Part shown: positions 1 through 64,000 of the stretch, one piece after another
Numbering within the stretch: the stretch's first letter is position 1
Layout of the letters: every line of letters begins with the position of its first letter
Assembly (NCBI RefSeq): GCF_007981265.1
Contig: NZ_CP034363.1
Coordinates: 2,294,001 to 2,358,000, forward strand
Direction: 5' to 3'
DNA length: 64,000 nucleotides
DNA from: Pantoea sp. CCBC3-3-1
GTDB taxonomy: Bacteria; Pseudomonadota; Gammaproteobacteria; Enterobacterales; Enterobacteriaceae
Position numbers and translations under genes: made by a program
Notes under the pieces: model-generated
Told to the model about the DNA's origin: nothing
What the model saw: the letters and a program-made list of their open reading frames with translations, nothing else
The model's database searches: none

Positions 1-78
1 GGCATCCGGATGGCGCCAGGCAGACATATTTCCTGACGCGCCCTGAATAATTGCCCCCAAATGCAACTGTCTGTTCAT
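1..78 (-). CDS. FMN-dependent monooxygenase, NtaA/SnaA/SoxA type (N-terminus only)
   Basis: Only the first 26 codons are inside the window; the gene runs off the left edge. The start ATG at 78-76 follows a strong GGAGG at 85-89 and overlaps the stop of the upstream acetyltransferase (ATGA), so the two are translationally coupled. The peptide begins MNRQLHLGAIIQGASG and continues with an AWRHPDA motif, the usual N-terminus of the NtaA/SnaA/DszA branch of luciferase-like monooxygenases. These use reduced FMN and oxygen on sulfur- or nitrogen-containing substrates. The substrate cannot be told from this fragment, but the neighbours suggest an S-modified cysteine. Confidence 0.8.
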   Translation of the reverse strand, partial: MNRQLHLGAIIQGASGNMSAWRHPDA

Positions 79-641
79 GCTAATCCTCCGGAGCGGGCCC
101 GTTTGACGCAGAGGTCTGGGGAGGGCTGTGAAGGCGTAAAGGAATTTACCGCCAGCTTGAGATCTTTTTTCATATAAACGAGTTCCACGCCCAGCGGATT
201 CACCCGATAGTGAAACGGCTGGTAGCCGCGCTGTTCATACAGCGAAGTCAGCCACGGATGGCGAATTGCCGTCGCCAGATAAACAGCTGGGGACTTCAGC
301 GTGTCACGCAGAAAATCCTCTTCGGCATAGCGGATAATCTGGCTGCCATAACCCTGAGTTTTTGCCGTTTCATCGACCGCGAACCAATGAATAAAGGGCC
401 AGCGGGCGGGATCGTTTTCCGCTGCCAGCCAGGGCATGCGCACCGTTATTGTCGCTGTCAGCCCGCGTTCAGTTTCCAGCACGAAAGTGGATTCACGGCG
501 GATGACCGCAAGCACGTCCTCCACGCTGGCCCGGGTAATAGTGAAGTGAATATTATGTTTGAGCAGGCTGGCGTAGGCCCGCTGCAACAGGGCATGCAGC
601 TGAGGCGCCTCATCCTCGCGGGCAAGTCGAATTCGGTTCAT
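75..641 (-). CDS. GNAT family N-acetyltransferase
   Basis: This 188-residue protein has the GNAT fold. The acetyl-CoA pyrophosphate loop is visible as QGYGS (residues 96-100), followed by a helix, and the C-terminal half carries the usual ITRASV/IRHPWL-type strands. Start and stop both overlap neighbouring genes by ATGA (639-641 with the upstream LLM gene, 75-78 with the downstream one), so three genes form one tightly coupled operon. In organosulfur operons of this layout the acetyltransferase modifies the alpha-amino group of an S-substituted cysteine before oxidation. That role is inferred from context. The last 25 residues lie outside the conserved domain. Confidence 0.85.
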   Translation of the reverse strand: MNRIRLAREDEAPQLHALLQRAYASLLKHNIHFTITRASVEDVLAVIRRESTFVLETERGLTATITVRMPWLAAENDPARWPFIHWFAVDETAKTQGYGSQIIRYAEEDFLRDTLKSPAVYLATAIRHPWLTSLYEQRGYQPFHYRVNPLGVELVYMKKDLKLAVNSFTPSQPSPDLCVKRARSGGLA

Positions 642-1639
642 AGCGTCGCTCCTGACAACACATCGTAGCCCGAGGCGAGCGCAGTCAGAGAAGCAAGGCG
701 GGCGGTAGCGTTGCTTATGGGGGTATCAATCACAAATTCATCAATGCCATAGCGGGCCTGCAAGGTCGCCAGCTGGCGATGAACCTGCGCGGTTGTGCCG
801 GTCAGCACCAGCGACGGACGCTCTTCAATATCATGGGGGCCGCCGCCCGATTGTCTGATCCAGGCTTCGGCCTGCTCAAGACTGCCGACGCTAACATGAT
901 GACCTTCCGCATCGGTGAGACGAAACTGCTGGCGTGGTCCTAACAGATCTTCCGCCTGTTCTTTGCTGTCAGCGACAACGACCGGAACCGCCAGCAGGGC
1001 TTTGCGTCCGTGGCTGAGCCGGTGATAGGTGCCGATCGCGCTTGAAATCTCCTCCTCGCTGCCGTTGAGCTGGGCCGCAAAAACAAACTGCCAGCCTGAC
1101 TCGGCGGCAAGACGGGCGGTGGCCACGCTGGCACCCAGCAGAAAACGTTCGGCAGGTTCGGGTGGCACAGGGGTGACGATCGGGCTGTCAGGCTCGTTCG
1201 CCGCCGCTGGCGACAGTAGCCAGTTAGTTAGCTGCTGTAATCGGGCAGGAAAATCGGCGCCAGGGATACCCTGCTGTAGCTCCCGGGTAGAAAGCGGCAA
1301 TCCTCCCGGCGCTTTTCCCACGCCAAGATCGACGCGGCCGGGAGCCAGTGAGGCAAGCTGGTTAAAATTCTCCGCCACTTTAAACGGACTGTAATGTTGC
1401 AGCATCACGCCGCCTGATCCAACGCGGATGCGACGGGTCTGCGCCAGTATCCAGGCAATGGTAATCTCGGGAGAGGAAATCGCTAACTGAGGATTATTAT
1501 GATGCTCGCTCAGCCAGAAACGATGAAATCCCCAGCGTTCTGCGCTTTGCGCCAGCGCCAGGGTTCTTTGCAGGGCGGCGGCAGCGCCTTCCTGGCCGTC
1601 GACCGGACTTTTTTCCAGCAGCGATAAGCGGTATCCCAT
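638..1639 (-). CDS. LLM class flavin-dependent oxidoreductase (MsnO8/YtmO-like)
   Basis: This is a luciferase-like TIM-barrel monooxygenase of 333 residues from the chosen start. It has the subfamily N-terminus [13 protein letters not shown] and the motifs [19 protein letters not shown] and GKAPGGLP. The ATG at 1639 is preferred over an upstream ATG at 1654 because AAGGAA lies five bases before it and because the homologue at 18491 starts with the same MGYRLSLLD. It is the first gene of a coupled operon with the acetyltransferase and the NtaA-type monooxygenase. It closely resembles the protein at 18491-19489, so the window holds two copies of this module. The exact substrate is unknown. Confidence 0.88.
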   Translation of the reverse strand: MGYRLSLLEKSPVDGQEGAAAALQRTLALAQSAERWGFHRFWLSEHHNNPQLAISSPEITIAWILAQTRRIRVGSGGVMLQHYSPFKVAENFNQLASLAPGRVDLGVGKAPGGLPLSTRELQQGIPGADFPARLQQLTNWLLSPAAANEPDSPIVTPVPPEPAERFLLGASVATARLAAESGWQFVFAAQLNGSEEEISSAIGTYHRLSHGRKALLAVPVVVADSKEQAEDLLGPRQQFRLTDAEGHHVSVGSLEQAEAWIRQSGGGPHDIEERPSLVLTGTTAQVHRQLATLQARYGIDEFVIDTPISNATARLASLTALASGYDVLSGATL

Positions 1640-1978
1640 CTGTGTTCCTTGCATTCAGGTTAATTGACCTGTGGCTGAGAGCATGCCCAGCGGACGGTGT
1701 GATTTATTCGCAGAAGATCAGAAGTGATAACAGTATCGGGGCAGGTCGCGGGTGGTGTAAAAGTACAATAATGAATGTGAAACGTCGCGTTTCGGCAAAG
1801 CGATATATATTGCTGGCACGCGCCGCTCTCGCTCTAAAAAGAATTCCACAAAACGGCGCGCCGTCTTACGTTTAAATTTTGGAAGATGTTTAGCAAATCA
1901 GTCGTTAAATTTTATAAAAATGCGGACATTCAGATATGATCCTGCCGGAAAAAGGGATTTATCTAACAGGAAGAGAGG
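1640..1978. other. Intergenic region between divergent genes
   Basis: There is no convincing gene here. It carries the promoters of the leftward LLM operon and of the rightward Rpn gene. A perfect 12-bp palindrome, ACGGCGCGCCGT, lies at 1853-1864 and could be an operator, though GC-rich palindromes of this length also arise by chance. The Rpn gene has the RBS AGGAAGAGAGG directly before its ATG. Confidence 0.5.
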
Positions 1979-2938
1979 ATGGCTAAGACAAACGGAAAAC
2001 GCCAAAAAGGATTTAGCGGTACGCCACACGATTCCGCGTTTAAATGGTTTTTGACTCAACCTGATATTGCTAAAGATTTTATGGCACTACATTTACCCGC
2101 AGAATTACAAAGCATTTGCGATCTTAATACGCTGAAGCTGGAGTCAGGAAGTTTTGTGGAGGAAAGCTTACGCCTCTGTTACAGCGATATACTTTATAGT
2201 GTAAAAACGACGGAGGGGAACGGCTATATTCACGTCCTTATCGAGCATCAGTCCACGCCCGATCGGCATATGGGCTTTCGACTTCTGCGTTATGCAGTCG
2301 CTGCTATGCAGCGCCATCTTGATGCCGGATACAGTCAGTTGCCTCTGGTGATCCCGATTTTATTTTACACCGGCAGGCAGAGTCCTTATCCGTACTCAAC
2401 AAACTGGCTGGCGGAGTTTGATAATCCTGCGCTGGCTGAGAAAATATATACCGCTTCGTTTGCGCTGGTCGATGTCACCGTAATACCTGACGACGACATT
2501 ATGTCACACCGCAGCATGGCGGCGTTGACGCTGTTGCAAAAACATATTTACCAGCGTGATCTGATCGATATGGTAAACCGATTAGCCGACGTGCTTCTCA
2601 ACGGATATCTGACGGGACAGCAGCTGGTTTCGCTGATAAACTACCTTATTCAGGCAGGTGAAGCTTCAAATGCAAAAATATTCATACGCGAGCTGGCACA
2701 GCGACTGCCACAACATAAGGATGAACTGATGACTATTGCACAGCAGCTTGAACAGGCGGGCATCGAAAAAGGGATCGAAAAAGGGATTCAGCTTGGCGAA
2801 CAACGCGGCATCGAAAAAGGACGCAAAGAAGAAGCGTTAAAAATCGCCCAGGCCATGCTGAAAAACGGTCTCGAACGCGCCACTATTTTAAAATTAACCG
2901 ATCTTACCGAAGGCGATCTCGCTCAGATCCACCACTGA
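1979..2938 (+). CDS. Rpn family recombination-promoting nuclease / putative transposase (copy 1)
   Basis: This 319-residue protein has the YhgA/Rpn layout. It starts TPHDSAFKWFLTQPDIAKDFM, followed by a PD-(D/E)XK-type nuclease core with LKLESGSFVEE (around residues 52-62), DILYSV and YIHVLIEHQS, then RLLRYAVAAMQRHL. The C-terminal 70 residues hold a charged tail with short GIEKG repeats. Rpn proteins in E. coli promote RecA-independent recombination and are DNA endonucleases. The gene is single, has its own terminator, and has a paralogue in this window at 45900-46874. Base composition is AT-richer than the flanking metabolic genes, consistent with a mobile, fast-evolving gene. Confidence 0.9.
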   Translation: MAKTNGKRQKGFSGTPHDSAFKWFLTQPDIAKDFMALHLPAELQSICDLNTLKLESGSFVEESLRLCYSDILYSVKTTEGNGYIHVLIEHQSTPDRHMGFRLLRYAVAAMQRHLDAGYSQLPLVIPILFYTGRQSPYPYSTNWLAEFDNPALAEKIYTASFALVDVTVIPDDDIMSHRSMAALTLLQKHIYQRDLIDMVNRLADVLLNGYLTGQQLVSLINYLIQAGEASNAKIFIRELAQRLPQHKDELMTIAQQLEQAGIEKGIEKGIQLGEQRGIEKGRKEEALKIAQAMLKNGLERATILKLTDLTEGDLAQIHH

Positions 2939-2945
2939 TGCCATT

Positions 2946-2980
2946 AAGACCGGTCATTCGCCGGTCTTCTGTTTGATTAT
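2946..2980 (+). terminator. Rho-independent terminator after Rpn copy 1
   Basis: An 8-bp stem, AAGACCGG (2946-2953) and CCGGTCTT (2961-2968), with a 7-base loop is followed by a T-rich stretch. It starts eight bases after the stop codon. Confidence 0.8.
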
Positions 2981-3222
2981 TATTCACGCCCGCTTATATC
3001 CCACAAAAACCTCTGCCACGCCTGTTGCCAAAGCGTAATCCACCTGTCATTCTGAATCTTTATTCCATTTGGTTATATAACATACTATTACAATCTTTTT
3101 CAGCAGGTCCGCGCCTGCCTACTATCGCGGAGGCTATAAGTATTTCCAATAACGTACTAAAAATAGTCAGTGCATTTAACCAGCGGCTTCGCTAAATATT
3201 CGACGAATAAAACAGGCAACAA

Positions 3223-4245
3223 ATGATAGTTTTGCGCAACGTTTCCAGAACCTTTCATGGCAGCGCTGGCCCCATCAAGGCGGTCGATGATGTCAGTTTG
3301 AAGGTCGACCAGGGTCAGATCTACGGCATTATCGGCTACAGCGGCGCGGGGAAAAGCACCCTGATCCGTCTGCTCAACGGGCTGGAAAAGCCGACCAGCG
3401 GCAGCGTCACCATCGCGGGCAAAGATATTGCTCAGGCAAAAGGCGAGGCGCTGCGTACGGCGCGGCTGAAAATCAGTATGGTTTTCCAGCACTTTAACCT
3501 GCTGTGGTCACGCACGGTCAGCGAAAATATTGCATTTTCACTGCAAATTGCGGGCGCGCCAAAAGCGGCAATCAAAGCCAGAGTCAAAGAACTTATCGAG
3601 CTGGTCGGTCTGAACGGGAAAGAGGATACCTATCCGGCAAACCTCAGCGGCGGCCAGAAGCAGCGTGTCGGCATCGCCCGCGCGCTGGCAAATAACCCGG
3701 AAGTGCTGCTGTGCGACGAGGCAACCTCCGCGCTCGATCCGCAAACCACGGATGCGATTTTGGATCTGCTGCTGGACATCAACCGTAAACTGCAACTGAC
3801 CATTGTGCTCATCACTCATGAAATGCATGTGGTGCGCAAAATCTGTCACCGCGTAGCGGTAATGGAAGCGGGGAGGATTGTGGAAGAAGGCGAAGTGCTT
3901 TCAGTCTTTACCCATCCGCAAATGCCGATCACCCGTCAGTTTGTGAAGCAGACGACAGAATACAGCAGCGCCGATACGCCGTTCAATCCGGCGCTGGTTG
4001 ACTACTCCGCGGGCAACGTGCTGAAGCTGACCTTTGTTGGTCAGAATACCCGCCAGCCGATTGTCGGCGAACTGACGCTGAAATATGCGCTACCGTTTAA
4101 CATCCTGCACGGAAAGATGACGCAAACCGCTAACGGAAATTTAGGTGAGCTTTGGCTTCAGGTTGCCGCCAGCAACAGCCAGCTGGAAAGCATCCTCGCA
4201 GATTTACATGCTCACGCGATTACTACCGAGGTGGTTACAAAATGA
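3223..4245 (+). CDS. metN: Methionine-type ABC transporter, ATP-binding protein
   Basis: This is a 340-residue ABC ATPase. It has Walker A GYSGAGKST (38-46), signature LSGGQKQR (from about 141), Walker B LLCDEATSALD (from about 162) and a switch histidine in LITHEMH. About 100 further residues carry the small C-terminal domain (NIL/ACT-like) typical of MetN, which in E. coli binds methionine and inhibits transport. It is the first gene of a three-gene operon with permease and binding protein. No clear MetJ boxes were seen upstream. The set may be a second, MetNIQ-like importer rather than the core one, so the symbol rests on family and gene order. Confidence 0.88.
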   Translation: MIVLRNVSRTFHGSAGPIKAVDDVSLKVDQGQIYGIIGYSGAGKSTLIRLLNGLEKPTSGSVTIAGKDIAQAKGEALRTARLKISMVFQHFNLLWSRTVSENIAFSLQIAGAPKAAIKARVKELIELVGLNGKEDTYPANLSGGQKQRVGIARALANNPEVLLCDEATSALDPQTTDAILDLLLDINRKLQLTIVLITHEMHVVRKICHRVAVMEAGRIVEEGEVLSVFTHPQMPITRQFVKQTTEYSSADTPFNPALVDYSAGNVLKLTFVGQNTRQPIVGELTLKYALPFNILHGKMTQTANGNLGELWLQVAASNSQLESILADLHAHAITTEVVTK

Positions 4246-4910
4246 TTGAGTCACTCTTTCCTCATTTGAAGCTGGACCAGCTGTGGGCCGCCACCTGTGA
4301 AACGCTGTATATGACCGCGCTCTCCGGCGTGGCGACGTTTGTTCTGGGTATTCTGCTGGGCCTTGCGCTATTTTTAACCGCGCGTGGCGGATTGTTTCAG
4401 AATCGCGCCGTTTACTCGGTGATTTCAGTGCTGGTTAACGTCTTCCGTTCGATTCCTTTTATCATTCTGATTGTATTGCTAATCCCGTTCACCAAAACGC
4501 TGATCGGTACCATTTTGGGGGCCGATGCCGCTTTACCTGCGCTGATTGTCGGGGCGGCACCGTTCTACGCGCGTCTGGTAGAAATCGGCCTGCGTGAAGT
4601 GGATAAAGGGGTTATTGAGGCGTCTCGCTCAATGGGAGCGCGGATGAGCACGCTGATTTTTCGCGTGCTGCTGCCGGAATCTTCTCCGGCATTGGTTTCC
4701 GGTATTACCGTCACGCTGATTGCTTTGGTGAGCTATAGCGCCATGGCGGGTGTGATTGGTGCAGGGGGTCTTGGCAACCTGGCTTATCTGGAAGGCTTCC
4801 AGCGTAACCACAGTGATGTAACGCTGGTGGCAACGGTAATGATTTTAGTGATCGTATTTATTATCCAGTTCCTGGGTGATGTTCTGACAACACGGCTCGA
4901 TAAACGCTAA
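4242..4910 (+). CDS. metI: Methionine-type ABC transporter, permease
   Basis: This is a 222-residue inner-membrane permease with five or more hydrophobic segments and the ABC-permease EAA loop (EASRSMGARMSTLIFRVLLPES). The start is the ATG at 4242, which overlaps the metN stop as ATGA. A longer reading from 4152 would only run back into metN. MetI dimerises and is driven by two MetN subunits. The sequence SYSAMAGVIGAGGLGNLAYLEGF near the C-terminus is characteristic of MetI. Confidence 0.9.
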   Translation: MIESLFPHLKLDQLWAATCETLYMTALSGVATFVLGILLGLALFLTARGGLFQNRAVYSVISVLVNVFRSIPFIILIVLLIPFTKTLIGTILGADAALPALIVGAAPFYARLVEIGLREVDKGVIEASRSMGARMSTLIFRVLLPESSPALVSGITVTLIALVSYSAMAGVIGAGGLGNLAYLEGFQRNHSDVTLVATVMILVIVFIIQFLGDVLTTRLDKR

Positions 4911-4924
4911 CTTTGGGGTATGAA

Positions 4925-5737
4925 ATGAAAAAAACACTGACGCTGCTGGCTGCAGCAACGCTGGGTGCGCTGAGTCTGAGCGCGTGGGCAGATACGCTGA
5001 CTGTCGGCGCTTCTAACGTACCGCATGCTGAAATTCTCGAGCAGGCTAAACCTGTTCTGGCGAAGCAGGGTATCGATCTGGAAATCAAACCGTTCCAGGA
5101 CTATATTCTGCCGAACACCGCGCTGGCCAGCCGTGATATCGACGCCAACTATTTCCAGCACGTACCTTATCTGAACAGCGTGCTGAAAGATCACGCTGAT
5201 GATAAAAGCTATGACTTTGTCAGCGCGGGCGCGATCCATATTGAGCCAATCGGCATCTATTCCAAAAAGTACAAGTCGCTGAAAGATCTGCCGCAAAACG
5301 GCAAAGTGATCATGCGTGATGCGGTGGCGGAAGAAGGGCGTATTCTGACCATTTTTGAGAAAGAAGGCGTGATTAAACTGAAGCCAGGCGTCAGTAAAGT
5401 GGATGCGCGCATCAGCGACATCGTGGAAAACCCGAAACACCTGAAGTTCCTGGCAAACGTTGAAGGTGCGCTGCTGCCGCAGATGTATAACAACGATGAA
5501 GGCGACGCGGTGGTGATTAACGCTAACTACGCTATCGATGCAGGCCTGGATCCGGTTAAAGATCCTATCGCGGTAGAAAGCGGCGAAAATAACCCGTATG
5601 CCAATATTATTACCGTGCATCGTGGCGACGAGAACAAGCCGGATATTAAAGCGCTGGTAACCGTGCTGCATTCCAAACAGATTCAGGACTGGATCCGCAC
5701 CAAATATAAAGGCGCTGTTATTCCGGTTAATAACTGA
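4925..5737 (+). CDS. metQ: MetQ/NlpA-family substrate-binding protein
   Basis: This 270-residue periplasmic binding protein begins MKKTLTLLAAATLGALSLSA and appears to be cleaved after AWA. The ATG at 4925 is preferred over an in-frame TTG at 4913, which lies within the RBS region (GGGG at 4915-4918). Core motifs of the NlpA family are present: DYILPNTALASRDIDANYFQH, VENPKHLKFL, and NANYAIDAGL. The usual MetQ lipobox cysteine is missing, and I see no cysteine anywhere in the protein. It should therefore be a free periplasmic protein. It is the last gene of the metNIQ-type operon and is followed by a strong terminator. Confidence 0.88.
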   Translation: MKKTLTLLAAATLGALSLSAWADTLTVGASNVPHAEILEQAKPVLAKQGIDLEIKPFQDYILPNTALASRDIDANYFQHVPYLNSVLKDHADDKSYDFVSAGAIHIEPIGIYSKKYKSLKDLPQNGKVIMRDAVAEEGRILTIFEKEGVIKLKPGVSKVDARISDIVENPKHLKFLANVEGALLPQMYNNDEGDAVVINANYAIDAGLDPVKDPIAVESGENNPYANIITVHRGDENKPDIKALVTVLHSKQIQDWIRTKYKGAVIPVNN

Positions 5738-5757
5738 TTTAATCTTCTGCGTTAATT

Positions 5758-5784
5758 AAAGGCCGGGAAACCGGCCTTTTTTAT
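5758..5784 (+). terminator. Rho-independent terminator of the metNIQ-type operon
   Basis: The stem AAAGGCCGG and CCGGCCTTT closes a GAAA tetraloop and is followed by a run of T. It starts 20 bases after the metQ stop codon. Confidence 0.9.
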
Positions 5785-6019
5785 GTCAAAAATAGTGTCT
5801 GTGTTGCACAGATGAAGTATTGATTATGCTATACGGGAAGTTATGACCTGCTCCCCATTGATTAGTGAATCTTGATGTTAGCAACGCCCGTTTCTGGCTG
5901 TGAGTTCAATGGGTCAATGCAACGCTATCCAGGCCATTGGTACTACCGCCTCGCAGGAGAGCATAATTGGACACAGTGTGCGAAGAAGGCACCATCCCCT
6001 CTGGCTAGTAAATATCCTC

Positions 6020-6400
6020 TTACAGCCCTCCATCCTTTCTCGATGTGTCATACGCACGCTGCGCTCTTTCCATCGCGGAGCCGTTGGCGAGCGACCAGTT
6101 ATACAGGGCAGAAAAGGGTTCGCGTAGCGAGGAGCCAAGATCGGTAATGGTGTACTCGACGCCGACCGGCTGCGTCGGCAGGACTTTGCGACTGACAAGG
6201 CCGTTGCGCTCCAGACGCTTCAGTGCCTCAGACAAAGCCTTGTGGGTGATGCCATCAAGGCGGCGCTTGAGGTCGTTAAACCGCACCGGCTGCATGCAAA
6301 GGACGTTCAGGATCAACACTGTCCACTTGTTGGCAATATGTTCGAGGATGGGCCGCGTCACGGTGACATTAAGCGGCAGTTCGAGCACTTCTTTGGACAT
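6020..6400 (-). CDS. HxlR-family winged-helix transcriptional regulator
   Basis: This is a 126-residue regulator with the HxlR signature: ILEHIANKWTVLILNVL at the N-terminus, FNDLKRRLDGITHKALSEALKRLERNGLV as the recognition helix-turn-helix, and VEYTITDLGSSL as the wing. The start is placed at 6400 (MSKEVLELP), since the 77 upstream residues of the open frame do not look like protein. HxlR proteins often respond to electrophiles or oxidants and regulate divergently transcribed reductases or dehydrogenases. Here the divergent neighbour is a broken dehydrogenase (6496), and the old yellow enzyme at 6975-8090 is the likely remaining partner. Confidence 0.88.
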   Translation of the reverse strand: MSKEVLELPLNVTVTRPILEHIANKWTVLILNVLCMQPVRFNDLKRRLDGITHKALSEALKRLERNGLVSRKVLPTQPVGVEYTITDLGSSLREPFSALYNWSLANGSAMERAQRAYDTSRKDGGL

Positions 6401-6495
6401 GGGTATACGCCTTAATATCTGAGCACTCTCAGGTACCTTTTTGTAATTAGATATCGGAATGATAGCATACATCGTCACCAGCGACAGAAGGACGT

Positions 6496-6705
6496 ATGAG
6501 CAGGCTTTCAGAAAGCATTGCTGTCGTGATCGGTGGCCGTGGCGGCATTGATTGTGCCATGGCAACGCATCTGGTCGGAGGGCTTGTCGGCTCTTCGCGT
6601 CAACAACGGCATGCTGCCTCGTGCTCATCACCCCTTAGGTACGGGCATTCAGACAACCGACATTCCCTTTTACTCACAGGCTTGATGCCGTACGGTGCGC
6701 TTTAG
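6496..6705 (+). pseudogene. Remnant of a short-chain dehydrogenase/reductase
   Basis: The first 25-30 codons read MSRLSESIAVVIGGRGGID, a recognisable short-chain dehydrogenase N-terminus. Its nucleotide-binding motif is TGxxxGIG in intact relatives and is damaged here to GGRGGID. After about 6580 the similarity stops. Another frame reads LSALRVNN, resembling a distant part of the same family, before a stop. The gene has its own RBS (AAGGA) and lies divergent to the HxlR regulator, a common pairing. I conclude that most of the gene has been deleted. A functional small peptide is unlikely. Confidence 0.55.
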
Positions 6706-6974
6706 GTAAGTCGCATTGGTCATGATGCTCTTTGGCTCAGCATTCGCTGTGGCCCACTATTATGCGGACGAATGGGCAGGGCAGCTATCGCTGTGAAACA
6801 CAAAGCGGCGGTCGCTTTGATTGAAGTCCGCGAGTAAGGTTAGCCCAAACTCGCGAACTATTTGGTCAATCCCCGGCGCAAAGATCATCCCGATCTCCGA
6901 TATGGCAGGCCGGGGCCTCTTTGTTCCGTATCTCGTTACGCCGGGTTCGAGGTGGTGAACGGCGCGTCCTGTTT
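6706..6974. other. Non-coding remnant DNA
   Basis: No supported gene is visible between the dehydrogenase remnant and the old yellow enzyme stop codon. The open frame on the plus strand here (6862-7518) is mostly antisense to the enzyme gene and shows no protein-family signal. The stretch looks like debris of the same deletion events that removed the dehydrogenase. Confidence 0.4.
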
Positions 6975-8090
6975 CTACACCAGTTTGGCGAGCGAGGCTG
7001 CGTCAAAGTCCTTCAGGGCGCTGCTATTGCCGGTTCGTACTTTCTCAGACCATGCCGGATCGGCGATGAGGGCGCGACCGACGGCGATAAGGTCGAACTC
7101 ATCGCGCTCCATCCGCTCTACAAGTTTGTCGAGTTTGGCCGCAGACGAGCCCTCACCGCCGAACGCGCCCATAAAGTCTCCCGTTAGGCCGACCGAGCCG
7201 ACGCTGATCGTGGCCGCGCCGGTCAGCTTCTTGGCCCAGCCTGCGAAATTCAGGCCGTGTTCGCCATCGATGTCCGGGAACTCGGGCTCCCAGAATCGGC
7301 GCTGCGAGCAGTGCAGCACGTCAACGCCGGCCTCTACTAAAGGAGTCAGCCAGTCGGCCATGAGATCGGGCGTCTCCGCGAGCCGCGCGGTGAAGTCCTG
7401 CACTTTCCACTGGCTGAGGCGCAGGATGATCGGAAAGTCGGGGCCGACGCTCGCCCGAACTGCCGCGACGACCTCTGCGGCAAAGCGCGAACGCTCGCCG
7501 ATCGTGGCACCACCGTAGCGGTCGTTCCGACGGTTGGTGGCGGCCCAGAAGAACTGGTCAAACAGGTAGCCGTGCGCCCCGTGTAGCTCAATGGTGTCGA
7601 AGCCAAGACGCTTTGCGTCACTGGCGGCGCGGGCAAAGGCGGCGATCGTATCGGCAATGTCGCCATCGCTCATGGCGACGCCGCGCTCAACGCCTGGTGC
7701 CTCCAATCCAGACGGGCTTTCGACGGGCGAACCCGGCACCCACTCCGTCAGGAAGCTCTTGAGCGCTCCGGTATGCCAAAGCTGCGGGCCCATTCTGGCT
7801 CCGCCATCATGAACCGCATCGATCACGCCCTTCCAACCGGCCAGTGCCGCGTCGCCGTGGAAGAATGGGACGCCCGGGTCGTTCCGTGACGCTGGGCGAT
7901 CAATCACTGTACCTTCGGAGAGGATAAGGCCGACTCCGCCCTCCGCTCGACGGCGATAGTACGACGCATGCGCCGCACCTGGGATCCCATCCACTGCGAA
8001 GCTGCGGGTCATGGGTGCCATGACGATGCGGTTTGGCAGCTCCATGGCGCCAATACGGAACGGGCGAAACAGGACATCGGTAGCAGTCAT
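6975..8090 (-). CDS. Old yellow enzyme family NADH:flavin oxidoreductase
   Basis: This 371-residue TIM-barrel flavoenzyme has the OYE hallmarks: LPNRIVMAPMTRS near the N-terminus, GPQLWHTGA, ELHGAHGYLFDQFFWAATNRRNDRYGG with the paired active-site histidine/asparagine region, and the FMN phosphate-binding LIAVGRALIADPAW near the C-terminus. OYE proteins reduce activated alkenes, nitro compounds and quinones using NAD(P)H. The start has a strong RBS, AAAGGAGG. Codon use is distinctly GC-rich compared with neighbouring genes, suggesting transfer. The start codon overlaps the stop of a short upstream reading frame that is a copy of its own beginning (see 8090-8173). Confidence 0.9.
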   Translation of the reverse strand: MTATDVLFRPFRIGAMELPNRIVMAPMTRSFAVDGIPGAAHASYYRRRAEGGVGLILSEGTVIDRPASRNDPGVPFFHGDAALAGWKGVIDAVHDGGARMGPQLWHTGALKSFLTEWVPGSPVESPSGLEAPGVERGVAMSDGDIADTIAAFARAASDAKRLGFDTIELHGAHGYLFDQFFWAATNRRNDRYGGATIGERSRFAAEVVAAVRASVGPDFPIILRLSQWKVQDFTARLAETPDLMADWLTPLVEAGVDVLHCSQRRFWEPEFPDIDGEHGLNFAGWAKKLTGAATISVGSVGLTGDFMGAFGGEGSSAAKLDKLVERMERDEFDLIAVGRALIADPAWSEKVRTGNSSALKDFDAASLAKLV

Positions 8091-8191
8091 CAGAGCCTCC
8101 TTTGGAAAGTGCGGTTCGGCAGTTCAGTGGCGCCAATAGGGAATGGGTGAGACAGGACATCGGTAACAGTCATCAAAGCCTCCTCTGAAAG
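8027..8191 (-). repeat. Imperfect tandem duplication of the OYE 5' end (83-bp period)
   Basis: Copy 1 (8027-8109) and copy 2 (8110-8191) align along their whole length with scattered base changes and one single-base length difference. Each contains an RBS (AAAGGAGG or AGAGGAGG), a start codon and the first 20 or so codons of the old yellow enzyme. The differences include several codon changes, so the copies are old or derive from two related genes. Confidence 0.85.
8090..8173 (-). pseudogene. 27-residue leader frame, duplicated N-terminus of the old yellow enzyme
   Basis: Starting at the ATG at 8173, after AGAGGAGG, the frame reads MTVTDVLSHPFPIGATELPN and ends seven residues later. This is a diverged copy of the old yellow enzyme N-terminus, MTATDVLFRPFRIGAMELPN. 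Its TGA shares a base with the ATG of the intact gene (TGATG), an arrangement that allows translational coupling. It could be the residue of recombination between two paralogues or a fortuitous leader. No function is claimed. Confidence 0.7.
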
Positions 8192-8505
8192 GATCTTACT
8201 GGAAAGACCCTGACGGTATCCGAAATATATTAAGGTGACAAGAACGCACTTAGAGTCGCCCAGGTATATGCAAGTAAACCGCATGCCTGAGGGCAATCAC
8301 AATACTTCTACCGTTATAGAGCGGCCTGTGCGGCATTCTGCGCCAGGCTGGATGGGACCTTCCGAATTCGCCGAAAAATCTGCCGGTTGCCAGAATATGC
8401 AGCCAGACTGAAGCCGGTTATTCTTGATTATGAATGGATCACATACGGGGAGCGGGTCCACAGGGTCACTAACCGATATAGTGGATGTATTTAATCTTGA
8501 GGGCA

Positions 8506-8806
8506 GGTCACTGCAACTGGAAATCAAAATACGGTGGTATGGAGGCCAGCGATATCAGAAAGATGTGATTGAAAAAAACTCTGAAGCCAGTAGCAAAGCG
8601 GGAGCTGATAAAGCATGTAGTGCAGACTTTTTCTCTCAGCGTCAGACAGGCCTGCCGCTTTTTTCTCTGAGCCATACTGTTTATCATTACCGCCCCGACA
8701 TGTTGCGCGATGAAGCGTTTTCACACCTTTAACGTTGTGGATGGCTATAACCGCTCTAAGCGCTGGCGAATGAAATTGACCTGAATATACCGGCACCGCA
8801 TTTTAT
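8506..8806 (+). pseudogene. Decayed IS3-family (IS407-like) transposase orfAB remnant
   Basis: Pieces of a typical IS3-family transposase pair are readable in order but in different frames. First comes NWKSKYGGMEASDIRKM (OrfA, from 8515). Next is DVIEKN (end of OrfA, about 8562), then KRELIKHVVQTFSLSVRQAC (8596 onward). After a one-base shift comes FSLSHTVYHYRPDMLRDEA. After a large internal deletion comes RFHTFNVVDGYNR, and after a further frameshift ALANEIDLNIPAP (to about 8800). At least one large deletion and three frameshifts are needed, so the element is dead. Terminal inverted repeats were not identified. Confidence 0.8.
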
Positions 8807-8876
8807 AAAATTTAAAAATGCCCATCCGCAAATGAGCACTTTATTTTATTGCGATCGGATAAGTGATGTCACAGCC

Positions 8877-9884
8877 TTACCATTTCACCCCGTTACGCTG
8901 CCAGGCCAGCGTCCGATCGCGCACGCTGAACAATAACGTAATGACCGAGGAAAACAGCACGGCCATCACAATCAGCGCGCCATACATATTGGCATAGGCC
9001 GCCCAGCCCTGCGCCCACTGCAAATACCATCCCAGGCCGGACTTCACGCCCATCATTTCAGCGGCGACCAGCACCGAGAACGATGCGCCCAGTCCCATAA
9101 ACAGCCCGACAAAAACGTGCGGCAGTGACGCGGGCACCGCCACGCGCAGAATTAAAAAGAGGTTGCTGGCACCCAGCGTGCGGGCCACGTCATAGTAACG
9201 GCTGTCCACGCTGCTCACGCCCGACCAGGTCAGTACCGTCACCGGGAACCAGGTTGCCAGAGCAATCAGGAAAATGGCAGCGGAGAAGCTGGAAGGGAAA
9301 AAGTAGAGCGCCAGCGGCAGCAGCGCCGTGGACGGCACCGGCCCGAGGAAACGCAATACCGGATGCACCCAGTAGCCCAGACCCCGCGACCAGCCGATGG
9401 CAACGCCGGTAACAAAACCGCTCAGGCTGCCGAACAGAAAACCCAACGCCAGCAGCCGTAGCGAATTAAGTACGCTGTCGCCAAGGCGCGGCCAGTCGGT
9501 GGCGTAAGCTTCAATCAGCGCACGCGGTGGGGCAAAAAACGGCGGCGGCAGGAGAGCCAGTTTTGCCGTCACCAGCTCCCAGATGCCGATCAGCACGGCC
9601 AGCGCCACCAGCCAGCGCGCGCCACGGCGCAGCGGATCGGCCAGCAGGCGTAGACCGGCCTTGCTGACTAAAGCCGCCACCGACAGCACGCTGGCAAAGA
9701 ACACAAACAGGTGATGCGTTTCATTTACAAAGCGCGGCGGTGCAAAGCCAACCTGCTTATCCGGCCAGACAATCATTAATGCGGCCAACGCCCACCAGGC
9801 AACGATTGCCAGCAATAGCGTTGGCGTCAGTACCGGCTGCTCCTGGCGGGCAGGATTCAGATGGTCAAGCGTTTCACTGGACAT
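8877..9884 (-). CDS. Sulfonate/nitrate/taurine-type ABC transporter permease
   Basis: This 335-residue inner-membrane protein has an N-terminal extension with two extra hydrophobic segments and then the SsuC/TauC-like permease domain. The EAA-type loop reads YYDVARTLGASNLFLILRVAVPASLPHVFVGLFMGLGASFSVLVAAEMMG, a strong family match. It follows the substrate-binding protein by 12 bases on the same strand, and the ATPase is encoded divergently at 11129. With the cysteine-synthase-like gene behind the ATPase, an organosulfur substrate is likely, though not shown. Confidence 0.88.
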   Translation of the reverse strand: MSSETLDHLNPARQEQPVLTPTLLLAIVAWWALAALMIVWPDKQVGFAPPRFVNETHHLFVFFASVLSVAALVSKAGLRLLADPLRRGARWLVALAVLIGIWELVTAKLALLPPPFFAPPRALIEAYATDWPRLGDSVLNSLRLLALGFLFGSLSGFVTGVAIGWSRGLGYWVHPVLRFLGPVPSTALLPLALYFFPSSFSAAIFLIALATWFPVTVLTWSGVSSVDSRYYDVARTLGASNLFLILRVAVPASLPHVFVGLFMGLGASFSVLVAAEMMGVKSGLGWYLQWAQGWAAYANMYGALIVMAVLFSSVITLLFSVRDRTLAWQRNGVKW

Positions 9885-9896
9885 GCGGTCTCCTTA

Positions 9897-10937
9897 TCAG
9901 GCCATTGCGTGATGCTGAGTATGTGAGGCGGGCAGCAGTTCCGGCACGTAATGTTCGGCAAACAGCCGGGCATCGGTATCGGGACGAATAACGTTAATGG
10001 TTTTCAGCTCATTGACGTAAATCGCCACTTCTTTGCGCAGCTGATCGCCGGTAGAGTGATGGTGATGGGTGTGCTCGCTGAGCATGGCGGTGATGTCTTC
10101 AATCGGCACCTGGCCGGGCACGAAGGGCGCGAAGATTTTTGCCGTTTCGGCAGGATGATCGGCAGTCCACTGCTGCGCATCGACAATCGCCTGAGTAATG
10201 GCGCGAGCGACCTGCGGATTGTCACGCACCAGAGAGCCGCGGAGGCCCAGTACGCAGCAGGTCAGGTTTTTGTACTCGCCGTTCAGGTTGTTGTCGACTT
10301 CAATCAGGCCATCGTGGTGCTTAATCAGCCAGCCTTGCGGGTCGTCGGTGGCCAGCGCCTGCACTTCGCCTTTACGCAGCGCTTCGCCAAACAGGTCGGC
10401 AGGATACTGTACCCAGTTGACCTGCTTATCGGGATCGATTCCCTGTTTGGCCAGCTGAATAGCGAAGAAGTTGCGGATCGGACTGGCCTGGTCGGTAACG
10501 GCCACGCTTTTGCCCACCAGATCTTTCACGCTGTTGATCCCCGCGTTTTTCGGTGCCAGCAGGCGCATACAGCCGCCGTGCGTGCCAACCGTCAGATCCA
10601 CATCAAAGCCTTGTTCCAGCGGCTTGAGCCAGCGTAGCGCCATGCCAATGCCGCCATCAGCCTGACCGGTAGCAATAGCCTGAAGCAGAGCATCCGTCGG
10701 GCCGCTAAAATTTACCGGCTCGACATTGAGGCCATATTTTTTAAAAAAGCCCTGCTGTAGCGCCACGGAGATAGGAGCCTGACAGACTGCCGTCTGTCCC
10801 CAGGCGAGCTTAACGGTGGTCAGTTTATCCTCCGTTGCCGCCCATACCGGCAGCGCCGGGGCCAGACTCAGCCCGGCAGTCAGTAAGCTAATTTTTTGCA
10901 GAAAAGAACGGCGTGATAATGCGGTGAGTCCGGTCAT
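9897..10937 (-). CDS. ABC transporter substrate-binding protein, SsuA/NrtA-like, Tat-exported, with histidine-rich loop
   Basis: This is a 346-residue binding protein with a twin-arginine signal (LSRRSFLQK, arginines 9-10) and an AxA cleavage site near residue 33. The body is of the NMT1/SsuA type, with TAVCQAPISVALQQGFFKKYGL and ATGQADGGIGMALRWLKPLEQGFDV. A run of histidines, EHTHHHHS, sits near residue 290 and another HTQHH near the C-terminus, which suggests metal binding or a metal-containing ligand. Tat export implies folding, perhaps with a cofactor, before secretion. It is a clear paralogue of the protein at 41269-42318, which shares the His-rich position. Confidence 0.85.
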   Translation of the reverse strand: MTGLTALSRRSFLQKISLLTAGLSLAPALPVWAATEDKLTTVKLAWGQTAVCQAPISVALQQGFFKKYGLNVEPVNFSGPTDALLQAIATGQADGGIGMALRWLKPLEQGFDVDLTVGTHGGCMRLLAPKNAGINSVKDLVGKSVAVTDQASPIRNFFAIQLAKQGIDPDKQVNWVQYPADLFGEALRKGEVQALATDDPQGWLIKHHDGLIEVDNNLNGEYKNLTCCVLGLRGSLVRDNPQVARAITQAIVDAQQWTADHPAETAKIFAPFVPGQVPIEDITAMLSEHTHHHHSTGDQLRKEVAIYVNELKTINVIRPDTDARLFAEHYVPELLPASHTQHHAMA

Positions 10938-10970
10938 GGGTTATTCCCTGAATAATGAAGTATTCCTTAT

Positions 10971-11060
10971 ATTCCCCGGGAATGGCGTCGCGCTGAAATA
11001 ACAATAGCGCATTAACTTTGCCAGCCTGAACTTATTCATTTTCAGCGTTAACTTTGCCAG
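10971..11060. promoter_or_regulatory. Candidate regulator sites between divergent ABC genes
   Basis: Within the 190-bp divergent spacer there are two copies of TTAACTTTGCCAG at 11012-11024 and 11048-11060, 36 bp apart. A few flanking bases are also shared, giving 15 of 16 matches. A palindrome ATTCCC-C-GGGAAT lies at 10971-10983. Spaced direct repeats in a promoter region are typical of LysR-type regulators of sulfur genes such as CysB or Cbl, but I cannot assign the factor. Confidence 0.5.
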
Positions 11061-11128
11061 TATTGTTTATTTACCTTTATCGGTGTTTGTTAAATATTGA
11101 AGAAAAGTACCGACCAGAAGGGTGAATT

Positions 11129-11911
11129 ATGTCAGTTGCGGAAACGCTCAGTCCGGCTACCGGTCTGGCGCTGGAAATTAATAACGTCAGCCACGCCTTC
11201 TATCTGGAGGGAAAAACATTGCCGGTGCTGGATAACGTCTCTCTCCAGGTGCGGCCGGGCGAGTTTGTGGCGCTGCTGGGGCCTTCTGGCTGCGGTAAAT
11301 CAACGTTGCTGCGCCTGGTTGCCGGGCTGGAAGCACCCGCGGCAGGTGAAATCACCGAAGACGGTAGCGCGCTGCATGGCCCGGATCCCAGCCGGGTCGT
11401 GGTCTTTCAGGACCCGACGCTGTACCCATGGCGCAGCGTCTGGCGCAACGTGGCGCTCGGGCTGGAAACCCGCGGCAAAATAACCGATGAAGGGCGGCAG
11501 CGCGTCGATCGCATCCTGCAAAAAGTGGGCCTGAGTCAGTTCGCCAACGCCTGGCCGCATCAGCTTTCTGGCGGGATGGCGCAGCGTGCCGCGCTGGCCA
11601 GGGCGCTGGTAAACCGGCCGAGACTGCTGATTCTGGATGAGCCGCTCGGCAAGCTTGATTCGCTAACCCGCATCAGGATGCAGCAGGAACTGGTGGCGCT
11701 GTGGCGTGACCAGCAGTTCAGCGCGCTAATGGTAACGCATGACGTGGAAGAAGCGTTACTGATGGCCGATCGCGTGGTGATATTCAGCCCGCGTCCGGCG
11801 CGAATTATCGAAACTATTCAGGTATCGCTGCCCTGGCCGCGACGCCGTGACGATCCCCGACTGATCCAGCTACGTACTCAGGCGCTGGAACTGCTCGGAG
11901 CAGAATCCTGA
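11129..11911 (+). CDS. Sulfonate/taurine-type ABC transporter ATP-binding protein
   Basis: This 260-residue ATPase carries Walker A GPSGCGKST (about 51-59), signature LSGGMAQRAALARAL, Walker B LLILDEPLGKLDSLTR and switch MVTHDVEEAL. These are the SsuB/TauB/NrtD forms. The ATG follows AAGGGTGAATT. It is divergent from its presumed permease and binding protein and only 14 bases before the PLP-enzyme gene, so import and sulfur assimilation are probably co-expressed. Confidence 0.9.
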   Translation: MSVAETLSPATGLALEINNVSHAFYLEGKTLPVLDNVSLQVRPGEFVALLGPSGCGKSTLLRLVAGLEAPAAGEITEDGSALHGPDPSRVVVFQDPTLYPWRSVWRNVALGLETRGKITDEGRQRVDRILQKVGLSQFANAWPHQLSGGMAQRAALARALVNRPRLLILDEPLGKLDSLTRIRMQQELVALWRDQQFSALMVTHDVEEALLMADRVVIFSPRPARIIETIQVSLPWPRRRDDPRLIQLRTQALELLGAES

Positions 11912-11925
11912 GCCAGGAGCGCATA

Positions 11926-12975
11926 ATGACAATTCACAATGGCCTTAATGAGCTGGTGGGGCAGACGCCTTTATTACGTCTGAACGGTTTTATCCGGCAG
12001 TTTCAGTTACCGGCGGAACTGATCGCCAAGCTGGAATATTTTAATCCCAACCACAGTATAAAAGACCGCATTGCGCTGGGGATGGTGGAAGAGGCGGAGC
12101 GCGATGGCCGTTTGAAACCGGGTATGACGCTGGTTGACACCACCAGCGGCAATACCGGCATCGGACTGGCAGCGATTGCCGCGGCTAAAGGTTACAAGTT
12201 TCGCGTCTATCTGCATGACAAATTAAGCGCGGAGCGCTTTGCCGTACTGCAGGCGTTTGGCGCAGAGATTATTCCCTTCAGCCAGGTGCCAGGATTCGAC
12301 AAAATTATTGAGGAAAGCGATGGGGATTTCGTCGCTGCTGCGGGCTGGCTGGCTGAAAATGTGATCCTGAAAGAGCCGAATATTTGCTTTACCGGACAGC
12401 TGACGAATCCGGCAAATCCCCAGACACATTATCGGACCACCGGCCCCGAGATCTGGCAGCAAACGGCAGGAGACATCGATCTGTTAGTCGCCTCGGTTGG
12501 CACGGGCGGCACGCTTTCCGGCACCGGCCGCTACCTGAAAGAACAAAACCCGGCTATCCGGCTGATTGGCGTGGAGCCGGGCGAATATTCGATTCCTGAT
12601 ATCGACAATCCCGACACGCGAGAGATAACCGGCGTGCATGCCTTCAGCCACGTGTTGCCTGAACGGGTACCGCTGACGCTGGATCGGGAGCTGTGCGACG
12701 AGGCTTTTGCGGTCGAAAGCTGGCAGGCGGTGGCGACTGCACGTGAAGTGGCGGCTTCCGATGGGGTGCTGGTGGGAGAGTCTTCCGGCGCAGTGCTGTA
12801 TGCCGCTCGGGAGATTGCCCGCCGGCCGGAAAATGCCGGTAAACGCATTGTCGCTATTCTTGCCGACAGCGGCCTGACCTATCTTTCCACCGGGTTGTTC
12901 GATCCGACTGTCACCCCTGAAGCGCTTAAAAACGCGGCGCTGTTACGCCACGCGCAGCCTGAACCTGTTGGCTGA
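11926..12975 (+). CDS. PLP-dependent cysteine synthase family protein
   Basis: This 349-residue fold-type II PLP enzyme has the cysteine-synthase motif FNPNHSIKDR, with K46 as the Schiff-base lysine, then TSGNTGIGLA and the phosphate-binding GTGGTLSGTGR. It belongs to the CysK/CysM/CBS group but is not obviously CysK: the substrate loop and C-terminus differ, and it is linked to a transporter. It may make or cleave a C-S bond in a sulfur compound brought in by the adjacent transporter. That role is inference. It ends just before a bidirectional hairpin. Confidence 0.88.
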   Translation: MTIHNGLNELVGQTPLLRLNGFIRQFQLPAELIAKLEYFNPNHSIKDRIALGMVEEAERDGRLKPGMTLVDTTSGNTGIGLAAIAAAKGYKFRVYLHDKLSAERFAVLQAFGAEIIPFSQVPGFDKIIEESDGDFVAAAGWLAENVILKEPNICFTGQLTNPANPQTHYRTTGPEIWQQTAGDIDLLVASVGTGGTLSGTGRYLKEQNPAIRLIGVEPGEYSIPDIDNPDTREITGVHAFSHVLPERVPLTLDRELCDEAFAVESWQAVATAREVAASDGVLVGESSGAVLYAAREIARRPENAGKRIVAILADSGLTYLSTGLFDPTVTPEALKNAALLRHAQPEPVG

Positions 12976-12988
12976 ATCTGCCACGCTT

Positions 12989-13013
12989 GCCCGGCCGCTT
13001 TTTGCTGCCGGGC
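12989..13013. terminator. Hairpin between convergent genes
   Basis: GCCCGGC (12989-12995) and GCCGGGC (13007-13013) form a stem in the 45-bp spacer between the cysteine-synthase-like gene and the VOC gene. The loop contains a run of T. It may end transcription in both directions. Confidence 0.6.
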
Positions 13014-13020
13014 TTGCTGG

Positions 13021-13860
13021 CTAGCACCAGAACCGCAGCGCGAGGTTGAACGCATGTTCCGCCTTCACCTGACAGGCACCATTAACCGGCGTGAAGGGAA
13101 TATCACCCGCCATCAGGCTTACCCGCAATCTTTCAGCAGAAGTGGTGCGAATACCAAGCGCTGCCATGCGGGGAGACCCGTCAAAATCACCGGGCAGCGA
13201 GCCATATTCCGCCAGTACCGCTTCCGGCTTTAGAAAACGTATCCTGGCCACGCCAGCAGCCAGCTCTGCGCCGCCTTCGGTACGCTTAATCCACTCTGCA
13301 CCAAACAGCTGGCTGTAAACCTCGGCGGCGAAGAAGGGGTCGCTGGCGGCGATAACAAAATCGGTAATATTTGCCGCGCCGTTGGGATGGCGTTGCCACG
13401 CATGCTGCCAGACAGCATCGGGCGTCAGATGCTGGCAAAAAAAGCTGCGGCCGTTAGCGACCGCGCCGTTTTTCAACCGCACGGTGCAAAATCGAGCCTG
13501 TTTCTCCTGCCCGTCGGGAAGCGTTACCGGACGATAAAATTGCTCAGGTTGATCGCTTTCCAGGCCCCGCTCGCGCAGATGCTGCCAGACTTCATCGGCG
13601 TTCTGCGTTTTCCACACCAGGCCGTTCAGGCCGGGCGGTGAAGTCCAGATCGCTTTACGCAGATCCGCCGCCCCCGGCTCATAACCCAACAGTTCGAGAT
13701 AGTTTTCACCCAGCACGGCGAGATGATTGCTGGAGCCGAGAGAATGGTTTCCGCGCGCCGTTAACTGAAAGCCAAGGCGGCGAAACAGCGTGGCGGCTTC
13801 ATCAAGCCGATCGGCCACGTTAATGACCGCATGATCGAGAACAGGTGCGAGTGCAGACAT
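13021..13860 (-). CDS. VOC family protein (glyoxalase-like)
   Basis: This 279-residue protein has two vicinal-oxygen-chelate modules. The first begins LDHAVINVADRLDEAATLFRRLGF and contains LAVLGENYLELLGYEP. The second begins ITDFVIAASDPFFAAEVYSQLFG. This matches the glyoxalase-like family found next to organosulfur and amidohydrolase operons. It is the last gene of the six-gene leftward operon (binding protein, GNAT, permease, ATPase, M20, VOC). Its reaction is unknown. A lyase or dioxygenase acting on the released S-substituent is possible. Confidence 0.8.
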   Translation of the reverse strand: MSALAPVLDHAVINVADRLDEAATLFRRLGFQLTARGNHSLGSSNHLAVLGENYLELLGYEPGAADLRKAIWTSPPGLNGLVWKTQNADEVWQHLRERGLESDQPEQFYRPVTLPDGQEKQARFCTVRLKNGAVANGRSFFCQHLTPDAVWQHAWQRHPNGAANITDFVIAASDPFFAAEVYSQLFGAEWIKRTEGGAELAAGVARIRFLKPEAVLAEYGSLPGDFDGSPRMAALGIRTTSAERLRVSLMAGDIPFTPVNGACQVKAEHAFNLALRFWC

Positions 13861-13874
13861 AGATCTCTCCCGAG

Positions 13875-15026
13875 TCAGACTGATGTCGTTTGCCGTGTTT
13901 GTGCCGTGATATTAGCCAGCGCGCGCTCCGCCAGCTGGCTGAAGTAACGGGCGGCTGGAGCCAGCAGCGCCTCGTCAGGATCAAAACCGGGATGGTGCAG
14001 GCCAAACGGGCTGGCGCTGCCGATACTGACAAAAGCGCCAGGGATCTGCTGCAAATAAAACGCAAAATCTTCGCCGCCCATTTGCAGCTCTGCCCGTTCA
14101 GCACGGTAACCGCTGTCGGTGGCAACATCCAGGCAGAACGTCGCCCATGCTGGCGTGTTAACCAGCGCAGGTGGGCCGGGTTGCCAGATAAGTTCCGCCT
14201 GGGCACCCAGCGCCGCGGAAACGCCGTCAATGATCTGGCGGATTTTTTGCGGGATTTGCTGGCGGATCCGATCGTTATGGGTGCGGACTGTGCCTTCCAA
14301 TTCTACCGTTTGCGGCAGCACGTTCCACGTATTCCCCCCGCTGATGCGGGCAACGCTGACCACCACCGACTCGAGCGAGCTGTAAGTCCGGCTGGGCAGC
14401 GTTTGCAGTGCGGTGACAATGCTGCTGGCAACCACAATCGCATCCACACCTTCCTGGGGACGGGCGGCGTGCGCGCCTTTGCCGGTAACGCGGAGGGTAA
14501 AACGATCGACGTTGGCATAAAAAGCGCCGCCGCGGGTTCTTAGCGTGCCGAGCGGGTATTCCGGTGCGTTATGCATACCGAATATCGCCTGCACGCCTTG
14601 CAATACGCCAGCTTCTAACAGCTGATTCGCCCCGGTAAAAATCTCTTCAGCGGGCTGAAACAGCAGGCGCACACGGCCGGCCAGCTGCTTTTCTTTCGCC
14701 TTCAGCAATTGTGCCGCGCCCAGCATGACCGAGCTGTGCAAATCGTGGCCGCAGGCGTGCATCACGCCAGCGGTGGACGAGCGAAAAGGGCGGTCGGTCG
14801 CTTCTTCAATCGGCAGCGCGTCGATATCGGCCCGCAAGGCAATCAGCGCCTCGCCGCTGCCAATTTCTGCCACCACGCCGGTTTTCAGCCCGTAATCGAT
14901 TTCGCGGATAGCCTGCTGTTCCAGCCACTGGCGGATCCGCGCCGTGGTAGCAAACTCTTCGCCGGAGAGTTCAGGATGCTGGTGCAGTTCACGCCGCCAG
15001 GCAATCAGTTGACTGTCAAAATTCAT
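13875..15026 (-). CDS. M20 family amidohydrolase (N-acyl amino acid deacylase type)
   Basis: This 383-residue metallopeptidase-fold hydrolase has the M20D features: RRELHQHPELSGEE at the N-terminus, LRADIDALPIEE, the metal-binding MHACGHDLHSSVMLGAA and LFQPAEE. Relatives are IAA-amino-acid hydrolases, hippurate hydrolase and the YxeP/YtnL-type N-acetylcysteine deacetylases. Given the GNAT and monooxygenases in the locus, removal of the acetyl group to release cysteine is the best hypothesis. It sits between the transporter ATPase and the VOC gene. Confidence 0.9.
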   Translation of the reverse strand: MNFDSQLIAWRRELHQHPELSGEEFATTARIRQWLEQQAIREIDYGLKTGVVAEIGSGEALIALRADIDALPIEEATDRPFRSSTAGVMHACGHDLHSSVMLGAAQLLKAKEKQLAGRVRLLFQPAEEIFTGANQLLEAGVLQGVQAIFGMHNAPEYPLGTLRTRGGAFYANVDRFTLRVTGKGAHAARPQEGVDAIVVASSIVTALQTLPSRTYSSLESVVVSVARISGGNTWNVLPQTVELEGTVRTHNDRIRQQIPQKIRQIIDGVSAALGAQAELIWQPGPPALVNTPAWATFCLDVATDSGYRAERAELQMGGEDFAFYLQQIPGAFVSIGSASPFGLHHPGFDPDEALLAPAARYFSQLAERALANITAQTRQTTSV

Positions 15027-15034
15027 CTTCTCTC

Positions 15035-15856
15035 CTAAATGACCCGTTCCAGGAAGCGTTGGGTACGGTGATGCGCGGGCCGGGTCAGCACCTGCTCGGC
15101 GCTGCCCGATTCCACAATTTTGCCGTCAACCATAAATACCACCCGATCGGCTACCTGGCGGGCAAAGCCGATTTCATGCGTGACCACCACCAGCGTCACG
15201 CCCGACTTCGCCAGCTTTTTAATCACCTCCAACACTTCGCCCACCAGTTCCGGGTCCAGCGCCGACGTGGGTTCGTCGAACAGCATCACTTTCGGATTCA
15301 ACGCCAGCGCGCGGGCAATCGCAATGCGCTGTTGCTGACCGCCGGAAAGCTGACGCGGCCAGGCCAGCGCTTTATCTCGCAGCCCAACGGTATCCAGCAG
15401 GTCATAAGCCCGTTCGATTGCCTGTTTGCGGGTGAAAAGACCATGCACCACGGGGGCTTCAATGATGTTGTCCAGCACGGTCAGATGTGGGAAGAGGTTA
15501 AAGCTTTGGAAAACATAGCCAACCTGAATACGCTGTTTAAGGATTGCCCGCTCTTTCAGCTCATACAGGCGGTCGCCTTTTTGCCGGTAGCCGACATACT
15601 CGCCGTCGATTTGGATAAATCCTTCATCCACCCGCTCAAGATGATTTATCGTGCGCAGCAGGGTAGATTTGCCGGAGCCGGAAGGCCCGAGAATGACGTT
15701 AACCGTTCCGGGCTCAATCGTCAGACTGACGTTATCCAGCGCGGTAAAGGCACCATAGCGTTTGCTGATATTGCTGATATCGATCCGGCCCTGACGGGTC
15801 TCTGGAAGCGGACGGACATCGCGGTGCTGCGGATAGAGTTCAAAAGCTTCAGACAT
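15035..15856 (-). CDS. Polar amino-acid ABC transporter ATP-binding protein
   Basis: This 273-residue ATPase has Walker [10 protein letters not shown], signature [17 protein letters not shown], Walker [14 protein letters not shown] and [17 protein letters not shown], the GlnQ/HisP/TcyC forms. Its N-terminus carries an extra 20 residues before the domain ([15 protein letters not shown]). It is followed by the M20 gene and preceded by the permease. In context it would energise uptake of an amino acid such as an S-substituted cysteine or cystine derivative. Confidence 0.92.
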
Positions 15857-15874
15857 CAGAGAGTTCCTCAGAAA

Positions 15875-16798
15875 TTACGCGCGTGCAGTACGGCGGAAAA
15901 AAGCGAACCGGCCAGGGGAGGACTGGCGCAGGACACCGCGTGAGAAATAACGCTCGACGTAGTGCTGAATGACGGAGAGCACGGTGGTAATCAGCAGATA
16001 CCAGACGCTGGCCACCATCAGCAGCGGGATCACCTGCTGCGTGCGGTTGTAAAGCACCTGCACGGTATAAAACAGTTCAGGCATCGACAGCACGTAAACA
16101 ATCGAGGTGCCTTTAGCGAGGCTGATGACCTCGTTGAAACCGGTGGGTAAAATCGCCCGTAACGCCTGCGGCAGAATAATGCGAAAGGTCCGGCGCGAAG
16201 GCGGTAAACCCAGCGCGGCAGCCGCTTCATACTGACCATGATCCACACCGGCAATACCCCCACGAATGATTTCCGCGGTGTAAGCCGCCTGCACCAGCGA
16301 CAGCCCCAATACCGCAACGGAAAACTGATCCAGCAGGTCGGTAGTGGAATAGCTGAAGAAGGTCAGGGAAGTGAACGGGATCCCCACCGACAGGTTGTCG
16401 TACAGATACGAGAAGTTGTAGAGGATGATCAGCACCAGCAGCAGCGGCAGGGAACGGAAAAGCCAGATGTATCCCCAGGCGAGCGCGTTCAGCAGCCAGG
16501 ATTTCGACAGCCTTGCCAGCGCCAGACCGGTCCCGATAACGCAGCCGAACACCGTGCCCAGCAGCGTCAGCAGCAGCGTTCTTCCCAACCCGCCAAGAAT
16601 GGTTGGGTCAAAGAACCACTGGGCAAAGACCTGCCATTCCCAGCGTGGATTGGTGGCGACGGACTCAATAATGCCCAGCAGAATAAACAGGGAGAACAGT
16701 GCCCCGAGCAGCCGTAAAGGGTAGCGAGCCGGAACGACCGTGAGCCGGGCGTGATGCTGGCTGGCGATCTGTGGCCGGGACAGGGTTTTAAAGGTCAT
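15875..16798 (-). CDS. Polar amino-acid ABC transporter permease
   Basis: This 307-residue membrane protein has the HisM/GlnP-type domain: LLTLLGTVFGCVIGTGLALARLSKSW, WLFRSLPLLLVLIILYN and the EAA loop YEAAAALGLPPSRRTFRIILPQALRAILPTGFNEVISLAKGTSIV. It is longer than many members because of an N-terminal cytoplasmic extension. It is part of the six-gene leftward operon and probably functions as a homodimer, since no second permease is present. Confidence 0.92.
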   Translation of the reverse strand: MTFKTLSRPQIASQHHARLTVVPARYPLRLLGALFSLFILLGIIESVATNPRWEWQVFAQWFFDPTILGGLGRTLLLTLLGTVFGCVIGTGLALARLSKSWLLNALAWGYIWLFRSLPLLLVLIILYNFSYLYDNLSVGIPFTSLTFFSYSTTDLLDQFSVAVLGLSLVQAAYTAEIIRGGIAGVDHGQYEAAAALGLPPSRRTFRIILPQALRAILPTGFNEVISLAKGTSIVYVLSMPELFYTVQVLYNRTQQVIPLLMVASVWYLLITTVLSVIQHYVERYFSRGVLRQSSPGRFAFFRRTARA

Positions 16799-16807
16799 CG
16801 CGTACTC

Positions 16808-17317
16808 CTATGCGCTGCGCTGAACGGGCTGGGTGAGCAACGTTTTAATAAAGGGCAGGCGACCATCATAGGGCGGCCGCGAATAGATCTCCGGATCCGC
16901 CAGCGGATCGAACTGCGGCAGATAGCCCTGCGCCAGATAAAGCCGTACCGCTTCAGGCTGACGGAAACCGGTGGTCAAAAACAGATCGCTATAGCCCTGC
17001 AACGCGGCCAGCCGCTCCAGCTCCAGCAGCACCTTCTGCGCCAGCCCCTGCCGCCGCATACTGGGGTGCGTCCAGATGCGTTTCAGTTCGGCAGTCTGGG
17101 CGTCGTAACGCTTGAATGCACCCATAGCAATTGGCGTTTCATGGCGTAGCAGGACGATAAATGCGCCGTCCGGCGGCGCATAATAGTCCAGCGGCTCCTC
17201 TTCCTGTTCGCCGAAATAGTCGCCGTAGCGGGCGCGATATTCGGCAAACAGTCCTTCAATGATCGGCTCAATCAGCGGATCGTCCGGGCGGGTATGGACA
17301 AAGGTTTCTTCAATCAT
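16808..17317 (-). CDS. GNAT family N-acetyltransferase
   Basis: This is a 169-residue GNAT with the acetyl-CoA loop MRRQGLAQKVLLELE (about residues 107-121) and LFLTTGFRQPEAVRLYLAQGY near the C-terminus. It lies between the binding protein and the permease of an amino-acid transporter, as in the YtmI/YxeL position of Bacillus S-alkylcysteine operons. There the enzyme N-acetylates the S-modified cysteine. The same activity is inferred here. It is not close in sequence to the GNAT at 75-641. Confidence 0.85.
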   Translation of the reverse strand: MIEETFVHTRPDDPLIEPIIEGLFAEYRARYGDYFGEQEEEPLDYYAPPDGAFIVLLRHETPIAMGAFKRYDAQTAELKRIWTHPSMRRQGLAQKVLLELERLAALQGYSDLFLTTGFRQPEAVRLYLAQGYLPQFDPLADPEIYSRPPYDGRLPFIKTLLTQPVQRSA

Positions 17318-17332
17318 CAGCTTCTCCCGTTA

Positions 17333-18256
17333 TCAGTCGCCAAGGCCCGGCGGGTTAATTTCGGAATGATCAATTTTTTCAACCGACTCGCCCCAGCGAT
17401 CCAGCACTTGCAGATAGCTACCGCTGGCAATAGCGCTGTCAAGCGAGGCCTGTACGGCATTGACTAAACCGTTACCTTTTTTCAGCGTAACGGCGACGTT
17501 AGCGGTTTTCGGCCAGCCGCCCGCCACCGTCCCCGCCAGCCGGGTGGTGCCGGTCAGTTTGGCTTTATACGCGCCGGTGACGTTGGGGCCAAAGGTGGCA
17601 TCGGCGCGGCCCGACTGGATCGCCAGCGTCGCGGCGGCGTCGTCGGTCACGTAAAGCGGCTGCACGGCGGGAAGGCCTTTGGCCTGATTTTCTTTATCCC
17701 ATTGCAGCAGGATCGCTTCCTGATTGGTGCCGGAACCAACAATAATGCGCTTGCCCGCAATATCGGGTGCCGACGCTATTTTGCTTATTTTGCTGTTGCT
17801 CTTAACATAAAAGCCCAGCGTATCCTGACGGTAGGTGGCAAAATCAAAACGGGCCTTGCGTTCTTTGGTCACGGTAATATTGTAAATCGCCGCATCGTAT
17901 TTCCCGGAGGCGACGCCAAGCGGCCAGTCTTCCCATGAGGCGGGAACGATTTTCACTTTTAATCCCAGCCCGTCGGCGACCAGGCGGGCCATATCCGCTT
18001 CACTACCAATAACGGTTTTATTATCCCGGGCGAACAGGCCAAACGGCGGGGCGCTCCCCAAAACTGCGGTAGCGACGGTCAGCGTGCCGGGCGTAACAAA
18101 TTTAAAATTAGCCGGGATCAGCGATTTCGCTTTATCACTTTGTGGTGTATGAATCGGTTTTTCGTTAGCGATCAGGTCGATACCGGGTGCTGCCTGCACG
18201 CTGGCACTCAGCCCCAGCAGCAGTGTTAACGTGGTTAAGCGATTGCTATGCATCAT
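17333..18256 (-). CDS. Polar amino-acid ABC transporter substrate-binding protein
   Basis: This 307-residue periplasmic protein has a signal peptide ending SASVQA and a type-3 extracellular solute-binding domain: GSAPPFGLFARDNKTVIGSEADMARLVADGLGLKVKIVPASWEDWPLGVASGKYDAAIYNITVTKERKARFDFATYRQ. It is first in the leftward six-gene operon and faces the monooxygenase operon across a 230-bp spacer. Two adjacent ATG codons are possible starts, and either gives the same mature protein. The ligand is unproven. Confidence 0.9.
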   Translation of the reverse strand: MMHSNRLTTLTLLLGLSASVQAAPGIDLIANEKPIHTPQSDKAKSLIPANFKFVTPGTLTVATAVLGSAPPFGLFARDNKTVIGSEADMARLVADGLGLKVKIVPASWEDWPLGVASGKYDAAIYNITVTKERKARFDFATYRQDTLGFYVKSNSKISKIASAPDIAGKRIIVGSGTNQEAILLQWDKENQAKGLPAVQPLYVTDDAAATLAIQSGRADATFGPNVTGAYKAKLTGTTRLAGTVAGGWPKTANVAVTLKKGNGLVNAVQASLDSAIASGSYLQVLDRWGESVEKIDHSEINPPGLGD

Positions 18257-18490
18257 TTATTTTTATCCCTGCGGTGAATTGATTGCACTATTCAGGATGC
18301 GCAGGCTTAAGTAAAACAACAAAAACAAATAACCATAGGGGGAAATAACAATTACCAGAGAAAACTTTTCGGCTTTATTTTTACGCTGCGTATTTTGTTA
18401 TTTCCAACAATGCTAAGTGAAATTTAATATTTAGCCGCGGCAGCGAGATATGAAATTCTCCTTATAAACAGGATTATGAGGAACGTTGCC

Positions 18491-19489
18491 ATGGGTTATC
18501 GCCTGAGTTTATTAGATCAAAGTCCGGCAGAAGAGGGACAAACGCCGGAGGCCGCGCTGAGTGCCACGCTGAATTTTGCCCGTGAAGCGGAAAGACTGGG
18601 CTATCACCGTCTGTGGGTGTCCGAACATCACGACAGCGACCGGCTGGCAGGCAGCTCCCCGGAAGTGCTGGTCGCCTGGCTACTGGCACACACCTCGCGG
18701 CTGCGCATCGGGTCTGGCGGCGTGATGTTGCAGCACTACAGCCCGTATAAAGTGGCGGAAAATTTTCATCTGCTGGCCGCGCTGGCACCCGATCGGGTCG
18801 ATATCGGCATTGGCAAAGCGCCGGGCGGCCTGCCGCTGTCCACTAAAGCCTTGCAGGGCGCGCGGGCCGGACATAATGAAGATTTCCCGGCTCAGCTAAA
18901 GCAACTGACCCATTATCTGACTTCAGCGACCGAACCCGCTGGCGGCGACAGTGCACGCGCCTTACCCGCCCCGGCGATTGCGCCGCAGCGCTTTTTACTG
19001 GGCGCCAGCCCTGAAAGCGCTCGACTCGCCGCCTCGCTCGGCTGGCATTTTGTTTTTGCCGGTTTTATCAATACCAACGAACAGGCGATGCAGGAAGCCG
19101 TACTTACCTATCACGAATACGCGGCCGGCAAAGGCAAGGCGCTCATCAGCCTTGCGGCCGTGGCGGCAGAGACGCAGCACCAGGCCGCTGAGCTGGTGGC
19201 CCAACAGCACAATTATCGCGTCACGCTCGGCGACAAACACGTCACCGTCGGCACGCTGGAACAGGCCGAAGCCTTTGTCCGCCAGTCGGCTGCCAGCGAG
19301 CACCGCATCGAGAAACAGACCGTAAACGTCCTGCACGGCACCGCCGACCATATCCATCAGCGACTGACCGCGCTTAGTCAGCGGCTGAACGTTGACGAAT
19401 TTATTCTGCATACGCCACTGACCGATGTTGGTCAGCGCCTGCGTTCAATCACGTTGCTGGCTGACCAGCGAATTAAGGAGAACGGATGA
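18491..19489 (+). CDS. LLM class flavin-dependent oxidoreductase (MsnO8/YtmO-like)
   Basis: This 332-residue luciferase-like monooxygenase starts [18 protein letters not shown], with [38 protein letters not shown] and [14 protein letters not shown]. The ATG at 18491 is chosen to match the family N-terminus, and AGGAA lies upstream. An ATG five codons earlier (18476) is the alternative. It is a close paralogue of the protein at 638-1639. It opens the rightward operon and is coupled to the next monooxygenase by an ATGA overlap. Confidence 0.88.
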
Positions 19490-20814
19490 GCACTCAAATT
19501 AAGTTCGGCCTGATGCTGCACGGCGCAGGCGGCCATATGAATTCCTGGCGTCATACCAGCGCACCGGCAGATGCCAGCGTCAATTTCCGCTATTTCACCG
19601 ATCTGGCGCAGCGGGCAGAAAACGCCGGTTTCGATTTTCTGTTTGTTGCTGACGGATTGCATATTAATGAAAAATCGTTACCGCATTTCCTCAACCGCTT
19701 TGAGCCGATTGCGCTGCTCTCGGCGCTGGCTTCGGTGACGCACCAAATTGGCCTGGCCGGAACGATTTCGACTTCCTACAGCGATCCCTTTACCGTCGCC
19801 CGCCAGCTCGCCACGCTGGATAACATCAGCGGAGGCCGTGCCGGATGGAACGTAGTGACATCGCCACTGGAAGGTTCCGCCAAAAACTTTGGCAAAGCGC
19901 ATCCTGACCATTCGCTGCGTTACAAAATCGCCGAAGAATATATCGATGTGGTGCAGGGCCTGTGGGATTCCTGGGAAGACGACGCTTTTGTGCGCGATCG
20001 TGAAAGCGGCGTCTTTTTCGATGCGTCCAAGCTGCACAAGCTCAACCATCACGGGGCGTTTTTCTCGGTGGAGGGGCCGTTGAATATTCAACGTTCTCCG
20101 CAGGGGCAGCCGGTGATCTTCCAGGCTGGCGCATCGGATACCGGTATCGGTCTGGCAGGAAAATCCGCGGATGCGGTGTTTACCAACGCCCGGACGCTGG
20201 AAGAGGCGAAGACCTACTCAGACAAACTTCAGGCCTCGGTTGCGGAAAATCATCGCCAGCCGGTAGCGATCTTCCCCGGCATCAGCCCGATTGTCGGCAA
20301 AACGGCAGAAGAGGCCGAGGCGAAATATCAGCATCTGCTCTCGCTGCTGTCTCTGGAAGATGTACTGGCCTATTTGGGACGTTTCTTCGACCACCACGAT
20401 TTTAGCCAGTACGACCCGAACGGGCCTTTCCCGGAGCTGGGCGATCTGGGCCAAAACACCTTCCGTTCCACCACGGATGCGATTAAGCGCCGGGCAAAAG
20501 AGGAGCCGATTACCCTGCGGCAGATCGCTTATGAAACTGCGCTTCCCCGCGGCGAATTTTTCGGCACGCCGGAACAGGTCGCCAGCGCGCTGATCCGCTG
20601 GGTTGAAGAGGGCGGCGCGAGCGGCTTTATCATCAGCGGGCCGGTGCTGGTAGAAGCGCTGGATGATTTCACCCGCTACGTTCTGCCACTGCTGGCTGAA
20701 CGTGGCTACTGGCAGCCCTCAAAGGAAACCACGCTGCGTGGCAGACTCGGTATCCCTTTCAAAGTCAGTCGCTATGCGCAGCCGGTTCGTACTGCCGCGC
20801 TGGCAGGCAAATAA
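19486..20814 (+). CDS. NtaA/SnaA/DszA-family FMN-dependent monooxygenase
   Basis: This 442-residue protein of the nitrilotriacetate/pristinamycin/dibenzothiophene monooxygenase branch begins [29 protein letters not shown]. It contains [17 protein letters not shown] and [14 protein letters not shown], the family's core motifs, plus a C-terminal extension after the barrel. In Bacillus the equivalent YtnJ/YxeK oxidatively cleaves N-acetylated S-substituted cysteines using FMNH2. A separate NAD(P)H:FMN reductase would be needed and was not found in the window. Its start overlaps the preceding gene's stop. Confidence 0.9.
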
Positions 20815-20826
20815 AAGGAGCTAATC

Positions 20827-22440
20827 TTGCCTGTTACCTTAACTCGGGCGACGCTGCGTCGCCCTTTGCTGGCCTTACTGGTGAGCGGTCTGCTGGCAGG
20901 ATGCGATCAAGCCGCCAGCGAAGCACCTGCCGTTCCGGCAAAAGCCGCCGCACAAAAAGGCGGCAATTTGCTGATAGCGATTGATACCGACCCAAATTGT
21001 CTCGATCCGCAGCAGGCAGGTAACAATAATTCGCTGAATATTGGTCGCCAGTTGACCGATTCCCTGACCGATCAGGATCCACAAACGGGCAATATCGTGC
21101 CGTGGTTAGCGACACAATGGCAAATTGACGAAGGCAACCGGCGGTTTACCTTTACTCTTCGTGACAACGTCACCTTTAGCGACGGCACGCCGTTTACCTC
21201 ACAGTCCGTTAAAGATAATTTTAACGCTATTGTGAAGTTGGGTGCGCGTGCTTCACTGGCGTCAACCTATCTGAAGGGGCTGAAGCAGATTGATACCCCG
21301 GACGCGCAAACGGTGGTCATCACCTTTCAGCAGCCGAACGCGCAGTTTTTACAGGCGACCTCCACCATGAGTCTGGGGTTCTTCGCCCCCAGTACCGTGG
21401 CCGCCCCGGCCGAAGCGCGCTGTCAGGGATCGCTGGCAGGTACCGGGCCGTTTGTGCTGAAACAGTTTGTGCATAATCAGAAAGTGGATCTCGTCCGGCG
21501 GAACGGTTATCAGTGGCCGTCGTCACTGGCAAAACATCAGGGCGAAAGCTACCTGGATAGCGTGGAATATCGCGTGATCCCGGAGAGCGGCGTACGGTTC
21601 GGCAGCCTGATTTCACGTCAGCTGGATGTTAACGTTGGCGTCACGCCGCAGGACGAAGCGCTGCTGCTGGCGAAAAACATTCACCTTATCGCCCGCACCA
21701 ATCCCGGGCTGGTTTACAGCCTGTTCCCTAATCAGTCCACGCCGCTGATGGCTGAAGCACCGCTGCGTCAGGCGTTAAACCTGGCTATCGATCGCCAGGC
21801 GCTGAAGCCGGTGCTTTCGCGCTATCAGTCGGCGGCGACCTCGGTGCTGGCAAAAACCACGCCGCTTTATCAGGATCTCAGCGCCGATCTGGGTTACAAC
21901 CCGCAGGCGGCTGAAAAACTGTTGGAAGAGAATGGCTGGCGGCGCGGCGCGGATGGCATTCGTAGCAAAAACGGTCAGCGCCTGAGTTTCCGTATCAGCT
22001 ACTGGCAGTCGGCACCGTTTATTGAGGTCGTGCAGCAGCAGCTGCATCAGGTGGGGATCGATCTGCAACTGGAAAAAGCGCCTATCAGCCAGGTCGTGGC
22101 GAGGCAGGCGGGCGGCAAGCTGCCGGTTGACTTCTACAATCTGACCCGCTCCGATCCCGACGTGCTGCGAACGGTTTTTGACGCTGGCGGACGCAATGTT
22201 AACCATCGCCAGCCCGCAGAGGTCGATCGGCTGCTGTTGCAGTCCAGCGAAACGCTGGAGAAGGCACAGCGGCAGGATTACGTTACTCAGGCGGCGAAAC
22301 AGCTGATTGCAGAAGGCAACGCCATCCCGCTGGTGGAGCTGGCAACGGTGATCGCGACCGGGCAGAACGTGCGGGGTTTTCATTTTGATGCCTCCTCCCG
22401 CTTCCAGCTTTATGACACCTGGCTTACGGCGAAGGAGTAA
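20827..22440 (+). CDS. Peptide/opine-type ABC transporter substrate-binding lipoprotein
   Basis: This 537-residue SBP_bac_5 protein starts at TTG (20827) behind AAAGGAG. It has a type II signal, GLLAGC with C26 as the lipidated cysteine. The body contains DTDPNCLDPQQAGNNNSLNIGRQL, VPWLATQWQIDEGNRRFTFTLRDNVTFSDGTPFT and LRQALNLAIDRQAL, as in the DppA/OppA family. It is the first of four transporter genes coupled behind the two monooxygenases. A cysteine conjugate or sulfur-containing peptide is a plausible ligand (inference). Confidence 0.88.
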   Translation: MPVTLTRATLRRPLLALLVSGLLAGCDQAASEAPAVPAKAAAQKGGNLLIAIDTDPNCLDPQQAGNNNSLNIGRQLTDSLTDQDPQTGNIVPWLATQWQIDEGNRRFTFTLRDNVTFSDGTPFTSQSVKDNFNAIVKLGARASLASTYLKGLKQIDTPDAQTVVITFQQPNAQFLQATSTMSLGFFAPSTVAAPAEARCQGSLAGTGPFVLKQFVHNQKVDLVRRNGYQWPSSLAKHQGESYLDSVEYRVIPESGVRFGSLISRQLDVNVGVTPQDEALLLAKNIHLIARTNPGLVYSLFPNQSTPLMAEAPLRQALNLAIDRQALKPVLSRYQSAATSVLAKTTPLYQDLSADLGYNPQAAEKLLEENGWRRGADGIRSKNGQRLSFRISYWQSAPFIEVVQQQLHQVGIDLQLEKAPISQVVARQAGGKLPVDFYNLTRSDPDVLRTVFDAGGRNVNHRQPAEVDRLLLQSSETLEKAQRQDYVTQAAKQLIAEGNAIPLVELATVIATGQNVRGFHFDASSRFQLYDTWLTAKE

Positions 22441-22442
22441 AA

Positions 22443-23420
22443 ATGAACCATCTCTTGCTCGCCACGCCGAAGAGCCGCCGTCGGCTCCCGGCTTCCCTGA
22501 AGCGTGCGTTGCAGGGCATCGGCGTACTGTGGGCAGCCTGGAGCCTGACTTTTTTCATCCTTTATATTCTGCCTGCCGATCCGGTGACTATCATGCTGAA
22601 TCAGGGCGAACAGAGTACCGTTGACGCGGCGCAGGTCGCCGCGCTAAAGGCGCAGTATCATCTCGATCTGCCTGTCTGGCAGCAATATTTGCTGGCGCTG
22701 TGGGATCTGCTGCATCTCAATCTTGGCAAATCGATTATCAGCGGTGACAACGTCACTGATTTAATTATTCAGGCGCTGCCGGCGACCTTACTGCTGGCGG
22801 TCTGCGCGCTGGTCGTGGCGCTTATTGTCGGCGGTGGTCTGGCAGCGGGTACCAGCGTCTTGCCGTCCGGGAGAATTAAATCGATGCTGCTTGCGCTGCC
22901 TTCACTGGGTGCGGCGCTGCCGACCTTCTGGTCAGGTTTACTGTTGCTACAGCTTTTTTCGTTCAGCCATGCCTGGCTCCCGGCCATGGGAAACCGTGGC
23001 TGGCAGTCGCTGGTGCTGCCGACGCTGACGCTGGCAATCCCTACCGCAGCCACCCTCGCTCAGGTAATGAGTCGTTCACTGGCGGAGGTCTGGCGGCGAT
23101 CTTTTATCGATGCGCTGCGCCTGAAAGGCGCGGGAACAGCCCGTTTGCTCTGGCGCCACGTCTTGCCGAATGCGGCCATTCCGTTACTGACGCTGTCCGG
23201 CATGGTGTTTGGTCATCTGCTGGCGGGCGCGGTGATTACCGAAACGATTTTCTCGCGCGAAGGGCTGGGGCGGCTCGCTGAAGGCGCCGTTTCTGCCCAG
23301 GATATTCCCCTGGTACAGGGCGTGGTATTGACGGCGGCCACGGTTTTTGTCGTGGTGAATTTTATCACCGATGCGATCTATCCTCTGCTCGATCCACGCC
23401 TTGCGACGGGAGAACGCTGA
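22443..23420 (+). CDS. Peptide-type ABC transporter permease (DppB-like)
   Basis: This 325-residue permease has six predicted membrane segments. It shows the DppB pattern FILYILPADPVTIMLNQGEQ near the N-terminus and the EAA loop RSFIDALRLKGAGTARLLWRHVLPNAAIPLLTLSGMVFGHLLAGAVITETIFSREGLGRL. It begins two bases after the binding-protein stop and ends overlapping the next start (TGATG). Confidence 0.92.
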   Translation: MNHLLLATPKSRRRLPASLKRALQGIGVLWAAWSLTFFILYILPADPVTIMLNQGEQSTVDAAQVAALKAQYHLDLPVWQQYLLALWDLLHLNLGKSIISGDNVTDLIIQALPATLLLAVCALVVALIVGGGLAAGTSVLPSGRIKSMLLALPSLGAALPTFWSGLLLLQLFSFSHAWLPAMGNRGWQSLVLPTLTLAIPTAATLAQVMSRSLAEVWRRSFIDALRLKGAGTARLLWRHVLPNAAIPLLTLSGMVFGHLLAGAVITETIFSREGLGRLAEGAVSAQDIPLVQGVVLTAATVFVVVNFITDAIYPLLDPRLATGER

Positions 23421-24253
23421 TGAGTGAAACCCTAACCGTCAAGCCGCTAAGCCGTCCTTTTGCACTGAGCCTGTGGCTCAGCGTTGGCCTGCTGCTGCTG
23501 GTGGCATTGTGGGCGCTGTTTCCCGGCTGGTTTACCGGGCAAAGCCCGCTGGCAGGCGATCCTGTGCAGGCCTTGCAGGCACCTTCCGCCGTGCACTGGT
23601 TCGGCACCGATCATTTGGGAAGAGATCTCTACAGCCGCAGCGTATTTGGTACGGCGCTCACGCTACAGGCGACGCTGTTTTCCACCGCAATTGCGCTGTT
23701 TGTCGGTACGCTGATGGGCGTGCTGGCGGGATATACCGGCGGCCGGGTCGACAGCGCCTTTATGCGCGTCATCGATATTCTGATGGCCGTACCTAATCTG
23801 CTGCTGGCGATGGCAATTATCACCGTACTCGGTTTCGGCACGTTACATATTGCTATCGCCGTCGGGCTTTCTTCCGTGGCGACTTTTGCCAGACTGTCAC
23901 GGGGAGAGGTATTGCGTAGCCGCACTCATCTGTTTGTTGAGGCGGCGAGAGTCGGTGGCGTGGGGCATTTGACAATTATCCGCCGCCATATTTTACCGCA
24001 TGCGCTGGCACCGGTACTGTCGCTGGCGGCCCTTGAATTGGGGTTTGCACTGCTCTCCGTTTCCGCCCTGAGCTTTCTGGGTTTTGGCGCGCCGCCGCCC
24101 CAGCCGGAATGGGGACTGCTGATTGCCGAAGGCCGCAACTATATTGCCGCTGCGTGGTGGTATACCACCTTGCCGGGGCTGACCATTGTGCTTACCGTGC
24201 TGGCGACCAACCGGCTGGCCGGTTTTATTCAGGACAGGGCGGAGGAGCCATGA
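23420..24253 (+). CDS. Peptide-type ABC transporter permease (DppC-like)
   Basis: This 277-residue permease contains HWFGTDHLGRDLYSRSVFGTALTLQATLFSTAIALFVGTLMGVLAGY and the EAA loop LFVEAARVGGVGHLTIIRRHILPHALAPVLSLAALELGFALLSVSALSFLGFGAPPPQPEWG, the DppC hallmarks. It pairs with the preceding DppB-like protein. Its stop overlaps the start of the ATPase gene (ATGA). Confidence 0.92.
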   Translation: MSETLTVKPLSRPFALSLWLSVGLLLLVALWALFPGWFTGQSPLAGDPVQALQAPSAVHWFGTDHLGRDLYSRSVFGTALTLQATLFSTAIALFVGTLMGVLAGYTGGRVDSAFMRVIDILMAVPNLLLAMAIITVLGFGTLHIAIAVGLSSVATFARLSRGEVLRSRTHLFVEAARVGGVGHLTIIRRHILPHALAPVLSLAALELGFALLSVSALSFLGFGAPPPQPEWGLLIAEGRNYIAAAWWYTTLPGLTIVLTVLATNRLAGFIQDRAEEP

Positions 24254-25854
24254 CCCAACCCTTATTAGATGTGGCGGCGCTGTCGGTGGACTACTTTTCC
24301 CGTCAGGGGGAAGCTATCCACGCGGTGAAATCATTGAGTTTCACCGTTGATCCCGGCGAGGTGATAGCCCTTGTCGGCGGCTCCGGCTCCGGCAAGTCGA
24401 CCACCGCTGCGGCGCTGGTTGGGTTGCTGAAGGGGAAAACCCGCCACGCCGGACATATTCGCTTTAACGGCCAGGCGCTGGAAAATGCCAGCCAGCGCCA
24501 GTGGCAGCAGCTGCGAGGCGTGGAAATCGGCTTCGTGCCGCAGGATCCGGCCCAGGCGCTGGATCCGATCCAAAGCATCGGCAAACAGATGATTGAAGCG
24601 CTGACGCTGCACGGTGTGACTCGTCGCGATGCGAAGCAGCGAGTGCCGGGGCTGCTGGCTGATGTCGGTCTGCGTGATGCTTCGCGGATCGTTGCCAGCT
24701 ATCCTCATCAGCTTTCAGGCGGGATGCGGCAGCGGATTTTGCTGGCGATGGCCCTGTGCCATCACCCGAAACTGATTATTGCCGATGAGCCGACCAGCGC
24801 GCTGGATGTCAGCGTGCAGAAACAGGTGCTGGATACGCTGGATGCGGTGGTGGAAAGCAAGGGAATTGCGATGCTGCTGATTACCCACGATCTGAATATT
24901 GCGCTGGAGCGGGCCGACCGGATACTGGTGATGTATGAAGGACGACTGGTGGAAAGCGGCACGCCTGGCAGCCTGCTGCATCAGACGCGGCATCCTTATA
25001 CTCGCCGCTTGCTGGACGCCTCTCCGGCGTTCTTAACCGTTCCCTGGCGTAAACCGCTGGTCTCGAGGCCGCTGATGCAGGCGCAAAATCTGGTCCGGCA
25101 TTTTCCGCTGAAAGATGGCCGCCGTTTTCCTGCGGTGGATGATATCTCATTTCCTGTCCTGCGTGGCGGCACAACCAGTCTGGTCGGTGAATCCGGCTCG
25201 GGGAAATCCACCACGGTGCGTATGCTGATGGGGCTGGAAGCGTCAGATGCCGGGCAGGTGATTTTTGACGATGTCGCGTTCACCTCGCTTGCCGCTTTTC
25301 AGCGCCCTGAGTTTCGCCGTCGGGTACAGCTGGTGTGGCAAAATCCGTTCGCTTCGCTTAACCCAAAAATGACGCTGGAGGAGATTATTACCGAACCGCT
25401 ACGGGCGTTCAGATGCGGCAATCGCCAGCGCCAGCGTGAGCGGGCGGCAGAACTGCTGACGGACGTGGAGCTGCCGGTAAGCCTGCTGAACAGCCGTCCC
25501 GGGACGTTATCCGGCGGCCAGCGCCAGCGCGTAGCGATTGCCCGGGCGCTGGCGATTTCGCCGGACCTGGTGATCCTTGATGAGCCCGTGTCCGCGCTGG
25601 ATGTGGCGGTGCAGGCGCAGATCCTCCAGCTGTTAGAACGCTTACAGCGCGAGCACGGCCTGACCTATCTGTTTATCTCTCATGACCTGGCGGTGGTGCG
25701 GCAGATCTCGGATTACGTGGTGATAATGCAGCAGGGAAAGGTGGTTGAGCAGGGTGCAGCGCAGCAGATCTTTACCTCACCGGGCGCGGATTATACCCGC
25801 CAGCTGCTTTCACATGTTCCGGGCGCGAACGGATATAAAAAAGCGGCAGGGTGA
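24250..25854 (+). CDS. Peptide-type ABC transporter, fused tandem ATP-binding protein (DppD-DppF-like)
   Basis: This 534-residue protein joins two complete ABC ATPases. The first has Walker A GGSGSGKST (about 43-51), LSGGMRQR and [15 protein letters not shown]. The second has Walker A GESGSGKST (about 313-321), LSGGQRQR and VILDEPVSALDVAVQ. Each half ends in a short peptide-transporter C-terminal tail. The start at 24250 follows GGAGGAG and overlaps the permease stop; upstream in-frame codons belong to the permease gene. It ends the operon. Fused ATPases of this sort occur in glutathione-type (GsiA) transporters. Confidence 0.92.
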   Translation: MTQPLLDVAALSVDYFSRQGEAIHAVKSLSFTVDPGEVIALVGGSGSGKSTTAAALVGLLKGKTRHAGHIRFNGQALENASQRQWQQLRGVEIGFVPQDPAQALDPIQSIGKQMIEALTLHGVTRRDAKQRVPGLLADVGLRDASRIVASYPHQLSGGMRQRILLAMALCHHPKLIIADEPTSALDVSVQKQVLDTLDAVVESKGIAMLLITHDLNIALERADRILVMYEGRLVESGTPGSLLHQTRHPYTRRLLDASPAFLTVPWRKPLVSRPLMQAQNLVRHFPLKDGRRFPAVDDISFPVLRGGTTSLVGESGSGKSTTVRMLMGLEASDAGQVIFDDVAFTSLAAFQRPEFRRRVQLVWQNPFASLNPKMTLEEIITEPLRAFRCGNRQRQRERAAELLTDVELPVSLLNSRPGTLSGGQRQRVAIARALAISPDLVILDEPVSALDVAVQAQILQLLERLQREHGLTYLFISHDLAVVRQISDYVVIMQQGKVVEQGAAQQIFTSPGADYTRQLLSHVPGANGYKKAAG

Positions 25855-25863
25855 TTTTGCCGC
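25843..25863 (+). terminator. Hairpin over the ATPase stop codon
   Basis: GCGGCA and TGCCGC flank a nine-base loop that contains the stop codon at 25852-25854. There is only a short T tract inside the loop, so termination is probable but not certain. Confidence 0.45.
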
Positions 25864-25885
25864 AGAATTCGTTTACACCGTGCTG

Positions 25886-25996
25886 GCGCGAGGAACATGA
25901 GTCTTCCACAAAGACGCAAAAAGCGGCATCCGTGCCAGCTCGGCCTGGGCCGTCCATGGCCCAGGACGCTTTGTTCCAGGCTCATGTTCCTCGCGC
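25886..25996. repeat. Nested inverted repeats (111-bp structured element)
   Basis: A perfect 16-bp inverted repeat, GCGCGAGGAACATGAG at 25886-25901 and its complement at 25981-25996, encloses two smaller hairpins. These are GTCTT/AAGAC at 25901-25915 and CCTGGGCC/GGCCCAGG at 25944-25965 with a six-base loop. No coding signal covers it. It lies between two convergent genes and may be a compound terminator or an interspersed repeat unit. Confidence 0.8.
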
Positions 25997-26044
25997 TTTG
26001 AGTTCGTTAGCAGTCTGTACGGCAGGGTAATCCTGCCGCTGCCG

Positions 26045-26995
26045 TTACTGTTTTTTATCAAGTGACCAGGTGGCGCTACTGACGTCAACTTTTACCGGCA
26101 ACAGCCCAATCTGGCTAAATTTGTCGGCCAGAGCCTGCTGCTCTTTAAACACCTCCGGCGTCATGCGTTCAGCGCCAAACGGCATTCGTGCCAGCGCCCG
26201 CTGCCAGATGGGTTGAGGCAAACCGGTCGAGGTAGAGAGGATCTTCGCCGTCTCAGCCGGATTTTTATTCGCCCAGTCGCTCAGGCTGCCCAGTTCATCC
26301 ACCACCTTTTTCGCCGTCTCCGGCCAGGTTTCCGCGAACTTACGGCTGGCAAGATAGAAGGTGTAGTGCGGTACCAGGCCTTCGGCATTTTTCACCAGCC
26401 GCGCTTTAGCATTGGTTTCCACCTCGGCGTAGTAAGGATCCCAGATTACCCAGGCATCAACCGCGCCACGCTGAAAAGCCGCGCGGGCATCAGCGGGCGG
26501 CAGATAAACCGGCGTGATATCTTTATAGCTCAGGCCCGCTTTTTCCAGTGCGCTGACCAGTAAATAATTCACATCTGATCCTTTATTCAACGCCACGCGT
26601 TTGCCTTTTAAATCGGCTACGTTTTTAATCGTGGAATTTTCCGGCACCACGATGGCTTCCGTTTTTGGATTAGCCGGTGAATGCGCCAGATAGACCAAAT
26701 CGGCTTTCGCGGCCTGGGCAAAGGCCGGGGGCGCATCGCCGGTTGCAGCCAGATCGATACTGCCGACGTTTAATCCTTCCAGCATTTGCGGGCCAGCAGG
26801 AAATTCTACCCAGCGTACGGCGATGCCCTGTTTTTTAAAATCTTCATCCAGCGTGCCGCGATATTTCAGCAGAGCAAAGATATTGGCTTTCTGGTAACCG
26901 ATATTGACCGTTTTTGGCGCATTCTCCGCCATGGCCGCCTGGCTTGTGACTAAAATCGCTGTCGCGATAAGACTGCTGAAAAGGGTTTTTTTCAC
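26045..26995 (-). CDS. Sulfonate ABC transporter substrate-binding protein (SsuA-like)
   Basis: This 316-residue periplasmic protein has a signal peptide (cleavage after QAAMA) and the SsuA-type domain: KTVNIGYQKANIFALLKYRGTLDEDFKKQGIAVRWVEFPAGPQMLEGLNVGSIDLAATGDAPPAFAQAAKADLVYLA. It also has GKRVALNKGSDVNYLLV and DAWVIWDPYYAEVE. It would bind alkanesulfonates or related sulfur compounds. No SsuBC permease or ATPase is adjacent, so it must share a transporter, possibly the one at 8877-11911, or one outside the window. Confidence 0.9.
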   Translation of the reverse strand: MKKTLFSSLIATAILVTSQAAMAENAPKTVNIGYQKANIFALLKYRGTLDEDFKKQGIAVRWVEFPAGPQMLEGLNVGSIDLAATGDAPPAFAQAAKADLVYLAHSPANPKTEAIVVPENSTIKNVADLKGKRVALNKGSDVNYLLVSALEKAGLSYKDITPVYLPPADARAAFQRGAVDAWVIWDPYYAEVETNAKARLVKNAEGLVPHYTFYLASRKFAETWPETAKKVVDELGSLSDWANKNPAETAKILSTSTGLPQPIWQRALARMPFGAERMTPEVFKEQQALADKFSQIGLLPVKVDVSSATWSLDKKQ

Positions 26996-27376
26996 TGTTT
27001 TATCCCATAGTTAAAGTGCTGTCTGCGCAACATAGCAAACTGGCGGGCTTCAGCTTAGAGAGTAAAAATTCTATGGTTAGCGAAAAAAAGCATAGCGCGA
27101 CGGTCAGTTTTCTTTCAATTGTTTGTGAAATTATAGAATGCTGACTTTCATTTAATGATGAGGGTTGTTTTATATCCCGCATCAGTATGCTAACCGGCTA
27201 TTACATGTTTATATAAATTGTTATCGTAACTTTATATGCGCAGAGGATAGGCATAATAAAAATAATTATTGTGAGATGCTTTCAGGAAAAAGTAAAAATA
27301 GCTCGCCATTTTTTCGTGGAACAGGATAATGCGCCCGGCTTTATTCACTTTGTTCGTTTTCAAGGAAGAATTAATC
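26996..27376. other. Intergenic region, divergent promoters
   Basis: This AT-rich spacer lies between the sulfonate-binding protein and a small lipoprotein gene. No gene was found. It should hold both promoters. Many TATA-like hexamers are present, and I cannot choose among them. Confidence 0.4.
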
Positions 27377-27787
27377 ATGAACGTAGTTTTTCGGTTTTCT
27401 GCGGCGTTATTTGTCTTTCTGCTCAGCGCCTGCGCCGGTCAATTAACCAGTGTTGATCGACAGGCTAACCATGCTGCACATCAGCTGGCGGCCAGCAAAT
27501 TCGATCCCGCATTTCGTTTAAACGTAACGGATACGGCTAAGAGTCTTCGCCCCTGTTTACAACAGGCCTGGCAACGCGGGGTGGACGACCGTCAAAAAGG
27601 GGTCACGCGTCTTCAGGCCGAAGCGAACAGGGAGGCGCTGCGCAATGCAGAAAATCCTGCTTTGGGGCAGATAGGGTCGATCTTCGTCGGCAAGGTTTAT
27701 GAGGCCGATCGACCCGAAAAAGCCCGGAAAATTATGCTGGATGCTATGGCGGCCAGCTACCGGGACGGCTATGAGGGGCGCCCGTAA
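27377..27787 (+). CDS. Small outer- or inner-membrane lipoprotein
   Basis: This 136-residue protein has a type II signal peptide, FLLSAC with C19 as the lipidated residue. The start at 27377 (MNVVFRF) follows AAGGAAG; an in-frame ATG at 27329 would bury the signal peptide. The mature part is polar and helical, with SKFDPAFRLNVTDTAKSLRPCLQQAWQRGVDDRQ and a C-terminal DRPEKARKIMLDAMAASYRDGYEGRP. It resembles small enterobacterial lipoproteins sometimes labelled Exc2-like, but I am not certain of the family. It is a single gene and its function is unknown. Confidence 0.75.
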   Translation: MNVVFRFSAALFVFLLSACAGQLTSVDRQANHAAHQLAASKFDPAFRLNVTDTAKSLRPCLQQAWQRGVDDRQKGVTRLQAEANREALRNAENPALGQIGSIFVGKVYEADRPEKARKIMLDAMAASYRDGYEGRP

Positions 27788-27812
27788 GCAGCAGGCCGGG
27801 CGATGGCCATTA

Positions 27813-27849
27813 CCGCTACGACTCGCGCATTATTTACCGGTCGTAGCGG
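27813..27849. terminator. Perfect 10-bp stem in a convergent spacer
   Basis: CCGCTACGAC (27813-27822) and GTCGTAGCGG (27840-27849) form a stem with a 17-base loop, midway between the lipoprotein stop and the stop of the convergent glycosidase gene. There is no T run, so it may be a Rho-assisted or processing hairpin. Confidence 0.45.
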
Positions 27850-27872
27850 GTGAGGTTCAGATCGCCGAAACC

Positions 27873-30047
27873 TTAAGCCGACGTCGTTTTCGGCTGGCGT
27901 TGACGGCCAAACCGCTGTTCGGGTAAAACGAGCGTGCAGGTCAGCATAAATTCGGCCGCATGACGGCCTGCGGCTATTTCATACTCGCCTCCGGCAATCA
28001 CCCATTGCCCGCTCTCGCTGTGCCAGCAGGCGATAACTTTAGGTTCCAGCATCAGCGTGACCTGGCGACTTTCTCCCGCGGCCAGTTCAACACGGGCAAA
28101 AGCCGCCAGCCGCGGCACATAAGCCTTATTCGCCGGCTGGATGTAAATCTGCACGACCTCAGCCCCTGGCCTGTCGCCAGTATTGGTCACGTCGAGCGAG
28201 ACTTCGATGCCTGCACCCTGCCGTGATGCGCTGAGATGGCTGCTGCTAAAGGTGGTATAGCTCAGCCCATAGCCGAACGGCAACAGCGGTTTTTGCCTGG
28301 TGCGGGCATACCAGCGGTAGCCCACGTCGGAACCTTCGACGTTATAGTCAATATGCAAAATATCGCCTTTAACCGGCACGCCGGGCAGCGAGGTGGTTGT
28401 TTGCGGATCGATCTGCGAAGGCTGTGGCAGCTGCTGTTCATGCAGGGGAAAGCTCACCGGCAGGCGACCCGATGGGTTGACCCGACCAAATAACACACCG
28501 GCAATGGCTTCGCCGCCGCCCGAGCCCGGATACCAGGCTTGCAGCACGGCAGCCACATCGTCGAGCCACTGCAGCGTCACCGCGCCACCTGTCTCCAGCA
28601 CCACAATGACCTGTTGATGGCTTGCCGCCAGCGCCGCGATCAGCTGATTTTGCTTATCGTCTAACGCCAGCCCCTGCGCATCCAGGGCTTCTGAACGCCA
28701 CTCTTCAGCAAAGACAATAACCGCATCGGCATCACGGGCCTGTTCCACCGCGCTGGCAATATCCTCACCGCTATGAAAATCGACTGAGGCGGCACCTGAC
28801 TCGGCGCGGATAGCATGTAGCGGTGGGGAAGGCTGGTAAACTTTGTCCGTGGCAATGCCCATAAAATCAATGCCCGGCAACCGCAGGCTGCCAACCGGCG
28901 TCACCGCCGATGAACCGCCGCCGGCCAGTACGCCCTGGTCAGCATGTGCACCGACCACCAGCAGCCGTTTCGCGCCTTTCTTCAGCGGCAATACGCTATG
29001 ACGGTTTTTCAGCAGCACAATTCCCTGTTCCGCCTCACGCTGGGCCACCAGGCGGTGAGCCATATAATCAATATCACCGCCCGGCTGCGCCGGATGTTCA
29101 ATTGCACCCACTGCAAACAGGCTGCGTAAAATGCGCCGCACCATATCGTCAATTCGGCCTTGCGGCACAATACCGGCCGCAACGGCTTCACGCAGAGGGC
29201 GATCGAACCAGACCTGCTGGTCAAGATTGGCACCTGACTGCACATCAAGCCCGGCAAGGGCCGCTTTGGCCGCAGAATGGGTCGCTCCCCAGTCGGACAT
29301 GACCCACCCGGGATAGCGCCAGTCGCCTTTCAGCACTTTATTAAGCAGAAACGCGTTTTCGGAGGCCCATTCACCGTTAACAAGGTTATAGCCGGGCATC
29401 ACAGCGCCGGGTTTACCCGTATCGATGGCTATTTCGAATGCCAGCAGGTCCGACTCGCGCATTGCGGCCTCATCCAGATCTGAACTGACCACTACGCGGC
29501 CCGTTTCCTGAGCATTGACCGCAAAGTGTTTAACGGTTGAGACCACGTGTTGTGACTGTATGCCGAGCACCGAATGGCCGGCCATCACGCCGGTTAGCAG
29601 CGGATCTTCAGAGAGATATTCAAAGTTACGGCCGCCTCGCGGTTCGCGGATCACATTCGCGCCGCCTGCCAGCTGAACGTTAAATCCTTTAGCAAAGGCC
29701 TCGCGACCTACCATTTTTCCGCTGCGTTCGGCCATGTCTGGATTAAAGGTGGAGGCGAGCAGCAGGCTGGAAGGCAGGGCGGTGGCATTATCGCCGGGAC
29801 GGACATTGCCCAATGCGGTAATGCCCAGGCTCGCGTCGGACTGCTGCATAGCGGGAATGCCCAGGCGCGGAATGCCGGGATAAAAAGCGGCGGAACCGAT
29901 AGCGCCTTCCGGCAAAGGCTCATCGCCGAGTGGGATCGCCATCGGCCCGGAAAGCCAGGCGTATTTTTCATCTTCCGTCATCTCGGCCAATACGATTTCT
30001 GCCTGCCGATCGGCAGACAGGCCAGGTTGTTGCCAGCAATATTTCAT
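27873..30047 (-). CDS. Glycoside hydrolase family 3 (beta-glucosidase type)
   Basis: This 724-residue GH3 enzyme has a barrel domain with REPRGGRNFEYLSEDPLL, KHFAVNAQE (173-181) and the nucleophile motif GWVMSDWGAT, where D252 is the expected catalytic aspartate. A second alpha/beta domain follows (LVVGAHADQGVLAGGGSSAV, VIVFAEEWRSEALD), then a C-terminal fibronectin-like domain. It has no signal peptide, so it should act in the cytoplasm on imported beta-glucosides. It is coupled to the GH15 gene upstream (TGATG) and lies downstream of a LacI-type regulator on the same strand. Confidence 0.92.
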   Translation of the reverse strand: MKYCWQQPGLSADRQAEIVLAEMTEDEKYAWLSGPMAIPLGDEPLPEGAIGSAAFYPGIPRLGIPAMQQSDASLGITALGNVRPGDNATALPSSLLLASTFNPDMAERSGKMVGREAFAKGFNVQLAGGANVIREPRGGRNFEYLSEDPLLTGVMAGHSVLGIQSQHVVSTVKHFAVNAQETGRVVVSSDLDEAAMRESDLLAFEIAIDTGKPGAVMPGYNLVNGEWASENAFLLNKVLKGDWRYPGWVMSDWGATHSAAKAALAGLDVQSGANLDQQVWFDRPLREAVAAGIVPQGRIDDMVRRILRSLFAVGAIEHPAQPGGDIDYMAHRLVAQREAEQGIVLLKNRHSVLPLKKGAKRLLVVGAHADQGVLAGGGSSAVTPVGSLRLPGIDFMGIATDKVYQPSPPLHAIRAESGAASVDFHSGEDIASAVEQARDADAVIVFAEEWRSEALDAQGLALDDKQNQLIAALAASHQQVIVVLETGGAVTLQWLDDVAAVLQAWYPGSGGGEAIAGVLFGRVNPSGRLPVSFPLHEQQLPQPSQIDPQTTTSLPGVPVKGDILHIDYNVEGSDVGYRWYARTRQKPLLPFGYGLSYTTFSSSHLSASRQGAGIEVSLDVTNTGDRPGAEVVQIYIQPANKAYVPRLAAFARVELAAGESRQVTLMLEPKVIACWHSESGQWVIAGGEYEIAAGRHAAEFMLTCTLVLPEQRFGRQRQPKTTSA

Positions 30048-31891
30048 CAGGTTCCCTCCGCGTTAGCATCTTCGGTTTGTTTGGGGTGTGACAGTGCCTG
30101 AGCGGCACAGATTAAGGCCAAATGGCTCAGGCCTTGGGGCAGATTGCCACGCCAGCTGCCGGTTCTGACATCAAACATCTCGTTAAAGGTTTCCACGTTG
30201 CCGCGGTTGCACAGGCATTCAAGGATCTCCTCCATCGCCTGCGCTGCCTGCCCGGTTTCGCCCATTGCAGCCAGCGCTTCTGCCAGCCAGAACGAGCAGG
30301 CAACAAAGGTGCTTTCTTCTTCCTCAACGTTGCTGTAGCGATAAAGCATGGCGCTGTCGTGGCCCAGTTCATGGCGGATCGCCTGATAAGTTGACAACAT
30401 ACGCTGAGGATTTACCGTGTTGCCGTAGTGATGAACCAGCGCCAGCGAGGCATCGAGCCGATCCTCGCTGCCGACATAGAACAGATAGGCCTGTTTCTTA
30501 TCCGACCAGCAAAATTCTTCAATCCAGTCGCGAATACGATCGCGCTCACGTCTCCAGCGGGCTACCCAGGTGGGTTCGATATGCTTGCCGTCCGCCATGG
30601 CGACCGCCCGATCCAGCGCCAGCCAGCAGGCCATTTTCGAATGGGTGTAGTGCTGCTCATCTGGCAGTTCCCAAATGCCGGAATCCTTTTGTCGCCAGCT
30701 GTCCGCGCAGCAGTTCGCCAGCTCGCCCAGCATGCGGGAAGTGGCGATATCCAGCACGTGCCCGGCCTCAATGAACAGCTGTGCAGTTGCGAGCATGTCG
30801 CCATACATGCTGAGCTGCACCTGATCGCGCGCGTTGTTTCCGACACGAACCGGCTGGGAATTGCAGTAGCCGCTCAGCGGTAAATAACGCTCCTCGGGAA
30901 CGATATCGCCTTCCAGCGTATAGCAGGCTCGTAGCTTAACGCCGTGACGAATAATGGTGCGCGTAAGCCAGGAAAATGCCGCTTTACAATCTTCCAGCGC
31001 CCCCAGATAGACAAATGCCTTAATGATCAGGCAGGCGTCGCGTACCCAGGCGTAGCGGTAATCATAGTTTTTTTCGCCGCCCAGGCCTTCGGGTAAGGAG
31101 GTGGTCGCCGCCGCCGCTAACGCGCCGGTAGGTGAATACCACAGAAACTTCAGCGCCAGCGCCGAGCGCTTGACGTGCAGCGGGTACTTACCGTCATAGC
31201 TCAGATGATGTACCCAGTCGCGCCAGGCAATATGGCTGGTTTCAATCCGATCGTTAATAGCCGCAAGGCTCGGTACGGCCAGCGGCTCTTTTTCGCTGGC
31301 GAGCAGGGCGATCAACGACTGCGAGCCAGGCGATGTGGTCAGCCGCCCGGAGATTGCTTCATCGCTGAAATGCGTCATTGTCACGTCATCGCTGCTTTTC
31401 AGCATTGCCATCAAATCGCCAATATGAAAGACCGTGCCCTGTTGGGTATCAGCCAGCCAGGGAGAACGGGTTTCCGCCATGGTGCCAAGGCGCAGGTGAA
31501 GTTTGAGTTCAACAGAACCGTCCAGGCCTTCAATACGGCGTGCCAGCTCGCTCCAGGGCAGTCGGCCCGCCAGCGAGCTGTTAAGTGACTCCGTTAGCCG
31601 CACCGAACCGCTGTCGGTTTTATAACAGGTTTCCAGTACATTACTGTCTTCGCGATAGTGTCGCTGTACCTGATACTCGCCCACCGGCTCAATCTGGAAA
31701 AAACCGCCAATCTGCGCATCCAGAATACGATCGAACAGCGGCGGCGAATCCAGATTTGGCGCACACCACCAGTCAATTGAACCGTCAGGCGCAATCAGCG
31801 CAACAGAGCGTCCTTCGCCGATGGCAGCGTAATCACCCAGGCCGACAAAGCCTTTTTCACGAACGGGGGAACGGTATGTTTTGTTATCCAC
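30047..31891 (-). CDS. Glycoside hydrolase family 15 protein (glucoamylase/trehalase-like)
   Basis: This 614-residue protein has the bacterial GH15 layout. An N-terminal beta-sandwich (YAAIGEGRSVALIAPDGSIDWWCAPNLDSPPLFDRIL) is followed by an (alpha/alpha)6 barrel with KNYDYRYAWVRDACL, WELPDEQHYTHSKMACWLALDRAV and ATFVACSFW-type motifs. It starts at GTG (31891) behind AAAGGA. There is no signal peptide. Relatives include intracellular trehalases and glucoamylase-like enzymes, and the substrate here is not determinable. It forms a two-gene operon with the GH3 enzyme. Confidence 0.9.
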   Translation of the reverse strand: MDNKTYRSPVREKGFVGLGDYAAIGEGRSVALIAPDGSIDWWCAPNLDSPPLFDRILDAQIGGFFQIEPVGEYQVQRHYREDSNVLETCYKTDSGSVRLTESLNSSLAGRLPWSELARRIEGLDGSVELKLHLRLGTMAETRSPWLADTQQGTVFHIGDLMAMLKSSDDVTMTHFSDEAISGRLTTSPGSQSLIALLASEKEPLAVPSLAAINDRIETSHIAWRDWVHHLSYDGKYPLHVKRSALALKFLWYSPTGALAAAATTSLPEGLGGEKNYDYRYAWVRDACLIIKAFVYLGALEDCKAAFSWLTRTIIRHGVKLRACYTLEGDIVPEERYLPLSGYCNSQPVRVGNNARDQVQLSMYGDMLATAQLFIEAGHVLDIATSRMLGELANCCADSWRQKDSGIWELPDEQHYTHSKMACWLALDRAVAMADGKHIEPTWVARWRRERDRIRDWIEEFCWSDKKQAYLFYVGSEDRLDASLALVHHYGNTVNPQRMLSTYQAIRHELGHDSAMLYRYSNVEEEESTFVACSFWLAEALAAMGETGQAAQAMEEILECLCNRGNVETFNEMFDVRTGSWRGNLPQGLSHLALICAAQALSHPKQTEDANAEGT

Positions 31892-32030
31892 CAGACATCC
31901 TTTGTGCAGAACGGAAGTTGCCCTTTTAACCCCAGCAGGCGCGCCACGATGCGGACGACAGCAACACTCGTGAGGGAAATCAGGTTGTTGATTGAAAAGT
32001 ATAGGTAATTTTCAGCGGACTGGCGCAAGA

Positions 32031-33047
32031 CTAATCGAGGTTTTCGGCGGTCACGATGTTTAACGCTACTTTGCCGTCGCTGTACATTTCTGGTTGATAG
32101 CCCGTTTCCAGATGACGCAGCATAAGATCCACCGCCAGCCTGGCGTGCTGCGGGGCATTTTGATCGAGGGTAAACGAGACCACATCATCACAGAGCAGGG
32201 TTCGGGTCAGGGAATAGAGTTCATGGGTGATAAAGGTACAGTTACCGGGCAGGCCGTGTCGCTGTAAAACGGAGGTGATTTCGCTGTTGCCCAGCCCCGT
32301 ATTGTAAATGCCGGCGACCTCTTCAGCGTGGCGCAATGCGTCGTCCAACAGGCCCCGGATCCGTTCGCGTCGGTCTTCGCCGGTCAAGACTTCCCGCAGC
32401 CGGATATGCGGCGCACGGGCAGTAACCGCTTCACGAAAGCCTTCAATACGCTGACGGTGCGCCAGGTAATCGGTTCGTCCGCTGATCATAATTACCTCGC
32501 CGGTAACAGCCGTCTTGCTCATCAATAAACCGGCTGTGCGACCGGCCTGATACTGGTTGATGCCGACGTGGCATAGCCTGCTGGCATCAGGGATATCCGT
32601 CACAATCGTAATCACCGGCACGCCCGCTGCCTGACAGTAAGCCAGCGCCTGATGAATAGCCGCATAATCATGACCGAAGACGATGAGTCCGTCGCGTTTC
32701 TGACTGCTTTCAACAATCGCCTGCGCCAGCTTTTCCGGCTGTGATTCAGGAATGCAGGTTCTGTGCAGCGTCAGGCGCTGATAGCCCAGCTGGCTGGCTA
32801 TTGCGCTAAAATCGCGGGTCAGACGCTGAAAAAAGAAGGATGCGTTACCGCTCAGGAAAACTTCAATTTGCCAGGGCTGCCGGTACGCTTCCGGTAACTG
32901 ACGTTTGAGTCCGGCTTCGCGCGCAACCTGTAGCACTTTGCGTACGGTTTCTGGTGATACGCCGCCGCGATCGTTGAGCACCCTGTCTACGGTAGCCACA
33001 CCAACACCCGCCATTTTTGCCAACATTTGCAGGGTTAATTTTTTCAT
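32031..33047 (-). CDS. LacI-family transcriptional regulator
   Basis: This 338-residue regulator has a LacI N-terminal helix-turn-helix and hinge (TLQMLAKMAGVGVATVDRVLNDRGGVSPETVRKVLQVAREAG) and a periplasmic-binding-protein-like sensor domain (VGINQYQAGRTAGLLMS, GRTDYLAHRQRIEGFREA). The DNA-contacting VATVDRV sequence is of the subgroup using an aspartate in place of the usual serine. It sits 139 bp upstream of the GH15-GH3 pair on the same strand and probably regulates it, with a sugar as inducer. Confidence 0.9.
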   Translation of the reverse strand: MKKLTLQMLAKMAGVGVATVDRVLNDRGGVSPETVRKVLQVAREAGLKRQLPEAYRQPWQIEVFLSGNASFFFQRLTRDFSAIASQLGYQRLTLHRTCIPESQPEKLAQAIVESSQKRDGLIVFGHDYAAIHQALAYCQAAGVPVITIVTDIPDASRLCHVGINQYQAGRTAGLLMSKTAVTGEVIMISGRTDYLAHRQRIEGFREAVTARAPHIRLREVLTGEDRRERIRGLLDDALRHAEEVAGIYNTGLGNSEITSVLQRHGLPGNCTFITHELYSLTRTLLCDDVVSFTLDQNAPQHARLAVDLMLRHLETGYQPEMYSDGKVALNIVTAENLD

Positions 33048-33319
33048 TCATTGCCGCTCCCAAAATCCCTGAAAGGTGTTTTTACTCGAGTCGCCAGACC
33101 CGTTTCAGGATCTTCACCACGCCGCTACGGGTCGGGATAGTATGCGCAGGTTACTGCTAAACGCAACCTGCTGAAACAACTGATACAAATGGCCGTAACG
33201 GTAAAGACCGGGGCTCTTATCCTCTCTCCGGCCTGACGGGCAAATCTTAAGTCAGGCCGCTAACGGGCAGCCCGCAAAATTTGAGACTAGACTCTGGTAT
33301 GACGTAAACAGGGGGTAGG

Positions 33320-34279
33320 ATGAAATTAGGCTTTGCTTGTAAATATATTAATGAAGATTTAAAACAGCTTTATCCTTTTAAAGCCACCACGCGCACCCGT
33401 TTTTTAAGCTTAGATAATGACCAAAGAACAGCGCTGATTTTCACGCTGGCAAAAAATAATCTGACCCATCTTTATCTTATTTTAGAGCAGCTGGCTTCGC
33501 AGCCGGAAGATCTGCGGATGATGAGGATTGGCAGCGATTTGCTGCCTTTATATACCGTGCCTGAAGCCACGCCGCTCTATGCGGATTTTTTACCCGAACT
33601 TCACGATTTATTCAAAAGATGCGGTGACTTCGCCCGGAAAAATAATATTCGTCTTTCTTTCCATCCGGGACAGTATTCGGTGCTGGCATCTGATAATCCG
33701 GCAGTGGTCGATCGGGCGCTTGAAGACGTGGAATACCACGCTTTATGTGCATCGCTGATGGGCTATGGCAGATCGTTCCAGGATTTCAAGATTAACATCC
33801 ATATGAACGGTAAAAAGGGGCTGGCGGGATTCAGAGACGCTTTCGCCCGCCTGAGCCCGGCAGCTCAGCGGATGTTGACCGTGGAAAATGATGAAATTTC
33901 CTGCTCGCTGGATGACGTATTGCAAGCCAGAGACTTATGTCCTGTGGTGCTGGATATTCATCATCACTGGGTGAAAGAGAATGAATTCATTAAGCCGGAC
34001 GATCCGCGTGTTGCCTTAATTAAAGAATCCTGGCGCGGCGTAAGGCCGGTTATGCATTATTCAGTATCGGTGGAAGGGTTAATTCCTGAGCAGGGTTTTC
34101 CCGATCAGGCAATTTTGGGCGTCGCTAAAACAAAACTTCGTGCGCATTCCGATTACTATTTCAACGATACGCTGAATGACTGGGCCTTGTCGTTTGGTGA
34201 CTTCGATATTATGTGCGAGGTAAAAATGAAGAATTTAGCCCGCGACAAATTATATGCGCGCTGGTTGACGAAACAGTAA
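33320..34279 (+). CDS. uvsE: UV DNA damage repair endonuclease (UvsE/UVDE)
   Basis: This 319-residue TIM-barrel endonuclease has MKLGFACKY at the N-terminus, HLYLILEQL, LSFHPGQYSVLAS, FKINIHMNGK, LTVENDE and LDIHHHWV. The histidines, glutamates and aspartates of these motifs bind the metal cluster of the UVDE family. It nicks DNA 5' of pyrimidine dimers and other lesions, starting an alternative excision repair path. It is a single gene with the RBS GGGGG before the ATG, divergent from the LacI-type regulator. The codon use is slightly AT-rich. Confidence 0.93.
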   Translation: MKLGFACKYINEDLKQLYPFKATTRTRFLSLDNDQRTALIFTLAKNNLTHLYLILEQLASQPEDLRMMRIGSDLLPLYTVPEATPLYADFLPELHDLFKRCGDFARKNNIRLSFHPGQYSVLASDNPAVVDRALEDVEYHALCASLMGYGRSFQDFKINIHMNGKKGLAGFRDAFARLSPAAQRMLTVENDEISCSLDDVLQARDLCPVVLDIHHHWVKENEFIKPDDPRVALIKESWRGVRPVMHYSVSVEGLIPEQGFPDQAILGVAKTKLRAHSDYYFNDTLNDWALSFGDFDIMCEVKMKNLARDKLYARWLTKQ

Positions 34280-34347
34280 ATAAGAGGGCGCTTTAGTCAG
34301 TTAATGCCCTGATAAACTTCACGTGCATGAAACACAGGCTGGTCACA

Positions 34348-34380
34348 AAGCGTCCCGGGCCGGGATTGCCCGGGACGCTT
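34348..34380. terminator. Strong bidirectional hairpin between uvsE and a convergent gene
   Basis: A perfect 13-bp stem, AAGCGTCCCGGGC (34348-34360) and its complement (34368-34380), closes a seven-base loop. It lies four bases after the stop of the leftward lipoprotein gene and about 70 bases after uvsE. Confidence 0.75.
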
Positions 34381-34384
34381 CTGG

Positions 34385-35173
34385 TCACAGTTTTCCCGCA
34401 TGCGTTTGTTCTGACGTGCCAAAGTGCGTATCGCCCCTGGCCGCAGCGCCGCCACCCTTAACGCTTTCCAGCTGTACGGTATTGCCTTTTTCCCAGGCAT
34501 TCGCGCCCTTTGCTACCGGATGCGCGACGATATCCTTGCGTGAATCCCTGATTTTCTTCGTATCAACGTCGAAGCGTTTATCGCGGTCGGTTAACAGCCG
34601 GGGATCCATCTGGCCGTCAGCGGTAAAGCCCATCATCAGCGCCGGAATACCCATCGGCAGGGTCTTATCGCGATCGGTATGCCAGGTGTGCCAGGTTTTA
34701 CCATAGGTATTGACGATGCGCGTCATCAGCGCTTTTTCAGCAACGGGCGGCAGACCCGGCGCAATCAGGCTGCCCGATTTCACTTCATACTGATGGCTGT
34801 GCCAGTATTTTTTCTCTTCCGGCGGCAGCGTCTTAAACAGCCGTTCGCTGATGATATATTCCACCCCCATCAGTTTGGCATCGCGGGTATTCCCGTCGTA
34901 AATCACCACCTGCATCACATCATCATTAAGGATCGTGACGTAATGGTGGGCTTCCATCTGGCCATTATGATCGCCGTTATAAAAATGAAAACCATCCAGG
35001 TAGGCGTTAATCGCATCAATCGGCGGCCGGGATTGCATCATCGCCGCACCGCTGTCCAACACTTTCATTTTTCCGGAGGTTGGCGCGCCGGGGCTGGTCA
35101 CTTTCGGCGGGCTGTTATTCGCGCCGCAGCCGCAGAGAAGCAATACGGCGAGCAGGGGGATTGTGCCTTTCAT
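34385..35173 (-). CDS. DUF1264 (oil-body-associated-protein-like) lipoprotein
   Basis: This 262-residue protein matches the DUF1264/OBAP family: INAYLDGFHFYNGDHNGQMEAHHYVTILNDDVMQVVIYDG, KYWHSHQYEVKSGSLIAPGLPPVAEKALM and GKTWHTWHTDRD. The start at 35173 follows GGAG and is preferred to an ATG four codons earlier. A lipobox-like LLCGC puts the lipidated cysteine at residue 16. The family occurs in plants, fungi and many bacteria and its biochemical function is unknown; the conserved histidines suggest metal or hydrolase chemistry. Confidence 0.85.
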   Translation of the reverse strand: MKGTIPLLAVLLLCGCGANNSPPKVTSPGAPTSGKMKVLDSGAAMMQSRPPIDAINAYLDGFHFYNGDHNGQMEAHHYVTILNDDVMQVVIYDGNTRDAKLMGVEYIISERLFKTLPPEEKKYWHSHQYEVKSGSLIAPGLPPVAEKALMTRIVNTYGKTWHTWHTDRDKTLPMGIPALMMGFTADGQMDPRLLTDRDKRFDVDTKKIRDSRKDIVAHPVAKGANAWEKGNTVQLESVKGGGAAARGDTHFGTSEQTHAGKL

Positions 35174-35269
35174 AACTGGCTCCATTAGGTAAGGGAACGT
35201 CTGAAATTGTTAACTTTTGCTGCAAAGCCTGGCAGGTTACTGGCGTTTATCAAGCTACCAGGCACCAGC

Positions 35270-36598
35270 TTATTCCAGTAAATGCCTTGCCGAATTATTG
35301 GCTTTATCAATCAGCCCGGTCATGTTCACTCCTACCAGGTTGCCGTCGCGCTTAACCAGGCGGCCATCCACCAACACGGTGTCGACATTTTCGGGCCTGG
35401 CGGAATAGACGATCAGCGCGGCAGGATCGCCGCCGCCAAAACCGCTCATATTTAGCGTGCCGGGGTTAATAATTTGCACATCGGCTCGCTTACCCGGCTG
35501 GAGCGTGCCGGTGATGTTGCCTAATCCTGCGGCCTCGGCACCCTGGCGAGTGGCGAGTGCCAGCAGATGTCGGGCATCGGGTTTGCCTTCATCTTTTGCT
35601 CCACCGCTCATCAGCAGGGCAGCCAGCCGCAGCGTGGCAAACATATCCGCGCTGCCCGCCAGCGCGTTGCCGTCAATGCCCAGCCCCTGACGCGTGATGC
35701 GGCTGAAATGATCCAGCCGCGTCAGGCCATAGGCAACATGCGCTTCACTGATCGGGGTGAGCGCCAGACTGCCGCCTGCCTTTTCCAGCGCATCCAGCTG
35801 CTGCGGTGTGGCGTCTGTGGCATGGACGACGGTAACGAAAGGCGCGAGATAATCACGCTGGATCAGCGCGTTAAACATCGCATCGGCCTGGCCGCTGACG
35901 TGAACCTGTACCGGCAGATGGTGCTCACGCGCAAACTGATATTCACGGTCACGCATTGTCCAGTTACCGGCATCCTTTAAATCTTTTGGCAGGCGCCATG
36001 CAAGGCCCAGTGAGACGCGCGGTGTCTGTTTGGCTAACAGGGTTTGCAGATGCGATAAATCAATTGGCGAACGGGTGGTTTTATCAGGCCCGCCATAAAA
36101 CATAATCGCCCGGATACCGGCGTCATTCAGCGCCTTGTAGCCCGCATCGGCCCATTCCGGGCCGCGGATATTGTCAAAAAAATCGCTGCTGGTGGTAATA
36201 CCCGCCGCCAAAAGCTCCAGCGCGCCGCTATACATGGCGATGTAGACATCATCAGGCTGCATCGCAGCGCCTGACCGGCTACTGACCGCAGAAAATTTCC
36301 CTTCTTTATTACGAAACTGACCGCGCATCGTGGTGATCCACAGATGTGAGTGGGCATCGACAAAACCGGGTAAAACAAATTTTCCGCTGGCGTCAATTAT
36401 CTCGGCATCGGGTTGCTGGAGATTTTTACCCATTTTACTGATGCTGTTACCGTCAATTAACAGATCGGTATGTGGCTGGTCAGCCATACCGGATTGCATA
36501 GAAAGAACGTAGCCGTTTTTGATCAAAATGGGTGCCGCACTGGCGGTTGGCGAAATGAAAATAGCGATAAAAAGGGCAATGACCCACGCTGGATACAT
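35270..36598 (-). CDS. Exported amidohydrolase family protein
   Basis: This 442-residue metal-dependent hydrolase has a signal peptide (cleavage near TASAAP). The barrel carries GFVDAHSHLW for the first metal-binding histidines, LPVQVHVSG, FVTVVHATD and GIDGNALAGSADMFATLRLAALL. A composite beta domain closes the C-terminus (GTLQPGKRADVQIINP). Relatives include cytosine deaminase-like and chlorohydrolase-like enzymes. The periplasmic location is unusual for that group. No operon partner is visible and the substrate is unknown. Confidence 0.88.
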   Translation of the reverse strand: MYPAWVIALFIAIFISPTASAAPILIKNGYVLSMQSGMADQPHTDLLIDGNSISKMGKNLQQPDAEIIDASGKFVLPGFVDAHSHLWITTMRGQFRNKEGKFSAVSSRSGAAMQPDDVYIAMYSGALELLAAGITTSSDFFDNIRGPEWADAGYKALNDAGIRAIMFYGGPDKTTRSPIDLSHLQTLLAKQTPRVSLGLAWRLPKDLKDAGNWTMRDREYQFAREHHLPVQVHVSGQADAMFNALIQRDYLAPFVTVVHATDATPQQLDALEKAGGSLALTPISEAHVAYGLTRLDHFSRITRQGLGIDGNALAGSADMFATLRLAALLMSGGAKDEGKPDARHLLALATRQGAEAAGLGNITGTLQPGKRADVQIINPGTLNMSGFGGGDPAALIVYSARPENVDTVLVDGRLVKRDGNLVGVNMTGLIDKANNSARHLLE

Positions 36599-36795
36599 AG
36601 TTTTCTCCGGATGGTAGTGGCCTTCTGATGCGATAAAAGAGTGAGGGACTTAATCAAGGTTAGCTGAGTTGCTTAGAATGGCTTCGGAAGAACATGGATA
36701 ACGACCAATACCAGCCTGGCGAAAACTCTTTCTTGAAAAGGCGGTTTTTTATATTTTAGCTATACTTATCATTAGGTTAAAATAAGGGGGAACGC

Positions 36796-37206
36796 ATGCC
36801 AAAGCAGAATCATCATGACGCCGCTAAAACACAGCCGCAGGAGATTGTCAGTGAAACGCTGATGCAAACAGGCCAGGCGTGGAACGGCACGCCCTATACG
36901 GCTTACCCCGGCGGGAAACCGCAGTTGACGGTCATGAAAATGCACATTCCGGCGCACTCCGCGCTACCCTGGCATTCGCATTCGATGCCCAATATTGCCT
37001 ATATCCTCTCAGGCAAGCTAACCATTGAAGACCAGGCGAGCGGTAAAACGCATCAGGTGAGAGCGGGCGAAGCGCTGAATGAAGCCGTAGGCGATATTCA
37101 TCGCGGATATACGACCGATGAGCCGGCGGAGTTGGTCATTGTTTATGCGGGTGCAGAAGGGCTGCCGCTTTCTGTTTCGCTGCCCGGAGAACCGGAAGAA
37201 TTTTAG
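36796..37206 (+). CDS. Cupin domain-containing protein
   Basis: This 136-residue single-domain cupin carries HIPAHSALPWHSHSMPNIAYILSGKLTIED, which supplies the metal-binding histidines and the glycine of motif 1, and GDIHRGYTTDEPAELVIVYAG as motif 2. The N-terminal 25 residues are polar. It starts after AAGGGGGAACGC. It stands alone, divergent from the amidohydrolase. Small cupins of this type may be isomerases, dioxygenases or sensors, and the role cannot be told. Confidence 0.88.
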   Translation: MPKQNHHDAAKTQPQEIVSETLMQTGQAWNGTPYTAYPGGKPQLTVMKMHIPAHSALPWHSHSMPNIAYILSGKLTIEDQASGKTHQVRAGEALNEAVGDIHRGYTTDEPAELVIVYAGAEGLPLSVSLPGEPEEF

Positions 37207-37376
37207 GCCAGCCGATCGATTGCGCCCTGTCTTAGCTGAAATCATGCGAAAGTGTCATTAGACAACACGCCTGCGCAACGTTAATTTAGCGGGATAATAC
37301 CTGAACGCCTCTCTGCTGCCCGCCAACTGCCGTATTTGCCGGCAGCAAAATGCGCCACTCTGATAAGGCCTGTACC

Positions 37377-38402
37377 ATGAAAAAAATCGGATTTCTGTCG
37401 TTTGGTCACTGGACGCCGTCGCAACAGTCGGCAACCCGTTCCGCGGCGGATGCGTTGCTGCAATCTATCGATCTCGCGGTCGCCGCAGAAGAATTGGGGG
37501 CCGATGGCGCCTGGTTCCGCGTACATCATTTTGCCCGGCAGCTTAGCGCGCCTTTTCCGCTGCTTGCTGCGGTAGCAGCGCGTACCAGCAAGATTGAAAT
37601 TGGCACCGGCGTGATTGATATGCGCTACGAGAATCCGCTTTATATGGCGGAAGAGGCGGGCGCAGCGGATCTGATCAGCGGTGGACGCTTGCAGTTAGGT
37701 ATCAGCCGCGGTTCGCCGGAGCAGGTGATCGACGGCTGGCGCTATTTTGGTTATCAGCCGCAGGAAGGCGAAAGCGATGCGGATATGGGCCGTCGCCATA
37801 CCGAAGCGCTGCTGGAAGTGCTGCGCGGCGAAGGCTTTGCCAAACCGAATCCGCAGCCTATGTTTCCTAACCCGCCGGGTTTATTGCGCACGGAGCCTTA
37901 CTCACAAGGGCTGCGCGAGCGGATTTGGTGGGGCTCCGGCTCTAATGCCACCGCAGTCTGGGCGGCAAAGTCAGGGATGAACCTGCAAAGTTCGACGCTG
38001 AAGGATGATGAAACCGGCGAACCCTTCCATATTCAGCAGGCGAAACAGATTCAGGCTTACCGGGATGCGTGGAAAGCAGCCGGGCATCAACGCGAGCCGC
38101 GGGTCTCCGTCAGTCGCAGCATCTTTGCGCTGACTAATCAGCAGGATCGCGCCTATTTCGGTTCAAGCGGGCAGGGTGGCGATCAGGTCGGTTATCTGGA
38201 CGAAAAAACCCGCGCTATTTTTGGCCGCAGCTATGCAGCGGAACCGGAGCAGTTAATTGAACAGCTGGCGAAAGACGAAGCCATTGCCGCAGCCGACACG
38301 CTACTGTTAACCATTCCAAATCAGCTTGGGGTCGATTACTGCGCCCATGTGATGGAAGCGATCCTGAAACATGTTGCTCCTGCCTTAGGCTGGCGCGAAT
38401 AA
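37377..38402 (+). CDS. LLM class flavin-dependent oxidoreductase
   Basis: This 341-residue luciferase-like protein has KKIGFLSFGHWTP at the N-terminus, DGAWFRVHHFARQLSAPFPLLAAVAARTSKIEIGTGVIDMRYENPLYMAEEAGAADLISGGRLQLGISRGSPEQ, and NQLGVDYCAHVMEAILKHVAPALGW at the C-terminus. The ATG at 37377 is chosen over one nine codons upstream because the family begins here. It is transcribed alone and followed by a hairpin. It belongs to a different subgroup from the other LLM enzymes of the window. Confidence 0.87.
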   Translation: MKKIGFLSFGHWTPSQQSATRSAADALLQSIDLAVAAEELGADGAWFRVHHFARQLSAPFPLLAAVAARTSKIEIGTGVIDMRYENPLYMAEEAGAADLISGGRLQLGISRGSPEQVIDGWRYFGYQPQEGESDADMGRRHTEALLEVLRGEGFAKPNPQPMFPNPPGLLRTEPYSQGLRERIWWGSGSNATAVWAAKSGMNLQSSTLKDDETGEPFHIQQAKQIQAYRDAWKAAGHQREPRVSVSRSIFALTNQQDRAYFGSSGQGGDQVGYLDEKTRAIFGRSYAAEPEQLIEQLAKDEAIAAADTLLLTIPNQLGVDYCAHVMEAILKHVAPALGWRE

Positions 38403-38442
38403 CGGTGTAGTTGCGCTTCACAATTTTCCGTTAACAGACTGA

Positions 38443-38472
38443 AACGCCGCTCTCTTTTTAAAGGGCGGCGTT
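38443..38472 (+). terminator. Rho-independent terminator
   Basis: AACGCCGC (38443-38450) and GCGGCGTT (38465-38472) form an eight-base stem followed by ATTTATT. It lies 41 bases after the LLM gene. Confidence 0.65.
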
Positions 38473-38626
38473 ATTTATTGGGAACAGCCAATACTGGCTG
38501 TCGGGTAGCTTTTATTTTAGTTACAACATACTAATGTTTGTTATTTATCCGCTCACTATGGCATCGAATAATCATTAGTCAGGCAGAGAAAAAGGGCGAG
38601 AACCCGAAGCCAGCAGCTGAAGCTTG

Positions 38627-38661
38627 CCAGCCTGTGCCGCACATCATGGGCAGCAGGCTGG
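38627..38661 (-). terminator. Hairpin downstream of the sulfonate monooxygenase-like gene
   Basis: CCAGCCTG (38627-38634) and CAGGCTGG (38654-38661) form a stem 27 bases beyond the stop codon of the leftward gene, with an inner TGCC/GGCA pairing. It lacks a T run. Confidence 0.4.
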
Positions 38662-38687
38662 TGGAAGTCGGCAGGTGAAATGAATAC

Positions 38688-39752
38688 TCAGGATGCCAGA
38701 GTCGCAACCTTCTCACGCATCAAAGGGATAAGCTGCTGCCCGTAAACGGCTGCATCGCGCAGCTGATCAAAGCCGCGAAACAGGAAAGTGGTCACGCCCA
38801 GGCGGTAATATTCCAGTGCAGCATTGGCAACCTGCTCAGGCGTGCCAACCAGTGAGGTCGAATTACCTGCCGCGCCGGAGAGCGCCGCAATCTCAGTCCA
38901 CAGGCAGCTGTCGTGAACGGCTTTTTCTTTGGCAAAACCGTACAGCCGCTGTGAGCCGCTATTACTGTCCGGATTGGCACTCGCCGGATCGATCAACGCT
39001 TTCGCCCGCGCCAGAATCCGCTCTGCACGCGCCCACGCCTCCGTTTCGCTGTCGCCAAGAATAGGGCGCAGCGACAGGCTAAAGCGGATTTTATCTTCAC
39101 GACCATATTTTTTTGCGGCAGATTTTACCTGCGCGATGCGCTGTTTGATTTCTGCCAGCGGCTCGCCCCACATCATGTAGACATCGGCATACCGGGCTGC
39201 AACTTCGACCGCAGCCTCAGACGCGCCGGAGAAATAAACCGGTATATGACCTTCAACCGGTTTCACCTGCGTCAGGTTATCCCGGATGCGGTAAAAATCG
39301 CCGTGATGATCGAAAGGCTGCTGTTGATGCCAGGTATTGAGCATGACCTGTAGATATTCGGCCGTCCGTCCATAGCGGCTGTCCTTGTCCAGCCAGTCGC
39401 CATCGCGTTGCAAATCGCCGCTATCGCCACCGGTAATGACATTGATGGCCACGCGTCCCTGGCTGAGCTGATCCAGGGTGGCAAACTGCCGTGCAGCGAA
39501 AGTGGGCGCCTGAAAACCAGGACGATGCGCCACCAGTAAACCCAGTTTATCGGTCTGCGCAGCTACCCAACTGGCGAGGATTAACGAATCGGGCGCGCGG
39601 GTATTGACGGCCAGCAGGACTTTATCGAAACCGGCGTATTGCTGCGTTTGCGAAAAAGCCCGGATAAAATCAGCGTTGACTAAAGGGCCTTCGGCAGCCA
39701 GCGCCTCGCTGCTTTCCTGCGATCCCACCAGGCCAATAAATTCCAGGCTCAT
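38688..39752 (-). CDS. LLM flavin-dependent monooxygenase, SsuD/SfnG-like
   Basis: This 354-residue protein is of the alkanesulfonate monooxygenase group: FDKVLLAVNTRAPDSLILASWVAAQTDKLGLLVAHRPGFQAPTFAARQFATLDQLSQGRVAINVITGGDSGDLQRDGDWLDKDSRYGRTAEYLQVM. It would use FMNH2 and oxygen to release sulfite from a sulfonate or sulfone. Its ATG follows directly on the stop codon of the acyl-CoA dehydrogenase-like gene, with the RBS inside that gene. Two sulfonate-type binding proteins are divergently encoded nearby. Confidence 0.9.
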   Translation of the reverse strand: MSLEFIGLVGSQESSEALAAEGPLVNADFIRAFSQTQQYAGFDKVLLAVNTRAPDSLILASWVAAQTDKLGLLVAHRPGFQAPTFAARQFATLDQLSQGRVAINVITGGDSGDLQRDGDWLDKDSRYGRTAEYLQVMLNTWHQQQPFDHHGDFYRIRDNLTQVKPVEGHIPVYFSGASEAAVEVAARYADVYMMWGEPLAEIKQRIAQVKSAAKKYGREDKIRFSLSLRPILGDSETEAWARAERILARAKALIDPASANPDSNSGSQRLYGFAKEKAVHDSCLWTEIAALSGAAGNSTSLVGTPEQVANAALEYYRLGVTTFLFRGFDQLRDAAVYGQQLIPLMREKVATLAS

Positions 39753-40949
39753 TTATACACTCCTCTGTTGATTCGATGAAAATGCCAGAACACGCTGGCC
39801 TGCGGTTTGCAGGATCACATCGTCCTGAGGCGTATGGATGCGTGCGCAAAGCACGTTGCGAAGATGACGTTGCAGATCGCTACGGCGTGACAAACCCGGA
39901 TTTCCGGCGGCTTCAATAGCCAACTCAACGGCCTCAATCGCCTGACTGGTGATCAGATGCTTTAACTGGCCGCCGCGGACAGGATCAATGTTGCCTGTAG
40001 CCGCACTGTGCAAAAGCGTTTGGTTGCTGAACAACAGGGTATCGATGCGCCCGGCGAGGGCTTGAAAACGGGGAAGGGCTGCCAGCGGTGCCTGAAGCGC
40101 GGAAGGTATCCGATGCTGCAAAAAATCATGTAGCCATTGCTGCGCGCTTTGCGCGACGGCATCGTAAACGGCCGGGAGCAGCACCGACATCCACAACGTT
40201 TCCTGTGCGTCCTGGGCCGCAGGCCGCTCATTCAGGCTGATAGCATGGTCAAAAGGGATCGTCACCCGCCGGAAAACGACCCGATGACTACAGGTCGCCC
40301 GCATGCCTAAATGATCCCAGTCATCAATAATTTGCACGCCGGAGGCGGAAGCGGGTACCAGAAAGCTGCCGGTCAGCGGCTGTGGATCATCGGTAGCGCC
40401 CCAGACCAGCAACCAACTGAGGCCGTGACTGCCGGTTGAATAGATTTTTTCACCATCAAGCTGCCAGCCCTTTTCAGTACGGGTAGCTCGCGTGGCAGGA
40501 AGCCCACCGCGTGCCGGGGTTCCCAGCGCCGGTTCGACTCTTAATGAATTGATCAGCGCCCCGTTCTTAACAATGTCTGCTGCGACCTGTTGTTGTAACG
40601 CTGCCGGCCAGCCACTGGCCGTCCGTAAGCGTAGCGAGTGCAGATAGTGCATGGTCAGGATTAACGCTGACGACGGATCGCCCTTAGCAACCGCCGTTAT
40701 CACACGCAGCGCGGTTGCCAGATCACATTCGTTGCCGCCCAGCCGTGCGGGCAGTGCCAGCCTCAGTAAGCCGGCATCGTGCAACTCGGCAAAATTATCA
40801 TGGGGAAAATCACCGGTGACATCATAGTGCGCGGCCCGCTGCGCAAAGGAGCGGGTCAGGGCGGCAAGACGTTGCGGGCTGCCCGGATCTGAATCAACCC
40901 TCTGCGGATCAAACCCGGAGGGAAAAGGGGAAAAGGCCGGACTGTTCAT
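39753..40949 (-). CDS. Acyl-CoA dehydrogenase-fold monooxygenase (SfnB/DszC-like)
   Basis: This 398-residue flavoprotein has the acyl-CoA dehydrogenase fold: LHDAGLLRLALPARLGGNECDLATALRVITAVAKGDPSSALILTMHYLHSL, WQLDGEKIYSTGSHGLSWLLVWGATDD and GLSRRSDLQRHLRNVLCARIHTPQDD near the C-terminus. SfnB and DszC relatives oxidise sulfur compounds such as dimethyl sulfone or dibenzothiophene with FMNH2. The ATG at 40949 is chosen because the earlier GTG lies inside the RBS (GTGGAGG). It is coupled to the SsuD-like gene. Confidence 0.87.
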   Translation of the reverse strand: MNSPAFSPFPSGFDPQRVDSDPGSPQRLAALTRSFAQRAAHYDVTGDFPHDNFAELHDAGLLRLALPARLGGNECDLATALRVITAVAKGDPSSALILTMHYLHSLRLRTASGWPAALQQQVAADIVKNGALINSLRVEPALGTPARGGLPATRATRTEKGWQLDGEKIYSTGSHGLSWLLVWGATDDPQPLTGSFLVPASASGVQIIDDWDHLGMRATCSHRVVFRRVTIPFDHAISLNERPAAQDAQETLWMSVLLPAVYDAVAQSAQQWLHDFLQHRIPSALQAPLAALPRFQALAGRIDTLLFSNQTLLHSAATGNIDPVRGGQLKHLITSQAIEAVELAIEAAGNPGLSRRSDLQRHLRNVLCARIHTPQDDVILQTAGQRVLAFSSNQQRSV

Positions 40950-41268
40950 CTGTTTCAACGCCTCCACTATTTCATATTTCTGAATAGCAGAAACAGAAAT
41001 ATCGCGAAAAATTCGATGACAGAATGCAAATTAGCGCATCAGTTGTAAAAGACGTAAAACAGATAAGGTAATTAACTATCGGCATAATTATTTTTTAAAA
41101 CAGAGGGGTGATTAATATTATGATGAGACGAGAACTTTACACAATCATTTCTTATCTTGATGATTTATAAAGTTTTTACATTAAATTACTTCATTATTCA
41201 GCCTGCGGTTAAGCGCGGGAATCACGTTGACGCTATCCAATTAACCCGTTCGGAATGGAGCCTGTAGA
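40950..41268. promoter_or_regulatory. Divergent promoter region of the sulfonate genes
   Basis: This AT-rich 319-bp spacer separates the leftward oxygenase pair from the rightward binding-protein pair. No gene is present. Its length and divergence suit regulation of both sides by a sulfur-starvation activator, but I could not identify a clean site. Confidence 0.4.
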
Positions 41269-42318
41269 GTGAATCAAAATTTAATATTGTCGCGTCGGCG
41301 GCTTTTGGGATTATTGGGCGGCGCTGCCGTTACCTCTTTATTCAGTCCGAACGTTCTGGCGCATAATATGGCTGGCATGAATGGCACAACGGATATTGAA
41401 GGCCCGGGGAAATGGGCATTACCGGCAATGCGGAAGGTTAAACTGGCGGTTAATCTAAACGCTATCTGCATTGCACCGGTAACGGTTGCAGATAAACAGG
41501 GCTTTTTCCGTCAGCACAATCTTGATGTGGAGTTCGTCAACTTTGGTAATTCAACAGAACTGCTGCTGGAGTCGATCGCCACTGGCAAAGCGGATGCGGC
41601 AGTAGGCATGGCGCTGCGCTGGCTGAAAGCGCTGGAACAAGGCTTTGACGTCAAGCTCACGGCAGGGACGCACGGCGGCTGTATGCGGTTGGTTACGCTG
41701 GCTCAGGGGCCGCAAAATTTTGCCGATCTGAAAGGGAAAACCATTGGCGTAACGGATATGGCGGCGGCAGATAAAAACTTTTTCTCGCTGCTGCTGAAAA
41801 GGCACGGTATCGATCCGGTAAACGATGTTAGCTGGCGCGCTTACCCGCTGGATCTGTTACCGATGGCGCTTCAGAAAGGGGAAATTCAGGCGGCAAGCGG
41901 CTCCGATCCGGTGATGTGGCGGCTTATTAACCAGTCTGGATACCGTGAACTGGCGACCAATCTTACGGATGAATATGCCAATCTCAGCTGCTGTGTCGTG
42001 GGCGTGCGTGGTGCATTGACGCGTGATGACCCCGCCGTTGCCGCAGCCATCACCCATGCCATTTTACAAGCCCATGCCTGGGCAGCGAAGCATCCGGATG
42101 AAATCGGTGATGAATTTGTCAGCCACGCGCTTAACACTACGGCTCAGGAAATTAGCGCCGTACTTCAGACGCATACCCATGGGCACTCGGCAACGGGGGA
42201 CGCTTTTGTTAAGGAACTGGCAGTCTACGCCCGCGATTTAAAAGCCATTAATGTACTGCGGCCCGATACCGATCCGCAGCTGTTTGCTCGCGGCATTACG
42301 GCCAATGTTTTTGCCTGA
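41269..42318 (+). CDS. ABC transporter substrate-binding protein, SsuA/NrtA-like, Tat-exported (paralogue of 9897)
   Basis: This is a 349-residue binding protein starting at GTG behind GGAG. The twin-arginine signal reads LSRRRLLGLLGGAA. The body includes MRKVKLAVNLNAICIAPVTVADKQGFFRQHNLDVEFVNFG and ATGKADAAVGMALRWLKALEQGFDVKLTAGTHGGCMRLV. Long stretches match the protein at 9897-10937, including the histidine-rich position, here QTHTHGHSATGD. It is followed at 17 bases by an SsuA-like protein. No permease or ATPase is adjacent, so it may feed the transporter at 8877-11911. Confidence 0.87.
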   Translation: MNQNLILSRRRLLGLLGGAAVTSLFSPNVLAHNMAGMNGTTDIEGPGKWALPAMRKVKLAVNLNAICIAPVTVADKQGFFRQHNLDVEFVNFGNSTELLLESIATGKADAAVGMALRWLKALEQGFDVKLTAGTHGGCMRLVTLAQGPQNFADLKGKTIGVTDMAAADKNFFSLLLKRHGIDPVNDVSWRAYPLDLLPMALQKGEIQAASGSDPVMWRLINQSGYRELATNLTDEYANLSCCVVGVRGALTRDDPAVAAAITHAILQAHAWAAKHPDEIGDEFVSHALNTTAQEISAVLQTHTHGHSATGDAFVKELAVYARDLKAINVLRPDTDPQLFARGITANVFA

Positions 42319-42335
42319 AGAACCAAGGAATTTTA

Positions 42336-43268
42336 ATGAAACGTTCTCTGTTATTAATCATGCTGTTGGCAGGTGCCGCCACGCAGGCCGACGATGGCGT
42401 GACGCTGCGCATCGCTGACCAGAAAGGTAATATGCGTGCCCAGCTGGAAGCAACCAACCTGCTGGAAAACCTGCCGTATCATATTGAATGGGCAGAGTTT
42501 CCGGCGGCAGCTCCCTTAGCGGAAGCGCTAAATGCAGGCGCTGTTGATGTCGGCATTATTGGCGATGCACCGCTGCTTTTCTCCATAGCGGCCGGTTCGC
42601 AGGTTAAGGCCGTGGCGGTAGACAAGTCCGATCCTTACGGCACGGCGGTGGTGGTTAATAAGGATTCCGCGATTAAGACCGTTGCGAATCTGAAAGGAAA
42701 AAGCATCGGCACCGGCAGGGGATCGGTAGGACATTTCGTTGCGTTGAAGGCGCTGGAACAGGCCGGCATCAAACCTGAAGAGGTGCATTTCCGTTATCTT
42801 ACCCCGTCAGATGCTAAAATTGCGCTGGCCAGCGGCGCGGTGGATGCCTGGGCAACGTGGGATCCTTACACCGCACTGGCAGAAACCTCGGGGACCGGTC
42901 GGGTACTGGTGAGTGGGCGAGGGTTATCGACGGGGAACAGTTTCCTGGCAGCGACCGACAGCGCACTGGCTAATGAAACGAAGCGTAAAGCACTTCAGGA
43001 TTATATTAACCGGCTGGCTGAAGCGGAAAAACAGGCGTACGCTAATATTGATAATTATTCGGTAACGCTGGCTAAAATCATTGGTTTCCCAAAAGAAGCG
43101 ATACGACTCTCTTTTGGCCGACGTCAGTCACACTGGCAGGCGATTGACAGTGCCACCATTACCCAGCAGCAGGAAACGGCTGACTTTTATCAAAAGCAGG
43201 GGCTGATAAATAAGCCTTTGCAGGTGGAACCGACCTTTTACCGGGGGTTAACGGTGCAGGCGCAGTAG
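42336..43268 (+). CDS. Sulfonate ABC transporter substrate-binding protein (SsuA-like)
   Basis: This is a 310-residue periplasmic protein with a short signal peptide (LLLIMLLAGAATQA) and the SsuA pattern: LEATNLLENLPYHIEWAEFPAAAPLAEALNAGAVDVGIIGDAPLLFSIAAGSQVKAVA, LKGKSIGTGRGSVGHFVALKALEQAG and DAWATWDPYTALAE. It follows the Tat-exported binding protein in a two-gene unit ending at a terminator. Ligand and partner transporter are not known. Confidence 0.9.
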   Translation: MKRSLLLIMLLAGAATQADDGVTLRIADQKGNMRAQLEATNLLENLPYHIEWAEFPAAAPLAEALNAGAVDVGIIGDAPLLFSIAAGSQVKAVAVDKSDPYGTAVVVNKDSAIKTVANLKGKSIGTGRGSVGHFVALKALEQAGIKPEEVHFRYLTPSDAKIALASGAVDAWATWDPYTALAETSGTGRVLVSGRGLSTGNSFLAATDSALANETKRKALQDYINRLAEAEKQAYANIDNYSVTLAKIIGFPKEAIRLSFGRRQSHWQAIDSATITQQQETADFYQKQGLINKPLQVEPTFYRGLTVQAQ

Positions 43269-43276
43269 AGGAAGAA

Positions 43277-43300
43277 AAGAGAGGCATCATGCCTCTCTTC
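43277..43300. terminator. Rho-independent terminator
   Basis: AAGAGAGGCAT and ATGCCTCTCTT form a near-perfect stem just after the binding-protein stop codon, and the next gene is convergent. The A-rich left flank and T-rich right side suit termination in both directions. Confidence 0.75.
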
Positions 43301-43318
43301 ATTACAGGCCGTCATTCG

Positions 43319-43792
43319 TTAAGCTGATTTCTTTTTACTGTGTTTACGATGATGGCTTTTCACGCCGACAAAAGGCGCAAAGCTAATGTTTATTCTGGCT
43401 TGACCGGTACGTGGGGAAAAAAGGACATCCATTTCATCTGTAAACTCAGCGCCGTTCTGATAGTTAAGCCTGAATATAAAGTTAGACATCATGGTCCAGT
43501 TAATTATCCATTCCACATCAACCAATTGTGAATCTTCAAACAATATATCATTAAGCAAATATTCGAAAGCATAATTATCTAAAGGCCAGGTGACAGAGCG
43601 TCCGGCACTGTCATCATAAATATACTCAATGTCAGAACTGATAAGGGAAATATCGCGTATGTCATAATTTCTGCAAGTGGTCAGGAAAAAATTGAAGAAT
43701 TGCAGTAAAGCATCTCGCATTGCTACCTGTGGTTTTCCCCGCAGGCTTTCATCAACTCTACCAAAGTTTGAAGACAGGTTCAGCTGAGGCAT
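43319..43792 (-). CDS. Hypothetical protein, 157 residues
   Basis: I do not recognise this protein. It has a good RBS (AAGGGTAAC) and an ATG at 43792. The sequence is acidic and rich in aromatic residues in the middle (IISSDIEYIYDD-type stretches, WIINWTMMSNFIFRLNY) and ends in a basic tail, HHRKHSKKKSA. No signal peptide or transmembrane segment is seen. It is AT-rich compared with neighbouring metabolic genes and lies at the edge of the 43-49 kb island, divergent from the helical protein gene. Its general style recalls the protein at 48625-49074. Confidence 0.65.
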   Translation of the reverse strand: MPQLNLSSNFGRVDESLRGKPQVAMRDALLQFFNFFLTTCRNYDIRDISLISSDIEYIYDDSAGRSVTWPLDNYAFEYLLNDILFEDSQLVDVEWIINWTMMSNFIFRLNYQNGAEFTDEMDVLFSPRTGQARINISFAPFVGVKSHHRKHSKKKSA

Positions 43793-44285
43793 GATAGTTA
43801 CCCTTAGTTAATTTATTGAGAATATAAGATCCCTGGTGATACCTGCAAGTATTTACAGGGAATTCGCAAGGCAACTTAACCTTAGCACTACTTTTAACTG
43901 ATTGCGTAAATTAATAATGACTGGTAGTGCCAGTTATTCTTATTAATTACATTTTCTATTAGTCTGCAATAACTACTCACATTGGATGTTATTTTTATTT
44001 TAGTTTGATTGGTTGCTGTTAAAAGTATTTTCGATCGTAATTTTTAATATTTCACTTTTTCTATTTCTTGCATTAAATGTATTTTCTCTTGCGTCAAGAC
44101 CCGGAGGGAATATCTCAAGTGACCAACCTTTTTCTGCCTGATTTTATAAAAACTTGCTTTGAAGTGACAATGAAATTAATTAGGGCATTATTTGTCTTTA
44201 GTTGCCTGATTTTTATGACTTTTTAATGATATCGCCGTCTTAATCATCTAAGGAAAATCTGATAGGATGCGTACGCAATTGACTG

Positions 44286-44432
44286 ATTTCACAGGGGATT
44301 GTTATAAGTTAACTCGTACTTAACATTCTTATCCCTTCTGTTATTTAGATTGCGTTACTGATAGAAGTGGGGGGCTATTTAGTTAAAAAAAGCCAGTACT
44401 GATATAAGCGCAAAGAGAATTTCACAGGGGAT
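44286..44432. repeat. Direct repeat ATTTCACAGGGGAT, two copies 133 bp apart
   Basis: Exact 14-bp copies lie at 44286-44299 and 44419-44432, both upstream of the helical-protein gene. The flanks differ, so the repeat is limited to the 14-mer, as expected for a protein-binding site rather than a duplication. Confidence 0.6.
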
Positions 44433-44475
44433 AGATTTCATCTCTGACGGCAGGCTATTAATTCCAATTCCATAA

Positions 44476-44560
44476 AAGGAGGAAAAAATGCATTAAATAG
44501 TCCATGTGAGGGGGGGCTACTCAGCAGCTTTAACTGAGTAGTAATAAGCAAATTTTTTTA
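44476..44560 (+). promoter_or_regulatory. Leader with a two-codon ORF and an attenuator-like hairpin
   Basis: A near-perfect Shine-Dalgarno sequence, AAAAGGAGG, precedes ATG CAT TAA at 44488-44496, a minimal reading frame. It is followed by a hairpin, CTACTCAG (44517-44524) and CTGAGTAG (44534-44541). Nine bases later comes a run of seven T. The order (strong RBS, tiny frame, hairpin, T tract, then the structural gene) resembles a translation-sensitive attenuator. Confidence 0.5.
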
Positions 44561-44621
44561 AATTAAAACGTTTTTACTTCTGTATAACTAATCAAAAACT
44601 TAATGACTCAAGGAGTTACCT

Positions 44622-45407
44622 ATGTCTACTTCATTGTCTCAATCTATTTTATCTTTAAATTCCGTTACCTCGGCACTTAAATCAGCAACTGGCGGAGCGG
44701 GTGATGACTCGATTAGTCAGGTTACGGGTAATCTGGCCCAGATTACCGATATTATTACCCGACTTCAGGCGGAAGGTAAGGCGTTTGTTACTTCCACTAC
44801 TGCGGCACTCAGTAGCATTAAGCCTGAAGATCTTTCAAATGCCTCAACCTATAGCGATCTGCTAAAAACGGCCGTTGCTGATTTTTCTAACTCGGTAGAA
44901 AGTGCAATTCAAACCCTTTCTCCGCTTAAAGATTCAGTATTAACTTTCGGAAATGGCATTCAGAGCACGGTAACTACGCTGACTTCGGAACTTTCTACCC
45001 TCCAGAGCACGCTTGCCGGTAATCAGGCAGCGCTGACCAAAGCGCAGAAAAGCTACAGTTTGCTAAGTGGATTGGGTTCTCTGGGTGGCGTAGTCGGCTT
45101 ATCGGGGGCGCTTGCACTGGTGAAAAGCCTGGAGAGTATTGTTTCCGGGAACCAGCTGAAGCTACAGGATTTGCAAACTACGCTTGCGGATAAAACCAAA
45201 CTGCTGACTTTGCTGACTTCCGCCAACGGCTCAGTCGCTGATAGTTTTAATGTTTTACCGGGCCTTTCAGGGACGTTGCAATTTTTGCAAACCGACGTGG
45301 CGAGTCTGGCAGCCGATATAAGTGACAATGCCTCAGCAGCGGCCATTCCGGTCATTATTTCTGCTATTACAGGCGCATTAGCTGAAATTAACAGTTCAGT
45401 AAATTGA
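44622..45407 (+). CDS. Helical, low-complexity protein with central hydrophobic hairpin; possible alpha-pore-forming protein
   Basis: This is a 261-residue protein with no signal peptide, no cysteine or tryptophan, and a composition dominated by Ser, Leu, Ala, Thr and Gln. Long amphipathic helices are predicted at about 32-66, 76-146 and 168-206. A glycine-rich hydrophobic segment, LLSGLGSLGGVVGLSGALALV (147-167), lies between them, and a second hydrophobic stretch is at 239-254. Helix, hydrophobic head, helix is the plan of ClyA/Hbl/Nhe/MakA-type alpha-pore-forming toxins, though this protein is shorter than most. The family is a hypothesis. A phasin-like or structural coiled-coil role is the alternative. 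RBS AAGGAG. It has its own terminator. Confidence 0.7.
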   Translation: MSTSLSQSILSLNSVTSALKSATGGAGDDSISQVTGNLAQITDIITRLQAEGKAFVTSTTAALSSIKPEDLSNASTYSDLLKTAVADFSNSVESAIQTLSPLKDSVLTFGNGIQSTVTTLTSELSTLQSTLAGNQAALTKAQKSYSLLSGLGSLGGVVGLSGALALVKSLESIVSGNQLKLQDLQTTLADKTKLLTLLTSANGSVADSFNVLPGLSGTLQFLQTDVASLAADISDNASAAAIPVIISAITGALAEINSSVN

Positions 45408-45424
45408 GTTTTTGTCTCTATTTT

Positions 45425-45451
45425 CCCAGGGCTTCGGCTCTGGGTTTTTTT
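45425..45451 (+). terminator. Rho-independent terminator with UUCG loop
   Basis: CCCAGGGC, TTCG and GCTCTGGG form a stem-loop with one G-U pair, followed by seven T. It lies 17 bases after the helical-protein stop codon. Confidence 0.9.
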
Positions 45452-45481
45452 ACAGCATGACATTATTGATTCTGCCGGTTT

Positions 45482-45700
45482 ATGCTTTGTAAAATATTCT
45501 TCTTAAGCCAGTCAGTAAACCGCGTTGCGCGTGCCACTACCGTTGGGCAGCTAACCTCTTCAATTGCGCATGAAATAAATCAGCCGCTGGTGTCTATCGT
45601 AGCCAATGCCGGAGCCAGCCAGCGATGGCTTAAACGAGACCCCGCGAATCTGGAGAATGCCAGTAAAAGCCTTGTTTACAGGCAGTTAAACATAACATGA
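45482..45700 (+). pseudogene. Fragment of a sensor histidine kinase (HisKA region)
   Basis: The reading frame contains VARATTVGQLTSSIAHEINQPLVSIVANAGASQRWLKRDPANLENA, the dimerisation and phosphoacceptor helix of a two-component kinase with the H-box histidine intact. The sensor part is missing upstream and the ATP-binding domain is missing downstream; after about residue 62 the similarity stops. It is too short to act as a kinase. It looks like the scar of an insertion or deletion that brought in the neighbouring island genes. Confidence 0.75.
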
Positions 45701-45899
45701 AATGAGTAGTGATAAGTTACAGATTATCAGATGATTTTTATTAATAGCGGGTATGGAATATTAGTTACAGCACGCAATTCTTTTTCTATAATTAATCTCT
45801 TATCTTATATACCCCTCAAAAAAATACGGGTATGCACGCCCGGATTTCGTTATAATTCCCCTTCTCGAAAAGAGAATTCCAGGGACAACGGAGCAGGGA

Positions 45900-46874
45900 A
45901 TGTCTGACAGGAAAGCAAAGGGCCGCAGGAACGCGAGCCCGACACCGCACGATCTCGCCTTTAAACAGTTTCTGACCCATCCCGCTACCGCACGGGATTT
46001 TATGCAGCTGCATTTGCCCGCGGAGCTGCAGGCCGTCTGCGACTTCAGCACTCTTAAGCTGGAGTCCGGCAGCTTTGTTGAGGAAACGCTTCGCCCCTAT
46101 TTCAGCGACGTGCTCTACAGCCTGAAAACCACGACCGGCGATGATGGCTACGTCCACGTTCTTATCGAACACCAGTCCACGCCGGACAGGCACATGGCGT
46201 TCAGGCTTCTTCGCTACGCGGTGGCGGCCATGCAGCGCCACCTTGACGCCGGGCACAAAAAGCTGCCGCTGGTGATACCGGTGCTGTTTTATACGGGAAA
46301 GCGCACTCCCTATCCCTATTCCACCCGCTGGCTGGATGAATTTAATCATCCCGGGCTGGCCGGTAAGCTTTACGGCGGTGAGTTTCCGCTGGTTGACGTC
46401 ACGGTGATTTCCGACGACGAGATAATGGGCCACCGCAGCATGGCGGCCCTGACGCTGCTGCAAAAGCATATTCACCGGCGCGACCTGGCAGAGCTGCTGG
46501 ACAGGCTGGCGACCCTGCTGTTGAGAGAACCGGTTACGGGACAACAGCTGACATCGCTGATAAACTACCTGATACAGACGGGTGAAACGGCAGACGCAGA
46601 GGCGTTTGTACGTGAACTGGCACAGCGTGTGCCGCAACATGGAGACGCATTGATGACCATCGCACAACAGCTTGAACAGAAGGGCATTGAGAAGGGCATT
46701 GAAAAAGGCATTGAGAAAGGCATTGAGAAAGGCATTCAGCTTGGCAGGCAGGAAGGCCGTAACGAAGGTAAACTCGAAGTCGCCCGTACCATGTTGCAGA
46801 ACGGCCTGGATCGCAATATCGTCATGAAAATGACCGGGTTAACTGAAGACGATCTGGCGCAAATCCGCCATTGA
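45900..46874 (+). CDS. Rpn family recombination-promoting nuclease / putative transposase (copy 2)
   Basis: This 324-residue protein closely resembles the one at 1979-2938: TPHDLAFKQFLTHPATARDFMQLHLPAELQAVCDFSTLKLESGSFVEETLRPYFSDVLYSL, then YVHVLIEHQSTPDRHMAFRLLRYAVAAMQRHLDAG. The tail holds four or more tandem GIEK units (from about 46684) against fewer in copy 1. Those codons are a 12-bp tandem repeat, so copy number can change by slippage. The GC content is higher than in copy 1. It lies just downstream of the Cre-like gene, convergent with it. Confidence 0.9.
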   Translation: MSDRKAKGRRNASPTPHDLAFKQFLTHPATARDFMQLHLPAELQAVCDFSTLKLESGSFVEETLRPYFSDVLYSLKTTTGDDGYVHVLIEHQSTPDRHMAFRLLRYAVAAMQRHLDAGHKKLPLVIPVLFYTGKRTPYPYSTRWLDEFNHPGLAGKLYGGEFPLVDVTVISDDEIMGHRSMAALTLLQKHIHRRDLAELLDRLATLLLREPVTGQQLTSLINYLIQTGETADAEAFVRELAQRVPQHGDALMTIAQQLEQKGIEKGIEKGIEKGIEKGIQLGRQEGRNEGKLEVARTMLQNGLDRNIVMKMTGLTEDDLAQIRH

Positions 46875-46976
46875 TGGTTCGTTGCCTGACCGTCAGCCTG
46901 TAATCACCTCATACACCAGCGTCACTGGAGATAATTGCGCTGTTTTCAGGTAATCTCAGCACGTTTACTTTTTAGC

Positions 46977-47007
46977 ACCACTTTGTTTTTTTGTGCAGCA
47001 AAGTGGT
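46977..47007. terminator. Hairpin between Rpn copy 2 and the Cre-like gene
   Basis: ACCACTTTG (46977-46985) and CAAAGTGGT (46999-47007) form a perfect nine-base stem with a loop that starts with a run of seven T. It lies between two convergent genes. Confidence 0.55.
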
Positions 47008-47017
47008 TATCAATAAA

Positions 47018-47047
47018 AATCCCAATCCCAATCCCAATCCCAATCCC
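47018..47047. repeat. Hexanucleotide microsatellite (AATCCC)5
   Basis: Five exact tandem copies of AATCCC end 11 bases before the stop codon of the Cre-like gene. It lies downstream of both flanking genes. Perfect hexamer arrays are prone to slippage. Confidence 0.9.
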
Positions 47048-47058
47048 AGCGCTATGCT

Positions 47059-48096
47059 TTATTTCCCGCCATGCCGGGCTTCCATTAGATCGACCATCGC
47101 ACCCTGATGTGCATCTACGTTTCGTATATAGCGCATCAGCGTTTCCGGTTTCTTCCAGGTACCTTCCTGCATAATCTGCGCTACAGCGTAGCCTTGCTTT
47201 GCCATATCCTGAGCCGCGCCAACACGTGCGCTGTGGCCGCTCCAACCCCGATAACGATTTTTATTGGCTTTAGCGGGCTGAAGAGGTCCGGCAATTTGCC
47301 ATGCCTGAATAAAAATAGCCTCAAGCGCTGGCGTAGTGAGCGGACGGTCGCAGGTCACTATCACCTGATTACTTCGATGCACCGGGCCAAACAAAAAGGC
47401 ATCGGGTTCACCCGCCAGCCCGGCACTTTCAATCCATTCGGTTAGCCGCTGGCTGGAAAGGGTGCTCAGAGCTTTAATCAATCCACCCGTTTGCACAATG
47501 GTTTTTGTCCAGCCAACGTCCAGAATTATTCGCCCATCTTCCGCGCGCGTAATATCGCCAACCCGCAGACGGGCCAGTTCACTAATACGCAACAGCGTAC
47601 CGTAAGCAACATGCAGAAAAGCCAGGTTGCGCATTTCCTTTTTACGTGACGAGTTCCTCCAGCGCTCATCCAGCATCATCAGGTCTGCCAGACGAAAAGG
47701 AACGGCCTGGCCGGTACGTTCACCGGCGATCACTGCGGTTCGATTAATCTTTTTAATAGTACGAAAAACCAGGGGGGAAACCGTAGGGGAGATCAGACCT
47801 GCGTTGCGATGCAGCATTGCAATCAGTGAAGCATGTGTGGCGATGGTAGAAGAGGCCCGGCCTGATGAATGCAGAAAGCCAAGATAGTCACGCAAATCAG
47901 CCGACTACATTGGCAAAAAGCTGCGGGCATTATCTGCCGCCCAGCGAAAGCAAATGCGCATTACGCTGAGTAGTTGTCGCCAGGTATTGGCAGAAAAAGC
48001 CTCTTTATCTTGTACAAATTCTTTCAGCCGCGTAGAAATCGCGTCATCAGATGAAATCAGGGGCAGCAGGTCGTCAGCTGCTGTTATTTCAGGCAT
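47059..48096 (-). pseudogene. Cre-like tyrosine recombinase interrupted by one in-frame amber codon
   Basis: Read through a TAG at 47907-47905, the frame is 345 codons, against 343 residues for P1 Cre, and is collinear with Cre throughout. Matches include AFSANTWRQLLSVMRICFRWAADN, RDYLGFLHSSG, RNLAFLHVAYGTLLRISELARLRV, GWTKTIV, WSGHSARVGAA and MRYIRNVD. Counting the amber as residue 64, the catalytic residues are R170, K198, H288, R291, W314 and Y323. The Cre equivalents are R173, K201, H289, R292, W315 and Y324. The amber falls where Cre has Glu67, and a GAG to TAG change would explain it. Without suppression the C-terminal 281 codons are not made, unless restarted from the TTG at 47895, which would lack most of the N-terminal domain. 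Confidence 0.88.
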
Positions 48097-48132
48097 AACG
48101 TGTCCAATAAATACTCTGTTTAACAATCGATC

Positions 48133-48191
48133 GCGCTACGTAAATTCTATAGAAAAAGCAGGGGAGTTACCCTAAAGAATTCACGTAGCGC
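48133..48191. repeat. 20-bp dyad upstream of the Cre-like gene
   Basis: GCGCTACGTAAATTCTATAG (48133-48152) and its near complement (48172-48191, two mismatches) flank a 19-bp spacer. It lies between the lox-like site and the recombinase start codon, in the promoter region. It could be an operator, a recombinase accessory site or an mRNA leader hairpin. Confidence 0.75.
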
Positions 48192-48318
48192 TACCGGTTG
48201 GCTGTTTATAATTTAACCGCCCATGAGCCGGCATTAAAAATGTTCACGACCGAAACAAGTTAGCTAGCGATCTTTTCTGGCGCAGAATTTTATCATAATT
48301 GCTCAACACCAGGCCATT

Positions 48319-48352
48319 TTAACTTTATATAAGTCCCATTATATAAAGTTAA
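48319..48352. other. loxP-like recombination site (13-8-13)
   Basis: The left arm TTAACTTTATATA (48319-48331), spacer AGTCCCAT (48332-48339) and right arm (48340-48352, the exact reverse complement) make a 34-bp site with the loxP architecture. The arm agrees with the loxP arm ATAACTTCGTATA at 10 of 13 positions. The spacer is asymmetric in its middle, as needed for directionality. The symmetry in fact extends one base further on each outer side. It lies about 220 bp upstream of the Cre-like start, similar to the loxP-cre order in phage P1. Confidence 0.75.
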
Positions 48353-48624
48353 AGCGGTAATTGTTCAAAAGCTAAACAAAAATCGCAGCCGTTGGAGGGG
48401 TTACAGCGCAAGTGTCAGCGCGGATCAGGATAGGGCAATACAGGGATTTGCCGTTCACTATGCAGAAAGATGCCTGGGAACAGTGCGCTACTGGTAAGAT
48501 TATATAGATCTTTCATGATCGCAGAAGCATGCGATCCGCTCAGTATCTAAGCATATACAGGCCTGCTGGCAATCAGCGTGTCGTGCTTCAGAGGGCTACC
48601 TTCTGTAAACCGAATACTCAGATT

Positions 48625-49074
48625 TTAACTGCTCCAGGTACCCACGATATTATTGAGTACATAGGCGTTCTCATCATAATCTATCAGGCCCGGAGCGATA
48701 AAACTGCCGAGCAGAGCTTCACCATCATCGACAAAGAAAATAAGAAGAAGGTTATCATCGAGATAGAGATGAAATTTGGTTGTCAGCCTTATCATATTCG
48801 TAATGCTGTACGAGGATAAATAACCGAAATCGTGCGGGATATTTTCTTTAATAATCTGCGTTAATTGACCGGTAGTGAATGAAAATGGCCAGCTATTAGT
48901 AAAATTCAGGGAAATGATATTAATATTTAACTGTGAGTCTATCGTTGCATTTGCATAGAAATTTGTATTCTGATCGGAGCCATTAAAAAGTGCCTTCGCA
49001 TAAGTTTGCATATTTATGGGCGCGACAGGTATAAGGGGGATGGTATTTCCCAGTAACGTCATCAATGTATCCAC
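48625..49074 (-). CDS. Hypothetical protein, 149 residues
   Basis: I do not recognise this protein. It begins at GTG (49074), eight bases after a strong GGAGG; an ATG four codons later is the alternative. The sequence has beta-rich, hydrophobic-alternating stretches (NINIISLNFTNSWPFSFTTGQL, FHLYLDDNLLLIFFVDDGEALLGSFIAPGLIDYD) with no clear signal peptide. It is AT-rich and sits next to the lox-like site, on the opposite side from the recombinase. A plus-strand frame overlapping it (48529-48819) is shorter and lacks an RBS. Confidence 0.6.
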   Translation of the reverse strand: MDTLMTLLGNTIPLIPVAPINMQTYAKALFNGSDQNTNFYANATIDSQLNINIISLNFTNSWPFSFTTGQLTQIIKENIPHDFGYLSSYSITNMIRLTTKFHLYLDDNLLLIFFVDDGEALLGSFIAPGLIDYDENAYVLNNIVGTWSS

Positions 49075-49243
49075 AAGCTATACCTCCGGGATCATCATCC
49101 CGCATCAGGAAGACAGCTGCCACGGACAGCAGAACAGGTGGCCGTGGGGCGATAATGATAAGCATATACTCGGTTAGTAACAAAGCCAGTTAACCCCTAA
49201 AACAGGGGCTAACCAGCAGGATCGCACGAAGGCAATCTACATT

Positions 49244-49474
49244 TTAATGCGCGGGTTGTTGCTGCTGCTGTTTCTCTTGCTCTTTCTTCTCTTTTTTATT
49301 AGCCATATGGTGGCCAACTGCACAGCCTGCCGCCGCGCCAGCCACGCCGTGATGCTTAATGTGTCCAGCCACGCCGCCAACTGCAGCCCCTTTGATGCAG
49401 CCTTTTGCCTGTACCTGAGACGTGGCAGAAAGCAGCAGACCGAAGGTAACCGCTAAAACTGATAATTTGCGCAT
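49244..49474 (-). CDS. Small secreted glycine-zipper-like protein
   Basis: This 76-residue protein has a signal peptide (cleavage near VQA) and a mature part GCIKGAAVGGVAGHIKHHGVAGAAAGCAVGHHMANKK. This is a glycine-zipper motif with small residues every four positions, two cysteines and four or five histidines. The tail is charged and glutamine-rich (KKEQEKQQQQQPAH). Similar small proteins are common in enterobacteria and sit in the envelope; their function is mostly unknown. The RBS is AAGGGAT. Confidence 0.8.
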   Translation of the reverse strand: MRKLSVLAVTFGLLLSATSQVQAKGCIKGAAVGGVAGHIKHHGVAGAAAGCAVGHHMANKKEKKEQEKQQQQQPAH

Positions 49475-49628
49475 AACTCTTATCCCTTAAAAATTGATGT
49501 AAATATGTTATTGATTGGTAAGAGAGAATAGCGTGCTTTAAAGGAAAGGCCAGCGTATGGCCTTTCTTTCAGAGCAGTCTGCAATTCAAAATATTTCAGG
49601 CGGCGCTTGCCTCAAAGTGGTAAGGCGT

Positions 49629-50726
49629 TTACTGATCAAGCTCGCGTTCTTTGATGTCCGCAATCGGACTCAGGATGTCGCGATCGAACTCGTTTAAAGG
49701 CTGATCAGCTTTAACCCGCTCAGGCCAGTCATGGTTTGCCAGAGCGCCACGACCGAGTGCGATAAGATCTGCCCCCATCGCCATCACCTCTTCTGCGCGA
49801 CCAGGATCGTGGAGGGCACCGTTGGCAATCAAAGTGAGAGAAGGGGCATATTGATGCGCGAGCTCAACCAGCGAACGCTCGTCATCGGCAAATGCAGGCT
49901 CCCAGGCTTCATACTCCGTCACATGGATGAAGTCCACGCCAGACTTTTCCAGCAGCGAAAAGATTACCCGGGCATCTTCCACGCCTTTTCCCCATTTATG
50001 CACGAAGTCATTCACTTTGCCCTGCGAAATACGAATACCAACCGGAACGTCTGCGCCGAGACGCGCACGAACAGCCTTAATCACTTCAAGGCCAATGGTC
50101 ATGCGTCCAGCCGTATCGCCGCCCCATCTGTCAGTGCGCAGGTTACTGTATTCAGTAAAGAACTGGTCGAGTAAATAGCCGTTTGCACCGTGGATTTCCA
50201 CGCCATCAAACCCGGCCTCATGGACAGCACGCGCCGCTGCATCCGCGAAATTGGTGATGATTTCTTCAATCTCGCTGTCACTCAGCTCACGGGGTAACGG
50301 GTATTGTCCTTCTCCGCGATAAAACGGCATCTGCTCCCCTTTAGGGCGGATTGCAGAGGGCGCTACCGTCTCAGTCACATAATGGTTTCCTTGTGACAGC
50401 GCGCCAGCGTGCTGGATTTGAGCAAAAATAGCGGCTTCCTGGCGGTGGACAGCATCGGTTATCTCGCGCCAGGCATCGACCTGCGCAGTGGAAGTAAGGC
50501 CCGCCTGAAAAGCATAGGTCTGTGACCAGGCCCGATCGATATAGATGCCTTCGGTGATAATCAGGCCAAAACCGCCACGCGCCAAACTCGCGTAGTAGCG
50601 TTTCATTTTTTCACTGGCGCAGCCATCTTCGCTGGCCGTTACACGCGTCATTGGCGCCACGGCAAGACGGTTTTTCAAACTGATGTTGTTGCCTTTCAGG
50701 GCGGTAAATAAAGGAGAGTGATTCAT
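49629..50726 (-). CDS. Old yellow enzyme family NADH:flavin oxidoreductase
   Basis: This is a 365-residue OYE protein with LKNRLAVAPMTRVTASEDG, IFAQIQHAGALS, GVEIHGANGYLLDQFFTEYSNLRTDRWGGDTAGR and DLIALGRGALANHDWPERV. Compared with the copy at 6975-8090 it belongs to another subgroup, and its composition matches the host. It is divergent from a LysR-type regulator 113 bp away, which probably controls it. Substrates of such enzymes include enones, quinones and nitro compounds. Confidence 0.92.
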   Translation of the reverse strand: MNHSPLFTALKGNNISLKNRLAVAPMTRVTASEDGCASEKMKRYYASLARGGFGLIITEGIYIDRAWSQTYAFQAGLTSTAQVDAWREITDAVHRQEAAIFAQIQHAGALSQGNHYVTETVAPSAIRPKGEQMPFYRGEGQYPLPRELSDSEIEEIITNFADAAARAVHEAGFDGVEIHGANGYLLDQFFTEYSNLRTDRWGGDTAGRMTIGLEVIKAVRARLGADVPVGIRISQGKVNDFVHKWGKGVEDARVIFSLLEKSGVDFIHVTEYEAWEPAFADDERSLVELAHQYAPSLTLIANGALHDPGRAEEVMAMGADLIALGRGALANHDWPERVKADQPLNEFDRDILSPIADIKERELDQ

Positions 50727-50808
50727 ATTTTATCCGTTCGCAATTAACCTTGTGGAGTAATATAGTCTCTCTGATTTGGCGCTTAAACAGGCCATTATGA
50801 TATGCTGG

Positions 50809-50827
50809 TATAACGATAATCGTTATA
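50809..50827. promoter_or_regulatory. Palindromic operator candidate TATAACGA-TAA-TCGTTATA
   Basis: A perfect 8-bp inverted repeat with a 3-bp centre ends 12 bases before the LysR-type gene and lies in the divergent OYE/LysR spacer. Position and symmetry suggest an autoregulatory binding site. Confidence 0.6.
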
Positions 50828-50839
50828 AAAGTCGGCGCT

Positions 50840-51715
50840 ATGAACCTTAATGACGTGCAGCTTTTCCTGATCATTACCGAAACGCTCAGCCTTTCTCAGG
50901 CGGCTAAAAGGCTGGATATTTCTCCTATGGCGGTTTCCCGGCGGCTGGCCGGACTGGAGGGCGAGCTGGGCATTCGGTTGATACAGCGCACGACGCGTTC
51001 CGTTTCTCTGACGCCCGAAGGCGCTGAGTTTATTCCCTACGCCAAAACCCTTGTTGAGGCGGCAGAAAGTGCGAAAGCCTCGTTCTCACCTGATGCAAAA
51101 GGCGCGTCAGGTTTATTACGGATTACGGCACCTTCCGGCTTTGGCCGCCGGCAGATACTGCCGCTTATCCCTTCGCTGCTGGCTGGCAATCCAGCGCTGA
51201 AAATTGATTTACAGCTGAATGAAGAGGTGGTCGATATTGTTGGCCGCGGCATTGATGTGGCTATCCGCATCGCGAAGCTAAAAGATTCAAACTTGATTGC
51301 CCGCAAGATAGTCGACAATCCCCGCATACTTTGCGCATCTCCTGATTATATTAAACAGGTTGGCGTGCCTGATACGCTTAACGATCTCACTCACCACAAC
51401 TGCCTGAGGTTAACCAGCGTTTTGCAATGGACGTTTGAACAGGAGGGCCAAAGCACCAGTATCAGCGTGGATGGCAGATTCAGTTCAGGCAACGTTGAAA
51501 GCGTCAGGGAACTTTGTATGCAGGGTATTGGACTGGCGCAGTTAACGCTGTGGGATGTTAAAAAAGAAATAGAGGAGGGCACGCTTATTGAAGTGAAGTT
51601 GCAAGACGCTCGCCCTCAGGATCTTTCCGTTTGGGCGCTGTTTCCTACCACGCGACATTTACCTCAGCGGGTAACGGTTTTTATTGAAGCCTTGAAAGCC
51701 TCGTTGATTCAGTGA
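50840..51715 (+). CDS. LysR-family transcriptional regulator
   Basis: This 291-residue regulator has the LysR N-terminal helix-turn-helix (MNLNDVQLFLIITETLSLSQAAKRLDISPMAVSRRLAGLEGELGIRLIQRTTRSVSLTPEG) and a substrate-binding domain with LLRITAPSGFGRRQILPLIPSLL and GRGIDVAIRIAKLKDSNLIARKI. These are the forms of the large DsdC/YafC-like subgroup. It is divergent from the old yellow enzyme gene, the expected target, and a palindrome lies in the shared promoter. Confidence 0.92.
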   Translation: MNLNDVQLFLIITETLSLSQAAKRLDISPMAVSRRLAGLEGELGIRLIQRTTRSVSLTPEGAEFIPYAKTLVEAAESAKASFSPDAKGASGLLRITAPSGFGRRQILPLIPSLLAGNPALKIDLQLNEEVVDIVGRGIDVAIRIAKLKDSNLIARKIVDNPRILCASPDYIKQVGVPDTLNDLTHHNCLRLTSVLQWTFEQEGQSTSISVDGRFSSGNVESVRELCMQGIGLAQLTLWDVKKEIEEGTLIEVKLQDARPQDLSVWALFPTTRHLPQRVTVFIEALKASLIQ

Positions 51716-51784
51716 AGGGCACCAACAGGTGCCAGCGTCGCCCAGTCTCCATGTGCTGAGATGCTAAAACTATCGGCTCCTTTT

Positions 51785-52456
51785 TCAATAATTCAGCAAA
51801 GCCTGTTTAAACGAGAAAATATGGACGCGCGCGGCTTCTGCGGCACGTTCTGTATCACCGTTTTCCAGCGCCTCGATAATCGCATCGTGTTCGGTAATCA
51901 CTTCCTGCATATGACTCTCGCTTGATAACGTTGTGGCCCAGAAGCGCTGAGCCTGCGCGTGGATTACGCTGAGAATATCGGATAAACGGCTGTTTCCGGC
52001 AATGTCCGCCAGCCGCTGATGAAATTCGCGATCCAGCAGCATAACCTCGACCCGATTGCGCGCTTCGCTGGCGGCGGCAATCTGCTGATTTAGCTGCCTG
52101 AGCGAGACGATATGTGACGATGTCACTTTTCGGCTGGCGAGTTGCAGGCATAGCGTTTCGTTTACCATACGCACTTCTATCAACTCCAGCGCATCATCAA
52201 TCGAGAGAGGGGAAACCATCACCCCTTTACGCGGGATAATCTGCAACAAGCCTTCGGTCGCCAGTCGGTGCACGGCCTGATTAACCGGCGTCCTGCCCAT
52301 CGCCAAATCGTTCATCACCTGCGCGGTATTCAGATATTCGCCCGGCTTGTAGCGCAGCGTGATGAGTTTATGTTTGAAAGCCTGATAGGCCTGCTCGTTA
52401 AGAGAAAGCGCTCGGGGGCTGGCTGCATCAGGCGCTTCAGCAATCGCATCACTCAT
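51785..52456 (-). CDS. GntR-family (FadR/FCD subgroup) transcriptional regulator
   Basis: This 223-residue regulator has a winged helix with AYQAFKHKLITLRYKPGEYLNTAQVMNDLAMGRTPVNQAVHRLATEGLLQIIPRKGVMVSPL, followed by an FCD-type helical sensor (EVRMVNETLCLQLASRKV, LDREFHQRLADIAGNSRL, EHDAIIEALENGD). The start at 52456 follows AAGGA and removes 13 unlikely upstream residues. It is divergent from the DUF2848-amidase-transporter operon and is its likely repressor. Confidence 0.9.
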   Translation of the reverse strand: MSDAIAEAPDAASPRALSLNEQAYQAFKHKLITLRYKPGEYLNTAQVMNDLAMGRTPVNQAVHRLATEGLLQIIPRKGVMVSPLSIDDALELIEVRMVNETLCLQLASRKVTSSHIVSLRQLNQQIAAASEARNRVEVMLLDREFHQRLADIAGNSRLSDILSVIHAQAQRFWATTLSSESHMQEVITEHDAIIEALENGDTERAAEAARVHIFSFKQALLNY

Positions 52457-52569
52457 GTTTTTTTCCTTATCCAACGTTTTCACCATATTACACAAAAAGG
52501 TGGCATGAAAATCGCAAGATTGAAAATAGTGTGAAATTTCACACGAATTTCATTTAAGGGGAAAGAGCG

Positions 52570-53250
52570 ATGAAACTGACGTTTACCACCGATGACAAAG
52601 CAGCGCCACTGATTGAAGTTGAGATAAATCAGCTGGTTATTGCAGGATGGGTAGGAAGGGATCGGCAGGCGGTGTTGCACCACATCAGGGAGCTGGAAGC
52701 GCTGGGCGTGCCCCCGCCAGGTGCAGTGCCGCTGTTTTACCGCGTCACCACTAACCAACTCAGCCAGCAATCTCATCTGGAAGTTGTAGGTGCAGAAACG
52801 TCAGGCGAGGCGGAGCCGTTTGTCTTTTTCCATCGGGGTGAATACTGGGTCTCGCTTATTTCCGATCATACCGATCGTCATCTGGAAACGTTCAGCGTTG
52901 CCCTGTCGAAACAAGCCTGTATTAAGCCGGTTGCAGGCCACGCCTGGCGGATAAAAGAGGTTGCTGAACACTGGGATGCATTGGAACTGAGCGCCTGGAT
53001 TAAAGAGCAGGGCGAATGGGTCAGCTATCAGCAAGGTTCACTGGCTTCTTTATTGACGCCGATGGATTTGCTGGCGCGTTATCTGTCTGACACGCCGGCC
53101 GAAGAGGGTTTTGCCATGTCCTGCGGCACGCTGAGCGCGCTGGGCGGCATTCGTCCGGCCAGTGATTTCCGCATGGCGCTGCACGATCCCATCCTGAACC
53201 GCACGCTAACCCATCAATACAGCACTGGTCTGTTGCCAGTCGTAGCCTGA
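52570..53250 (+). CDS. DUF2848 family protein
   Basis: This 226-residue protein matches the DUF2848 family: INQLVIAGWVGRDRQAVLHHIRELEALGVPPPGAVPLFYRVTTNQLSQ, GEYWVSLISDHTDRHLE, CGTLSALGGIRPASDFRMALHDPILNRTLTHQY. The family is related in shape to fumarylacetoacetate hydrolases and usually lies beside an amidase and a transporter, as here. It is the first gene of the operon, 12 bases before the amidase. The reaction is unknown. Confidence 0.88.
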   Translation: MKLTFTTDDKAAPLIEVEINQLVIAGWVGRDRQAVLHHIRELEALGVPPPGAVPLFYRVTTNQLSQQSHLEVVGAETSGEAEPFVFFHRGEYWVSLISDHTDRHLETFSVALSKQACIKPVAGHAWRIKEVAEHWDALELSAWIKEQGEWVSYQQGSLASLLTPMDLLARYLSDTPAEEGFAMSCGTLSALGGIRPASDFRMALHDPILNRTLTHQYSTGLLPVVA

Positions 53251-53261
53251 GGAGACTGACG

Positions 53262-54611
53262 ATGACGACACTATGGCAGGCCAGCCAGCGGCTGAAAGAG
53301 GGTGAGGCAACCCCGCAAGACTATACCGAGGCGGCGCTGTTTGCCGCCACGGAGAAAAGCGGTGAGGGCGCTCGCGTCTTTACGCGCTTATATACCGATA
53401 ATGCCCGCAGACGGGCGATTCAGGCGGGTATCCGCTGGCAAAAGGGTGAAGCACTCAGTTCCGTCGACGGTTTACCGATCAGCATTAAAGATCTGTTCGA
53501 TGTGGCTGGTGAAGCCACCACCGCAGGCTCCACGCTGTTGATCAACGCGCCCGCAGCGAAGACGAACGCCAGTATGGTGAACCGTCTGGAACAGGCCGGT
53601 GCGGCGATCGTCGGTAAAACCAACATGACCGAGTTTGCCTTTTCAGGACTGGGCATCAATCCGCATTACGGCACGCCTGCAAATCCGTGGCAGCGCAACT
53701 CGCCGCGCATCCCTGGCGGTTCCTCCTCCGGCGCAGCGGTATCGGTAAGCGATGGCATGTGCCTGGGCGCAATTGGGACGGACACCGGCGGCTCGGTACG
53801 CATCCCGGCGGCGCTTTGCGGCCTGACGGGATTTAAGCCCAGCGCCAGCCGCATCGGGCAAGCCGGTACGCTGCCCCTTGCCGCTTCGCTCGACAGTATC
53901 GGCGTTATCGCCCATGACGTGCGCAGCTGCTGGCTGCTGGACAGCATCATTGCTGATGAACCACTGATGCTTGCAGAATGCAATCTGTCACAGGCGCGTT
54001 TTGCGATCCCACAAACGCGCGTGCTGGATGATTTAGAAGATGACGTCCGCCAGGCCTGGACCGCCACGCGCGATCTGATTCAGGCTGCGGGTGCAACGCT
54101 TGTCGAGATACCGCTAACGGAGCTGGCCGAGCTGACAACCCTCAACGCACGCGGCGGCATCATAGCCTGGGAAGCCTGGCAATGGCACCAGCAAAGCGCG
54201 CAGTCACGGCCGGAAGCTTACGATCCCCAGGTATTAACCCGTCTTCAGGTCGGCCGCGGGTTAACCGCGCAGGATGCCGAAGAGCTTTATCAGCAGCGTG
54301 CTGCCTGGAAACAGCGTGTGGAGGCCGCACTGACGGATTTTGACGGGATGCTTATGCCCACCGTCCCGCGTATTGCGCCCACTATCGCCGAACTTGACGA
54401 TCCGCAGCGCTACAAAGAAATCAATGCACTGATGCTGCGCAATACCAGCGTTATCAACATGCTGGACGGCTGCGCTGTTTCGCTGCCGTGCCATCAGCCG
54501 GGCCACGCGCCGGTGGGGCTGATGCTGGCCGCCACCCAGGGTAAAGATGCCGCAGTACTGAGTCTGGCGTTAGCCCTGGAAATCCTTCTTTTACGGAGGA
54601 GATCACGATGA
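53262..54611 (+). CDS. Amidase-signature family hydrolase
   Basis: This 449-residue enzyme has the amidase catalytic set. The lysine is in LPISIKDLFDV (around residue 76), and the serine-rich stretch is PGGSSSGAAVSVSDGMCLGAIGTDTGGSVRIPAALCG, containing the cis-serine and nucleophile serine. It would hydrolyse an amide or urea-like bond of a small substrate imported by the MFS protein of the operon. The stop codon overlaps the start of a truncated gene (ATGA). Confidence 0.92.
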   Translation: MTTLWQASQRLKEGEATPQDYTEAALFAATEKSGEGARVFTRLYTDNARRRAIQAGIRWQKGEALSSVDGLPISIKDLFDVAGEATTAGSTLLINAPAAKTNASMVNRLEQAGAAIVGKTNMTEFAFSGLGINPHYGTPANPWQRNSPRIPGGSSSGAAVSVSDGMCLGAIGTDTGGSVRIPAALCGLTGFKPSASRIGQAGTLPLAASLDSIGVIAHDVRSCWLLDSIIADEPLMLAECNLSQARFAIPQTRVLDDLEDDVRQAWTATRDLIQAAGATLVEIPLTELAELTTLNARGGIIAWEAWQWHQQSAQSRPEAYDPQVLTRLQVGRGLTAQDAEELYQQRAAWKQRVEAALTDFDGMLMPTVPRIAPTIAELDDPQRYKEINALMLRNTSVINMLDGCAVSLPCHQPGHAPVGLMLAATQGKDAAVLSLALALEILLLRRRSR

Positions 54612-54748
54612 CTCTTTCCCACGGCATGCTGTTTGTCGCCACCCAGATTGCGCCTGAAGATGAGGCTGATTTCAATCCGGCGGATGTGCAGCTTTACCCG
54701 CTCAGCTGGCAGTTAACAAAGCAGGAGATGACCCATGGCGAATACTGA
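54608..54748 (+). pseudogene. Truncated DUF4286-like gene with internal deletion
   Basis: This 46-codon frame starts MTLSHGMLFVATQIAPEDEADFN, the usual beginning of a DUF4286 protein, and jumps to PADVQLYPLSWQLTKQE, which resembles its last residues. The middle, expected to include an RWYDREH-type motif, is missing, so an in-frame deletion removed most of the gene while keeping the operon intact. The end overlaps the transporter start (54735). It may survive only for translational coupling. Confidence 0.65.
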
Positions 54749-56042
54749 TTCCACGCTGCTCCAGACCGCCCGGAGCGGAATGTCTAAAACGGGTCGGCTG
54801 GCCGCGGCCAGTTCGGTGGGCACCGCGCTCGAATGGTATGATTTCACCGTCTATAACATTATGGCGGCGCTGGTCTTCAACCATGTTTTCTTTCCCAGCT
54901 TCGACCCGCTGGTCGGGACGATTCTGGCCTTTTCCACCTATGCGGTTGGCTATATTTCCCGCCCGGTCGGGGGGTTTATTTTCGGTCATTTGGGCGACGT
55001 TGCCGGCCGCAAAGCGGTGCTGATTACCACGCTGGTGATTATGGGCGTCACCACCGCGTTGATGGGCCTGCTGCCCGGCTATGCGAGTTGGGGTATCTGG
55101 AGCCCGGTACTGTTGGTCACGCTGCGCTTTATTCAGGGAATTGCGCTGGGCGGCGAGTGGGCTGGTGCCGTGCTGCTCTCTATGGAACATGGCGATGCCA
55201 ACAAACGGGGACGCAACGCTTCGTTCGCCCAGGTTGGCCCTTCCTGCGGCACGCTGATTGGCACCGGTTTTATCACCCTGGTCACGCTGGCGCTGAGCGG
55301 TGACCAGTTTCAGGAATGGGGCTGGCGCGTGCCGTTTCTGCTGAGTCTGCTGCTGGTGATGTTTGGCCTTTGGCTTCGCCGTGGCGTGGAGGAGACGCCC
55401 ACCTTTGTCGCCATGCAGGCCAGTGAGAAAACCACGCACACGCCGCTGAAAGAGGTCTTTGTTCGCTATCCACGCGAATTGCTGATTGCGGGAGGCGCGC
55501 GCATCGGTTCCGATGTGCTCTATGCACTGGTCGTGGTCTTTACGCTGACCTATGTTACAACGGTGCTGCACTTGCCGCGGCCGGTCGCGCTGCTGGCGAC
55601 CATGCTGGGCGCAATTGGCAATGCGATTACCGTGCCGATGTTTGGTGCACTTTCCGATCGGCTGGGCAGAAGGCCGGTTTATATCGCAGGCGTGCTGCTG
55701 GCGGCGGTTTGGTCATTTGTCTTTTTTGTGCTGCTCGACAGCGCGCAGACGGTATTGATTGTACTGGCGGTCATTGTCGGCCTGCTGATCCATGCGGTGA
55801 TGTATGGCCCGCAGGCGGCATTTGTCACTGAACAATTTCCCGGCCACGTTCGTTATGCCGGTTCTTCGCTGGCTTACACCCTGGCGGGTATTGTCGGCGG
55901 AGGGTTTGCGCCGCTGATTATTACTTCGCTTTATAAAGAGATGGGCAGCACGGTGTGGGTCTCTTTATATGTTTGCCTGGCGCTGGGGATTACGCTGATT
56001 GCATTATGGAAGGCAAAAGAGACGGCATATAAACCGCTGTAA
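54735..56042 (+). CDS. MFS transporter, metabolite:H+ symporter (MHS) family
   Basis: This 435-residue twelve-helix transporter has the MHS family hallmarks: AASSVGTALEWYDFTVYNIMAALVFNHVFFPSFDPLVGTILAFSTYAVGYISRPVGGFIFGHLGDVAGRKAVL, GIALGGEWAGAVLLSMEH and FGALSDRLGRRPVYIAG. Relatives include ShiA and ProP and carry small acids such as shikimate, citrate or amides. It is the last gene of the GntR-controlled operon and likely imports the amidase substrate. Confidence 0.93.
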   Translation: MANTDSTLLQTARSGMSKTGRLAAASSVGTALEWYDFTVYNIMAALVFNHVFFPSFDPLVGTILAFSTYAVGYISRPVGGFIFGHLGDVAGRKAVLITTLVIMGVTTALMGLLPGYASWGIWSPVLLVTLRFIQGIALGGEWAGAVLLSMEHGDANKRGRNASFAQVGPSCGTLIGTGFITLVTLALSGDQFQEWGWRVPFLLSLLLVMFGLWLRRGVEETPTFVAMQASEKTTHTPLKEVFVRYPRELLIAGGARIGSDVLYALVVVFTLTYVTTVLHLPRPVALLATMLGAIGNAITVPMFGALSDRLGRRPVYIAGVLLAAVWSFVFFVLLDSAQTVLIVLAVIVGLLIHAVMYGPQAAFVTEQFPGHVRYAGSSLAYTLAGIVGGGFAPLIITSLYKEMGSTVWVSLYVCLALGITLIALWKAKETAYKPL

Positions 56043-56064
56043 ACCCGTTTAAGTCACAGTAAAT

Positions 56065-56096
56065 AAAGCCTGACCGCTGTCGGGCTTTATTTTTTC
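56065..56096 (+). terminator. Rho-independent terminator of the amidase-transporter operon
   Basis: AAAGCCTGAC (56065-56074) and GTCGGGCTTT (56079-56088) form a stem with one G-U pair and a CGCT loop, followed by ATTTTTT. Confidence 0.85.
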
Positions 56097-56111
56097 CATA
56101 CCAAAAATCCA

Positions 56112-56319
56112 TTACTTGTCTTCCGGATCGTTAAAGAAGAAGGCGACTTTATTACCGTCAGGATCGCGCAACCAGGCAACGTAAAAATTCTTCCCGTAGG
56201 CATCGCGCCGTTACCGGCAACAGCAGGCCTGCCATCAAAAGGTTTGGCGATAAAACGGCATCGTAAAATTTTTCGGCCGTGTGCAGATCGTTACTGCCAG
56301 GAAATAAATAACTGAGCAT
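56112..56319 (-). pseudogene. Broken VOC (glyoxalase-like) gene
   Basis: The start reads MLSYLFPGSNDLHTAEKFYDAVL, a standard VOC-family N-terminus. A second frame gives AKPFDGRPAVAGNGAM and a third gives DAYGKNFYVAWLRDPDGNKVAFFFNDPEDK before a stop, which are the middle and C-terminal pieces of the same family. About half of the expected 120-130 residues is missing, so two deletions or a deletion plus a frameshift have destroyed the gene. Confidence 0.8.
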
Positions 56320-56388
56320 ACCTTATCCTTTTGCCTGTGCTTATCCTTTTTAATGAAGTCGAAGCACGGCCAGAATGAAATAAAAAAG

Positions 56389-56414
56389 AAAACCCCGGCC
56401 GAAGCCGGGGTTTT
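56389..56414 (-). terminator. Rho-independent terminator of fliC
   Basis: On the minus strand, AAAACCCCGGC, TTCG and GCCGGGGTTTT form an 11-bp stem with a UUCG loop, followed by CTTTTTT. It lies 25 bases beyond the fliC stop codon. Confidence 0.92.
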
Positions 56415-56439
56415 GCGTTCTGAGGTAAACCAGAAAGAC

Positions 56440-57249
56440 TTACTGCAGCAGAGACAGCACGCCCTGTGGAACCTGGTTAGCTTTTGACAGCACGGAGGTA
56501 CCGGCCTGCTGAAGGATCTGCGCTTTGGACATGTTAGACACTTCCGTTGCGTAGTCAGCATCCTGAATACGTGACTGAGACGCGGTCAGGTTGGTCACAG
56601 AGGTATTCAGGTTGTTAATGGTAGATTCAAAACGGTTCTGAATCGCACCCAGGGCACTACGTGAAGTATCCACGTCTTTGATACGCGCATCGAGGTCAGA
56701 GAGGTTGCCGCCGGTCACGCTGAAGGTAGCGCCCAGGCCAGAAGCCTGGAAGCCTGCGCCTGACAGGTCGATGCTGATCACGTTAGCGTCGGTAGAATCG
56801 TTAGCGCCCACCTGGATTTTTACGCTGCCGGTGGTGTTGAAAATTGCCGTGCCGTTAAAGGTGCTTGCCGCGCCAATACGGTTGATTTCAGACAGACGTG
56901 CGTCAACTTCTTTCTGGATTGAGTCGATGTCGTCAGCGCTGTTGGTGCCGTTTTTCGCCTGAACAGTCAGTTCACGAATACGCTGTAAGTTGGTGTTGAT
57001 CTCGTTCATTGACCCTTCAGCCGTCTGAGTCAGAGAGATACCGTCGTTGGCGTTACGTGCTGCCTGAGTCAGACCTTTAATCTGAGAATTCATGCGGTTA
57101 GCGATAGCTTCGCCCGCAGCATCATCTTTTGCGCTGTTGATACGCAGACCAGAAGAAAGACGTTCGATCGCGGTGCTCAGAGAAGCCTGGGATTTGTTCA
57201 GGTTGTTCTGAGTGGTCAGGGACATAATGTTGGTATTGATAACGGACAT
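56440..57249 (-). CDS. fliC: Flagellin
   Basis: This is a 269-residue flagellin. The conserved N-terminal D0/D1 region begins MSVINTNIMSLTTQNNLNKSQASLSTAIERLSSGLRINSAKDDAAGEAIANRM, and the C-terminal D1/D0 region ends QILQQAGTSVLSKANQVPQGVLSLLQ. The variable middle is very short, so the outer D2/D3 domains are nearly absent. The ATG at 57249 follows AAGGAAA. A sigma-28 promoter (57319-57345) and a strong terminator make it a single-gene unit. No other flagellar gene is in the window, so it is separate from at least its immediate family (fliD, fliA). Confidence 0.95.
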   Translation of the reverse strand: MSVINTNIMSLTTQNNLNKSQASLSTAIERLSSGLRINSAKDDAAGEAIANRMNSQIKGLTQAARNANDGISLTQTAEGSMNEINTNLQRIRELTVQAKNGTNSADDIDSIQKEVDARLSEINRIGAASTFNGTAIFNTTGSVKIQVGANDSTDANVISIDLSGAGFQASGLGATFSVTGGNLSDLDARIKDVDTSRSALGAIQNRFESTINNLNTSVTNLTASQSRIQDADYATEVSNMSKAQILQQAGTSVLSKANQVPQGVLSLLQ

Positions 57250-57318
57250 AATAGTTTCCTTCAAGATTGACTTGGGTCGATTACGGCGCCCGGATGCCCG
57301 TCACCGTCAGTGAAATAT

Positions 57319-57345
57319 TTATCGGCGACAGTTGGCAGAACTTTA
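57319..57345 (-). promoter_or_regulatory. Sigma-28 (FliA) promoter of fliC
   Basis: Read on the minus strand, TAAAGTTC, an 11-base spacer and GCCGATAA match the flagellar sigma-28 consensus nearly perfectly. It lies about 70 bases upstream of the flagellin start. Confidence 0.92.
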
Positions 57346-57607
57346 AACAGATCTGTGAAAGATCTTCTGGGGGCGTTATGACCGCTGAAAAAAACGTAAC
57401 CGGCCTCATCTGCTGTCTTTCAGGCGAAGCAAAGCAGCCCCTGAAATTACTCAGGCGCTGACCCCTTACGGGATGACAGCGGCTACCGGACAGCACGCAC
57501 GCGAGGGGGCAGTAGCGTTTTGGCAACATCCTGAAAACAAAATTCCCCGCCATCGGGAAACCCCTGCTCTACGCTAAAAAGACGGTATTTTTTAGTGAGC
57601 GAGTCGA

Positions 57608-59920
57608 ATGAAACAGAATAATAAGGGTATTTCACCCTATAGCGGATCGGCAGGGGGTTGGGGCGCACTGAAAGCGGTGGCCGATGCCATTCGCGGCCAG
57701 ATGGCCGTGAAGCAGGATGTGATCGCGCTGTTCAAAGTTAACCAGCCGCAGGGCTTTGACTGCCCCGGCTGTGCCTGGCCCGACCCGCGTCATGGATCCT
57801 CGTTCGAGTTCTGTGAAAACGGCGCAAAGGCCGTTTCGTGGGAAGCAACCAGCAAGCGCACCACGCCTGAATTTTTTTCCGCGCACACCGTTAGCGAGCT
57901 TTGGTCGCGCAGCGCTTACGAGCTGGAAGGCGAAGGGCGACTCACGCATCCCATGAAGTATGATGCCGCCAGCGATACTTATCAGCCCATAGAATGGGAA
58001 ACCGCGTTCCGGGAAATCGGCGAAAAACTGCAAGGCTACGATCCCGACAGCGTGGAGTTTTACACCTCCGGCCGTGCTTCCAACGAAGCCGCTTTCCTCT
58101 GGCAGCTTTTCGCTCGCGAATATGGCACGAATAACTTTCCCGACTGTTCAAACATGTGTCATGAGCCGACCAGCGTCGGACTGCCGCAGTCAATTGGCGT
58201 TGGCAAAGGCACCGTTGAACTGGACGATTTTGACCATTGCGATCTGGTGATCTGTATCGGTCACAATCCGGGAACGAACCATCCTCGCATGCTCGGCACG
58301 CTGCGTGAAGTAGCTAAACGCGGCGCAAAAATCGTGGCGATCAATCCGCTGCGTGAACGTGGCCTTGAGCGTTTTACTTCGCCTCAAAGCCCGGTCGAAA
58401 TGCTGTCGCTCAGCTCCACCGAATTAGCGTCAACCTATTATAAAGTGCGGGTTGGCGGCGATGCGGCGGTGTTAAAAGGGGTGATGAAATGCCTGCTCAA
58501 AATGCATGATGAGGCGCTGACAGCAGGGAAACCTGGCGTGGTGGATGAGGCCTTTATCCAGCAGCACACGGAAGGCTTCGCCGCCCTTAAAACCGATCTC
58601 GACGGAACGGACTGGCAGCATATTGAGAAAGTCTCCGGGATGACGTTCGCCGAAATCCAGAACATCGCACACCTCTATGCCTCGGCAGAAAAAACCATCA
58701 TCTGTTACGGCATGGGCATCACCCAGCACCAGTACGGTACGCAGAACGTGCAGCAAATCGCTAACTTACTGCTTATGCGTGGCAACATCGGCAAGCCTGG
58801 CGCAGGCATTTGCCCGTTACGCGGCCATTCCAATGTGCAGGGCGATCGCACCGTTGGCATCACTGAAATTCCGCCGCAAAGCCTGCTCGACAGTCTGGAA
58901 AACGTCTTTGGCTTCAGGCCGCCGCAAAAGCACGGGCACGGTGCGGTCAGTGCGGTTCAGGCGATACGCGACGGGCGCTCTAAAGCGTTGCTCTGCCTGG
59001 GCGGTAATCTGGCGGAAGCCATTTCCGATCCGCAGGTAACGTTTGCGGCCATGCGCAAGCTGGATCTGGTGGTGCATATGGCCACCAAGCTCAACCGTTC
59101 ACATCTGCTGCTGGGTAAGCATAACTATCTGCTGCCGGTGCTGGGCCGTACCGAAACGGATCGGCAGGCATCCGGCGAACAAAGCGTAACCGTTGAAGAT
59201 TCCATGTCGATGGTGCATGCGTCACGCGGTACGCTGAAACCCGCTTCGCCATTCCTGAAATCGGAACCGGCGATAGTGGCGGGACTGGCTAAGGCGACGC
59301 TGCCCGCGACGCGGGTTGAGTGGGACAAAATGGTCGGCGATTACAGCGTTATCCGGGAGGCTATTGAGGCGGTGTTTCCGGCGTTTAAGGATTTTAATCA
59401 GCAAATTCTTCAGCCTGGCGGTTTCCGTTTATATAACGCCGCGTCGGAAAGGAAGTGGCTGACGCCATCAGGGCGCGCGCAGTTTAAGGTGATGCAGGGC
59501 ATTAATGAAGATCCGCGCTCGCTAAAATGTCACGACCTGGTGCTGACTACGCTGCGTAGCCACGATCAGTACAACACCACGCTTTACGGTCTGAACGATC
59601 GCTATCGCGGCGTCACCGGCAGACGTGACGTGCTGTTTATGGCAGCCAGTGAAGCTGAAAAACGGCAGCTTCGGGTGGGAGACAAGGTCAATATGATTGC
59701 GCTGGATCCGGATGGCAAACAGACTTCACGGCGACTGAATAGCCTGACGATAGTGGTGTATGACATGGCGCCCGGCTCCGTCGCGGCTTACTACCCGGAA
59801 GCTAACGTACTGGTGCCGCTCGACAGTTTTGATACCGAAAGCGGCATTCCGGCCTATAAAAGCATTCCAGTGGCACTGGAACCCGCCGAGGTGCTCGAAA
59901 CGGAAGGCGTTATACGCTAG
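57608..59920 (+). CDS. FdhF/YdeP family molybdopterin oxidoreductase
   Basis: This 770-residue protein of the formate dehydrogenase alpha/YdeP type has an N-terminal [24 protein letters not shown] cysteine motif for an iron-sulfur cluster. Molybdopterin-domain stretches follow: [41 protein letters not shown] and [26 protein letters not shown]. The end ([16 protein letters not shown]) is the dinucleotide-binding domain. E. coli YdeP belongs to the EvgA acid-resistance regulon, but its substrate is unknown. It is cytoplasmic, since no Tat signal is seen, and stands alone. Confidence 0.92.
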
Positions 59921-59969
59921 CTGCCGTATACAGAGAGGCGTAAAGCCTCTCTGTAATATAACGGTTCGC

Positions 59970-60995
59970 TTATTTTGAATTAATGACCTTCCAGCTGCTA
60001 CCGTTTGACATATACATCAGCTGCTGTCCTTTTTTTACCTGAGTAATAGCGCCATTGACATGCACGGATGAACTATAACCCGCACGATGATCGATAAATA
60101 TTGATTTCCATTTAAGCGTGTCAGGGTGTGGAAAATAGATATCGGGTGCCCACTGACCATCCTCAGATCGAATAGCGACCAAATCCACTTTGTTCAATGC
60201 ACCAGCGAGTGTCTCGGCGGTTAAATCGTTATTATTAACGATCGAGACGGTAGGGGCATTCAGGGAAGCGACAGCACCAAGATTGCTCACGGTATTAATG
60301 CAGGCATCACCATCGCATGCCGCTTTTACCACATAAGGATCGTTGCAGTTGCCATAGGTGAAGGTACTCTGTCCGGCTTTTGTATGGTCATCGCCTGTGG
60401 GATTGAGAAAGGTTGAACTTTGCGCGCCCATGACATAACAGGAAGAAAGTTGCTCATCGCCCTGAGAGTATTCTTCGACAAAACCGGAAGAGGCGTAGAG
60501 TTTGCCGAATGTTTCGGGAACTTCAATAACGCCAACCGTTGTGGTTGTGCCGTCCATCTGGTCGGTCACGACACCCGTTACCAGATTGCCATTTTTGGAA
60601 ACATCTAATTTGTACTGATGACCGGTTTTCCACGGAACAATAATCTGGCATTGTACGCCTGAATTCTCGTGATTGAAGAAACTGCATGTCCCGCTCTTCC
60701 AGCCGGTTGCCTGCCAGATAGAGTAATTAAAGGCATGAACGCCATTACCCCTGTTTTGTAAACCAATATACCCTCCATCTCCCTGTTTAAAGTGAAACTC
60801 GTTTGCCCAGAAGTATCGGGCTCCGGTTCCACCATCGTTACTAATCTGCTGGAAGAAAGAGAGTTTATTAAATTCTGCGCTTTCAGGCCATGCATGCCTG
60901 AGCGAGACAATCCCTCCGGCGACAACGGCCTGGCTCAAGGGGCTTATCAAAAATAATAAGGGGACTAACAACGTTTTTTTAATTCCGTGGTGCAT
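59970..60995 (-). CDS. Secreted DUF3472-like protein
   Basis: This 341-residue protein has a signal peptide (LFLISPLSQA) and a domain resembling DUF3472: FFQQISNDGGTGARYFWANEFHFKQGDGGYIGLQNRGNGVHAFNYSIWQATGW. It has six cysteines that may form disulfides. The C-terminal third (about 245-341) looks like a separate small domain with HVNGAITQVKKGQQLMYMSNGSSWKVINSK. The family is seen in secreted or surface proteins of uncertain role. It is moderately AT-rich and unlinked to its neighbours. I rate the family match as likely, not certain. Confidence 0.7.
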   Translation of the reverse strand: MHHGIKKTLLVPLLFLISPLSQAVVAGGIVSLRHAWPESAEFNKLSFFQQISNDGGTGARYFWANEFHFKQGDGGYIGLQNRGNGVHAFNYSIWQATGWKSGTCSFFNHENSGVQCQIIVPWKTGHQYKLDVSKNGNLVTGVVTDQMDGTTTTVGVIEVPETFGKLYASSGFVEEYSQGDEQLSSCYVMGAQSSTFLNPTGDDHTKAGQSTFTYGNCNDPYVVKAACDGDACINTVSNLGAVASLNAPTVSIVNNNDLTAETLAGALNKVDLVAIRSEDGQWAPDIYFPHPDTLKWKSIFIDHRAGYSSSVHVNGAITQVKKGQQLMYMSNGSSWKVINSK

Positions 60996-61233
60996 CGGGC
61001 TCTCCAGAAAAATTGCATGCTCGCGCGTTATTTAAATTCAGATGACGGATAAGGGACTTTGTCATTCATGGTTATTTCAACGCTTATGATAGCGGTGAGG
61101 AATAACTTTTCTTTAAACGAGGGTTTATTGTTGTCTGCAATTATTAATAGGGAGTGGTAATTATTGCGAGGTACGATAGCGCGTTGCCGTTGAGAGACGC
61201 GGCTACGTTAAGGAAAGGGAATGACCCAATAAA

Positions 61234-61255
61234 ACGGCGGAGTGTTCTCCGCCGT
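61234..61255 (-). terminator. Rho-independent terminator of entF
   Basis: ACGGCGGAG and CTCCGCCGT form a nine-base stem with a four-base loop 11 bases after the entF stop; TTTTATT follows on the minus strand. Confidence 0.85.
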
Positions 61256-61266
61256 GGATAAAAAGA

Positions 61267-64000
61267 TTACCGCGTCAGCAACCGGTCCAGCAATGGCCCC
61301 AGTGCCGTCAGCGACTCGGCGGAAAGGATATCCGCGTGCTCGCAGTTCAGCGGCCAGATTTCAAGTTCACCGACAAACGGTGCCCAGGTTGCCGGCACAT
61401 CCATACCCTCCGGCACGGTTTTCTGCGCCATAAACAGGGTAGCTTTGCCGTCAAAACGTGCCGTTTTGGCGACGGATAACCGGGCAACGGCATCTTTATA
61501 GTTGGCAACGATGGTGTTAAACATCGCGGCTTTCTCTGCCAGCAGCTGCGGATCGCTTTCTTCCTCCGTCGAGGCCATAAACTGCGCCTGCTCGCGAGCC
61601 ACTTCCTGCTGCGCCTCCATTTCATCCGGCGTACGCCACGCCTGGCCTTCCGACGGATAGGTATCCAGCAGGCCGAGGAAGGCGACCTCTTCGCCAGCCT
61701 GTTGCAGCCTGGTCGCAATGCCCTGAGCCAGCGAGCCGCCCAGAGAATAGCCCAGCAGCCAGTACGGTCCGTGCGGCTGCAACTGACGAAGGGTCGCCAG
61801 ATGACGATCGCACATGGCGTCCACGCTGTCGCAGGCGGCGATAACGCCCGAAGGACGCGGCGACTGTAAACCGACCACCGGGTAGTCGCCACCGAGATAG
61901 TGCAGCAGGCTGCTGTACTGCCAGGCGAAGCCGGAAGCCGGATGCAGGCAGAACAGCGTTGGCCCGGTGCCGCTACGCAGCGGTAACACTTCCGCGTTAC
62001 CGGCATCGTCAGCGCCATCAGCGCCGTCCAGCAGGGCGGCGAGTTTCTCCACGCTGCGGGCGGTGATGATTTGGCCAATGCTGAGCGAGCGAGAGGCATT
62101 ACGACGAAGTTCAGCGGCCAGCTGCATCGCCAGCAGCGAGTGGCCGCCTAAGGCAAAGAAATCATCGTCGGCAAACACCCGTTCACGGTTCAACAGGGCG
62201 CAGAAGAGCCCGGCCAGCAGCTTTTCGCTGTCGCTCTGCGGCACGCGACCCGCAGCCCGGTCCAGCTGCGGTAACGGCAGGGCTTTACGATCGAGCTTGC
62301 CGTTGGCGCTGAGCGGCAGGTGTTCAATCAGCATATAGCTCACCGGCTGCATATGCGCGGGGAGGATCGCCGCGAGCTGGGTTTTAACCGTTTCTGTATC
62401 CAGCACAACGTTAGGTTCGGCCACCAGCCACGCCAGCAGCTGACGATTGTCCGCGCCGCTATGCTGCTGCGTCAGCGCCTTCGCGGCCACGATCGCCGTG
62501 GCCACGCCCGACAGCGTTTGCAGCGCCTGTTCAATTTCACCGGGTTCAATACGCTGACCGCGAATTTTCAGCTGATCGTCGCTACGCCCTAAGTAGTCGA
62601 CCGCGCCGTCTTCACGCCAGCTGGCAATATCGCCGGTGCGATACATGCGCTCGCCCTCGGCAAACGGTGAGGCGACGAAGCGTTGTGAAGTCAAATCCGC
62701 GCGATACAGATAGCCTTCTGCCAGCTGCACGCCGCCGAGATAGAGATCGCCCGGCACGCCCACCGGCACCGGACGCAGCAGGCTGTCCAGTATATGCAGC
62801 TGCGTGTTCCAGACCGGACGACCAATCGGCACGCCTGGTCCCGCGCAGCTCTCCAGCGCTTCGCCGCTGGCGGGTTGGTAAGTGACGTCCACGGCCGCTT
62901 CGGTCGGCCCATAAAGATTGTGTAACGGTGCCGGGCACAACGCCTGCCAGCTGTAAGCCAGCTCGCAAGAGAGCGCTTCGCCGCTACAAAATACCCGCTT
63001 CAGGCTACTGAGCGTGCCATGTTGCCGTTGCAGATGACCCACAAAGGCCGACAGCATGGAAGGCACGAAGTGCAGCGTGGAAACCTGATAATCCGCGATC
63101 AGCTGTGCCAGTATCTCAGGATCGCGATGCGCGTCCGGCGGGGCCATCATCAGCTGTGCGCCCGTTATTAACGGCCAGAAGAATTCCCAAACCGAGACGT
63201 CAAAGCTGCACGGTGTTTTTTGCAGGATCACATCGTCGGCCTGTAGCGGATATTCATGCTGCATCCAGCGCAGGCGATTGACGATCGCCTGTTGCCCGAC
63301 CACCACGCCTTTCGGTTTGCCGGTTGAACCGGAGGTATAAAGCACATAAGCGGGGCGGTTTACGTTCGCAGAAGGCAACGCGTGCTGCGGGCGCGATACG
63401 GTGTCAAACCGGTCAAAGGTCAGCAACATGCCCAGCGATGAGAAACGTGATGCCAGCGACGATTCGGTAATAATTACCACCGGGCGAGCATCATCCACCA
63501 TCAGCGCAAGACGCTCATCGGGATAACCGGTATCCAGCGGCAGCCATGCGCCACCCGCCAGCAGAACGGCGGTCAGCGCCACGCTGAGGCGGGCGGAGCG
63601 AGGCAGCGCAACGGCCACAATATCGCCCGGGATCACACCGGCTTCGATCAGCCGATCGGCCAGCAGTTCGGCCTGACGCAGCATCTGACGATAGCTGAGC
63701 TGGCACTCCACGTCCCGCAATGCCAGCGCGTCCGGCGTCAGCGCCGCCTGGGTGCGAATCGCCTGTTGCAGCGTTTCAGCAGGCAACGCGAGCTGAGTAC
63801 GGTTGACGTCGGCTATCAGGGCCTGTTCAGCCGCCGTCTGCAGCTGCCATTGCGCCAGCGGTAAATCCGGCTGGCGAACCAGCTGCTCAAGCAGCAGCAG
63901 CAGGCGTTCTGCAAAGCGCCGCGGCTGAGTGACAGTGTCACGATACTCCATGATCAACGTCAGGCCATCGTGCGGCAGAACCAGCAGCGTGAGCGGATAA
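61267..64000 (-). CDS. entF: Enterobactin synthetase component F (C-terminal part)
   Basis: The frame is open to the right edge, so about 911 residues of a larger non-ribosomal peptide synthetase are visible. They comprise the end of the condensation domain (YPLTLLVLPHDGLTLIMEYRD), an adenylation domain with YTSGSTGKPKG and SFDVSVWEFFWP, a carrier domain with FFALGGHSLLAMQL (phosphopantetheine serine), and a thioesterase with LLGYSLGGSLAQGIA. Nearly every block matches E. coli EntF, which activates L-serine and cyclises three dihydroxybenzoyl-serine units. No Fur box can be judged because the promoter lies outside. Confidence 0.93.
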   Translation of the reverse strand, partial: YPLTLLVLPHDGLTLIMEYRDTVTQPRRFAERLLLLLEQLVRQPDLPLAQWQLQTAAEQALIADVNRTQLALPAETLQQAIRTQAALTPDALALRDVECQLSYRQMLRQAELLADRLIEAGVIPGDIVAVALPRSARLSVALTAVLLAGGAWLPLDTGYPDERLALMVDDARPVVIITESSLASRFSSLGMLLTFDRFDTVSRPQHALPSANVNRPAYVLYTSGSTGKPKGVVVGQQAIVNRLRWMQHEYPLQADDVILQKTPCSFDVSVWEFFWPLITGAQLMMAPPDAHRDPEILAQLIADYQVSTLHFVPSMLSAFVGHLQRQHGTLSSLKRVFCSGEALSCELAYSWQALCPAPLHNLYGPTEAAVDVTYQPASGEALESCAGPGVPIGRPVWNTQLHILDSLLRPVPVGVPGDLYLGGVQLAEGYLYRADLTSQRFVASPFAEGERMYRTGDIASWREDGAVDYLGRSDDQLKIRGQRIEPGEIEQALQTLSGVATAIVAAKALTQQHSGADNRQLLAWLVAEPNVVLDTETVKTQLAAILPAHMQPVSYMLIEHLPLSANGKLDRKALPLPQLDRAAGRVPQSDSEKLLAGLFCALLNRERVFADDDFFALGGHSLLAMQLAAELRRNASRSLSIGQIITARSVEKLAALLDGADGADDAGNAEVLPLRSGTGPTLFCLHPASGFAWQYSSLLHYLGGDYPVVGLQSPRPSGVIAACDSVDAMCDRHLATLRQLQPHGPYWLLGYSLGGSLAQGIATRLQQAGEEVAFLGLLDTYPSEGQAWRTPDEMEAQQEVAREQAQFMASTEEESDPQLLAEKAAMFNTIVANYKDAVARLSVAKTARFDGKATLFMAQKTVPEGMDVPATWAPFVGELEIWPLNCEHADILSAESLTALGPLLDRLLTR

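What the first reader, a model, noticed from the sequence alone, without database searches (positions are those of the whole stretch)
48319..48352. A 34-bp loxP-like site next to the Cre-like gene
The site has two identical 13-bp inverted arms (TTAACTTTATATA) around an asymmetric 8-bp spacer (AGTCCCAT). That is the exact loxP geometry, and 10 of 13 arm positions equal those of loxP. It stands about 220 bp upstream of the recombinase, the same order as loxP-cre in P1. Chance is unlikely given arm identity, length, base agreement and location. Together they look like a diverged, possibly orthogonal Cre/lox pair.
Basis: partly seen in the sequence, partly recalled or inferred. Interest (0 to 1): 0.88.

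Follow-up and report, generated by a model that had tools for sequence, protein, structure and literature searches.

The report
Orphaned chromosomal Cre/lox-type recombination site
This looks like a genuine DNA recombination site of the Cre/lox family, left on a bacterial chromosome beside a recombinase gene that is interrupted by a stop codon; it belongs to a known kind, but it comes with a second, unexplained DNA element found beside most of the relatives examined, phage P1 included.

Summary
In detail: the arms are perfect over 15 bp (48318-48353), expected about 7e-5 times in 64 kb. It is very probably a true lox-type site. A comparable site lies upstream of the recombinase in 75 of 80 related loci, phages P1, D6 and JK004 included. 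The inner 32 bp recur unchanged on two plasmids beside recombinases 57% and 67% identical. Arm position 8 follows recombinase residue 259 in 67 of 67 sites with agreeing arms, but on only 2-3 changes in the tree. The recombinase has an amber stop at codon 64 and otherwise looks constrained. No partner site was found in the genome. Best reading: a plasmid-type dimer-resolution system now on the chromosome and probably orphaned. Panto/pox and Dre/rox are published relatives, so it is a new member of a known kind. Less expected is a 61-bp element of fixed geometry (48132-48192), found upstream of 75 of 80 recombinases against 0 of 80 in reversed sequence, together with lox in 73. It is conserved as two words 41 bp apart, not by base pairing. 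Its function is unknown.

The parts
48318..48353 (.). lox-type site: 15-bp perfect inverted arms, 6-bp asymmetric core GTCCCA (13+8+13 reading: 48319-48352). In the gene's orientation: TTAACTTTATATA-ATGGGACT-TATATAAAGTTAA
   Evidence: comparable sites upstream of recombinases in 75 of 80 loci
48132..48192 (-). 61-bp companion element: inverted half-sites GCTACGTGAATTCT / AGAATTTACGTAGC offset by 41 bp, with CCCCTGC in the middle; lies between the lox site and the recombinase start
   Evidence: near the gene in 69 of 80 loci at a strict cut-off; within 2.2 kb upstream in 75 of 80, 0 of 80 in the same stretches reversed, 1 of 65 downstream; with lox in 73 of 80; no covariation between arms
47059..48096 (-). 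Cre-family tyrosine recombinase gene, 345 codons, interrupted by one TAG; six Cre catalytic residues present; Pfam PF00589 in the part after the stop
   Evidence: 42.9% identical to P1 Cre and 46.2% to D6 Dre, 53-82% to 62 genome contigs relatives
47905..47907 (-). in-frame amber stop (codon 64)
45900..46874 (+). Rpn-family gene (PF04754) tail-to-tail with the recombinase; an Rpn gene also lies next to the recombinase in G007, G012, G014 and G026, there in the same direction as it

Best explanation
The 34-36 bp repeat is the recombination site (lox) of the Cre-family tyrosine recombinase encoded 222 bp away. Inferred from Cre: one subunit binds each arm, two sites synapse, strands are exchanged across the asymmetric 6-bp core, and two sites in direct order excise the DNA between them. 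Many relatives are on plasmids or phage-plasmids, where the likely job, as recalled for P1, is to resolve multimers into monomers before division. In this genome the pair lies on a 5.0-Mb contig (the chromosome), no second site was found, and the recombinase has an amber at codon 64 that would remove the start of its DNA-binding domain. The site is therefore most likely an orphaned but still usable target: a recombinase from a plasmid or phage-plasmid with the same arms and core could act on it in trans. Shown: site, conservation, gene, stop, no partner found. Inferred: binding, exchange, ancestral dimer resolution, present inactivity.
For: Chance expectation 7e-5. Lox-type sites upstream of homologues: 58 of 62 genome-contig loci and 75 of 80 loci in all; the scan gave 71 upstream hits against 3 hits in the reversed 923 kb. 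The inner 32 bp are exact on a Serratia marcescens element with a terminase gene and a Rouxiella plasmid, each beside a recombinase gene, 57.0% and 66.6% identical to the window's. In the seven same-spacer loci compared (7 of 14), 31-32 of 34 site positions are identical while 70-bp flanks are 46-59% in a gapped alignment. Residue 259 is P when arm position 8 is T and R when it is C in 67 of 67 sites whose arms agree there, the best of all alignment columns (next 0.34 on the same scale); the window has P259 and T8. Residue 259 is a published specificity residue (PMC4957104 and PMC7438526, passages). Catalytic residues are present. dN is 0.14-0.24 against saturated or near-saturated dS, and 0 of 93 invariant columns are changed. 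4,028 plasmid records match the recombinase, 120 of them at 60-80% identity.
Against: No binding or recombination was shown. 5 of 80 loci lack a recognisable site (L004, L009, L010, L031, L090), and one of the 75 (L081) is a candidate with quite different arms, picked by symmetry. The 259/position-8 association rests on 2-3 changes on the tree (sign test p 0.5), and 4 further sites have unequal arms, all with P259. Near-duplicate loci were not collapsed. In the plasmid blast of the 36-mer, 22 of 50 records are Enterococcus hits (the listed ones at E 0.3-4); the one region I read (L107) has no tyrosine recombinase in its table, so weak matches to such a palindrome do occur by chance. A plasmid origin of the chromosomal segment is unresolved: two replication families gave nothing on C1, and thiG, a marker I recall for large Pantoea plasmids, lies 2.1 Mb away. 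The amber could be a sequencing error or be read through.
Confidence: 0.88

Rival explanations
1. The system is not dead: the amber is a sequencing error, a minority allele or is read through, and the chromosomal pair is a working Cre/lox kept for a host function.
For: Apart from the stop the gene looks constrained and the site has perfect arms. Three relatives of the genus (G007, G012, G014) keep an open recombinase frame with a site on contigs of 1.08-2.88 Mb.
Against: Three other loci (L058, L061, L104) also have short, interrupted recombinase frames with a site kept, so loss of the enzyme before the site recurs. Only one site was found in the genome, so nothing in cis to recombine except replicated or dimeric copies.
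Confidence: 0.15
2. The chromosomal site works as a docking point: a plasmid or phage-plasmid with an intact recombinase and the same core integrates and excises here.
For: Identical inner arms and core occur on a Serratia marcescens element with a terminase gene and on 3 of 5 viral contigs found (L232-L234), these with a recombinase about 58% identical. The same genome holds a 96-kb contig with its own Cre-like gene and phage-like genes.
Against: The resident C4 recombinase has residue 259 = K and a different candidate site. No element flanked by two such sites is present, and no strain comparison was possible.
Confidence: 0.12
3. The palindrome is an operator or a transcription terminator, not a recombination site.
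For: It is intergenic, AT-rich and symmetric in the arms; a regulator could bind it.
Against: The 6-bp core is not palindromic in any of 74 sites counted, 13+8+13 geometry is kept across genera, and annotated loxP and rox fall into the same series. The distance to the start codon is mostly 138-303 bp but 352, 416 and 867-873 bp in five loci.
Confidence: 0.04
4. Chance palindrome.
For: None found.
Against: Expected 7e-5 per window, plus recurrence beside homologues.
Confidence: 0.005

Closest known systems
Panto/pox (Pantoea sp. aB; Karimova et al. 2016, PMC4957104)
   Same: Cre-like recombinase from Pantoea with an adjacent 13+8+13 site, shown to recombine it; the paper says Panto is 41% identical to Cre and that pox and rox arms differ by one base (passages read)
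   Different: The sequences of Panto and pox were not available here (figures and supplements not held), so identity to the window's pair is unmeasured; Panto is intact and tested, the window's enzyme is interrupted and untested
Dre/rox of phage D6 (AY753669, MF356679)
   Same: 46.2% identical recombinase, site 151 bp upstream of the gene, arms 11 of 13 equal, residue 259 = P
   Different: rox arms have A at position 10 where the window has T; different core (ATTGGCAT); no 61-bp companion element found within 2.2 kb upstream
Cre/loxP of phage P1 (X03453)
   Same: 42.9% identical recombinase, same geometry, 10 of 13 arm positions, same companion element between site and gene
   Different: R259 with C at arm position 8; outer spacer base G rather than A; intact and on a phage-plasmid; 416 bp between site and gene
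Serratia marcescens plasmid record NZ_OW849140 (L101)
   Same: Inner 32 bp of the site identical, recombinase adjacent
   Different: Recombinase 57% identical over 342 residues, open frame, on an 84-kb element with a terminase gene; companion element weak (8 of 28 mismatches)

Membership tests
Cre/lox-type systems | Tyrosine recombinase with Cre's catalytic residues R173, K201, H289, R292, W315, Y324 | tested here: met
   (in one search the window row was aligned with X at the stop)
Cre/lox-type systems | Intact enzyme with both domains | tested here: not met
   TAG at codon 64; the listed open frame after it starts at codon 68
Cre/lox-type systems | 34-bp site of two 13-bp inverted arms and an asymmetric 8-bp spacer | tested here: met
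Cre/lox-type systems | Site close upstream of the recombinase gene, and conserved with it in relatives | tested here: met
   58 of 62 genome-contig loci, 75 of 80 in all
Cre/lox-type systems | Arm sequence fits the specificity residue 259 | tested here: met
   P259 with T8; 67 of 67 sites with agreeing arms follow the rule, but 2-3 changes on the tree only
Cre/lox-type systems | Enzyme recombines two copies of the site without cofactors | not testable with these tools
   needs a bench assay
Panto/pox | Sequence identity to Panto and pox | not tested
   the sections read refer to figures and supplements that are not held
Plasmid multimer-resolution module | On a plasmid or phage-plasmid | tested here: not met
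   window lies in contig C1 of 5,008,525 bp; many relatives are in plasmid records
ssDNA promoter (Frpo/ssi), considered for the 61-bp element | Stem pairing kept by selection | tested here: not met
   arm pairing 0.853 observed, 0.852 expected from column make-up over 65 distinct sequences; similarity to published Frpo sequences was not tested
Rfam RNA families, considered for the 61-bp element | Match above gathering score | tested here: not met
   window 46500-50000: two sub-threshold matches only

The most novel reading that the evidence does not exclude
Natural lox sites of the Cre family are composite. Besides the 34-bp crossover site they carry, 44-178 bp away in 71 of 73 cases, a 61-bp element of fixed geometry: half-sites CGCTACGT-AA-TCTG and CAGAATTCACGTAGCG offset by 41 bp (about four helical turns). 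An unidentified host or plasmid protein binds it and either controls recombinase expression or steers recombination towards dimer resolution. It is present in P1 and JK004, stays with lox where a gene intervenes (L007, L062, L082) and where no recombinase was found nearby (L105, G026 C22), and also occurs away from lox, on E. coli plasmids and on chromosomes.
Probability: 0.5. Interest if true: 0.72.

Novelty: new member of a known kind. Interest (0 to 1): 0.48.

Why it matters
The site itself adds one orphaned member to a known family. The comparison it opened is worth more: 71 aligned natural recombinase/site pairs, which give predictions for arm recognition (residue 259 with arm position 8, residue 50 with position 10) and cores that could be tested as orthogonal tools. 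If the 61-bp companion element is real in function, one of the most studied recombination systems, Cre/loxP, has a conserved neighbouring control or accessory element that the P1 records read here do not annotate, and its binding protein can be sought directly.

Tried and rejected
Chance palindrome and simple operator or terminator readings were rejected for the lox site. RNA hairpin or attenuator for the 61-bp element: the window's copy folds strongly as RNA (z -5.7), but there is no covariation and the spacing is fixed, so the fold follows from the inverted half-sites. Integrated large Pantoea-type plasmid as source of the region: a YdeP-family gene (57608-59920) is 84-86% identical to plasmid copies in the 12 rows listed, and three of those plasmids also carry the recombinase, but only these two genes are shared with the stretches compared at high identity and thiG is 2.1 Mb away, so it stays open. 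Empty-site comparison: the left flank matches G019 and G026 up to about 43252 and the right flank matches G018, G022 and G024 from 49639, but no genome examined spans both, so the junctions are undefined. Candidate site of the C4 recombinase: its 131-bp surroundings have no match in plasmids, so it stays a candidate. Different spacers in genomes with several copies: seen, not tested.

Full report
OBSERVATION. The 34-bp site is at 48319-48352 as described. The symmetry in fact runs to 15 bp on each side of a 6-bp core (48318-48353). It is the only perfect 13+8+13 inverted repeat in the window. From base composition, 15-bp arms are expected 7e-5 times and 13-bp arms 1.1e-3 times in 64 kb. The recombinase gene is 47059-48096 on the minus strand, 345 codons, with one TAG at codon 64 (47905-47907). 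222 bp separate the site from the start codon. The open frame after the stop was used for the searches.

THE GENE. After the stop the protein carries PF00589 and is 42.9% identical to P1 Cre and 46.2% to D6 Dre. The six Cre catalytic residues checked are present. In 62 loci of genome contigs the identity is 53-82%: Pantoea, Mixta, Erwinia, Chimaeribacter, Rahnella, Serratia and others. In the plasmid collection 4,028 records match, 120 of them at 60-80% identity. Against ten relatives dN is 0.14-0.24 while dS is saturated or nearly so, and none of 93 columns that are invariant in 69 other rows is changed in the window; four of six relatives put to the same count also show 0, two show 2 and 4. 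So the stop looks recent, or is an error. Three other loci have short, interrupted recombinase frames (L058, L061, L104).

THE SITE IS A LOX SITE. The script counted 81 because L077 repeats L081; L105 was left out because it has no recombinase hit. The script searched for 13+8+13 repeats within 9 mismatches of the window's arms and with at most 4 asymmetric positions. 71 loci had one between -1300 and -150 of the match start. Elsewhere in the 923 kb there were 4 hits, one of them the JK004 site, and the reversed control gave 3. Adding L017 and L059 (seen but beyond the mismatch limit), JK004 (at -1733) and the symmetric candidate of L081 (other arms), 75 of 80 have a site. L004, L009, L010, L031 and L090 have none. 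Among the 62 genome-contig loci alone it is 58 of 62. Near-duplicate loci were not collapsed. Annotated loxP and rox fall into the same series.

CONSERVATION OF THE CORE. In the gene's orientation the window's spacer is ATGGGACT. 15 of 74 spacers counted are this one, the window included. 71 of 74 start with AT, 74 of 74 end with T, and no 6-bp core is palindromic. A blast of the 36-mer against plasmids gave 50 records: the inner 32 bp are exact in two, a Serratia marcescens 84-kb element with a terminase gene and a Rouxiella badensis plasmid, each beside a recombinase gene. Those enzymes are 57.0% and 66.6% identical to the window's. Rahnella sikkimica matches 33 of 34 with an interrupted recombinase. 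22 of the 50 records are Enterococcus; those listed have E 0.3-4, and the one region read shows no tyrosine recombinase in its table, so I take them as chance. In seven of the 14 other loci with this spacer, 31-32 of 34 site positions are identical while 70-bp flanks are 46-59% identical in a gapped global alignment, which I judge close to background. Of five viral contigs with the arms, three (L232, L233, L234) have the same core and a recombinase about 58% identical; L231 and L235 have other cores.

ARMS AND ENZYME. With 71 loci that have both a full-length enzyme and a site, I asked which alignment column best predicts each arm position. For arm position 8, Cre residue 259 predicts it perfectly in the 67 sites whose two arms agree: P with T in 38, R with C in 29; the next column scores 0.34 on a scale of 1. 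Four more sites have unequal arms, all with P259. The window has P259 and T8. Residues 43, 259 and 263 are the ones that Karimova et al. (PMC4957104, passages) and a follow-up (PMC7438526, passages) single out between Cre and Dre/Panto. On the tree these are only 2-3 changes, and two independent pairs cannot be significant, so this is consistency, not proof. Arm position 10 and residue 50 also agree, on two single exceptions.

GENOME CONTEXT. The window lies in a 5,008,525-bp contig. No second site was found in the genome with up to 3 mismatches to two patterns. A 96-kb contig (C4) carries another Cre-like gene, 43% identical, and phage-like genes. Its residue 259 is K; the best symmetric 13+8+13 repeat upstream of it is CCAAGGCAATATA-ACATCCAA-TATATGGCCTTGG, 1.9 kb away, unique in the genome. 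An Rpn gene is next to the recombinase here and in four relatives. The left flank is similar to two relatives up to about 43252 and the right flank to three others from about 49639, so the segment is accessory DNA with undefined borders. A plasmid origin is likely from the distribution of relatives but not shown.

THE 61-BP COMPANION ELEMENT. Between the site and the gene lies an inverted repeat (48132-48192); in one comparison (L003) this stretch aligns at 84% where the coding part aligns at 73%. A scan for its arms found it near the gene in 69 of 80 loci at a strict cut-off, with 8 other hits in the 923 kb and 1 in the reversed control. Allowing up to 8 of 28 mismatches and offsets from 34 to 49 bp within 2.2 kb upstream, 75 of 80 loci have it; the same stretches reversed give 0 of 80, and 2 kb downstream of the gene 1 of 65. 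73 of 80 have both lox and the element, 2 only lox (D6 and L103), 2 only the element (L010, L031), and 3 neither. The offset is 41 bp in 71 of these 73 and 42 bp in 2. The distance from lox is 44-261 bp, median 77. P1 has it (L095:166-226), overlapping the annotated pR1 promoter; the P1 records read list no inverted repeat there.

WHAT THE ELEMENT IS. It follows lox rather than the gene where a gene intervenes (L007, L062, L082) and where no recombinase was found nearby (L105; G026 contig C22, where a solo lox-like site lies about 85 bp from it). In viral contigs a pattern with a 20-30 bp gap found 89 stretches. In the 80 of these that I read, all 83 matches have a gap of exactly 25, and 73 hold a Cre-like gene; this is mostly P1 over and over, with 19 distinct cores. 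In 36 genomes of the genus, 21 have at least one copy and the reversed pattern none; several copies lie away from any recombinase and beside unrelated genes. In E. coli genomes a composed consensus gave 413 places, 401 on plasmids, but only 84 records cover 80% or more of it. Of five such regions read, four have the full element and one (L228) only the right half; a tyrosine recombinase gene lies within about 300 bp in two (L226, L228) and not in three. Over 65 distinct 61-mers the arms pair in 85.3% of cases, and 85.2% is expected from column make-up, so there is no sign of selection on pairing. Fixed offset without covariation points to a protein that binds two half-sites on one face of double-stranded DNA. 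Which protein, and whether it regulates the recombinase or acts in recombination, is not known. A full-text search for five core words found one paper, on phage T7 (listing only); a search for P1 cre regulation listed seven papers, none on that subject by title; Rfam has no match above threshold. Most subscription papers are not in the library, so the element may be described there.

MECHANISM. From the homology to Cre I infer: arms bound by recombinase monomers, synapsis of two sites, exchange across the 6-bp core, direction set by its asymmetry. The ancestral role inferred is resolution of plasmid multimers, as for P1 (recalled). Here the enzyme would lack its first part or be made only by read-through, so I think the site is an orphan. 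An intact enzyme brought in by a plasmid or phage-plasmid with the same core could still act on it; this is testable in a laboratory strain with natural intact relatives.

LITERATURE. PMC4957104: abstract, sections 4 and 13 and passages. PMC7438526, PMC11541004 and PMC7736820: passages only. A 2023 survey of Cre-type recombinases in Nucleic Acids Research (recalled; not held) may already include relatives of this pair, so I claim no priority for the site.

CHECK. One search was added as the missing control.

Noticed in passing
window 48132-48192: 61-bp fixed-geometry inverted-repeat element between lox and recombinase, shared with P1 and most relatives examined; function unknown.
   Followed up: partly
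G000:C1:2402388-2402442 and G000:C4:82912-82966 (L081 about 6413): Two further copies of the 61-bp element in the same genome; the C4 copy lies about 180 bp from that contig's lox-like repeat.
   Followed up: partly
L081:6198-6231 and 8145-9185 (contig C4): A 96-kb contig with phage-like genes in the same genome has an open Cre-like gene with K at residue 259 and a candidate site with very different arms; no similar site stretch in plasmids.
   Followed up: partly
G026:C22:57009-57040 and G007:C6:299853-299884: Solitary lox-like sites in relatives whose cores differ from that of the genome's main site.
   Followed up: no
G005, G011, G018, G022, G024, G034 (L117, L118, L120-L122, L136): Pairs of 61-bp elements about 1-3 kb apart without a recombinase beside them, flanking unrelated genes.
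   Followed up: partly
window 1979-2938 and 45900-46874: Two related Rpn-type genes in one window (the first by its match to the same Rpn regions); the second (PF04754) is inverted relative to the recombinase compared with four relatives.
   Followed up: no
window 46666-46761: Six-copy 12-bp tandem repeat at the 3' part of the Rpn gene.
   Followed up: no
window 57608-59920: FdhF/YdeP-family oxidoreductase gene 84-86% identical to copies on large Pantoea plasmids, three of which also carry the recombinase.
   Followed up: partly
L036 and L037: Pantoea ananatis LMG 2665 has two near-identical recombinase/site loci with the same core on two contigs; the other genomes that appear twice or more have different cores.
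   Followed up: no
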